The notes under the pieces were generated by a model. The model was not told where the DNA came from and did no database searches. It saw only the letters and a list, made by a program, of their open reading frames with translations. From assembly GCA_017650905.1 (NCBI GenBank), contig JAGCDZ010000011.1, forward strand, positions 1 through 33,757: DNA of 33,757 nucleotides. Direction: 5' to 3'. A program made the translations under genes and the position numbers. Numbering within the stretch: position 1 is the stretch's first letter; the number at the start of each line of letters is the position of its first letter. Origin of the DNA: Prevotella sp. (GTDB lineage: Bacteria > Bacteroidota > Bacteroidia > Bacteroidales > Bacteroidaceae). This document shows, in pieces, positions 1 to 33,757 of the stretch.

Positions 1-77
1 AATGAGAAGGAAAGGTAGAAGCAGCACACAAGAATCAGAAGCACTGCAATAAATTTAACAATTCCTTTGTTTTGCAT
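1..77 (-). CDS. secDF: Protein translocase SecD/SecDF, N-terminal fragment
   Basis: Only the first 25 codons and two bases are inside the window; the gene runs off the left edge on the minus strand. The reading starts at the CAT at 75-77 and gives MQNKGIVKFIAV followed by a hydrophobic segment ending in FYLSFS. This resembles the start of the fused SecDF protein of Bacteroidales as I remember it, including the MQNKG opening and the first membrane helix. SecDF uses the proton gradient to help complete protein export through SecYEG. A TATATTTG promoter at 135-142 points at it. The identification rests on a very short stretch. Confidence 0.6.
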   Translation of the reverse strand, partial: MQNKGIVKFIAVLLILVCCFYLSFS

Positions 78-134
78 TTTGATTTTTAATATTATTTGAT
101 ATTATTATATTCTGTTCGTGCATATTTTAGCGTG

Positions 135-142
135 CAAATATA
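135..142 (-). promoter_or_regulatory. Predicted promoter (-7 box) for secDF
   Basis: Minus-strand TATATTTG followed by CACGC fits the Bacteroidota -7 consensus TAnnTTTG. It lies 58 bp upstream of the secDF start. No clear TTTG -33 box is present at the expected distance. Confidence 0.5.
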
Positions 143-156
143 GTGCTTTTTTTTGA

Positions 157-207
157 GAGGGAAAAATTTCTCGTCAAAAAAGACACTTTTTTTAAGGATT
201 TTCCCTC
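157..207 (-). terminator. Possible terminator hairpin after the EEP gene
   Basis: A perfect 9-bp inverted repeat (GAGGGAAAA at 157-165, its complement at 199-207) flanks a T/A-rich stretch. One arm covers the last codons of the phosphatase-family gene. The loop is large (33 nt), so the call is weak. Confidence 0.3.
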
Positions 208-1286
208 ATTTTTATGTGGCAGATGATAGGAAAATGGTCACTGGCGTCCATTTCGTCGTCAATCTGACAATTGTATGGTTGAAGGTCTGGTGAGCATAAA
301 ATATGATCAATTCTGAAATAGTATCCTTTCTGATTATATGACAAACCGAGACCTTTTCCAGTTGTTTGGAAGCAGTCTGTGAGTCCTTGGGCGATGGTGC
401 GTCGTGCGTAGGAGATGGGGGTATCGTTGAAGTCACCACACACGATGATGGGGTATTGCCTATGGGCTTCGATATAGCGATGGACGGCATCAGCCTGAGG
501 GGCACGTTTGGCATTGTTCTTTCCCAGTTTCTCGATAAGGAACATCGATTCGGTTTTGGCGGTATCGCGCTTCATCTTGCCTCGTATCAGGCGCTCGTAG
601 TTCTCGCGCTCAGTATCTGTGAGGTGAGTGCTTTCCAAGTGGTTGTTGATAACCAGTAGGGTGTCCTTGTCTGTTTTCAGGTAGTAGGCCACTGAGCCGT
701 TGGACCTTGAGGGATATTGGATGCGCTCCTTGCGGATAATGGGATATCGGGTGTGGATGCCCACGCAATTGAAGATGAGGGCATTCTTGTGAAGCACAGT
801 GGTATCGTTGTAGGGGTATATTTTCTCATATCGCTGCATAACGAACCTTCGCCAGGTATCGACATCCTCCTGCAAACAGACAATATCGGCATTCTGACGC
901 GCCAGATAGTTGAAGACGGTGTCGAAACCTTTCTCGTATTTATAGTTGCCTCCATAGGTGCAGACGTTATACGAGATGAGTTTAATGGTCTGATCAGGTA
1001 CATCCTGACGCATGTTGAGCGGCATGAACAAAGTGATGGGCACGTATGCTGCTGCAAAGCCGGCTATAGGTATCCAGGCCTTCTTCCATTTGACGCAGAG
1101 CCAGAAGAACAGGAACAATAGATTCACCAGCAGGAATACTGGGAAAGTCATGCCCATGACGGAAAGGATGGGATGATGCTCTGGATTAATCCTGTCGGAA
1201 TAGCCAGCCAACAACATCAGCAAGATGGTAGCGATGTTGGCGCCAGCAATCAGATTGACAACAAATGACTTGATTTGCTTGATCAT
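192..1286 (-). CDS. Membrane-anchored endonuclease/exonuclease/phosphatase family protein
   Basis: This 364-residue protein has three hydrophobic segments at about 8-27, 38-64 and 70-90, followed by a complete EEP (DNase I-like) domain. The metal and catalytic motifs are visible: ISYN (N107), CLQE (E140), NNHLES (H216), CGDFND (D285, N287), RIDHI (D327) and the terminal SDH (349-351). Family members hydrolyse phosphodiesters or phosphate esters of nucleic acids, inositol phosphates or sphingolipids. The substrate here cannot be read from sequence, and the anchor implies action at the membrane. The start overlaps the stop of the upstream rhomboid gene by 4 bp, so the two are probably translationally coupled. 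Confidence 0.85.
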   Translation of the reverse strand: MIKQIKSFVVNLIAGANIATILLMLLAGYSDRINPEHHPILSVMGMTFPVFLLVNLLFLFFWLCVKWKKAWIPIAGFAAAYVPITLFMPLNMRQDVPDQTIKLISYNVCTYGGNYKYEKGFDTVFNYLARQNADIVCLQEDVDTWRRFVMQRYEKIYPYNDTTVLHKNALIFNCVGIHTRYPIIRKERIQYPSRSNGSVAYYLKTDKDTLLVINNHLESTHLTDTERENYERLIRGKMKRDTAKTESMFLIEKLGKNNAKRAPQADAVHRYIEAHRQYPIIVCGDFNDTPISYARRTIAQGLTDCFQTTGKGLGLSYNQKGYYFRIDHILCSPDLQPYNCQIDDEMDASDHFPIICHIKMRENP

Positions 1287-2215
1287 TGCTTGCTGGCCTC
1301 GAACAATTTTTGTTTTTCTTCCTTGGTCAGACTGTCATAACCGCTCTTGCGGATTTTGTCGAGTATGGCGTCTATCTCTTCCTGGTTTTTACGCTTGCGG
1401 GCGTTGTATTCCATATCGTCCTGCTTCGAACCGCCCCGCTCTGCGTGCATGTTAGGATTACTGGTGTTCTTCTGTTGTTGGCGTTGGTCGAAGTTGCGTT
1501 TCAGGCCTTCAAAGAACTCGCGTCCACGACTACGGTCGAAATTGGAGTCAGGATGGAGGTTCCAATAGCGTATCATCAGGAATCCGAAGAGCATACCACC
1601 TAAATGGGCCGTATGAGCCACACCGTCGCCTGCAGCTGTGATGGACGAATAGAACTCGATGGCCACATAGCCCAGTACGAACCACTTGGCTTTGATAGGG
1701 AAGGGGAAGGGTATAATAAACAACCGTTCGTTGGGGAACGACATACCAAAGGCGAGGATGACGGCATAAACAGCACCTGAAGCACCAATGGTGGTCCATG
1801 CATTCAACTGTTGGCTGAGTTGCTGTCCCACTACGAAGAGCTCAGCTACACCAATGCTCGGATCTTGCTCGTGGATAGTAAAATAGAAAGAAGCAAACTG
1901 GGCTATTTCCTGACATAAACCAGCGCCTATGCCGCAGCAAATGTAATAAAAAAGGAATTTCTTCGGACCCCATACGTTTTCTATCACGCAGCCGAACATC
2001 CACAAGCCGAACATATTGCTCAGAATGTGCATGAAATTAGCGTGTAGAAACAGGTAAGTGACCAGTTGGTAGAAGTGGAAATCCTCAGCCATGAAAAAGT
2101 GAAGACCTCCGATATCAGCGAGGTCGATTCCACGCATCTGCAAGACTACCGTCGCCAGAAATGCGATGAAGTTGATAATCAACAGATTCTTTGTAATAGT
2201 GGGTATGCGAAACAT
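1283..2215 (-). CDS. Rhomboid family intramembrane serine protease
   Basis: A 310-residue polytopic membrane protein with the rhomboid signature: GASGAVYA around residues 144-151 (nucleophile S146) and HTAHLGG (catalytic H204). Rhomboids cleave substrate transmembrane helices within the bilayer. The C-terminal tail (about 215-310) is hydrophilic and charged, rich in K, E, Q and N. I start at 2215 (MFRIPTITKN) rather than at the upstream in-frame ATG at 2296, because a TAATTTTG promoter at 2294-2301 would lie on top of the longer start. It overlaps the downstream EEP gene by 4 bp. The substrate is unknown. Confidence 0.88.
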   Translation of the reverse strand: MFRIPTITKNLLIINFIAFLATVVLQMRGIDLADIGGLHFFMAEDFHFYQLVTYLFLHANFMHILSNMFGLWMFGCVIENVWGPKKFLFYYICCGIGAGLCQEIAQFASFYFTIHEQDPSIGVAELFVVGQQLSQQLNAWTTIGASGAVYAVILAFGMSFPNERLFIIPFPFPIKAKWFVLGYVAIEFYSSITAAGDGVAHTAHLGGMLFGFLMIRYWNLHPDSNFDRSRGREFFEGLKRNFDQRQQQKNTSNPNMHAERGGSKQDDMEYNARKRKNQEEIDAILDKIRKSGYDSLTKEEKQKLFEASKQ

Positions 2216-2293
2216 CTTTTTTCTGTAATTTGCTAATTTGTAATCTCTTGTGATAACTGATAGGATGCACAAGCACTTTTCAGTATTTTGGCG

Positions 2294-2301
2294 CAAAATT
2301 A
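2294..2301 (-). promoter_or_regulatory. Predicted promoter (-7 box) for the rhomboid-EEP pair
   Basis: Minus-strand TAATTTTG followed by CGCC, 79 bp upstream of the chosen rhomboid start. It supports the shorter rhomboid start. No clear TTTG box lies upstream. Confidence 0.5.
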
Positions 2302-2383
2302 CGAAAAATATCTTGTTTTGGGGCTAAAAATGGGGCTTTATCAACTATTTTTCAATAAAAAAGCAATTTTTTCGGTTTTTTTG

Positions 2384-2414
2384 TTGTTTTTTTAATAACT
2401 TTCCCTTATATTTG
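2384..2414 (+). promoter_or_regulatory. Predicted promoter for HU
   Basis: A -7 box TATATTTG at 2407-2414 has a TTG (2384-2386) 20 bp upstream inside a T-rich tract. The distance to the HU start is 56 bp. It matches the Bacteroidota promoter layout. Confidence 0.6.
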
Positions 2415-2470
2415 CGAAGGAATTCATGAATATTTTAATTTTTACTATAATTTTTTAAATTAACATCATT

Positions 2471-2740
2471 ATGAACAAAACAGAATTGGTAGAGAAGATT
2501 GCAGCAGGTGCTGGTCTCTCAAAGGTAGACGCAAAGAAGGCTCTTGACGCAACAGTAGCAGCTATTAAGGGTGCTCTGAAGGATGGTGACAAGGTACAGC
2601 TCGTTGGTTTTGGTACATTCAGTGTAACCAAGCGCCCAGCTCGTGAGGGTATCAACCCCGCTACCAAGGAGAAGATTAAGATTGCTGCCAAGAAGGTTGC
2701 TAAGTTCAAGGCTGGTGCTGAGCTCGCAGACGCTCTCTAA
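2471..2740 (+). CDS. HU family DNA-binding protein
   Basis: An 89-residue protein of standard HU length. It has the N-terminal helical dimerisation part ([11 protein letters not shown]), the conserved GFGTFSV turn at about 46-52, and the DNA-gripping arm around 54-75 with the R-x-G-x-NP-x-T sequence (REGINPAT). HU bends and compacts DNA as a homo- or heterodimer and supports replication, recombination and transcription. Single gene with its own promoter and a strong terminator directly after it. Codon use is strongly biased, as expected of an abundant protein. Confidence 0.95.
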
Positions 2741-2765
2741 ACCTTATTTTGTAAACAAAAATTAA

Positions 2766-2791
2766 GGGGTTCCAAACGGAGCCCCTTTTTT
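2766..2791 (+). terminator. Rho-independent terminator after HU
   Basis: GGGGTTCC pairs with GGAGCCCC (one G-T pair) around an AAAC loop, followed by six T. It lies 25 bp after the HU stop. Confidence 0.9.
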
Positions 2792-2799
2792 GTGCTGTT

Positions 2800-3603
2800 T
2801 TATTTCGGTTGTTTGCCGATATAGGCAAGAATTCCGCCATCCACGTAGAGCACGTGTCCATTGACAGCATCTGAAGCATGAGATGCGAGGAAGACGGCAG
2901 GACCACCCAACTCAGAAGGATCGAGCCAACGGCCAGCAGGTGTCTTGGCGCAGATGAAACTGTCGAACGGATGACGGCTGCCATCAGCCTGACGCTCGCG
3001 AAGAGGTGCTGTCTGTGGAGTCGCAATATAACCTGGGCCGATACCGTTACACTGGATGTTGTACTCACCATACTCAGAGCAGATATTGCGGGTGAGCATC
3101 TTCAGACCACCTTTGGCAGCTGCATAGGCGCTGACAGTCTCGCGACCTAACTCAGACATCATCGAGCAGATGTTGATGATCTTGCCCTCGCGACGCTCTA
3201 TCATCTCAGGAATCACAGCCGATGAGCAGATGAACGGACCAACGAGGTCGATATCGATGACCTGCTGGAACTCTGCACGCTTCATCTCGTGCATGGGGAT
3301 ACGCTTGATAATACCTGCATTGTTAACGAGAATGTCAATCTGGCCTACCTCCTTATGGATGGTCTCCACAAGAGCCGCTACAGCATTCTCGTCAGTCACG
3401 TCGCAGACATAGCCCTTTACGTTGCTGATGCCAGCCTCCTTGTAATTGTCCAGACCACGCTGCAGGGCAGCCTCGTTGATGTCGTTAAAGATGATGGTCT
3501 TTGCACCAGCAGCTACGAAAGCTTTAGCAATGTTGAAACCAATTCCATAAGATGCACCTGTAATCCATGCATTCTTACCTTCAAGTGAAAATAAATTTGC
3601 CAT
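2800..3603 (-). CDS. SDR family NAD(P)-dependent oxidoreductase (gluconate 5-dehydrogenase-like)
   Basis: A 267-residue classical short-chain dehydrogenase. The cofactor motif TGASYGIG is at 15-22, NNAG at 94-97, and the catalytic residues are S147, Y160 and K164 (YAAAK). The C-terminal RWLDPSELGGPAVFLAS and YVDGG segments are typical. The overall sequence resembles gluconate 5-dehydrogenase/2-deoxy-gluconate 3-dehydrogenase enzymes, which interconvert keto-sugar acids in hexuronate or gluconate use. The exact substrate is not certain. No sugar-acid genes adjoin it; it lies just downstream of tRNA-Gln and may be co-transcribed with it. Confidence 0.88.
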   Translation of the reverse strand: MANLFSLEGKNAWITGASYGIGFNIAKAFVAAGAKTIIFNDINEAALQRGLDNYKEAGISNVKGYVCDVTDENAVAALVETIHKEVGQIDILVNNAGIIKRIPMHEMKRAEFQQVIDIDLVGPFICSSAVIPEMIERREGKIINICSMMSELGRETVSAYAAAKGGLKMLTRNICSEYGEYNIQCNGIGPGYIATPQTAPLRERQADGSRHPFDSFICAKTPAGRWLDPSELGGPAVFLASHASDAVNGHVLYVDGGILAYIGKQPK

Positions 3604-3635
3604 AATTCTGTTTGTTTTAGAAGTTGTTTTAGTAG

Positions 3636-3706
3636 TTGGACGACTCGGATTCGAACCGGGAATGACAGAACCAAAACCTGTAGTGTTACCATTACACCAT
3701 CGTCCA
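3636..3706 (-). tRNA. tRNA-Gln (anticodon TTG)
   Basis: The minus strand folds as a cloverleaf: acceptor stem TGGACGA/TCGTCCA, an anticodon stem-loop with loop TTTTGGT (anticodon TTG, decoding CAA/CAG), and a T loop TTCGAAT. The T stem has one C-A mismatch. CCA is not encoded. Base 73 is A. A promoter with both boxes lies about 76 bp upstream. Confidence 0.93.
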
Positions 3707-3781
3707 AAATCGCGATAGACAAGTGCACTGAAAGATCACTTTCAAATTGCCGAGCGTGAGCGATTTATTCAATTGCGGCTG

Positions 3782-3812
3782 CAAAGGTACAAAATTAATT
3801 TGAAGTACCAAA
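3782..3812 (-). promoter_or_regulatory. Predicted promoter for tRNA-Gln
   Basis: Minus-strand -7 box TACCTTTG (3789-3782) followed by CAGCCG, with a TTTG -33 box at 3812-3809 and a 19-bp spacer. This is one of the best consensus matches in the window. It sits inside an inverted repeat (3777-3823). Confidence 0.7.
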
Positions 3813-3828
3813 ATTTTGCAGCCAAATA

Positions 3829-5124
3829 TTACTTGACAATCAGCAAGTAGTAGTTCTTTTTGCCCTTCTGAGCCAGCAGATACTTGCCGTCAATAAGGTC
3901 ATCAGCAGTAATCTCACGATTCTGATCCGTGAGTTTCTCCTTGTTCAGGCTGACACCACCACCCTGCACCATCTTGCGCATCTCACCCTTTGAGGGGAAT
4001 ACGGGGGCAATGGTCGTGAACAGTTCGATGGCAGGCTGACCCAGCTGGTCCTTGGTGATCTCAAACTGAGGCACACCGTCGAACACATCGAGGAAGGTCT
4101 GCTCATCGAGTTTCTCCAGACCCTCTTTCGTTGACTTGCCGAAAAGCAGGTTAGAGGCTTCGATGGCTGCATCGAGAGCTTCTTGCGAGTGAACCATCAC
4201 GGTAACCTCTTCAGCCAGACGCTTCTGCAGCACACGACGGCCAGGATCCTGCTTGTGCTCCTCGACGAGAGCATCAATCACCTCTTTCTCTAGCGAGGTG
4301 AAGATCTTGATGTACTTTTCTGCATCATCGTCGCTGACATTCAGCCAGAACTGATAGAACTTATACGGTGTAGTGCGCTTGGGATCGAGCCAGATGTTAC
4401 CGCTTTCAGTCTTACCGAACTTCTTACCATCGCTCTTGGTGATAAGTGGGCAGGTGAGGGCGAATGCCTCATTCTCGTAACCCAGCGTACGACGGATAAG
4501 CTCCGTTCCTGTCGTAATGTTACCCCACTGGTCGTTGCCACCCAACTGCAACTTGCAGTTCTTGTGCTGATAGAGGTAGAGGAAGTCGTAACCCTGCAAC
4601 AACTGGTAGGTGAACTCTGTGAATGAGAGACCGTCGCGAGCCGTACCGTTCAGACGCTGCTGTACGCTGTCCTTCGCCATCATATAGTTAACGGTGATGT
4701 GCTTACCCACCTCACGTGCGAAATCGAGGAAGGTGAAGTCCTTCATCCAGTCATAGTTGTTTACCATCTCAGCGGCATTGGCGTCCTTTGACTCGAAATC
4801 GAGGAACTTCGACACCTGCTTCTTGATACACTCCTGATTGTGGTAAAGGGTCTCTGCATTGAGCAGGTTACGCTCCTGACTCTTGCCTGAGGGGTCACCA
4901 ATCATGCCTGTAGCACCACCCACAAGGATGATGGGCTTATGACCACAACGCTGCAGGTGACGCAGCATCATAATGCCACACAGGTGGCCGATGTGCAGGG
5001 AGTCGGCTGTGGGGTCTGTACCCAGATAGGCTGTTACCATCTCCTTCTGGAGGAGTTCTTCAGTGCCAGGCATCATCTGTGCCAGCATACCACGCCATTT
5101 CAGTTCTTCAACAAAATTCTTCAT
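3829..5124 (-). CDS. tyrS: Tyrosine--tRNA ligase
   Basis: A 431-residue class I aminoacyl-tRNA synthetase that charges tRNA-Tyr. The HIGH motif is at 44-47 (SLHIGH), the KMSKS equivalent is KFGKT at 235-239, and the tyrosine-site segment GGNDQWGN lies at 195-202. The C-terminal part (about 365-431, with [13 protein letters not shown]) is the S4-like RNA-binding domain. Length is normal for the bacterial enzyme. It is the last gene of the run metK-DUF4271-hemD-rnpA-yidD-tyrS; the 31-bp gap from yidD is an A/G-rich stretch with roughly 7-bp periodicity. Confidence 0.97.
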
Positions 5125-5155
5125 ATCTCTTTTTCTTTTTTACTTTTATCTTTTC

Positions 5156-5425
5156 TTATGGTACTGGGTCGTAGCCAGAGCCACCCCAGGGGTTGCATCT
5201 CAGAATGCGCCAGATGGCCAACCAGAGTCCTTTAATGGGACCATATTTTTTCAGTGCCTGCTTGGCATATTCGCTACACGTGGGAGTAAATCGGCACGTA
5301 GCAGGGGTAAAGGGCGAGATGCAGGTCTGATAGAAGACAATGGGCAGGCACAGGATGAAGGTCACACAGATCTTGCAGATCTCGCAGATCTTCTTAATAA
5401 TCACTTTTATCTTCTCACCACTCAC
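5156..5425 (-). CDS. yidD: Membrane protein insertion efficiency factor YidD
   Basis: An 89-residue protein carrying the YidD signature: [20 protein letters not shown] then SEYA, and later [24 protein letters not shown] in its last part. YidD is a small membrane-associated protein that aids YidC-dependent insertion; the rnpA-yidD order is conserved widely. The proposed start is GTG at 5425, inside a heptamer-repeat tract that also contains the rnpA stop, so the exact start is uncertain. Residues 11-20 include a repeated I-C-x pattern encoded by a 9-bp repeat that also occurs in two skp genes of this window. Confidence 0.93.
5364..5393 (-). repeat. 9-bp tandem repeat (ATCTGCNNN type) inside yidD
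   Basis: On the minus strand three copies of ATCTGY plus three variable bases run in frame and encode I-C-x three times. The same unit in the same frame occurs at 21075-21104 and 21652-21678. Confidence 0.6.
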
Positions 5426-5442
5426 TTCTTACCTCTCACCTC
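5402..5442 (-). repeat. Heptamer array at the rnpA/yidD junction
   Basis: Minus-strand units such as GAGGTGA, GAGGTAA, GAAGTGA and GTGGTGA follow one another at a 7-bp period. The rnpA stop and the proposed yidD GTG start both lie inside. A 20-bp piece (5424-5443) recurs perfectly at 29044-29063. Confidence 0.7.
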
Positions 5443-5839
5443 TAAACTGTCTTTCAGCCACTTTTCCCAAAAGTCTTTTCACGCTTTTCTCCACCGTTGC
5501 ACTCTCATGGAGCTCATCAGCCAGCCAAATGAATGCAATGGCGAGTGTCTGCTCTTGCTGTACCTTCTCCGTTAGTATCTGTTTGTGGTGGCGGTAAGCC
5601 TCGCGCACCTGGCGCTTGACTCTGTTGCGGTCCACTGCATGTTTGAAGTGCCGTTTTGATACGCTAACCAAAACCTGTACGGGTATATTGTCTGCCATTC
5701 GTGCTGTCTCCATGACCACAATCCGCAAGGGAAAGACAGAAACGGAAAAACTGCTGCCTTTACTGAAGAGCTGTTCTATCAGTTTTCTGCTGACGATGCG
5801 CTCTCGCTTGTTGAAGGTCGGAGACGCGATGCCCGCCAT
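5429..5839 (-). CDS. rnpA: Ribonuclease P protein component
   Basis: A 136-residue basic protein. The conserved RNR motif (RNRVKR, 71-76) and the opening FNKRERIVSRKLIEQLFSKG are diagnostic for RnpA, which assists the RNase P RNA in maturing tRNA 5' ends. Its stop falls in a heptamer repeat and is 3 bp from the proposed yidD start, so the pair is likely coupled. A 21-bp A/T-rich gap separates it from hemD upstream. Confidence 0.95.
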   Translation of the reverse strand: MAGIASPTFNKRERIVSRKLIEQLFSKGSSFSVSVFPLRIVVMETARMADNIPVQVLVSVSKRHFKHAVDRNRVKRQVREAYRHHKQILTEKVQQEQTLAIAFIWLADELHESATVEKSVKRLLGKVAERQFRGER

Positions 5840-5860
5840 TATATATATAATAATGTATAA

Positions 5861-6610
5861 TTACTCCTGATTCTCAATCAGAAAATGCTGAAGGGCACTC
5901 GTCATTGAGGGATATTTCTCTGATGGAGCCTCGATGTCGAGTCGTAAGCCTGCGTCCCTTGCAGCCTTTGCCGTCGTAGGACCAAAGGTGGCGATGGCAA
6001 TCTTATCCTGTTTGAAGTTGGGGAAGTTCTTCATCAGTGACTCAATACCAGAGGGACTGAAGAAAATCAGCATGTCGTAATCGAAGGTCTTCACTTCCTC
6101 AGGTGTGAAATCGTTGCTGACAGTTTTGTACATGACACACTCGCAGTGCTGAAGCTTCTTGGAATCGAACAGAGTCTCAAGACTATTGCTATGTACATCG
6201 CTCATCGGCACGAGATACTTCTCGTTCTTATGCTTCACCATGGTTGGCACCAGATCGTCAATCTTACCCGTTTCCCCGAAGAAGACCTTACGTTTGCGAT
6301 ACTGCACATACTTCTGAATATAGAGCGCGATAGTCTCTGTTACGCAGAAGTATTTCATGTCCTCTGGAATCGTTACTCGCAGTTCCTTGGCCATATTAAA
6401 GAAATGATCAATGGCGTGGCGTGAAGTGAAAACAATGGCTGTGTAGTCCAGAATGTTCACCTTCTGTGTACGGAATTCCTTGGCAGTAATGCCTTCAACC
6501 TTGATGAATGGACGGAAAATCAATTCCACATCAAATCTGTTCGCAATATCGTAATATGGCGACTTCTCACTTGTTGGCTTAGGTTGTGAAACCAGAATCT
6601 TTTTGATCAT
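5861..6610 (-). CDS. hemD: Uroporphyrinogen-III synthase
   Basis: A 249-residue HemD-type protein, which closes hydroxymethylbilane to uroporphyrinogen III in tetrapyrrole synthesis. The family is poorly conserved. Supporting features are the opening KKILVSQP, the FTSRHAIDHFF segment at about 62-72, the FFSPSGIESL segment at about 188-197, and ATFGPTTAKAARDAG at about 211-225. It starts 7 bp after the DUF4271 gene. A promoter-like TACTTTTG inside the end of that upstream gene (6697-6704) may allow separate expression. Confidence 0.88.
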   Translation of the reverse strand: MIKKILVSQPKPTSEKSPYYDIANRFDVELIFRPFIKVEGITAKEFRTQKVNILDYTAIVFTSRHAIDHFFNMAKELRVTIPEDMKYFCVTETIALYIQKYVQYRKRKVFFGETGKIDDLVPTMVKHKNEKYLVPMSDVHSNSLETLFDSKKLQHCECVMYKTVSNDFTPEEVKTFDYDMLIFFSPSGIESLMKNFPNFKQDKIAIATFGPTTAKAARDAGLRLDIEAPSEKYPSMTSALQHFLIENQE

Positions 6611-6617
6611 TGGTGTC

Positions 6618-7640
6618 CTAAAAATTTATTGTCAGTGCATTGGTTATTATTCCAAGTCCACCCCAAAGAGCGAGCAAAGGGATGATTTCGAGGGTGCAAA
6701 AGTACAAAATAATCTGCAGAAATAACCCTTTTTTTCTGAAAAAGATAACAAAACACTTATAAAAAGTGAGGATTTTAACTAAAACGAGCACAAAAACGGC
6801 ATAAATGATGATGTTTTTGGGTGGCGCTTCGAAATAACTTTGGAATAAGATGGCAGGAAACAGTAAGGCCCCCTCAATGGCAGAAAGTAAAAGTATGGTG
6901 TATAACCATTGTCCATTATTTTTTCCTATGAAGAATGTGTAGTTCACTAGGGAATATAATGGATATTTCAGAACCATATAGATAATGATTATTAAAAAGA
7001 GGAGTCCGACGAACAAATACTCATCTTCGAAGACGAAAGTATCGGCCACATAGGCCTTCACATAGAAGAAATAAGCCATTGCCAATAGGAGACAAGCCTG
7101 TAAGGCAAAGAAAATCAGAGCTGTCACCTCGCTCGAGGTAGGTGTCTTAATATCCTCGCGTCTGGGAATATAGAAGAAATTCTTGATTTGCTGTATAACG
7201 TAGTTCTTGCTGATGGAAAAAGCCAGTAATGACATGATAAAGCATCCCAAAAGGATGGAACTGATGATGTTATCATTACTGATGTTATACGGAACAGGGT
7301 CACCTGCCATTCCAAAGGGTTCATGTGCCAATTCAGGGTGGTAGAGACTGTCGTCGGCCAAGAACTGTTCCTTGTTATAGTCGGGTATACGGATATCTCG
7401 TGGGTTATGTCCTTTATCATGGCCTGGCAAGTGGAGCGTATCTGGCTGTTCGCTATAGTGTATCTCTCCAGGTTGGAACCATGATTGGATGGCGGAGTCC
7501 TGTTGTGCAGGTGTAGCATCCTTAGGCAACAACTGCAGCACCTGGTAGGGTGTCTGAGGCTTTGCCGGATGCCTCACTACGGTATCGGCAATGAGGTCTG
7601 TGGCAGGTGTGCTTGTAAAGATGCTATCCTTAGTCAGCAT
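6618..7640 (-). CDS. DUF4271 domain-containing membrane protein
   Basis: A 340-residue protein with a soluble proline-rich N-terminal region (1-120) and about six predicted membrane helices (roughly 125-144, 170-197, 208-232, 245-268, 275-300, 305-330). The membrane part resembles the Bacteroidota-specific DUF4271 family; no function is established that I can name. Position is informative: 3 bp after metK and 7 bp before hemD, all co-directional. It may have a role in the envelope or in the haem-linked neighbourhood, but this is only context. Confidence 0.75.
   Translation of the reverse strand: MLTKDSIFTSTPATDLIADTVVRHPAKPQTPYQVLQLLPKDATPAQQDSAIQSWFQPGEIHYSEQPDTLHLPGHDKGHNPRDIRIPDYNKEQFLADDSLYHPELAHEPFGMAGDPVPYNISNDNIISSILLGCFIMSLLAFSISKNYVIQQIKNFFYIPRREDIKTPTSSEVTALIFFALQACLLLAMAYFFYVKAYVADTFVFEDEYLFVGLLFLIIIIYMVLKYPLYSLVNYTFFIGKNNGQWLYTILLLSAIEGALLFPAILFQSYFEAPPKNIIIYAVFVLVLVKILTFYKCFVIFFRKKGLFLQIILYFCTLEIIPLLALWGGLGIITNALTINF
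6697..6704 (-). promoter_or_regulatory. Possible internal promoter for hemD
   Basis: Minus-strand TACTTTTG followed by CACCC lies within the last 90 bp of the DUF4271 coding region, 87 bp before the hemD start. It matches the extended -7 form seen at metK and aroQ. There is no TTTG -33 box. Confidence 0.35.
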
Positions 7641-7643
7641 AGT

Positions 7644-8903
7644 TTATGACAGTCCGAAGGCTTTGCGTATGTCCTCCACGCGGTCGAGTTTCTCCCAGGT
7701 AAACAGTTCCACATCGATGGTCTTCGTCTCATGATAGTGACTGGTGAAAGTCTTTTTGATTACTTCCGACTTGCGGCCCATGTGACCATAGGCTGCTGTC
7801 TCGACATACATTGGCTGACGTAATTTCAAGGTACGTTCAATAGCCTTCGGACGCAAATCAAAAAGTTGCTCAATCTTTTTGGCTATTTCACTGTCAGAAA
7901 TTCCCACCTTGTTGCGACCATAAGTGTTCACGTAGATATTCATAGGCTTGGCCACTCCAATGGCGTAACTCACTTGTACCAGCATCTCGTCACTGACGCC
8001 TGCAGCAACCATGTTCTTTGCAATGTGACGGGCTGCATAGGCGGCACTACGGTCCACCTTCGATGAATCCTTGCCTGAAAAGGCACCACCTCCATGGGCA
8101 CCCTTACCACCATAGGTGTCAACGATAATTTTACGACCAGTGAGACCTGTGTCTCCGTGGGGACCACCAATGACGAATTTGCCAGTGGGGTTTACATAGT
8201 ACTTGATGTCGGCACCGAAAAGGTCGAGCACCTTCTGAGAGTGTATCTGTTGTTTTACTCGTGGGATGAGAATGTTAATCACGTCATCCTTAATCTTTGC
8301 GAGCATTATCTCATCCTCGTCAAATTCATCGTGCTGGGTGCTCACAACAATGGTGTCGATGCGTTCAGGGATACCATCGTCGCTGTATTGCACCGTAACC
8401 TGACTCTTGGCGTCAGGACGGAGATAGGTCATCACCTTTCCTTCCTTGCGGATATCAGCCAATGTGCGCATAATCAAGTGAGCCAGATCCAAGCTAACGG
8501 GCATGTAACTCTCTGTTTCGTTGGTGGCATAGCCGAACATCATACCCTGATCGCCAGCGCCCTGCTCGTCTTCGTTTCCATTATCCACACCTCTATTGAT
8601 ATCTGCGCTTTGTTCGTGAATGGCACTCAGGATACCGCATGAATTACCATCAAACTGATACTCGGCCTTGGTATAGCCGATGCGCTTAATGGTATTGCGG
8701 GCGATGGTCTGTAGATCGATGTATACCTCGCTGTGCACCTCGCCCATGATGACGACTTGTCCTGTTGTCACAAACGACTCGATGGCACAACGTGCCTTGT
8801 CGTCATAAGCCAGAAACTGGTCTAATATGGCGTCACTTATCTGGTCGGCCACTTTATCGGGATGTCCCTCTGATACTGATTCTGATGAAAATAAGTATGA
8901 CAT
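7644..8903 (-). CDS. metK: S-adenosylmethionine synthase
   Basis: A 419-residue enzyme that makes S-adenosylmethionine from methionine and ATP in the cytoplasm. Motifs: GHPDK at 13-17, GAGDQG at 115-120, and the [15 protein letters not shown] loop typical of MetK. The start at 8903 ([17 protein letters not shown]) is preferred over an upstream in-frame ATG at 8924, because the family begins this way and the longer start lies over the promoter (8922-8929). It is longer than the E. coli enzyme (384) but shows no disruption. It heads the tight run through DUF4271 and hemD. Confidence 0.97.
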
Positions 8904-8921
8904 ATGCTTCAAATTTGGGTG

Positions 8922-8929
8922 CAAAGGTA
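8922..8929 (-). promoter_or_regulatory. Predicted promoter (-7 box) for metK
   Basis: Minus-strand TACCTTTG followed by CACCC, 18 bp upstream of the metK start, so the leader is very short. No TTTG -33 box; a five-unit heptamer array occupies that position instead. Confidence 0.65.
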
Positions 8930-8932
8930 CAA

Positions 8933-8967
8933 AAAAGAAGTGAAAAGCGAAAAGTGAAAAGTGAAAA
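8933..8967 (-). repeat. Five-heptamer array upstream of the metK -7 box
   Basis: Five contiguous 7-bp units, consensus TTTTCAC on the minus strand, end 3 bp (TTG) before TACCTTTG. The same unit and geometry occur on the plus strand at 30651-30685. Confidence 0.85.
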
Positions 8968-8996
8968 GTTGCTGTAATCCTTTATTTTTTTGCTTT

Positions 8997-9893
8997 TTAT
9001 TTCTTTATGTTTCTCGGATGGTGTTCAAGAATTTCTCTTCTGAGTGTCGAGGTGTCGATATGTGTGTAAATCTCCGTTGTACCAATGCTTTCATGGCCTA
9101 ATAATGCCTGTATGATGCGTAGGTCTGCACCTCCCTCTAATAATGCTGTGGCAAAAGAGTGTCGCAGGGTATGTGGCGAGATGGTCTTCTTGATGCCTGC
9201 GGTTTCTGCCTGTCGCTTAATCATGATGAGTATCATCGTACGCGTCAGATGACTGCCATAACGATTCAGAAAGACATAGTCTTCTTCACCTGGTTTGATG
9301 CGCATCAGGTTTCGATCGTCGAACCAGTATCCCAGTTCTCTGATAGCCCGTTGTGAAATGGGAACAAGCCGTTCTTTGCTGCCTTTGCCCAAGACACGAA
9401 CGTATTCTTCTTCGAGATAAAGACTTGAGAGCTTCAGATTTACCAGTTCGCTCACTCGCAGTCCGCAAGAGAATAGCACCTCGATGATGGCACGGTTTCT
9501 GTGTCCTTCCCATTTTGAGAGGTCGATGCTGGCTTCCAGGGTATCGACTTCTTCAGGCGACAATACCTCCGGCAAATGCTTTCCTATCTGTGGTGACTCT
9601 AATAATTCTGTGGGGTCATCATCCCGATAACCGTCCAATTGCATATAGCGGAAGAAGCTTCTCACACCACTCAGGATGCGACACTGGCTTCTGGCATTGA
9701 TTCCGATATCGTGCAAGCCAGCAGAAAAATGTTCCAGATCCTCAAGTGTTACTTCGCGAACATCCTTCTGCTCGCCTTTCAAATAGTCAAGCAGTTTACG
9801 CAAGTCGTGCTGATAGGCGTCGAGGGTGTTGCCCGACATGCCCCGTTGTAGTTTCAGATAGCGTATGTAGCCCTTGACAATATCTTTCTCCAT
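8997..9893 (-). CDS. xerD: Site-specific tyrosine recombinase XerD
   Basis: A 298-residue phage-type integrase of housekeeping size. The N-terminal SAM-like core-binding domain covers about 1-90 and the catalytic domain about 105-298. Catalytic residues are visible: R146 (GLRVSEL), K173 (GKGSKER), H241 and R244 (HTLRHSF), H267 (LLGH) and nucleophile Y276 (TEIYTH). XerD with XerC resolves chromosome dimers at dif near the terminus. The lack of adjacent mobile-element genes favours the housekeeping role. It starts 8 bp after the Na/Pi transporter gene. Confidence 0.92.
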   Translation of the reverse strand: MEKDIVKGYIRYLKLQRGMSGNTLDAYQHDLRKLLDYLKGEQKDVREVTLEDLEHFSAGLHDIGINARSQCRILSGVRSFFRYMQLDGYRDDDPTELLESPQIGKHLPEVLSPEEVDTLEASIDLSKWEGHRNRAIIEVLFSCGLRVSELVNLKLSSLYLEEEYVRVLGKGSKERLVPISQRAIRELGYWFDDRNLMRIKPGEEDYVFLNRYGSHLTRTMILIMIKRQAETAGIKKTISPHTLRHSFATALLEGGADLRIIQALLGHESIGTTEIYTHIDTSTLRREILEHHPRNIKK

Positions 9894-9901
9894 TCAACCG
9901 C

Positions 9902-11632
9902 TTATCGGATACCCAGACGGGCTTCGACAACATTCACCACATAGTCGCCCAGTTTCTCACATTCGTTGATGAGATCCATATAGATGGTACCCACGGCGTA
10001 GGTGTATTCGTGGTTGTTGACATCAGTGATGTTTTGTGTCTTCAACTGATTACGGTAGTTGTTGATTTCGTGTTCGATATTAAACGAGCGGTTGACATCG
10101 AAAGACTCTTTGCGTCCCAGCATCAGGCGGTTCATCTGAGCCAGCGCCTGATCCGTGAGTTCCATCATCTGGTGGATATGGTCGTACTGCTTTTCAATGA
10201 AATGGTCTTCCTTGCCATTATACTTGCGAGAAATAGTACGGGCCATATTATAGCAGGCGTCGCCGATACTCTCTAACTCAGAGATCTCACGGAGCATAGC
10301 ACGGATCTTGGCCTTTGTGTCGTCAGAAAGGTGGGCGTCACTTACAGAGTCGAGGTATTTGGCAATCTCCAGTTCCATATTGTCGCTGATGCCTTCGTAT
10401 TTCTCGATGCGTGTGAACAGTTTATTAAAGTCACCCGCTTTATTATCTTTCTTGTTGGTAGCACTGCTGGAGAGATTGAGCAATTCGCGTACCATATTAA
10501 ACATACGCTGCATACGCTCAGAGAATGCCTGTATTTCTTTCTGGGCCTCAAGTACGGAAAGCTCAGGGGTCTTCATGATGCCAGAGGTAATGAAATGCAG
10601 ACGGAATTCGTCTTCTTCGTCAACCTTCTTAGGCTTGATAACCCAGCATACGAAACGCTCAATCTGCGGTATGAACCAGATTAATATCAGGGTGTTGGCC
10701 ACGTTGAAGCAGGTATGGAATGCAGCCAGCACAAAACTCAGTTTGGCAGCATTTGCCAAGAATACACTGCTCTCGACAGCCTCCTTCTGCATCGTGACAT
10801 CATAGCCCACGAGTCCGCAGACGGCATCGATGAAGGGACGGAATACAAATAATATCCAGATGACACCAAACACATTGAAGAACATGTGTGCCAATGCTGC
10901 ACGCCGTGCCTGTGTGTTGGCAGAAAGAGCGGCAAGGTTTGAGGTAATGGTGGTTCCGATGTTCTCACCCATGACCAGGGCGATACCCTGATAGATGGGC
11001 AGGGCACCACTGGAGCAGAGAATCATGGTGATGGCCATGACGGCTGCTGACGACTGTACGCAGAACGTGAGAATACCTCCTAACAACAAGAAGATAAGTG
11101 TCGTAAGGAAGGAGTCAGAATCAAAGGAAGCGAAAAAGTCAAGTACGGCTTGGTTTTCGCCCAAATGCATCTCTGCGCCTGTCATACGGAGGGTTCCCAA
11201 TCCTAAAAGCAGGAAGGAAAGACCAAAGAGGAAGTCTCCTATATAGCGGTATTTCTTCAGATAAATTAGTATAATACCTATAAAGAACGCAGGATAGACG
11301 GCACTGGTGATGTCAAAAGACATACCTGCCGACATGATCCACGCCGTGAGGGTGGTTCCGATGTTCGCACCCATGATGACCGAAATGGCCTGTGCCAATG
11401 TGAGAAGACCTGCATTGACAAACGAGACGGTCATCACTGTTGTAGCTGTTGAAGACTGGACAGATGCCGTTACCAACATACCTGTCAGCATGCCGGTAAA
11501 ACGATTGGTGGTCATCGCACCGAGAACGTGTCGCAACTGTGGACCTGCCATTTTCTGTAAAGCCTCACTCATCGACTTCATACCGAACATCAGCAGGGCA
11601 AGGGATCCGAGTAGTTTGAACAAAACTAACAT
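9902..11632 (-). CDS. Na/Pi cotransporter family protein with PhoU-like tail
   Basis: A 576-residue inner-membrane protein. Two inverted Na/Pi symporter repeats are visible, each with a QSS motif (VQSSTATTVMTV near 65 and VQSSAAVMAIT near 190), then a cytoplasmic helical PhoU-like region from about 360 to the end. The family imports phosphate with sodium, or regulates anion flux. The start at 11632 (MLVLFKLLGSLALLMFGMK) is chosen because the membrane domain begins there; the upstream ATG at 11665 overlaps the promoter. It probably leads an operon with xerD. Confidence 0.88.
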   Translation of the reverse strand: MLVLFKLLGSLALLMFGMKSMSEALQKMAGPQLRHVLGAMTTNRFTGMLTGMLVTASVQSSTATTVMTVSFVNAGLLTLAQAISVIMGANIGTTLTAWIMSAGMSFDITSAVYPAFFIGIILIYLKKYRYIGDFLFGLSFLLLGLGTLRMTGAEMHLGENQAVLDFFASFDSDSFLTTLIFLLLGGILTFCVQSSAAVMAITMILCSSGALPIYQGIALVMGENIGTTITSNLAALSANTQARRAALAHMFFNVFGVIWILFVFRPFIDAVCGLVGYDVTMQKEAVESSVFLANAAKLSFVLAAFHTCFNVANTLILIWFIPQIERFVCWVIKPKKVDEEDEFRLHFITSGIMKTPELSVLEAQKEIQAFSERMQRMFNMVRELLNLSSSATNKKDNKAGDFNKLFTRIEKYEGISDNMELEIAKYLDSVSDAHLSDDTKAKIRAMLREISELESIGDACYNMARTISRKYNGKEDHFIEKQYDHIHQMMELTDQALAQMNRLMLGRKESFDVNRSFNIEHEINNYRNQLKTQNITDVNNHEYTYAVGTIYMDLINECEKLGDYVVNVVEARLGIR

Positions 11633-11662
11633 AGAAATTTCTTTTTGATGATATTTCGGCCA

Positions 11663-11670
11663 CAAAGATA
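11663..11670 (-). promoter_or_regulatory. Predicted promoter (-7 box) for the Na/Pi cotransporter gene
   Basis: Minus-strand TATCTTTG, 31 bp upstream of the start. It is divergent from, and 44 bp away from, the nucleoside kinase promoter. Confidence 0.5.
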
Positions 11671-11713
11671 CAAAAAAAAATTAAATGGTCATTCATATTT
11701 CGTATTTATTTTG

Positions 11714-11721
11714 TACCTTTG
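11714..11721 (+). promoter_or_regulatory. Predicted promoter (-7 box) for the nucleoside kinase gene
   Basis: TACCTTTG, 36 bp upstream of the ATG at 11757. The -33 box is not evident. Confidence 0.5.
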
Positions 11722-11756
11722 CCAGAAATTTCTCCTAAAACATTAAAAGAAGCGAT

Positions 11757-13418
11757 ATGGAAAAGCTTGTTCAAATACGAATTCGCAATAACGAGAAGAT
11801 CATCGAGGCCCCGATGGGTGCCACTTTGGAGGACATCTACAAATTGTCGGGCATAGAGATGAAACACGGTCCCTATTCCGCTCGCGTCAATAATAAGGTC
11901 GAGGGTATGCACTACCGTATTTTTGGCCAGAAAGACGTAGAGTTTCTTGACATTAGCTCACAGAGTGGTAACAGATGTTACACCCGCAGTCTCTTCTTTG
12001 TGCTTTGTAAGGCAGCTCACGACTTGTATCCTAATTGTAAGGTTTGGATAGACATACCAGTCAGCAATGGCTATTATGTGTATTTGGACATTGAGCGTCC
12101 TGTGACGCTTGATGATGCTGGAGCCATCCGACGTCGGATGCAGGAAATCATCGACTCGGCATTACCCATTCATCGTTATCAGACAACGACGGAGGAGGCC
12201 ATACAGATGTTCAAGGAACTCAAACAGTGGTCGAAGGTGAAACTGCTGAACAGTACAGGGCGTCTTTATACCACCTATTATGATATCGACGGCTATAAAG
12301 ACTATTATTATGGTGCCTTGTTGACAAATACTTCGCAGTTATATCTTTTCGGATTGGAGAAATATTACGACGGATTGTTGCTGAGGCTACCTTCTTCTGA
12401 ACATCCGGATGAACTTGGAGAGATGACTCATCAGGATAAGATGTTCGGTATTTTCAAGGAGCATCACCAGTGGCAGGATATTCTCGGATTGCGAACGATT
12501 GGCGACTTGAATGAGATAGTGAAGCAGAACCATTTCTCAGAACTCATAAAGATCAGCGAAGCCCTGCAAGAGAAGAAGATCGCCAAGATTGCCGACGAGA
12601 TCAAACGGCGCTCAAACCTGAGGCTTGTGCTGATTGCTGGCCCTTCGTCATCAGGCAAAACGACCACATGTAAGCGCCTCAGCGTACAATTGGCCGTCAA
12701 CGGTATCAGGCCTATTGGCATTTCGCTCGACGATTACTTCCTGGATCGCGATAAAACGCCCCTTGATGAAAAAGGAGATTATGACTTCGAGCATCTTCAT
12801 GCCTTGAACCTGCCTCTTCTGAATGAACAGTTGACGGCTCTCTTCCGAGGTGAGGAAGTAGAACTGCCTCGCTATGATTTCCCCACAGGTACAAGCCAGA
12901 TGAGTGGTAAGAAACTGAGACTCGGTGAGAAAGAGATCTTGGTGGTGGAGGGCATTCATGCCTTGAATCCGGAATTGACCTCGCAGATTCCTGAGGAGCA
13001 GATTTTCCGTGTCTATGCCTCTGCACTGACAACCATCCTGCTCGATAACCATAATTATATCCCCACAACAGATAACCGATTGCTACGTCGTATCATCCGC
13101 GATCATAAGTACAGGGCTGTGTCGGCGCAGGAAACCATCCGGCGATGGCCTTCTGTCAGGGCTGGCGAGAACAAGTGGATATTTCCTTTCCAAGAGAATG
13201 CAGATGCCATGTTCAATACGGCGATGCTCTTTGAATTGGCTGTGATTAAGAGTCAGGCAGAACCGCTGTTAGAGCAGGTGCCGGAGAACTGTCCGGAGCA
13301 TGCTGAGGCCTATCGTCTACTGAAGTTCCTGCATTATATCAAGCCCATTCCCGATACACAGATACCACCCACTTCGCTGATACGCGAATTCCTCGGTGGA
13401 TCATCATTCACATACTAA
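11757..13418 (+). CDS. TGS/ThrRS-like domain fused to uridine kinase-type nucleoside kinase
   Basis: A 553-residue fusion. Residues 1-60 look like a TGS domain. Residues about 65-250 align by eye with the ThrRS second N-terminal (editing) domain: LYPNCKVWIDIPVSNGYY, the ERP-x-T-x-DD stretch and a KVKLL segment. The C-terminal part is a uridine kinase/phosphoribulokinase-type P-loop domain with GPSSSGKT at 295-302. The ThrRS editing motifs are absent: HxxxH corresponds to RSLFF (77-81) and CxxxH to YYGAL (184-188). The architecture is known from Bacteroidota and some other phyla; the nucleoside substrate is not certain. Single gene, divergent from the Na/Pi transporter. Confidence 0.85.
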   Translation: MEKLVQIRIRNNEKIIEAPMGATLEDIYKLSGIEMKHGPYSARVNNKVEGMHYRIFGQKDVEFLDISSQSGNRCYTRSLFFVLCKAAHDLYPNCKVWIDIPVSNGYYVYLDIERPVTLDDAGAIRRRMQEIIDSALPIHRYQTTTEEAIQMFKELKQWSKVKLLNSTGRLYTTYYDIDGYKDYYYGALLTNTSQLYLFGLEKYYDGLLLRLPSSEHPDELGEMTHQDKMFGIFKEHHQWQDILGLRTIGDLNEIVKQNHFSELIKISEALQEKKIAKIADEIKRRSNLRLVLIAGPSSSGKTTTCKRLSVQLAVNGIRPIGISLDDYFLDRDKTPLDEKGDYDFEHLHALNLPLLNEQLTALFRGEEVELPRYDFPTGTSQMSGKKLRLGEKEILVVEGIHALNPELTSQIPEEQIFRVYASALTTILLDNHNYIPTTDNRLLRRIIRDHKYRAVSAQETIRRWPSVRAGENKWIFPFQENADAMFNTAMLFELAVIKSQAEPLLEQVPENCPEHAEAYRLLKFLHYIKPIPDTQIPPTSLIREFLGGSSFTY

Positions 13419-13432
13419 TTCTCTTTTGATAA

Positions 13433-13460
13433 GTCGGAGTGGCAAAAGTGTCGCTCCGAC
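13433..13460 (+). terminator. Probable terminator hairpin after the nucleoside kinase
   Basis: GTCGGAG pairs with CTCCGAC across a 14-nt loop, 15 bp after the stop. The following tract is A/T-rich rather than a clean T run. Confidence 0.5.
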
Positions 13461-13495
13461 AATTAATTTTAAATTCTTTAACCTAAAAACAATTG

Positions 13496-13505
13496 TGTGC
13501 GCACA
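13496..13505 (+). promoter_or_regulatory. Palindrome upstream of pckA (possible operator)
   Basis: TGTGCGCACA is a perfect 10-bp palindrome located about 41 bp upstream of the pckA -7 box. Its TGTG/CACA arms resemble CRP-family half sites. Function is inferred only. Confidence 0.25.
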
Positions 13506-13509
13506 AAAT

Positions 13510-13544
13510 ATTCTTAATTCTTAACGCTTAATTCTCAATTTATT
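13510..13544 (+). repeat. Five-heptamer array upstream of the pckA -7 box
   Basis: Five contiguous 7-bp units, consensus ATTCTTA and degrading toward the 3' end, stop 2 bp before TAATTTTG. Confidence 0.75.
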
Positions 13545-13546
13545 AG

Positions 13547-13554
13547 TAATTTTG
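13547..13554 (+). promoter_or_regulatory. Predicted promoter (-7 box) for pckA
   Basis: TAATTTTG followed by CAGCCG, 48 bp upstream of the pckA ATG. The -33 position is occupied by the heptamer array and lacks TTTG. Confidence 0.6.
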
Positions 13555-13602
13555 CAGCCGAAAAAATAACAAGGATTATTTATTTTAAATTAGATTAGTA
13601 AT

Positions 13603-15216
13603 ATGGCAAAGTTAGATTTAACACAGTATGGCATCACTGGTTCAACCGTGATAGCTCACAATCCATCGTATGAGTTCCTCTTTGAAGAGGAAATGAAGTC
13701 TGAACTGACCGGCTATGATAAGGGTCAGCTCACCGAACTGGACGCTGTTAACGTAATGACAGGTATCTTCACTGGCCGTTCTCCTAAGGATAAGTACATT
13801 GTGAAGGATGCACAGAGCGAGGACAAGGTATGGTGGCCTACAGAGGACTATCCCAACGACAACCATCCTATGAGCGAGGAGGTTTGGGCTAAGGTGAAGG
13901 AGATTGCCATCAAGGAGCTTTGCAACAAGAACCTGTATGTAATGGATGCTTTCTGTGGTGCCAACGAGGCTACCCGTCTGCGCGTTCGTTTCATCGTCGA
14001 GGTTGCTTGGCAGGCTCATTTCGTAAAGAACATGTTCATTCAGCCCACTGCTGAGGAACTGGAGAAGTTCGAGCCTAACTTCGTCATCTACAATGCTTCT
14101 AAGGCTAAGGTTGAGAACTTCAAGGAACTGGGCATGCGTTCAGAAACCTGTGCAGCTTTCAATACTACCAGCCGCGAGCAGGTTATCATCAACACCTGGT
14201 ACGGTGGTGAGATGAAGAAGGGTATGTTCTCAATGATGAACTACTATCTGCCTCTGCAGGGTATCGCTTCAATGCACTGCTCTGCCAACACTGATATGGA
14301 AGGTAAGAACACCGCTATCTTCTTCGGTCTGTCTGGTACAGGTAAGACCACACTGTCTACCGATCCTAAGCGCTTGCTGATTGGTGACGACGAGCACGGA
14401 TGGGACGACGAGGGCGTATTCAACTTCGAGGGTGGCTGCTATGCCAAGGTTATCAACCTCGACAAGGAGAGTGAGCCCGACATCTACAATGCTATCCGTC
14501 GTGACGCTCTGCTCGAGAACGTGACTGTTGATGAGGCTGGTAAGATTGATTTCGCTGATAAGAGCGTAACTGAGAATACCCGTGTCAGCTATCCTATCAA
14601 CCACATCGAGAAGATTGCCCAGAAGGTGAACAAGAAGAGTGCTGGTCCTGAGGCTAAGAACGTGATTTTCCTCTCTGCTGACGCATTCGGCGTGCTGCCC
14701 CCAGTATCTATTCTGACTCCTGAGCAGACAAAGTACTACTTCCTCTCTGGTTTCACTGCTAAGCTGGCTGGTACAGAGCGTGGTATCACTGAGCCTACTC
14801 CTACCTTCAGTGCTTGCTTCGGCCAGGCATTCCTCGAGCTGCACCCCACAAAGTATGCTGAGGAGCTGGTTAAGCGCATGGAGAAGAGCGGTGCTAAGGC
14901 TTACCTCGTGAACACTGGTTGGAATGGTACTGGCAAGCGTATCTCTATTAAGGATACACGTGGTATCATCGACGCTATCCTGGGTGGCGCAATCCTGAAC
15001 GCTCCTACCAAGAAGATTCCTTATTTCGATTTCGAGGTTCCCACAGAGCTCGATGGCGTGGCTTGGGGCATTCTCGATCCTCGTGATACCTATCAGAACC
15101 GCGCTGAGTGGGAAGAGAAGGCTAAGGATCTGGCTGGCCGCTTCATCAAGAACTTCAAGAAGTACGAGGGCAATGAGGCTGGTAAGGCACTCGTAGCTGC
15201 AGGACCGAAGCTCTAA
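13603..15216 (+). CDS. pckA: Phosphoenolpyruvate carboxykinase (ATP)
   Basis: A 537-residue cytoplasmic enzyme that interconverts oxaloacetate and PEP with ATP/ADP. The nucleotide-binding P-loop GLSGTGKT is at 242-249, the metal-binding GDDEHGWDD at 261-269, and the early TGRSPKDK at 57-64 is characteristic of the ATP type. Length is typical. In Bacteroidales it usually works in the carboxylating direction toward fumarate/succinate fermentation, with capture of energy as ATP. It is expressed alone, with a terminator after it. Codon use is highly biased, consistent with high expression. Confidence 0.97.
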
Positions 15217-15240
15217 GAAGTTTTTGACTTACATCAAATA

Positions 15241-15275
15241 AAGGGCGATTCCTACGGGATTCGCCCTTATTCTTT
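15241..15275 (+). terminator. Terminator after pckA
   Basis: AAGGGCGATTCC and GGATTCGCCCTT form a stem of about 11 bp with one mismatch, followed by a T-rich tail. The tail overlaps the -33 box of the next promoter. Confidence 0.75.
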
Positions 15276-15305
15276 GTTAGATGTCGTCAGAAATTAGTAA
15301 TTTTG
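15273..15305 (+). promoter_or_regulatory. Predicted promoter of the small-peptide unit
   Basis: TTTG at 15273-15276, a 21-bp spacer, then TAATTTTG at 15298-15305 followed by CA. Both boxes match the Bacteroidota consensus. It drives the interval that contains a 31-codon ORF and ends in a terminator. Confidence 0.65.
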
Positions 15306-15374
15306 CACTTGTAATCGTGAGATTACTTTCATAAATTCATTAGGTTTAGTAGTTAGATTTTAAGGTAAAGATTT

Positions 15375-15470
15375 ATGTTATTAGATTTTCAAACGACGGT
15401 TATGTTGGTTTGCGTCGTTATAGCGATGATATTAAGTGTCATTACGCTGATGCATACCACCATCCGTTAG
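15375..15470 (+). CDS. Predicted 31-residue membrane peptide (hypothetical)
   Basis: ATG at 15375 opens 31 codons ending in TAG at 15470. The peptide starts MLLDFQTT, has one hydrophobic stretch (VMLVCVVIAMILSVITLM, about 9-26) long enough to span the membrane, and ends HTTIR. I do not recognise it. Support comes from its surroundings: a two-box promoter about 70 bp upstream and a strong hairpin-plus-T terminator five bases after the stop, so it fills a transcription unit of its own. The gap between pckA and the lipoprotein gene holds no other candidate. Alternatively the unit makes a small non-coding RNA and the ORF is chance. Confidence 0.45.
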   Translation: MLLDFQTTVMLVCVVIAMILSVITLMHTTIR

Positions 15471-15474
15471 GAAG

Positions 15475-15508
15475 AGTGCGGGGTGAGTGATTCATACCGC
15501 ACTTTTTT
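15475..15508 (+). terminator. Terminator of the small-peptide unit
   Basis: AGTGCGG (15475-15481) pairs with CCGCACT (15497-15503), followed by six T. It lies directly after the 31-codon ORF. Confidence 0.85.
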
Positions 15509-15633
15509 GTGATTTACGTCAAAAAATGAAAAAAAGGAAGTACAAAAAACAAAACTAACTTAAAATCGGTCAAATTTCAACTTATTTTCTTTAATTATAA
15601 TGTGAAAATGACACATTTTTGAGGAATTGTGCG

Positions 15634-15641
15634 TAAATTTG
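15634..15641 (+). promoter_or_regulatory. Predicted promoter (-7 box) for the envelope gene cluster
   Basis: TAAATTTG followed by CAGCCG, 60 bp upstream of the lipoprotein start. The leader contains a small CGAC-GAAA-GTCG hairpin at 15651-15662. Confidence 0.5.
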
Positions 15642-15701
15642 CAGCCGGATTCGACGAAAGTCGCTTACCACAGCAAGAATTTCGTAATTTACAATGAATT
15701 G

Positions 15702-16760
15702 ATGAAAAAGAAACTCTATACGATAGCCGTGCTTTTGGCCTTCGCCATAGCAGTCACCTCTTGTTTGGGTAACTCGAATGATGCAGATATAACGGTCTAT
15801 GACGATACAGCCATAAGTAGTTTCTCGCTTTCGGCTGTTAACAGATATGTCCATACCACCAGTAAGTCTGGCGGAGATTCTGTCTATATGGTGAAACTCA
15901 CGGTTACCAGTTACCCCTTTACCATCGATCAGTATCAGCGCAAGATTTACAATACCGACTCCTTGCCTGCTGATTGTGACCTGAAGCATATCCTGGTAAC
16001 AGCGACGGCAACCAGCTATTCTGGTACCATTGCCGTGAAAAGTGCGATCAGCGATTCTTTGAGTTATTATAGCAATGCTGACTCTCTTGACTTCTCGACC
16101 ATCCGCGAATTCCGCGTCTATAACAACTCGGGAGAGAAATACCGTGCCTATCAGGTGCAGGTGAACATTAAATCACAGCCAGAGACCTCGGAGATAGCAT
16201 GGAAGCAGATGCCCGAAGGCACCACGATGCCCACCACGCCTATGGCAGGATGGGAGTTTGCCTATAATGCAGCAGGTAACGGAATCGTGTCATCGCAGGA
16301 TCATTGGGCTACATGTATCGAAGAGACCCTCGATGACGACAGTCGTCTGTTGCCCGTCGATGGCAGCTTCGCCTGTTGGAAATTAGACAATGGACTGAGC
16401 TATGCCCTGCTTGTTGGCGACAGCGAAGCAGAGGATACATACGCAGTAGTATGGCGTAAAGTTATCGATAATGATAATCCGACCAATTCAAGTTGGGTTT
16501 ATATCCCCATCACTTCCAACAGAATCTATCGCCTGCCCAAGGGCCAGCACTATTTCTTGCTGCCCTATAAGGACGGTAGTGTGTTGGCCATCGGTGGCAA
16601 TGGTGACATCTACCAGAGTTGTGATCAGGGACTTACCTGGAAGACTTCCAGTGACTTGCAGTCGCCCATCAGCAGCATAGCAGCTGCTTCAACTGATGGC
16701 AATGGCGGCATTTGGCTGTTGGAGAGTGCTGAGACTGGTACGATATGGTACGGAGAATAA
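15702..16760 (+). CDS. Surface/periplasmic lipoprotein, DUF6242-like
   Basis: A 352-residue protein starting at 15702 (MKKKLYTIAVLLAF); an in-frame ATG at 15627 is rejected because it lies over the promoter and lacks a signal sequence. Residues 1-20 form a lipoprotein signal peptide ending TSC with the acylated cysteine at about 20. The rest is a beta-rich two-part protein; its end (GGNGDIYQSCDQGLTWKTSSD, split here by family logic into a beta-propeller-like repeat) suggests a sialidase/BNR-type fold. It resembles Bacteroidales DUF6242; the function is unknown. It overlaps the next gene by 16 bp, tying it to the envelope cluster. Confidence 0.7.
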   Translation: MKKKLYTIAVLLAFAIAVTSCLGNSNDADITVYDDTAISSFSLSAVNRYVHTTSKSGGDSVYMVKLTVTSYPFTIDQYQRKIYNTDSLPADCDLKHILVTATATSYSGTIAVKSAISDSLSYYSNADSLDFSTIREFRVYNNSGEKYRAYQVQVNIKSQPETSEIAWKQMPEGTTMPTTPMAGWEFAYNAAGNGIVSSQDHWATCIEETLDDDSRLLPVDGSFACWKLDNGLSYALLVGDSEAEDTYAVVWRKVIDNDNPTNSSWVYIPITSNRIYRLPKGQHYFLLPYKDGSVLAIGGNGDIYQSCDQGLTWKTSSDLQSPISSIAAASTDGNGGIWLLESAETGTIWYGE

Positions 16761-17422
16761 TACTGCCGATGCTGTTGGCTGTTGTCACAACGGCCATACA
16801 AGCCCAGGACGAACCGGAATACCGGTTGGAAATCGGTGCTGGTGCTGGCGTCATGAACTATCTGGGCGACTATAACACCTCGCTTTTCGGCGAACTGCAG
16901 CCGATGGGAGCCGTGATGGCCAAATACAAGGCAAATCCGCGTATGGCAATGGCACTCACGTTGGGCTATGGTAAGCTACAAGGTTCCTCAGACAAGGCAG
17001 AAACCTGGTATCCTGAAGCCGAGCGTTACGAGTTCAATAAGAGCCTGATCGATGTCAACCTGCGCTTCGAATACAACTTCTGGGCTTATGGCACAGGCAG
17101 AGAATATCGGGGAGCACGTAAGCTGGCCCCCTTCATCACCCTGGGTCTGGGATCTGCCATTCATGGTGACCCTGAGAAAGGCTTCGCAGTAACTCTGCCC
17201 ATCGGAGCTGGTGTCAAATACAAGATTGCCGACCGTGTGAATCTCACTGCTGAATGGCGTATGCATTTCGCCTTGAGCGATTTGCTTGATGGCAAGGAAG
17301 ACCCTTACGGCATCAAAAGCAGCGGACTCTTCAAGAACACCGACGGCTATAGTGTGCTGCAGCTGGCAGTGACCTATGAACTCTGGGCCAAGTGCAGGAC
17401 ATGCCACAATGACAGGGATTGA
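16745..17422 (+). CDS. DUF6089/PorG-like outer-membrane beta-barrel protein
   Basis: A 225-residue protein with a signal peptide (MVRRIILPMLLAVVTTAIQAQ) and alternating beta strands typical of a small outer-membrane barrel (YRLEIGAGAGVMNYLGDYN, then repeated Y/F-rich strands). It resembles DUF6089, the family of PorG, a type IX secretion component of Porphyromonas gingivalis. No other type IX gene is visible here, so a role in that system is inference. The start overlaps the lipoprotein gene by 16 bp, and uppS follows 19 bp later. Together with bamA downstream, the context is envelope assembly. Confidence 0.72.
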   Translation: MVRRIILPMLLAVVTTAIQAQDEPEYRLEIGAGAGVMNYLGDYNTSLFGELQPMGAVMAKYKANPRMAMALTLGYGKLQGSSDKAETWYPEAERYEFNKSLIDVNLRFEYNFWAYGTGREYRGARKLAPFITLGLGSAIHGDPEKGFAVTLPIGAGVKYKIADRVNLTAEWRMHFALSDLLDGKEDPYGIKSSGLFKNTDGYSVLQLAVTYELWAKCRTCHNDRD

Positions 17423-17441
17423 AAACAGATAATAAAGATAT

Positions 17442-18239
17442 ATGAAAGAGCTTTTGGACATGAACCGCATTCCACAGCACATTGCCATCATCATGGACGG
17501 CAACGGACGCTGGGCGATGGACCGTGGGCTGGATCGTACCTTCGGCCATAAGGCGGGAGTCGACACCGTTAAGAAAATCACAGCAGAGTGCGCCCGACTG
17601 GGGGTGAAGTTCCTGACGCTATATACTTTCTCAACAGAGAACTGGAACCGTCCTGCTTATGAAATTGAGGCACTGATGGGACTGGTGCTCAGTTTTGTAG
17701 AGATGGATCTGTTTACCGACAACAACATCAGGTTCCGGATGATTGGCGACCGCAAGCGACTGCCCGATGGTGTACAGGATAAGATCAAGTACATGGAAGA
17801 CCTGACGAAAGACAATACCCGTATGACCGTTGTCATGGCTATGAGTTATAGCAGCCGTTGGGAAATCACAGAGGCCGTGAGCCAGATTGTGAGCGAGGTC
17901 CGTGACAAGCTTGACCATCCGAACGATATGCTCAGATGGAAGGAGTATCTGACTACAGGCGGTATCTTCCCACAGGACATTACTGAAGAGACCATCAGCC
18001 AGCACCTGTGCACCAACTTCATGCCCGATCCGGAACTGCTGATCCGCACGGGTGGCGAACAGCGCATCTCCAACTACCTGCTGTGGCAGTGCGCTTATTC
18101 TGAGTTCTACTTCTGCGACACCTACTGGCCCGACTTTGACGAAGAGGCCCTTTACAAGGCAATCGTCGATTATCAGAGCCGCCAGCGTCGCTTTGGAAAG
18201 ACCGAAGCTCAGGTGGAAGAGGAGGAGAATAAGAAGTGA
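17442..18239 (+). CDS. uppS: Isoprenyl transferase (undecaprenyl diphosphate synthase)
   Basis: A 265-residue cis-prenyltransferase that makes the C55 lipid carrier for peptidoglycan and surface glycans. Motifs: [12 protein letters not shown] with catalytic D19, the FSTENWNRP segment, and the C-terminal [10 protein letters not shown] and [14 protein letters not shown] blocks. The start at 17442 ([11 protein letters not shown]) could be replaced by the internal ATG at 17460. Its stop codon lies within the first unit of a heptamer array (18236-18263) that leads to bamA. Confidence 0.96.
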
Positions 18240-18263
18240 AAAGTGAGAAGTGAAAAGTGAAAA
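18236..18263 (+). repeat. Four-heptamer array at the uppS/bamA junction
   Basis: Four contiguous units, consensus GTGAAAA. The uppS TGA stop is part of unit one, and an in-frame bamA ATG follows two bases after the last unit. The unit is the reverse complement of the one at the riboswitch promoter. Confidence 0.85.
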
Positions 18264-18265
18264 CG

Positions 18266-20983
18266 ATGCTATATAATATAATAAGGTATAAGGCGGTGAC
18301 AAGTGGATGGATGGTGAAAGTGCTGGTAGTGCTCTTCACCCTTCACTATTCGCTCATCACTGCGACTGCTCAGGACAAGATTGTACATCCTGATATCTCT
18401 TATGCTGGTACGCCACGCACGTGTATCATTGGAGGTCTTGCCGTCGAGGGTGTCGAAGGTTATGAGGACTATGTGCTGACAGGACTCTCCGGTCTGGTGG
18501 TTGGTCAGGAGATTGAAGTGCCTGGCAGTCAGATTACCGAGGCCGTGAAGCGCTATTGGCGTCATGGTTTGTTCTCGAAAGCACAGATCAGTGCCGACTC
18601 CATCGTAGGCAACAAGATTTATCTGCGTATCACCCTGGCCATGCGTCCTCGGGTGAGCACCATCAACTATATCGGTATCAAGAAGTCGGAGCGCGACGAT
18701 ATGGAAGCTAAATTAGGTATCATCAAGGGTAGTCAGATTACGCCTAATATGATCGACCGTGCTAAGATCCTTGCGCAGCGGTATTTCGACGAGAAAGGCT
18801 TCAAGAATGCTGAGATCACGATTGTTCAGCGCGACGATCCCAACAACAAGGGTCAGGTGATGCTCGATGTCAATATCGACAAGAAGGACAAGATGAAGGT
18901 GCGCAATATCTTTATCACGGGCAATGACAAACTCTCCGACCAGAAGATCAAGGGCTCGCTCTTCGGCAAGGGTGCCTTCGGTAAGATTCACGAAGCAGGC
19001 AAGTTTGCTAACCTTTTCAAGGCCAAGAAATTCACAGAAGAGCGCTATAAGGAGGCCAAGCAGAAGCTGATTGAGAAATATAATGAGCTGGGCTTCCGCG
19101 ATGCCACCATCATCGAAGACTCTGTGTGGAACAACGACGAGAAGCATGTCAATGTCTTCCTGCGTGTGGACGAGGGCGACAAATACTATCTGAGGGATAT
19201 TACTTGGGTGGGAAATACGGTGGTGACGACCGACTATCTGAATGCCGTTCTGGGCATGAAGAAGGGCGACGCCTATAACCAGCGTCTGCTGAAGAAACGT
19301 TTGCAGGAAGACGATGATGCTGCCAGCAACTGGTATTATAACAATGGTTATGTGTTCTCCAACATCGAGCCTGTCGAGGTGAACATCACCAACGACAGTA
19401 TCGACCTCGAGATTCGTATCATAGAAAATCCGCAGGCCCGTCTGAACCATGTCCGCATCTATGGTAACGACCGTCTCTACGAGGAGGTGGTGCGTCGTGA
19501 GCTTCGTACCAAGCCCGGCGATCTGTTCAACAAGGATGCCATCATGCGTTCTGCCCGTGAAATCGGTTCTTCAGGTTTCTTCGATGCAGAGACCATCAAC
19601 CCTGACATCAAGCCCAATGGTGAGGACGGTACAGTCGACATCAACTGGCAGCTCGAACAGAAGAGCAACGACCAGCTGGAGTTCTCGCTCGGTTGGGGAC
19701 AGACGGGTATCATCGGACGTATCGGTATCAAGTTCAACAACTTCTCGCTGCGCAATCTCTTTGGAAAGAACAAACTCCATCGTGGTATCCTGCCCTATGG
19801 CGACGGTGAGCAGCTGGGCTTCAACTTCCAGACCAATGGTTCATATTATAGCTCACTGAGCGCTAACTACGGAACCAGCTGGTTTGGCGGCAAGCGCCCG
19901 AATGCCTTCAACGTCAGTGCTTTCTATTCGAAGCAGAGCGATATCAACAGCATGTACCGCAACAATGCTTTCTATAGCAACTTCTATAACTACAGTTACG
20001 GCTATGGCGGTTATAACCCCTATGCCTACAACTACGAGTCGATGCTTGACGATGACAAGACGATGACGGTGTTCGGAGCAGCGCTGTCATGGGGTAAGCG
20101 CCTGCGCTGGCCTGACGACTATTTCCAGCTCTCCGCTACGTTGGGTTACACCCGCTATATGCTGCGCGACTGGCAGTACTTCTATATCCAGAATGGTAAC
20201 TGTAACAACATCAACCTGGGATTGACCTTGGCGCGTAACTCTACCGACAACCCGCTCTTCCCGCGTCATGGATCTGAATTCATGGTCTCTGTCTCGCTCA
20301 CACCGCCCTGGTCGCTCTTCGACAACAAGGACTATGGCAGCCTGGCCAAGAACCGTCAGTCGGCCACTTACGAGGATGAATTGCAGGATGTGTACCGCTG
20401 GATTGAATACCACAAGTGGAAGTTTAAGTCACGCACCTTTACCGCACTCACAGGCGGTTCCAAGTGCTTCGTGCTCATGACGCGTGTGGAAATGGGTCTG
20501 CTGGGTTCCTACAACGACGACAAGCGTTCGCCCTTTGAAACCTTCTACGTGGGTGGTGACGGTATGAGCGGCTACAGCTACGGCTATTCCGAGGAGACCA
20601 TCGGATTGCGTGGTTACGATAATGGTGCCATTTCCTACTCCTCGTCTTATGACCTGATGCGTCAGGGAGGTTCTCCCTCATCCTATAATGCCTACGCCTA
20701 CGACCGTTTCACCCTCGAGCTCCGCTATCCGTTCATGCTGGGTAACACCACCATCTATGGCCTTGGCTTCCTCGAAGGTGGTAATGCCTGGGCAAGGGCC
20801 AAGGACTTCAATCCGTTCAAGATGAAGCGCTCTGCCGGACTCGGTGTGCGTATCTATCTGCCGATGGTAGGTCTGATGGGTATCGACTGGGCCTATGGTT
20901 TCGACTATGTCACCACCAGCCAGTCAGGCACCCGTTCGAAGGGCGGAAGCAATTTCCACTTCATCCTCGGACAGGAGTTCTAA
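18266..20983 (+). CDS. bamA: Outer membrane protein assembly factor BamA
   Basis: An outer-membrane protein of about 905 residues that inserts beta-barrels. A signal peptide (VLVVLFTLHYSLITATAQ) precedes several POTRA modules (to about residue 480), then a large Y/G-rich barrel ending in the aromatic terminus FILGQEF. The barrel has an unusually Tyr/Asn-rich loop around 580-620 (SYGYGGYNPYAYNYES). Three starts are possible: GTG 18257 (inside the heptamer array), ATG 18266 (two bases after it) and ATG 18311 (just before the hydrophobic core, giving the most typical signal peptide). I choose 18266 because other arrays in the window end similarly close to a start; 18311 is nearly as likely. Two skp chaperone genes follow. 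Confidence 0.93.
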   Translation: MLYNIIRYKAVTSGWMVKVLVVLFTLHYSLITATAQDKIVHPDISYAGTPRTCIIGGLAVEGVEGYEDYVLTGLSGLVVGQEIEVPGSQITEAVKRYWRHGLFSKAQISADSIVGNKIYLRITLAMRPRVSTINYIGIKKSERDDMEAKLGIIKGSQITPNMIDRAKILAQRYFDEKGFKNAEITIVQRDDPNNKGQVMLDVNIDKKDKMKVRNIFITGNDKLSDQKIKGSLFGKGAFGKIHEAGKFANLFKAKKFTEERYKEAKQKLIEKYNELGFRDATIIEDSVWNNDEKHVNVFLRVDEGDKYYLRDITWVGNTVVTTDYLNAVLGMKKGDAYNQRLLKKRLQEDDDAASNWYYNNGYVFSNIEPVEVNITNDSIDLEIRIIENPQARLNHVRIYGNDRLYEEVVRRELRTKPGDLFNKDAIMRSAREIGSSGFFDAETINPDIKPNGEDGTVDINWQLEQKSNDQLEFSLGWGQTGIIGRIGIKFNNFSLRNLFGKNKLHRGILPYGDGEQLGFNFQTNGSYYSSLSANYGTSWFGGKRPNAFNVSAFYSKQSDINSMYRNNAFYSNFYNYSYGYGGYNPYAYNYESMLDDDKTMTVFGAALSWGKRLRWPDDYFQLSATLGYTRYMLRDWQYFYIQNGNCNNINLGLTLARNSTDNPLFPRHGSEFMVSVSLTPPWSLFDNKDYGSLAKNRQSATYEDELQDVYRWIEYHKWKFKSRTFTALTGGSKCFVLMTRVEMGLLGSYNDDKRSPFETFYVGGDGMSGYSYGYSEETIGLRGYDNGAISYSSSYDLMRQGGSPSSYNAYAYDRFTLELRYPFMLGNTTIYGLGFLEGGNAWARAKDFNPFKMKRSAGLGVRIYLPMVGLMGIDWAYGFDYVTTSQSGTRSKGGSNFHFILGQEF

Positions 20984-21005
20984 AGTTAAGAGTTGTTTAA
21001 AACTT

Positions 21006-21025
21006 GAAACCATTCGATGGTTTTC
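21006..21025 (+). other. Small hairpin between bamA and skp
   Basis: AAACCAT pairs with ATGGTTT around TCG, followed by a short mixed tract. It could be a partial terminator or an RNA processing/stability element that sets the bamA:skp ratio. No strong T run. Confidence 0.35.
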
Positions 21026-21062
21026 ACGTCAAAGTGATGTCACAATAAAAAAAGACAAGAAT

Positions 21063-21578
21063 ATGAAGAAGTTATTAATCTGTTTAATCTGTGGAATCTG
21101 TGTGAGTCTTCAGGCACAAGCCCAGAAGTTCGCACTGGTGGATATGGAGTATATTCTGAAGAATATTCCCGCCTATGAGCGTGCTAACGAACAGTTGAAC
21201 CAGGTGTCAAAGAAATGGCAGGCTGAGGTCGATGCATTGACTACCGAGGCTCAGACGCTGTATAAGAACTACCAGAACGAGGTGGTGTTCCTCTCGCAGG
21301 AGCAGAAGAAAGCCAAGCAGGATGCCATCGTCGCCAAGGAGAAGGAGGCTGCCGACCTGAAGAAGAAGTACTTCGGCCCCGATGGCGAGCTCTTCAAGAA
21401 GCGTACGGCCCTGATGACGCCTATCCAGGACGAAATCTACAATGCCGTCAAGGACGTTGCCGAGCTTCGTGGCTATCAGCTCATCCTCGATCGTGCCAGC
21501 GATACCGGCATTATCTTCGGCTCTCCCAAGATCGACGTCTCCTCGGAGGTGCTTCGCAAGTTAGGATATTCCAACTAG
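21063..21578 (+). CDS. OmpH/Skp family periplasmic chaperone (copy 1)
   Basis: A 171-residue protein starting at 21063 (MKKLLICLICGICVSLQAQAQ, signal peptide). The mature part begins KFALVDMEYILKNIPAYERA, typical of Skp/OmpH, followed by a long charged coiled-coil (about 45-125). Skp trimers hold unfolded outer-membrane proteins on the way to BamA, fitting its place after bamA. An upstream in-frame ATG at 20895 lies inside bamA and is rejected. The hydrophobic core of the signal peptide is encoded by a 9-bp repeat giving I-C-x three times. Confidence 0.9.
   Translation: MKKLLICLICGICVSLQAQAQKFALVDMEYILKNIPAYERANEQLNQVSKKWQAEVDALTTEAQTLYKNYQNEVVFLSQEQKKAKQDAIVAKEKEAADLKKKYFGPDGELFKKRTALMTPIQDEIYNAVKDVAELRGYQLILDRASDTGIIFGSPKIDVSSEVLRKLGYSN
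21075..21104 (+). repeat. 9-bp tandem repeat in the skp copy 1 signal peptide
   Basis: Three units of NNNATCTGT, in frame, encode repeated x-I-C. Same unit and frame as in skp copy 2 and yidD. Confidence 0.65.
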
Positions 21579-21610
21579 TACCGCTAGAATCTCTAGAAAG
21601 GCTAGAAATT
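21575..21610 (+). repeat. 9-bp tandem array at the skp1/skp2 junction
   Basis: Four contiguous units beginning CTAG (consensus CTAGAANNN). The first unit contains the TAG stop of skp copy 1. Confidence 0.8.
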
Positions 21611-21636
21611 TATAACAACTAAATATTTAAAGAAAA

Positions 21637-22140
21637 ATGAAAAAAATGATTATTTGCGCTATCTGCGCAATCTGCGGTCTGACCACCGCCAACGCACAAG
21701 CAAAGTTCGGACATGTAAATACTCAGGAGATCATCCAGGCTATGCCGGAGTATCAGAAGGCCCAGACAGAGATCAAGGCCCTTCAGGACCAGTATGAGGC
21801 CGATCTGAAGTCGATGCAGGACGAGCTGCAGAAGAAGGGTGAGGCTTTCGATAAGGAGCAGGCCACTCTGCCCGAGAACATCAAGCAGCGCCGTCAGCAG
21901 GAACTGCAGGATATGTACACCAAGATCCAGCAGAGCTTCCAGGACAACCAGCAGGCTCTTCAGAAGGCTTCTGGCGAGAAGATGCAGGCCATCCAGACCA
22001 AGGTGCTCGATGCCATCAAGGCTATAGGTACCGCTGGCAACTATGTCTACATCATGGAGAACAATTCGCTGCCCTATATCAGCACCACGCTCTCTACCGA
22101 TGTCACCGCTCAGGTCAAGGCCAAGCTCGGACTGAAATAA
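21637..22140 (+). CDS. OmpH/Skp family periplasmic chaperone (copy 2)
   Basis: A 167-residue protein with a signal peptide (MKKMIICAICAICGLTTANAQ). The mature start KFGHVNTQEIIQAMPEYQKA is the typical Skp opening, followed by a coiled coil rich in Q, K and E (about 45-125) and a C-terminal beta part (NYVYIMENNSLPYI, then TDVTAQVKAKLGLK). Expected to act as a periplasmic holdase for BamA clients. It is divergent from copy 1 in sequence but shares the I-C-x repeat in the signal peptide. A strong terminator follows. Confidence 0.92.
   Translation: MKKMIICAICAICGLTTANAQAKFGHVNTQEIIQAMPEYQKAQTEIKALQDQYEADLKSMQDELQKKGEAFDKEQATLPENIKQRRQQELQDMYTKIQQSFQDNQQALQKASGEKMQAIQTKVLDAIKAIGTAGNYVYIMENNSLPYISTTLSTDVTAQVKAKLGLK
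21652..21678 (+). repeat. 9-bp tandem repeat in the skp copy 2 signal peptide
   Basis: Three contiguous units of ATYTGCGNN, in frame, encode I-C-A, I-C-A, I-C-G. Confidence 0.7.
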
Positions 22141-22161
22141 AGTATTTATCAAAATAACTGC

Positions 22162-22197
22162 GCTGTCCAATGCATGATGACATTGGGCAGCCTTTTT
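22162..22197 (+). terminator. Terminator between convergent skp2 and murI
   Basis: GCTGTCCAATG pairs with CATTGGGCAGC (one G-T pair) around an 8-nt loop, followed by five T on the plus strand. It ends 13 bp before the murI stop. Confidence 0.88.
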
Positions 22198-22210
22198 GTT
22201 GTGTCTGTAT

Positions 22211-23044
22211 TCAGCCTAAGGTAATATTTTCTACATCGATTGTTTCGTGGAGGAAGAGTTGGGCTGACTCTTTGAATTTCTCTGGGTTTTCCGTTGTAAG
22301 ATAGTGGACGGTGGCCCCCTTTGAGCATTTCACCTCCATTTGGGGATGGCGCTCCAGGTAATTCCGAAGGCTGTCGGCTACATATTCGCCCTGAGGAATG
22401 ATGCGCACACCGGCAGGCAGATATTTCAGGATCTTCGGCATGAGCAGAGGATAATGCGTGCAGCCGAGGATGATGGCATCAATCTCCGGGTCAAGGCGCA
22501 TGATCTGGTCGATACGTTTCTTGACGAAATAGTCAGCACCAGGCGAATCGGCCTCGTTGTATTCTACGAGGGGCACCCAGAAGGGACAGGCAACGCCCGA
22601 CACCTGGATGTCGGGATGGAGCTTCTTGATTTCAAGGTTATAGCTCTCGCTCTTGATGGTGCCCTCGGTGGCGAGGACGCCCACATGACGGCTCTCAGTA
22701 AGTTCGCCGATGACTTCTGCCGTAGGTCGGATAATGCCAAGCACACGGCGGTTGGGGTCGATCTGAGGGATATCGTTCTCCTGGATAGAGCGCAGGGCTT
22801 TGGCAGAGGCCGTGTTACAGCCGAGAATGATAAGGTGACAACCCATCTCGAATAGTTTCATCACAGCCTGACGCGTAAACTCATAGACCACGTCGAACGA
22901 TCGCGGTCCATAAGGCGCACGGGCATTATCGCCCAGATAGAGATAATCATACTGAGGAAGCATCTGGCGGATACCATGCAAGATGGTCAGACCGCCATAG
23001 CCGCTGTCGAAGATGCCGATTGGGCCTGGGTTATTTGAGAGCAT
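22211..23044 (-). CDS. murI: Glutamate racemase
   Basis: A 277-residue cofactor-free racemase that supplies D-glutamate for peptidoglycan. The two catalytic cysteines are C76 (GCNTAS) and C195 (GCTHYP). The IGIFDSGYGGLT motif is at about 9-20 and the DNARAPYG motif at about 39-46. The start overlaps the end of skp copy 3 by 14 bp, implying co-transcription and coupling. It points against the uppS-bamA-skp cluster although its product also serves the envelope. Confidence 0.96.
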   Translation of the reverse strand: MLSNNPGPIGIFDSGYGGLTILHGIRQMLPQYDYLYLGDNARAPYGPRSFDVVYEFTRQAVMKLFEMGCHLIILGCNTASAKALRSIQENDIPQIDPNRRVLGIIRPTAEVIGELTESRHVGVLATEGTIKSESYNLEIKKLHPDIQVSGVACPFWVPLVEYNEADSPGADYFVKKRIDQIMRLDPEIDAIILGCTHYPLLMPKILKYLPAGVRIIPQGEYVADSLRNYLERHPQMEVKCSKGATVHYLTTENPEKFKESAQLFLHETIDVENITLG

Positions 23045-23543
23045 CCGAAACGAACTGGTTTAAATCTTCGCCCCAAGCAGGGTTGATATACGGACAAGCG
23101 TCAGAGGCAGTATTCACCACGAGGGCAAGGCCACGCTCACTGGCAATCCTTGCAACTGTTTCCGACAGAAGTATCTTGAGCGGCGCCAAGGCCTCACGCT
23201 CGGCATCGGCCAACTGTTTACGACTCTCTTCCTTGAAAGTCACATTGCGCGTCATCAATTCCTGCAGCTCAGTCTGGCGCTTCTGAAGAATGGTCTTCGG
23301 AAATTCGTGCTGACCTTCGAGGAATTCCTCATACTTGCGGTTGAACTCATTTGTCACCCGTTGCATCTCAGCCTCGTACTGCTGACGGAGATCGGCCATC
23401 TTCTGCTGAACCAAAGCGTACTGCGGCATCGACTGCAGGGCCTGCTGGTAGTTGAGATAGCCGAAACGTACCACGGCCGTACTGTCTTGCGCCGAGACCG
23501 TCAGTGCAACCATCGTGAAAATCAACAATATCAATCTTTTCAT
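23031..23543 (-). CDS. OmpH/Skp family periplasmic chaperone (copy 3)
   Basis: A 170-residue protein with a signal peptide (MKRLILLIFTMVALTVSAQ), the Skp-like opening VRFGYLNYQQALQSMPQYA, and a charged coiled coil (about 45-125). It is a third Skp-like gene, on the opposite strand to copies 1 and 2 and beyond murI. The LNYQQAL form is more divergent, and the signal peptide has no I-C-x repeat. The presumed role is outer-membrane protein escort, possibly for a different client set. It overlaps murI by 14 bp and has its own promoter. Confidence 0.88.
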   Translation of the reverse strand: MKRLILLIFTMVALTVSAQDSTAVVRFGYLNYQQALQSMPQYALVQQKMADLRQQYEAEMQRVTNEFNRKYEEFLEGQHEFPKTILQKRQTELQELMTRNVTFKEESRKQLADAEREALAPLKILLSETVARIASERGLALVVNTASDACPYINPAWGEDLNQFVSDALK

Positions 23544-23560
23544 AATCGCATTCTTTGCCG

Positions 23561-23568
23561 CAAAATTA
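23561..23568 (-). promoter_or_regulatory. Predicted promoter (-7 box) for skp3-murI
   Basis: Minus-strand TAATTTTG followed by CGGC, 18 bp upstream of the skp3 start. No TTTG -33 box is clear. Confidence 0.5.
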
Positions 23569-23974
23569 AGTATTATTTTCTAGAAATGAAAATGTTTTCT
23601 TAAAATTTAGGAGAATTTAAGGTGAGAAGGGACCGACATCTTTTCAATTCCAGCCCATTTTCTTATTCCAGTTTTTCTGAACTGCTTTTCTTTCCTTAGC
23701 GTCCTACAAAAGTTTCTCCCCCGAACTGGTTTTGTTGTTTCACGCCCTTGAACTTGTGTTTACGCACCACGAACATAATTTATGAGGCGAGGGCGTAACT
23801 TTTCATCTTCGATTCCACCATATTAATCGGTCGAAATATAATTAAGCACTTAAGATTTCGAGTTAAATCAGTTCTTTCTGAATTTTATTGTATTTAACTG
23901 AATTAATTCAGCCACAGGAAAAGTCATTTCATAACTCAACTTCGAGTGCCGCTGTCTGCCGATGAACTAATATG
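23569..23974. other. Unassigned intergenic region of about 400 bp
   Basis: No convincing gene. Three short minus-strand frames follow one another between about 23825 and 23645, read as MVESKMKSYALAS, then MFVVRKHKFKGVKQQNQF with a further GGETFVGR, then AKERKAVQKNWNKKMGWN. They lie in different frames with stops between them, which could be a decayed basic protein gene or chance. An imperfect palindrome lies at 23831-23861 (TCGAAAT and ATTTCGA arms with an inner TTAAG/CTTAA), and ACGCCCT/AGGGCGT arms lie at 23742-23748 and 23790-23796. A structured RNA is another possibility. Confidence 0.4.
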
Positions 23975-24013
23975 AAAGAGGGTATGTCTATAAAAAATAG
24001 GCATACCCTCTTT
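23975..24013 (-). terminator. Strong terminator hairpin after the cytidylate kinase-like gene
   Basis: A 16-bp stem (AAAGAGGGTATG extended by TCTA, with one G-T pair) around TAAAAAA. The flanks are A/T on both sides, so it could act in both directions. It lies 21 bp after the kinase-like gene stop. Confidence 0.8.
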
Positions 24014-24034
24014 GTACTTTAGATGTAAGGGCTT

Positions 24035-24673
24035 TTATCCGATGTACATCAGGATCATCTCTACAATCTGGTCCTCGGTCTTGCCGTCGGCAGTGATGAC
24101 AAAGTCGTAGTTGCGGGTATCGTAGCGTGAGCTCTTGGTATACTTCTGTACGTAATTCTCGCGCATCTTGTCGACGCGTTCAATCACCTTGCGAGCCTCG
24201 TCCTCAGTCAGATTCTGCTTGCGCATCACACGCTCCAGGCGGAAGGGCATGGAGGCCTGAATGAGAATACTCAAGTGGTTGGGATGGTTGCGGAATACGT
24301 AGAAACCGCTGCGGCCGGCTATGATGCAGGACTCCTCCTCGGCAATGCTACTGAGAATCTTGGTTTCGGTCTTGAAAACCTTGTCGGTATCCAGAAGTTC
24401 GGGCTCATCGCCCATCTTTGGGATATAGTAATTGGCTGACATACCTGGGCCACCGCTTATCTGGCGCTTGAAGTCGGCCCACCAGCCTTGCTTACGGCCT
24501 TTGAGCTTTTCGATTTCCTCCACTGTGAGGTGGAACTTCTCCTGCAGACCCTTGATGACGGCCTTGTCGTAGAATTCAACACCCAGCTTTTCTGCTAACT
24601 TACGGCCAACGGTACGACCGCCGCTGCCCAACTCACGATTGATCGTGATGACAAATTTCTCGTTTTTATTCAT
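24035..24673 (-). CDS. Cytidylate kinase-like family protein
   Basis: A 212-residue protein with the opening FVITINRELGSGGRTVGRKLAEKLG, which resembles the P-loop region of the cytidylate kinase-like family, then FYDKAVI, the IAGRSG segment (about 118-123), and a lid-like RxxRxM region with EDEARK. True cytidylate kinase phosphorylates CMP and dCMP; this family is common beside a separate genuine cmk, and its substrate is not established. Length is near that of cmk. Single gene with a two-box promoter and strong terminator. Confidence 0.8.
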   Translation of the reverse strand: MNKNEKFVITINRELGSGGRTVGRKLAEKLGVEFYDKAVIKGLQEKFHLTVEEIEKLKGRKQGWWADFKRQISGGPGMSANYYIPKMGDEPELLDTDKVFKTETKILSSIAEEESCIIAGRSGFYVFRNHPNHLSILIQASMPFRLERVMRKQNLTEDEARKVIERVDKMRENYVQKYTKSSRYDTRNYDFVITADGKTEDQIVEMILMYIG

Positions 24674-24701
24674 AATCTTTAGTTATTTGTTATTGATGGG
24701 A

Positions 24702-24732
24702 CAAAGATAAGAATAAAAATCGAAAATACAAA
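24702..24732 (-). promoter_or_regulatory. Predicted promoter of the cytidylate kinase-like gene
   Basis: Minus-strand TATCTTTG (24709-24702) with TTTG at 24732-24729 and a 19-bp spacer. A complete two-box Bacteroidota promoter, 29 bp upstream of the start. Confidence 0.7.
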
Positions 24733-24825
24733 GAAAATGATTAAAAAGTTCTTTGAGGATGATGACCGTTTATTTGTTACAGAAAGTTAAATTTATTGTT
24801 TTACGATAATTTTTTATTGAAAATA

Positions 24826-24857
24826 TTTGGTGGTTTCAAAATTAGTGCTTATCTTTG
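24826..24857 (+). promoter_or_regulatory. Predicted promoter of the DUF2975-HTH pair
   Basis: TTTG (24826-24829), a 20-bp spacer and TATCTTTG (24850-24857) followed by CACCG. A full consensus match, 43 bp upstream of the start. Confidence 0.75.
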
Positions 24858-24899
24858 CACCGAAATTATTTATCGTTTAACAATAAAACATTATCAATT

Positions 24900-25598
24900 A
24901 TGAATAAGAAACTAAAGATTTACAGCACGCTGTTCGTTGTAGTACTGATTGTTTTGGGATTCACCAACACGTTCCACTACTATGCAATGGGTTGGAGTCC
25001 GGCACCCGACAACAACATGGAGTTTGCAGAACTTCCTTCTGACTATATGAGTTGTGATACCCTTCCTGACGGCGGAACCGTTTCCTACGGCCATCCCTAT
25101 TATACTTATGATGTGAATGTCCACCCATGGTCGAGACCTGATCACAAGGTGCTCCTCTCTACGGCTCAAGGCCAGACCTACCAGGTGGAAATGCAAAAGA
25201 TAAAAGTGGGAATACCTGCCTCACGGGCAAATTCCAATTTCCCGATGTATTTCATCGGATCGGCCACGGTGGTCTCAATCATTGTGTTCGTCTGGATATT
25301 GTATATGGTGGTTAATCTCATCGTCAAGATCCGCAGGGGAGAGATTTTTGTGACGAAAGTGGCGAAGTATCTTGAGACCACAGGCATACTTCTTTCTGTC
25401 CTCTATTTGTATGAGCTGGTTGTCTCATACCTCATCACCCAGTATTTCATTTCTCATATCCATCTGGCAGACCATAGCATCGTGTTCAAGAATGAATGCA
25501 ACAGCATGTACATCCTAACGGGCCTGGCCCTGATGATTATCTCGCAGATCATCCTGAAAGGCAAGGATCTGAAGGAAGAACAGGAACTGACCATCTAA
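24900..25598 (+). CDS. DUF2975 family membrane protein
   Basis: A 232-residue protein starting at 24900 (MNKKLKIYSTLFVVVLIVLG); an in-frame ATG at 24855 is rejected because it lies on the promoter. There is one N-terminal helix (about 8-24), an extracytoplasmic region to about 105, and three further helices near 117-143, 162-183 and 203-220. It fits the DUF2975 family, often found directly before a small Cro/CI-type regulator as here (12-bp gap). The function is unknown; the pairing suggests a membrane partner of the regulator. Confidence 0.75.
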   Translation: MNKKLKIYSTLFVVVLIVLGFTNTFHYYAMGWSPAPDNNMEFAELPSDYMSCDTLPDGGTVSYGHPYYTYDVNVHPWSRPDHKVLLSTAQGQTYQVEMQKIKVGIPASRANSNFPMYFIGSATVVSIIVFVWILYMVVNLIVKIRRGEIFVTKVAKYLETTGILLSVLYLYELVVSYLITQYFISHIHLADHSIVFKNECNSMYILTGLALMIISQIILKGKDLKEEQELTI

Positions 25599-25610
25599 AT
25601 ACCGAGCCTT

Positions 25611-25817
25611 ATGAGTATCATAGTGAATGTAGATGTAATGATGGCCAAGCGCAAGATGTCGTCTCAGGAACTGGCCGAGAGGATTGGCATTACCCAAGCC
25701 AACCTCTCGATCCTGAAGACGGGCAAGGCCAAGGCCATCCGTTTCTCCACCCTCGAGGCCATCTGTCAGGCACTCGACTGCCAGCCTGGCGATATTCTGG
25801 AATATCGCGAAGACTAA
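25611..25817 (+). CDS. Cro/CI-type helix-turn-helix transcriptional regulator
   Basis: A 68-residue protein consisting of a single XRE-type DNA-binding domain: MSSQELAERIGITQANLSIL contains the helix-turn-helix, followed by STLEAICQALDCQPGDIL and a charged end. It resembles the YozG-like regulators that accompany DUF2975 genes. No sensing domain is present. It lies 12 bp after the DUF2975 gene and is probably co-transcribed; it may regulate that promoter, but no operator is identified. Confidence 0.9.
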   Translation: MSIIVNVDVMMAKRKMSSQELAERIGITQANLSILKTGKAKAIRFSTLEAICQALDCQPGDILEYRED

Positions 25818-25828
25818 CAGCTGTGAAT

Positions 25829-25853
25829 GCCGTGGTCACTAGATGACTACGGC
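25829..25853. other. Hairpin at the convergent end of the HTH and ybjQ genes
   Basis: GCCGTGGTCA and TGACTACGGC form a 10-bp stem (one G-T pair) around CTAGA. It overlaps the last codons of the ybjQ-like gene and lies 11 bp after the HTH stop. No T run, so termination is possible but weakly supported. Confidence 0.4.
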
Positions 25854-26156
25854 CGTTCCGCTGGTGGCTACCATGAGCATAGAGCCGTTACCCCCGATGG
25901 TCTCGTAGTCAATATCTATGCCTACGATGGCATTGGCTCCAAGTGCCTGAGCACGCTGCATCATCTCCAGAATGGAGGTGTCCTTGGCCTCGATAAGCAC
26001 TTTCTCGTAACTACCGGAGCGTCCGCCTACGATGTCGCGGATGCCTGCCATGAAGTCTTTGAACATGTTCGCTCCGATAATTGTCTCACCTGTCACCACT
26101 CCCTTGTACTCGCGGATGGGATGACCTTCAATCTGTGGGGTTGTTGATAGTATCAT
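25839..26156 (-). CDS. YbjQ/UPF0145 family protein
   Basis: A 105-residue cytoplasmic protein. The sequence [24 protein letters not shown], the [24 protein letters not shown] segment and [18 protein letters not shown] fit the heavy-metal-binding-domain-like YbjQ family, which forms a pentameric ring fold. The biochemical role is unknown. It follows the esterase gene on the minus strand by 62 bp and converges with the HTH gene. Confidence 0.9.
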
Positions 26157-26218
26157 AATCGTTCTCTTTAAAAGTTTCTATCTGTTAGACGTTAAGAACG
26201 AGGAAAAAGTTGCAAAAC

Positions 26219-27793
26219 TCATTGCGAACCGTCCCGATAGAGTTCTTTGCGCTTAGCTTTGTAGAAACGGTCGATGAAGTTGAGCTGCTCACGGTTGGGC
26301 ACCATGATGAGCGAGGCACCGTTGGAGAACTGCATTGTGGTGGGTTTCGTCTCGTCGAACGAAGGCCAGTAGGGCAGGCCTTTGCCGTTAGGATTGCATG
26401 TCTTGGCGAAGTTCACCCAGTACTGCTGGATGATTTCTGCGACTGCTGCCTCAGCGGGATATTTGTCGGGCTGCGTCAGGAAATGGCCGTTCAGATAAAG
26501 GATATCGTCTGCATGGGCGACACCACGGCGACGCTTATCCTGTGAGAAACTCATCGTGGAGGGCTGAGCCAGGAAGGCTGCGTAGGCAGGACTCTTACCC
26601 GTCTTGGTCTGCAGGCTCACCCAGGCGTATGACGGCCAGGCGAAGCCGAGATCGCGGAAGGCATCGCCATTGCCGTGCCAAGCCTCGTCGTCGGTGTTGC
26701 CAGGATAGACTTTCAGCGCTTCGTCGGCCATGTCGCCAAACATATTCTGCACCTGCTTCTGGTAATTCTCTGCCTTGATATTGGGGGGTGAGAAGAGGGC
26801 GCCCTCGTCGCTGTTGGTCATCACGATGACGGGCACATCATTATATTCGCCTCGTTGGTAAAGGCGGTATTGGTCATCGGTAATCACATAGCCGTCGACA
26901 CAAGGCCAGAAACCGCTGAAACCCACATCGCCGCCACAGAGTTCCATTGCGTCCATCTTGCGCATCTGCTTGATGTTCTTCTTCTTCAGATGTTTCTGGA
27001 AGGCGAGGCCCTGCTGTTCGGCTCCTTTTTGCGAGGCATCGACGCCTAAAGTGCGAGGCTGGTCACTCCATGGCGCAAACGAGCCTCCGCTCTGACTGAT
27101 GCAGGCACGGAAGAGTCCCTTGGCCAGCGGAGAGCCGCAGAGGAGACTGCAACTGATGGCACCAGCGCTCTCACCGAAGATGGTGACCTTCGAGGGGTCG
27201 CCACCAAAGTTGGCAATGTTGCGCTGCACCCACTTGAGGGCGAAGATCTGATCCAGCAGACCATAGTTGCCCGAATGTCCGTCCTTCGATTCCTTGGTCA
27301 ATTCCGGATGGGCCAAGAAACCGAGGGCACCTGTGCGATATTCGATGCTGACGATGACCACGCCACGCAGGGCGAGGTGTTTCCACAGGTCGCCGCCATA
27401 GTGCTCTGTCTGGAAGCCACCACCATGAATCCATACCATGACAGGCAGACGGTCGTTGACACTTTTTGCAGGCGTCGCGATGCCAAGATAGAGGCAGTCC
27501 TCACTCATCATATCAGCCGTACGACCTTGACGTGTGGGTTGTGGGGGCAATGGGCCGAAGTCCTCAGCCTTCAGCACACCCTCCCAAGGCTTGGCTGGCT
27601 GTGGCTCACGCCAGCGCAGGTCGCCAACGGGTGGTGCTGCGTAGGGAATGGCTTTATACACTGCGAGCGGACCATCGAGGATGCCCTCTAAAACGCCTGT
27701 TTCCACATGGGTTTTCAGGAGCGGTTGCCCCATAGCGTCTGCTGCCATCATCAGGGCGCAGACCGTCAGAATCATTGTAAATAGCTTTTTCAT
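26219..27793 (-). CDS. Secreted type-B carboxylesterase/lipase family protein
   Basis: A 524-residue alpha/beta-hydrolase with a signal peptide (MKKLFTMILTVCALMMAADAMGQ). The oxyanion-hole motif HGGG is at 123-126 and the nucleophile motif GESAG at 207-211 (S209). The SEDCLYLG stretch is the carboxylesterase type-B signature 2. The family cleaves carboxylic esters; plant-derived or xenobiotic esters are possible in a gut organism, but no substrate is evident. It starts 13 bp after the LolC/E-like permease gene and is probably the end of the aroQ-to-esterase run. Confidence 0.9.
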   Translation of the reverse strand: MKKLFTMILTVCALMMAADAMGQPLLKTHVETGVLEGILDGPLAVYKAIPYAAPPVGDLRWREPQPAKPWEGVLKAEDFGPLPPQPTRQGRTADMMSEDCLYLGIATPAKSVNDRLPVMVWIHGGGFQTEHYGGDLWKHLALRGVVIVSIEYRTGALGFLAHPELTKESKDGHSGNYGLLDQIFALKWVQRNIANFGGDPSKVTIFGESAGAISCSLLCGSPLAKGLFRACISQSGGSFAPWSDQPRTLGVDASQKGAEQQGLAFQKHLKKKNIKQMRKMDAMELCGGDVGFSGFWPCVDGYVITDDQYRLYQRGEYNDVPVIVMTNSDEGALFSPPNIKAENYQKQVQNMFGDMADEALKVYPGNTDDEAWHGNGDAFRDLGFAWPSYAWVSLQTKTGKSPAYAAFLAQPSTMSFSQDKRRRGVAHADDILYLNGHFLTQPDKYPAEAAVAEIIQQYWVNFAKTCNPNGKGLPYWPSFDETKPTTMQFSNGASLIMVPNREQLNFIDRFYKAKRKELYRDGSQ

Positions 27794-27806
27794 GTTGTTA
27801 TTGGTT

Positions 27807-29036
27807 TTATGCCAGAAGGCGGCGTGAGAAATAGCGGACGGGATACCAGACGGCCAGGAAGCCGACGATGAGTACGGTAAGGAAGATGAGGATGATGTCC
27901 TCAGGATGGACGCTCACCGGATAGGCATTGACAACGAATGAACCGCTCGACGATCCCAGTTTCACGATGCCGAAAGTCTGTTGCGCCCAGCAGAGAATCA
28001 ATCCGATGATGATGCCGATGATGGCGCCTAACGCGGAAATCAGTCGGCCCTCGAAGAGGAAGATACGTGTGATTTGTTGATCTGATGCACCCAGGTTGCG
28101 CAAGGTCACCACATCTTCTTTCTTGTCGATGATAAGCATCGAGAGCGAGCCGATGATGTTGAAACAGGCCACCATCAGGATGAAGGTCAGGAAGATGTAG
28201 GCGATGAGTTTCTCAATCTTCATGATCTTAAAGGTGTCGTCCTGCTGCTCGAAGCGGTCGCGCACATAGCAGTTGTCACCCACAATCTTCTTGATTTCCG
28301 ACTTCACACTTTCAAAGTTACTACCTGGCTTGAGGCGCAGTTCGAGGGCAGAGACCATACCTTGTTGCTCGAAGATACGACGTGCAAAGGCGATGTCGGT
28401 CAGGATATAACCCTTGTCATAGCGGGCCTGCTTCACGTTGAAGATGACGCCAGGCGAATAAAGCTCATCTGTTACAAGGCCGTCCATAGGGTTGGCCATA
28501 TTCAGTTGGCCCTCGCGACGGGGGGCGTAGATCTGAAGCGGTTCTTCATAGGTGAAACCTGTGCCCAGTTGCTCTGCCAACCGGACGCCAGGGATGCCAT
28601 AGAACATATCGGCTGCATGCAGTTCGAACTGTCCTTCACCTAAGAGAATCTCGTTGATATGGGTGAGTTGGCTGAAGCTGTCTTCCACACCCTTGATGGT
28701 CACCATCGCCTGTCGCCCACGGTAGACTGCCAGAGCTTGGTCTTCTACCGTCTCCATCGCCACCTCTATCTGTGGCAAGGCCTTGATTTTCGTCAGAGCA
28801 GGGTCATCGGCCGCCATCGTCTTGCCTTGAACGGGCACAATTTTCAGTTGGGGGTCAAACGAAGTGAAGAAGGAGGCCACCATATCGTGGAAACCGTTAA
28901 ACACGGAGAGTGTCACCACAAGAGCCATTGTGGCTACGGCCACACCCACTATGGAAATGGCACTGATGACATTGATGGCGTGCGTCGACTTCTTTGAAAA
29001 GAGATAGCGCCGTGCAATAAAGAATGGAAAATTCAT
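27807..29036 (-). CDS. LolC/LolE-type ABC transporter permease (FtsX family)
   Basis: A 409-residue inner-membrane permease. It has an N-terminal helix (about 20-45) followed by a MacB-like periplasmic domain (about 50-260) and a C-terminal FtsX domain with three helices near 275-300, 325-350 and 375-400. The opening FPFFIARRYLFSKKSTHAINV is typical of the lipoprotein-releasing LolCDE permeases, which extract lipoproteins from the inner membrane. The ATPase LolD is not in this window. It follows rbfA by 26 bp, most of it a heptamer array. Confidence 0.88.
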   Translation of the reverse strand: MNFPFFIARRYLFSKKSTHAINVISAISIVGVAVATMALVVTLSVFNGFHDMVASFFTSFDPQLKIVPVQGKTMAADDPALTKIKALPQIEVAMETVEDQALAVYRGRQAMVTIKGVEDSFSQLTHINEILLGEGQFELHAADMFYGIPGVRLAEQLGTGFTYEEPLQIYAPRREGQLNMANPMDGLVTDELYSPGVIFNVKQARYDKGYILTDIAFARRIFEQQGMVSALELRLKPGSNFESVKSEIKKIVGDNCYVRDRFEQQDDTFKIMKIEKLIAYIFLTFILMVACFNIIGSLSMLIIDKKEDVVTLRNLGASDQQITRIFLFEGRLISALGAIIGIIIGLILCWAQQTFGIVKLGSSSGSFVVNAYPVSVHPEDIILIFLTVLIVGFLAVWYPVRYFSRRLLA

Positions 29037-29041
29037 TTCTC

Positions 29042-29069
29042 TTACTTCTTACCTCTCACCTCTTATTTC
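29042..29069 (-). repeat. Heptamer array at the rbfA/permease junction
   Basis: Minus-strand units at a 7-bp period (AGAAATA, AGAGGTG, AGAGGTA, AGAAGTA). The rbfA TAA stop lies in phase in the first units, and the permease ATG is 6 bases after. Shares a 20-bp identity with 5424-5443. Confidence 0.7.
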
Positions 29070-29398
29070 TTTAGTAATTCGTCGATACGTTCGATGTAGT
29101 CCAGTGAGTCGTCGATGAAGAATCGCAATTCAGGCACGATGCGCAGTTGGTTTCTTACACGTGTACCTAATTCATATCTGATGGCCTTGTTGCTGGCATT
29201 GATATTCTGGAGAATCTCCTCGCCCTTTTCGCTAGGGAAGATGCTCAGGTAGGCGGTGCAGACGCTGAGGTCGGGCGATATCTTCGTCCTGGTCACACTC
29301 ACCATCGTGCCGTGCGTGGCCCGTGTCTGTTGTTGGAATATCAGCGAGAGCTCTTTCTGGAGCAACCTCGCGATTTTGTTTTGTCTTGTTTCTTGCAT
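29063..29398 (-). CDS. rbfA: Ribosome-binding factor A
   Basis: A 111-residue KH-type protein: the opening RQNKIARLLQKELSLIF, the VSVTRTKISPDLSVCTAYLS segment and the end LRFFIDDSLDYIERIDELL are the RbfA pattern. It binds the 30S subunit and assists maturation of the 16S rRNA 5' end, and matters for growth in the cold. It follows the O-methyltransferase gene after a 120-bp A/T-rich repeat-like gap. Confidence 0.95.
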   Translation of the reverse strand: MQETRQNKIARLLQKELSLIFQQQTRATHGTMVSVTRTKISPDLSVCTAYLSIFPSEKGEEILQNINASNKAIRYELGTRVRNQLRIVPELRFFIDDSLDYIERIDELLKK

Positions 29399-29518
29399 AT
29401 TTTCTTTTTTTTCTGAAACGAATTATCCTAATTGTTTTTTATTTTATCCACGAATTATTTCAATTAATAAATTAAAAGAATTAAGTTATAATTAGTATAA
29501 TTCGTTTCTAACATCATC
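29399..29518. repeat. A/T-rich intergenic repeat with terminal inverted repeat
   Basis: A perfect 12-bp inverted repeat (GAAACGAATTAT at 29415-29426, its complement at 29497-29508) encloses A/T-rich sequence with AATTAT/TAATT units at roughly 9-bp spacing; ACGAATTAT recurs at 29450-29458. No promoter or ORF is evident. Confidence 0.55.
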
Positions 29519-30145
29519 TTATTTCTTTCGAATTAATGTGAGGCCGTCGCGCAGGGGGAGTATGACTTGTTCCACCCTGGGGTCGGCAGCGATATAGTCG
29601 TTGAAGTTTTCGATGCCTTGCGTCTGGTGGTCGCGATCGTAGGTATGGTCTACCACGTGGCCGTCCCAAAGCGTGTTATCGGCAAGGATGAACCCGCCTG
29701 GGCGGAGGATGCTCATCACCATCTCATAGCAGTCGCGATAGGTACGCTTGTCGCCATCCATAAACGCCAGGTCGAACTCGATACCGAGTTTAGGAGCCTC
29801 TTTGAGGGCGTCGCCAATGATGAAATGAATCTTGTCGGCCACCTCAGAACCTTCTATCCAGGGACGGGTGAAGTCCTCCATCTCGTCGTTGATCTCAAAA
29901 GTGTAGAGCCGTCCGTCGTCATCGAGGCCTTCTGCCATCGATATGGCACTATAGCCGCTGAAGGTGCCTATCTCTAAGATGTTTTTGGGCCGTATCATCT
30001 TGACCAGCATTTTCAGCAGTCGTCCTTGCAGATGTCCGCTGGCCATCCTTCCATGGATGGTGTGCAGGTTTGTTGCGCGCCAAAGTTTGTATAAATACTC
30101 TGGCTCTGGCTCCGTATGGGCGAGGATGTAGTCGTCGAGGGTCAT
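29519..30145 (-). CDS. Class I SAM-dependent O-methyltransferase
   Basis: A 208-residue soluble enzyme of the catechol-type O-methyltransferase family. The SAM-binding motif ILEIGTFSGYSAISMAEGL is at about 56-74, the acidic loop YTFEIN at about 80-85, and DLAFMDGDKRTY and ILADNTLWDG carry the metal-site acidic residues. The acceptor is unknown, perhaps a small phenolic. Its start overlaps the aroQ stop by 4 bp, so they are translationally coupled. Confidence 0.92.
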   Translation of the reverse strand: MTLDDYILAHTEPEPEYLYKLWRATNLHTIHGRMASGHLQGRLLKMLVKMIRPKNILEIGTFSGYSAISMAEGLDDDGRLYTFEINDEMEDFTRPWIEGSEVADKIHFIIGDALKEAPKLGIEFDLAFMDGDKRTYRDCYEMVMSILRPGGFILADNTLWDGHVVDHTYDRDHQTQGIENFNDYIAADPRVEQVILPLRDGLTLIRKK

Positions 30146-30564
30146 CCAATCAGCGCCTCTACCGCTAAGCGGTAACTGTCGAGTCCGAATCCACAGATTA
30201 CACCTTTACAGGCAGCCGAGATCATCGACTTGTGTCGGAACGCCTCGCGTTGGTGAACATTTGAGATGTGAACCTCGATGACGGGGCACTTCAAACTCCT
30301 GATGCAGTCGTGCAGTGCGACGCTCGTATGGGTATAGGCTCCTGCATTGAGCACGATGCCGTCGTAGCCTCCTGCAAAACCTGTTTCCTGCATCTTGTTG
30401 ATGAGTTCGCCCTCCACATTACTCTGATAGTAGTCTATCTGTACCTGCGGGTAGCGGCTGCGGAGCACCTTGAGGCAGTTTTCCATCGATTCTGAGCCGT
30501 AGATGCCTGGTTCCCGCTGCCCCAGCAGGTTCAGGTTTGGCCCGTTGATAATCTGTATCTTCAT
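30142..30564 (-). CDS. aroQ: Type II 3-dehydroquinate dehydratase
   Basis: A 140-residue shikimate-pathway enzyme converting 3-dehydroquinate to 3-dehydroshikimate, acting as a dodecamer. Motifs: IINGPNLNLLGQREPGIYG with catalytic R and Y, LNAGAYTHTSVAL and EVHISNVHQREAFRHKS with the active-site His. The start at 30564 is preferred to the upstream ATG at 30606, which lies over the promoter (30585-30592) and lacks homology. It is the first gene of the run through the O-methyltransferase and rbfA. Confidence 0.96.
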   Translation of the reverse strand: MKIQIINGPNLNLLGQREPGIYGSESMENCLKVLRSRYPQVQIDYYQSNVEGELINKMQETGFAGGYDGIVLNAGAYTHTSVALHDCIRSLKCPVIEVHISNVHQREAFRHKSMISAACKGVICGFGLDSYRLAVEALIG

Positions 30565-30584
30565 ATTTTTCCTTGATTTGGGTG

Positions 30585-30592
30585 CAAAGATA
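30585..30592 (-). promoter_or_regulatory. Predicted promoter (-7 box) for aroQ
   Basis: Minus-strand TATCTTTG followed by CACCC, 20 bp upstream of the aroQ start. Five heptamers (30596-30630) lie immediately upstream with a 3-bp gap. Confidence 0.65.
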
Positions 30593-30595
30593 CGA

Positions 30596-30630
30596 AAATA
30601 ATTCATAATTCATAATGCTTAATACATAAT
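30596..30630 (-). repeat. Five-heptamer array upstream of the aroQ -7 box
   Basis: Five contiguous 7-bp units, minus-strand consensus ATTATGA, ending 3 bp (TCG) before TATCTTTG. The sequence family is different from the array on the divergent side. Confidence 0.8.
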
Positions 30631-30650
30631 TTATCCAGGCGGTAGCAAAT

Positions 30651-30685
30651 TTTTCACTGTTCACTTTTCACTTTTCACTTTTTTT
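30651..30685 (+). repeat. Five-heptamer array upstream of the riboswitch promoter
   Basis: Five contiguous 7-bp units, consensus TTTTCAC with the last one all T, ending 3 bp (TCG) before TACCTTTG. Layout and unit match the metK array. Confidence 0.85.
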
Positions 30686-30688
30686 TCG

Positions 30689-30696
30689 TACCTTTG
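30689..30696 (+). promoter_or_regulatory. Predicted promoter (-7 box) of the thiamine unit
   Basis: TACCTTTG followed by CAGCCG. Transcription would begin at about 30701-30704, right at the first pairing bases of the TPP aptamer. Confidence 0.7.
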
Positions 30697-30703
30697 CAGC
30701 CGA

Positions 30704-30783
30704 ATTTCAAGGGGTGCCTGCGGTCGCAGGCTGAGATGATACCCTCTAACCTGATCCGGATCATGCCGGCGTAGGGATGGAAT
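30704..30783 (+). ncRNA. TPP riboswitch (THI element)
   Basis: The conserved thiamine pyrophosphate aptamer is clear: GGGGTGCC, then CTGAGATGATACCC (30731-30744), then CTGATCCGGATCATGCCGG and GCGTAGGGA (to 30777). An outer stem pairs ATTTCA with TGGAAT (one G-T pair). It senses TPP and lowers expression of the downstream genes. A candidate switch is CCCCTTT at 30807-30813, which could pair either with AAGGGG in the aptamer (30709-30714) or with AAAGG at 30824-30828. Confidence 0.96.
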
Positions 30784-30823
30784 ACAGGATAATCAATACA
30801 AGCAATCCCCTTTACACTTATTT

Positions 30824-30858
30824 AAAGGTAAAAAGCAAAAAGGTAAAAAAGTAAAGGT
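30824..30858 (+). repeat. Heptamer-like A-rich leader before the TonB receptor
   Basis: Five 7-bp units of the type AAAAGGT/AAAAGCA abut the ATG at 30859 exactly. There is no canonical Shine-Dalgarno site; A-rich leaders favour translation in Bacteroidota. Confidence 0.55.
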
Positions 30859-33138
30859 ATGAAAAGATTTGTTTTTCAGTTGTTGGCGCTGGTGGGCGTT
30901 GTGAATGTGAATGCACAAAACGATGGTTTGGACTCACTGCTGTCGCTTGAGTTGCAGGATGTGCAGGTGGTGTCGACACGAGCATCGAAAAAGACACCTA
31001 TGGCATATACAAATATGGATAAAGAGGTATTGAGGGCTGTGAATTTCGGTCAGGATGTGCCTTATCTGCTGTCGCTCACGCCGAGCATAACGATGACTTC
31101 GGATGCAGGTAACGGCATCGGCTACACATCACTTCGCGTGCGTGGTACAGACCCTTCTCGCATCAATATTACGGCTAATGGCATTCCGATGAATGATGCC
31201 GAGAGTGCCCAGCTTTATTGGGTGAATATGGGTGACTTTGCCTCGTCTGTACAGTCTATGCAGATACAGCGTGGCGTGGGAACGTCGACCAACGGTGCGG
31301 GTGCCTTCGGTGCTACGCTGAACATGCAGACGGAGAATATCGGTGTGGAGCCCTATCTCGGCCTCGACTTCTCAGGCGGCTCTTATTACTCACATAAGGA
31401 GACGGTGCGCTTCGGCACGGGTCTGCTTAATGGTCATTGGGGCATTCAGGGTAGGTTGTCGAATATCGGGTCGAAGGGTTATCTGGATCGTGCCTCAACA
31501 AAACTCAATAGCTATCTCATCCAGGGTGGCTATTTCTCAGACAATACGGTGGTGAAGCTAATCACCTGGAATGGCGTTGAGGAGACTTATCACGCCTGGA
31601 ACTATACGTCGAAATATGAGCAGAGCCTGTATGGACGTACCTATAACTCCTGCGGTGTGATGGGTTTCGACGACAACGATAATCCTACGGGATATTATGA
31701 CAACCAGACGGATAACTACCATCAGCAAAACTATCAGTTGATACTGAACCAACGCATTAGCCAACTGCTGAACCTAAACGCTGCATTGCACTATACTCGT
31801 GGCGATGGTTACTACGAGCAGTACAAGCGTAAGCGTTATCTGTATAAGTACGGACTCTCAGACAATGGGATAGATCGAGGCAACCTGATCGAACAGAAGA
31901 AGATGGCTAACGACTTCTATGGCGCTGTGGCCTCACTGGTCTATAACGACCGTAAAGGGGTAGAGGCTGCTTTCGGAGGTGGTTGGAACAAATACGATGG
32001 TGACCATTTCGGAAATGTGGTAGGTGTGCCCAACTATGAGTATTACCGTAACAATGCCAAGAAGACGGACTTTAACATCTATGCCAAAGCCAACTATGAA
32101 TTCCTACATGGACTGAGTGCCTTTATAGATTTGCAGTACCGTTGTATCAACTATAAAATGGAAGACCCTGCCGATGAATATGGACATAATTGCGTCCTGC
32201 TGTCTGATGGTACATTAAAGTATGGCATAGGCTACATCATCGATGAAAAGTTTAACTTCTTCAATCCTAAGTTTGGACTGAACTACGACATTACACCGAA
32301 TCATAGGCTTTACGCCTCGTATGCTATAGCGCATAAGGAACCGACACGCAACGATTATGAAGACAATGTCGGAACCGAGATGAAAGCTGAACGCCTGAAC
32401 GATTTCGAAGCAGGCTACAAATTCCAGAGCGAGCATTTCTCTGCAGGTGCCAACTTGTACTGGATGTCATACAAAGATCAATTCGTACTGACGGGTGAAC
32501 TGAACAATATTGGCGAAGCCATAGCCAAGAATGTGGGCAAAAGTTATCGTCTCGGTGTCGAACTGGAGGCTGCCTGGCAACCCGTTGATTGGCTACGCTG
32601 GGATGCTAATGCCACGTGGTCGAGAAACCGTGCCAAGGACTGGACGGTCACCGATAACGATGGCGATACGCACAATCTGGGAGATACTCCGCTGAGTTTC
32701 TCGCCCGACCTGATACTGAATAACATCCTGACCTTCAATTACAAGGGACTGAAGGCCAGCATCCAGAGCCAGTATATCAGCGACCAGTATCTGACAAATA
32801 CCGGTTTTAAGGAGATGGAGTGCCAGGATGCGTGGTCGAATGGCAATACTACTTATGAGGCGCTGCTGCTGAAGAGCCACTTTAACACCAACATCGACCT
32901 TTCATACAATATTGCGCTGAAGCCGTTGGGCATCAAGGATGCCACTATCGGTGTGACATTGTACAACATTTTCTCTGCGAAGTACGACAACAATGGCTGG
33001 GCAGCCCCACAGTTTGTGAAGGATGCTAACGGCGGTGTGAAGGCCGTCAACGAGTGGGGGTTGCGTGATATGGATGCCGCAGGCTTCGCTCCCTCGGCGC
33101 CGTTTAATGTAATGGCGCATTTGTCGGTGAATTTTTAG
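30859..33138 (+). CDS. TonB-dependent outer-membrane receptor (probable thiamine receptor)
   Basis: A 759-residue protein with a signal peptide (MKRFVFQLLALVGVVNVNAQ), a plug domain (about 35-160, with LRVRGTDPSRINITANGIPMN and the QIQRGVGTSTNGAGAFGATLNM stretch) and a 22-strand-type barrel ending in HLSVNF. No carboxypeptidase-like N-terminal extension and no adjacent SusD. TonB receptors import scarce ligands across the outer membrane. The TPP riboswitch just upstream and the PnuC gene just downstream indicate thiamine or a thiamine derivative as the ligand. Confidence 0.92.
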   Translation: MKRFVFQLLALVGVVNVNAQNDGLDSLLSLELQDVQVVSTRASKKTPMAYTNMDKEVLRAVNFGQDVPYLLSLTPSITMTSDAGNGIGYTSLRVRGTDPSRINITANGIPMNDAESAQLYWVNMGDFASSVQSMQIQRGVGTSTNGAGAFGATLNMQTENIGVEPYLGLDFSGGSYYSHKETVRFGTGLLNGHWGIQGRLSNIGSKGYLDRASTKLNSYLIQGGYFSDNTVVKLITWNGVEETYHAWNYTSKYEQSLYGRTYNSCGVMGFDDNDNPTGYYDNQTDNYHQQNYQLILNQRISQLLNLNAALHYTRGDGYYEQYKRKRYLYKYGLSDNGIDRGNLIEQKKMANDFYGAVASLVYNDRKGVEAAFGGGWNKYDGDHFGNVVGVPNYEYYRNNAKKTDFNIYAKANYEFLHGLSAFIDLQYRCINYKMEDPADEYGHNCVLLSDGTLKYGIGYIIDEKFNFFNPKFGLNYDITPNHRLYASYAIAHKEPTRNDYEDNVGTEMKAERLNDFEAGYKFQSEHFSAGANLYWMSYKDQFVLTGELNNIGEAIAKNVGKSYRLGVELEAAWQPVDWLRWDANATWSRNRAKDWTVTDNDGDTHNLGDTPLSFSPDLILNNILTFNYKGLKASIQSQYISDQYLTNTGFKEMECQDAWSNGNTTYEALLLKSHFNTNIDLSYNIALKPLGIKDATIGVTLYNIFSAKYDNNGWAAPQFVKDANGGVKAVNEWGLRDMDAAGFAPSAPFNVMAHLSVNF

Positions 33139-33173
33139 TTTTTAGTTTGTAGTTTATTGTTTACAGTTTACAG
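33137..33173 (+). repeat. Five-heptamer array at the TonB receptor/pnuC junction
   Basis: Five contiguous 7-bp units (consensus AGTTTAN) start at the AG of the receptor TAG stop and are followed by AG and the pnuC ATG. Confidence 0.8.
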
Positions 33174-33757
33174 ATGATTACATTTCTGGCGGGACATGGG
33201 TTGGATATATTTACCACGGTACTGGGCCTGATTTACATCTGGCTCGAGTATCGAGCTCATATTGCCCTATGGGTCATAGGCATCATCATGCCGGCACTCG
33301 ATATCATCCTTTATTGGCAGCATGGACTCTATGGTGATGCGGGCATGGCGTGTTATTATACCTTGGCGGCTCTCTATGGTCTCTATGTGTGGAAGTTCAA
33401 GAAGACCAGAAAACTGAAGCAGGCGCTCCCCATCATTCACATGCCCAGACGACAATATTTGCCAGCTACAGTGTGTTTCTTCGTGGCATGGGTTGTCGTT
33501 TACTATATTCTCATTACGTGGACCAATTCCACCGTGCCTGTGCTCGACTCGTTTACCAATGCGCTGTCGTTTGTCGGCTTGTGGGCACTGGCCCGCAAAT
33601 ATCTGGAGCAGTGGTTGTTCTGGATAGTGGTCGATGTCGTATGCTGTATGCTCTATATCCAGAAAGGTATTCCCTTCAAGGCAGGACTTTACGGCCTGTA
33701 TGTCCTTATCGCTATTGCCGGCTATTTCAAGTGGAAGAAGATGACCAAAATCACCAA
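33174..33757 (+). CDS. pnuC: PnuC family transporter (probable thiamine transporter PnuT), 3'-truncated
   Basis: The ATG at 33174 opens a frame that runs to the right edge: 194 codons with no stop. The product starts MITFLAGHGLDIFTTVLGLIYIW and has multiple membrane helices with the PnuC-type features WLEYRA, YGLYVWKF, the W-x-x-x-x-V-x-x-x-x region (FWIVVDVVCCMLYIQKG) and the YGLYVLIAIAGYFKWKK end near the window edge. The PnuC family transports nicotinamide riboside, thiamine (PnuT) or riboflavin (PnuX). Position in a TPP-riboswitch operon favours thiamine. A thiamine kinase would be the expected next gene. Confidence 0.9.
   Translation, partial: MITFLAGHGLDIFTTVLGLIYIWLEYRAHIALWVIGIIMPALDIILYWQHGLYGDAGMACYYTLAALYGLYVWKFKKTRKLKQALPIIHMPRRQYLPATVCFFVAWVVVYYILITWTNSTVPVLDSFTNALSFVGLWALARKYLEQWLFWIVVDVVCCMLYIQKGIPFKAGLYGLYVLIAIAGYFKWKKMTKIT

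Follow-up and report, generated by a model that had tools for sequence, protein, structure and literature searches.

The DNA analysed here, hereafter the window, is a stretch of 33,757 nucleotides that represents contig 67 of a 2.90-Mb Prevotella genome (72% complete). Its MetK shares 94% identity with the proteins of Prevotella ruminicola KHT3 and several uncultured Prevotella and Prevotellaceae assemblies, on which basis the organism is treated as a rumen-type Prevotella. The identities of its metK, aroQ and pckA genes are confirmed by NCBIfam models (for the metK coding sequence, at 7644..8903 on the minus strand, TIGR01034 with 496 bits), and a TPP riboswitch (30700..30794, plus strand; Rfam RF00059, 71.5 bits) is found 3' of a further promoter. 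The gene 3' of the riboswitch scores only below the cut-off of a TonB-siderophore receptor model, the label 'TonB receptor' being that of the first-pass annotation.

The putative promoters of metK, aroQ, the riboswitch transcript and pckA each carry a tandem array of 7-bp units that ends directly 5' of a -7 box of the form TAnnTTTG, at the positions that had been given for them, and Tandem Repeats Finder (TRF) reports period 7 at all four. At metK, four TTTTCAC-type heptamers, one of them TTTTCGC, occupy 8940..8967 on the minus strand and are joined by the linker TTCTTTTTTG (8930..8939, minus strand) to the box TACCTTTG (8922..8929, minus strand), which is also present in array-free relatives. 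The aroQ promoter, likewise on the minus strand, has an ATTATGA-type array at 30598..30631 (4.9 copies by TRF) and the box TATCTTTG at 30585..30592. The riboswitch promoter on the plus strand consists of a core, GCGGTAGCAAATT, located by pattern search at 30639..30651, followed by four NTTCAC units (30652..30678) and the box TACCTTTG (30689..30696), and is listed as the core-to-box row G000:C67:30639-30696. These two promoters form a bidirectional stretch (30577..30708), most of which matches other loci in relatives, for example G031:C118 with 88% (query 285-404) and G031:C35 with 85% (query 268-399). At pckA, an ATTCTTA-type array of about four units (13510..13540, plus strand; 4.4 copies by TRF) precedes the box TAATTTTG (13547..13554, plus strand).

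The earlier count of exactly five heptamers per array was overstated: TRF counts between 4.4 and 4.9 copies, and inspection by eye shows four clear units plus a degenerate fifth, which reads TTCTTTT at metK, where it makes up the first 7 bp of the linker, and TTTTTTT at the riboswitch. When periods from 3 to 15 were examined by a lag test across the window, period 7, together with its double 14, was the sole passing period; the metK, aroQ and riboswitch arrays passed, whereas the less regular pckA array failed. Period-7 arrays are present at 4 of 11 promoters in the window, which is an unusual cluster of array promoters. Bacteroides promoters follow a -33/-7 consensus, as set out in the relevant part of PMC7366714. 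Of the features of this sigma-ABfr type, the -7 box TAnnTTTG is present at all four loci and TTTG near -33 is absent from all of them; as the first-pass annotation stated, the interval 19-21 bp from the -7 box lacks TTTG in every case. Two further arrays of the window, a TTTTCAC-family array at the junction of two plus-strand frames (18232..18264) and one at the end of the receptor ORF (33128..33163), both detected by TRF and the lag test, have no adjoining -7 box, and the array is therefore not promoter-specific. Weaker period-7 arrays were reported by TRF at 5413..5443 and, between two minus-strand ORFs of the ORF list, at 29039..29065.

In GCGGNNGCAAATT-(NTTCACT)4, a dispersed module of about 41 bp, the TTTTCAC array forms the repeat part. 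The units usually number four, and the metK linker also conforms to the module, for which linkers of 9-10 bp are usual. The core GCGGYAGCAAATTTTTCAC occurs in 12 copies in the own genome when up to two mismatches are allowed, and in none when the pattern is reversed as a control; nine of the 12 lie 49-50 bp upstream of a TAnnTTTG box. Across the genus, GCGGNNGCAAATTNTTCAC is found in 35 of 100 genomes, the own genome included, with up to 62 copies and again none for the reversed control. A core-to-box search in 10 genomes that allowed a gap of 15-45 gave 53 rows from 7 genomes, and in 48 of these rows, from 6 genomes, the core-to-box length is 57 or 58 nt. The five off-length rows comprise one (48) that matches a listed site a second time, two (49 and 50) that match a linker-internal box-like TATTTTTG at sites that also have a box at the usual distance, and two outliers (72 and 42).

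Of 97 distinct cores in the fetched DNA, 37 are followed by a box at 49-50 bp, and no box is present within 75 bp of the start of the remaining 60. Exactly four units are present at 31 of the 37 box-linked cores versus 28 of the 60 others, which range from 0 to 6 units; the box-linked class is here set by a distance that itself favours constant length, and the more telling result is that boxes are missing at other distances. The proposed fixity of copy number consequently stands for the TTTTCAC module with its GCGG core and, of the four loci in the window, is clear only at the riboswitch promoter, because by eye the core at metK is degenerate and the arrays of aroQ and pckA are built from different units. 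If a box and its module were copied jointly, their fixed spacing could simply have been inherited.

Might the arrays instead be contingency loci, in which slippage changes the heptamer copy number and thereby tunes expression, as had also been suggested? A precedent is offered by the hmw genes of Haemophilus influenzae, whose promoter 7-bp repeats reportedly vary in copy number by slippage and so tune expression. With the two linker-internal box-like sequences set aside, not one of the 53 core-to-box rows shows a one-unit change in length. At metK, the array has equal length by eye in four species (G000, the genome of the window, and G103, G090 and G031) while its units change, for instance from TTTTCAC in G000 to TCTTCAC in G031, and the arrays comprise merely 4-5 imperfect units. 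The module thus has a fixed geometry beside the -7 box, slippage tuning is therefore not supported, and we regard it as highly improbable.

How common are such arrays at promoters, and where do they lie? Putative promoters were defined as TAnnTTTGC with a reading frame starting nearby, the frames coming from a simple script and not from a gene finder, and 450 of them were collected from six genomes (draft assemblies, one genome per species). Among these, a period-7 array is present in the 45 bp upstream of the box in 43 cases, at -110..-65 in 16 and in the 45 bp downstream in 2. The first sample of own promoters, part of which came from stretches chosen for TTTTCAC, contained upstream period-7 arrays at 16 of 172, whereas 50 base shuffles gave 0.2 on average and never more than 2; at the same promoters, periods 4-6 and 9-12 gave 0 or 1 and period 8 gave 5. 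This excess of 7-bp periodicity over shuffled sequence dwindles in the unbiased part of the own genome, where period 7 is found at only 2 of 115 promoters (one with the doubtful box TAGGTTTG) and period 8 at 5 of 115. As these unbiased promoters give 2 period-7 arrays upstream versus 1 at -110..-65 and 0 downstream, the positional case rests mostly on relatives and on chosen stretches. Other own promoters with period 7 amount to 6 of 32 in stretches chosen for TTTTCAC and 3 of 60 in the remainder of those contigs. Of the relatives, G031 has such arrays at 1 of 30 unbiased promoters and at 19 of 67 in other stretches, mostly picked by array or core matches, and G090 at 8 of 56, while G016 (0/36) and G024 (0/18) have none.

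From these positions one might conclude that the arrays define a dedicated promoter class, in which a regulator or the main sigma factor would read tandem heptamers, in four copies and with 7-bp spacing, and in which the arrays would be kept for regulation. Such a class would account for a module with fixed copy number and spacing and a GC-rich core 49-50 bp from the box. It would also account for the observation that several unit families (TCACTTT, TCAATTT, TCACTAT, TCACTGT, TCAATTA and TCAACTG) share a common phase relative to the box, either the same or the next one. Other promoter arrays, of the AAACTAT and AATTATG types and some in A-rich orientation, break this phase, however, and 60 of the 97 distinct cores are without a box. 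No core of G041 (62 cores), G034 (52) or G066 (22) has a box within the distance searched, none of 25 G041 promoters has an array, and orthologous promoters of close species lose or swap theirs. What remains of the alternative promoter class is that differing units recur, without TTTG, in the own genome and some relatives, and at a tight position, the near end of the array being 2-9 bp away from the box in 25 of 29 cases; promoter-specific they are not, as a TAnnTTTG box adjoins 15 of 68 own arrays and 53 of 68 are not beside a box (by a looser rule). A dedicated class therefore appears unlikely to us.

Two kinds of unusual promoter arrangement may be recorded here. Period-8 arrays of the TTTTTTAC type occupy the position of the heptamers at the aroQ/TPP promoter of G031 (L242) and at metK of G131 (L106). 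Single arrays between two facing -7 boxes, in the own genome at C84 ~9253-9290 and C44 ~34900-34950, seem to serve both directions.

Is the TTTG box replaced by the array? In array-free promoters TTTG stands mostly at exactly 20 bp from the -7 box (38/155). At 19-21 bp, only 1 of the 52 promoters with a period-7 or period-8 array has it, versus 110 of 398 others (Fisher p = 4e-6), a test that counts related sequences apart; in the own genome alone the corresponding numbers, 1 of 16 versus 45 of 155, do not differ significantly (p = 0.07), and near-matches with at most one mismatch are about equally common with (8/16) and without an array (88/155). A cleaner comparison follows one gene across species. 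For this an ortholog set was derived from 76 loci, of which 53 included a metK or aroQ start and 39 were used after removal of 2 duplicates and of 12 metK loci that had no usable box in the nearest 75 bp. In this set TTTG is present at none of 9 array promoters versus 19 of 30 array-free promoters (p = 0.001), the own genome and its close relatives falling in the array group. This exclusion is partly built in, because an array without TTTG in its unit cannot contain TTTG, and a substitution of function is not shown thereby. In array-free promoters, a further T-run occupies -16..-14 (T at 60-68%), 7-8 bp from TTTG, and several array units put a T-run on both the TTTG and the -16..-14 positions. 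We suggest that this spacing of T-runs may be the reason why a period of 7 bp fits.

Period 7 predominates among the tandem repeats of the own genome. In 715 kb, a sample that included stretches picked for TTTTCAC, period 7 contributes 49 arrays and period 8 contributes 13, and none of the remaining periods between 2 and 13 exceeds 3; a later count separates picked from unbiased stretches, which lowers the promoter rate. In the unbiased 575 kb, period 7 accounts for 33 arrays and period 8 for 15, with 2-8 at each of the remaining periods between 4 and 12, and a single 230-kb contig has 18 of period 7, with none in a first-order Markov control. Of the 68 own arrays, 31 are inside predicted reading frames, as called by a frame predictor that over-predicts. 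Array-rich relatives include G090, with 39 in 260 kb, and G041, with 22 in 140 kb of stretches picked for the core. In the DNA of 80 metK loci from named genomes, grouped by the titles of their records, 111 kb from Prevotella contain 4 period-7 and also 4 period-8 arrays, and period-7 arrays number 8 in 192 kb from other Bacteroidales and 0 in 241 kb from other Bacteroidota. As a separate observation, matches to (TTTTCAC)2 are found in 35 of 148 genomes across the phylum, and G318, a member of another class, has 226 of them.

Away from promoters, the module partly takes a palindromic form. In the stretches fetched from G041, 10 of 13 cores form inverted pairs about 12-25 bp apart, with their heptamer arms pointing outward. 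Four such pairs are located in open frames of 564, 792, 1099 and 1382 codons and lie in frame: one in a gene with periplasmic-binding/HTH domains (L287 1681-1706), one in an RNB exoribonuclease gene (L288 12750-12772), one in a GH106 gene (L285 15999-16021) and one in a gene for a hybrid two-component sensor (L289 16473-16498). The two of the four pairs that were folded are far more stable than shuffled sequence, with z of -8.1 and -12.0, while the bidirectional aroQ/riboswitch stretch of the window folds more weakly (z -3.3), mainly via its facing boxes. Pairs lying in frame are predicted to give rise to hairpins in the mRNA and to extra loops in the protein. G031 has a single arm in a 732-codon gene with a SpoIIE domain, and the G090 ortholog of this gene has a different heptamer-like array at that site.

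Another account would be neutral growth, whereby polymerase slippage generates heptamers wherever sequence varies freely, also in the DNA upstream of promoters, and the arrays have no role. The diversity of the arrays would fit such growth, the own genome and its relatives together having 61 unit families among 240 arrays in 1.49 Mb (AAAAGTG, i.e., TTTTCAC, being the commonest with 46), as would the large share of own arrays that are not beside a box. Heptamers are, moreover, over-represented in many bacterial genomes, and polymerase slippage is suggested as the cause in the pertinent section of PMC4692102. Yet a 13-bp non-repetitive core accompanies the TTTTCAC array at many loci, and because this core is shared across loci, local slippage is rejected as a sufficient explanation. 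Inverted pairs inside open frames and constant length at boxes likewise speak against it, as does the scarcity of arrays elsewhere in the genus, where 140 kb of G016 contain a single one and 60 kb of G024 contain none. We hold purely neutral growth to be rather unlikely.

Comparison of sister species points to rapid turnover. The aroQ/riboswitch locus retains its pair of facing -7 boxes in G031, G090 and G103. These boxes enclose AATTATG and TTTTCAC arrays in the own genome and an inverted pair of octamers in G031; between them, G090 has a short heptamer stretch that falls below the threshold, and G103 lacks an array. The metK -7 box is present with or without an array, which implies that the array either joined an existing box or was lost from one.

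Do these sequences move? Like a MITE, the module has many dispersed copies without coding capacity, 12 in the own genome and up to 62 in relatives. As to inverted ends, inverted pairs exist and other copies are single; the inner spacer between paired cores differs by eye from copy to copy, so that a single transposable unit is not defined. Three ortholog comparisons, of the RNB-domain exoribonuclease (L288), the SpoIIE-domain protein (L284) and a small protein (L274), revealed no target-site duplication, clean boundary or clean empty site; the sites hold other variable sequence. Matches to PF01797 (RAYT) are present in 8 of 8 core-rich relatives, in 4 of 9 core-free relatives and not in the own, incomplete genome. 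A RAYT transposase as the mover is unsupported: 20 of 26 PF01797 matches were inspected, with one match per fetched stretch and with the longest frame shown, which is not always the matching one, and none lies convincingly beside a core. Cores occur in three of these 20 stretches, in two at distances of 2.6 and 2.8 kb and in the third at 223 bp from a match that is below the cut-off and has an internal stop.

REP and BIME elements, which are associated with RAYT transposases, consist of a GC-rich core that is repeated many times, often as inverted pairs. The Prevotella module resembles them in its GC-rich core, many copies and inverted pairs, and differs in that no RAYT-like gene was found beside its cores; tandem arms are, to our knowledge, not a feature of REPs. 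Nor do we know of tandem heptamer arms or a promoter role in Rickettsia palindromic elements. These latter are palindromes inserted in frame in protein-coding genes (PMC10969869), and the palindromes found here likewise lie in frame within genes. The Rickettsia elements measure about 150 bp, and the Prevotella palindromes are not their sequence relatives. The same source, where it treats the Correia elements of Neisseria, describes a dispersed repeat near genes that supplies promoter sequence; these are classical MITEs which carry the promoter with them, whereas the metK -7 box exists in array-free species as well.

Closer in taxonomy is the BrickBuilt MITE of Porphyromonas gingivalis, which has an internal tandem repeat and whose bidirectional promoter activity was tested in E. 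coli (PMC4596501, in its description of the element). It is similarly a Bacteroidales element with an internal tandem repeat and multiple intergenic copies, and its inverted ends, such as GAGACCTTTGCA and TGCAAAGGTCTC, resemble the -7 boxes that bound the Prevotella arrays. It differs in its 23-nt unit, in its leader and tail segments and in being, within that description, always intergenic (PMC4596501); the Prevotella module, which measures about 41 bp, is built of 7-bp units and a GCGG core, and some of its copies lie within reading frames. Heptamer repeats as such are familiar from elsewhere, TAACTGA direct repeats being described in Beggiatoaceae, Cyanobacteria and five Bacteroidetes (PMC4679880, in part) and GGGAATC heptamers in Xanthomonas, with a related unit in Nostoc (PMC4692102, in part). 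As portrayed there, these are abundant, short and mainly intergenic arrays with no known mover, similar to ours, but with one unit per genome studied and mostly either near start codons or capable of forming G-quadruplexes (PMC4679880, PMC4692102), whereas the Prevotella arrays use many units and include a set upstream of -7 boxes. Among openly licensed papers on heptamer or tandem repeats in Bacteroidetes and Prevotella, we recognised none that describes the module.

How might a dispersed repeat come to form half of a promoter? Judging from sequence, we give about an even chance to the reading that the arrays represent a clade-specific, fast-turnover family of MITE- or REP-like heptamer repeats in Prevotella, parts of which have been co-opted as upstream DNA of promoters. 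The module exists as single copies, with a -7 box 49-50 bp downstream of them in some genomes, and also as inverted pairs that form long predicted hairpins, some of them inside open reading frames. In the simplest scenario these elements would move, or be copied, as units. Gene junctions and permissive loops of proteins would tolerate them, and 5' of -7 boxes they would be kept when their spacing permits transcription. A repeat that ends just 5' of a -7 box makes up the upstream half of a promoter in which the TTTG box is absent, and may function as such. Its T-runs, recurring every 7 bp, cover the -33 region as well as the T-rich spacer position that ordinary promoters of this organism share, and RNA polymerase, provided that the boxes are active, might use the repeat in place of TTTG. 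Selection for spacing would then be the probable reason why box-adjoining copies of the module keep one length while others vary. A bolder version, which we consider possible but doubtful, is that of a mobile, heptamer-armed palindromic family that both inserts in frame into genes and repeatedly replaces the upstream halves of promoters already in place at an exact distance from the -7 box, as if with a ruler of its own, with the polymerase reading the 7-bp periodic, T-rich array for TTTG.

If the repeats are indeed a co-opted dispersed family, such elements would be reshaping promoters of housekeeping genes (metK, aroQ and pckA) and of a riboswitch transcript in abundant gut and rumen bacteria, to the extent that close species differ in the repeat that they carry. 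A corollary is that the puzzling over-representation of heptamers in bacterial genomes would become tied to a defined module with a conserved core. The loci would also offer a natural comparison of promoters that have TTTG with others that lack it, through which one can ask what the sigma factor of Bacteroidetes needs upstream of the -7 box.

Finally, two observations concern unit families other than TTTTCAC. Arrays of the CTCTTAC/AAGAGGT type lie near gene 5' ends at C99 184469-184502 and 186529-186559 (L010), where by eye they correspond to the hydrophobic part of a signal peptide. A head, AATCATCTATAAACTATAAACT, recurs at C99 57286 (L003) and in G103 at C62 29078-30674 (L196), which suggests that other unit families may also have a lead sequence of their own.
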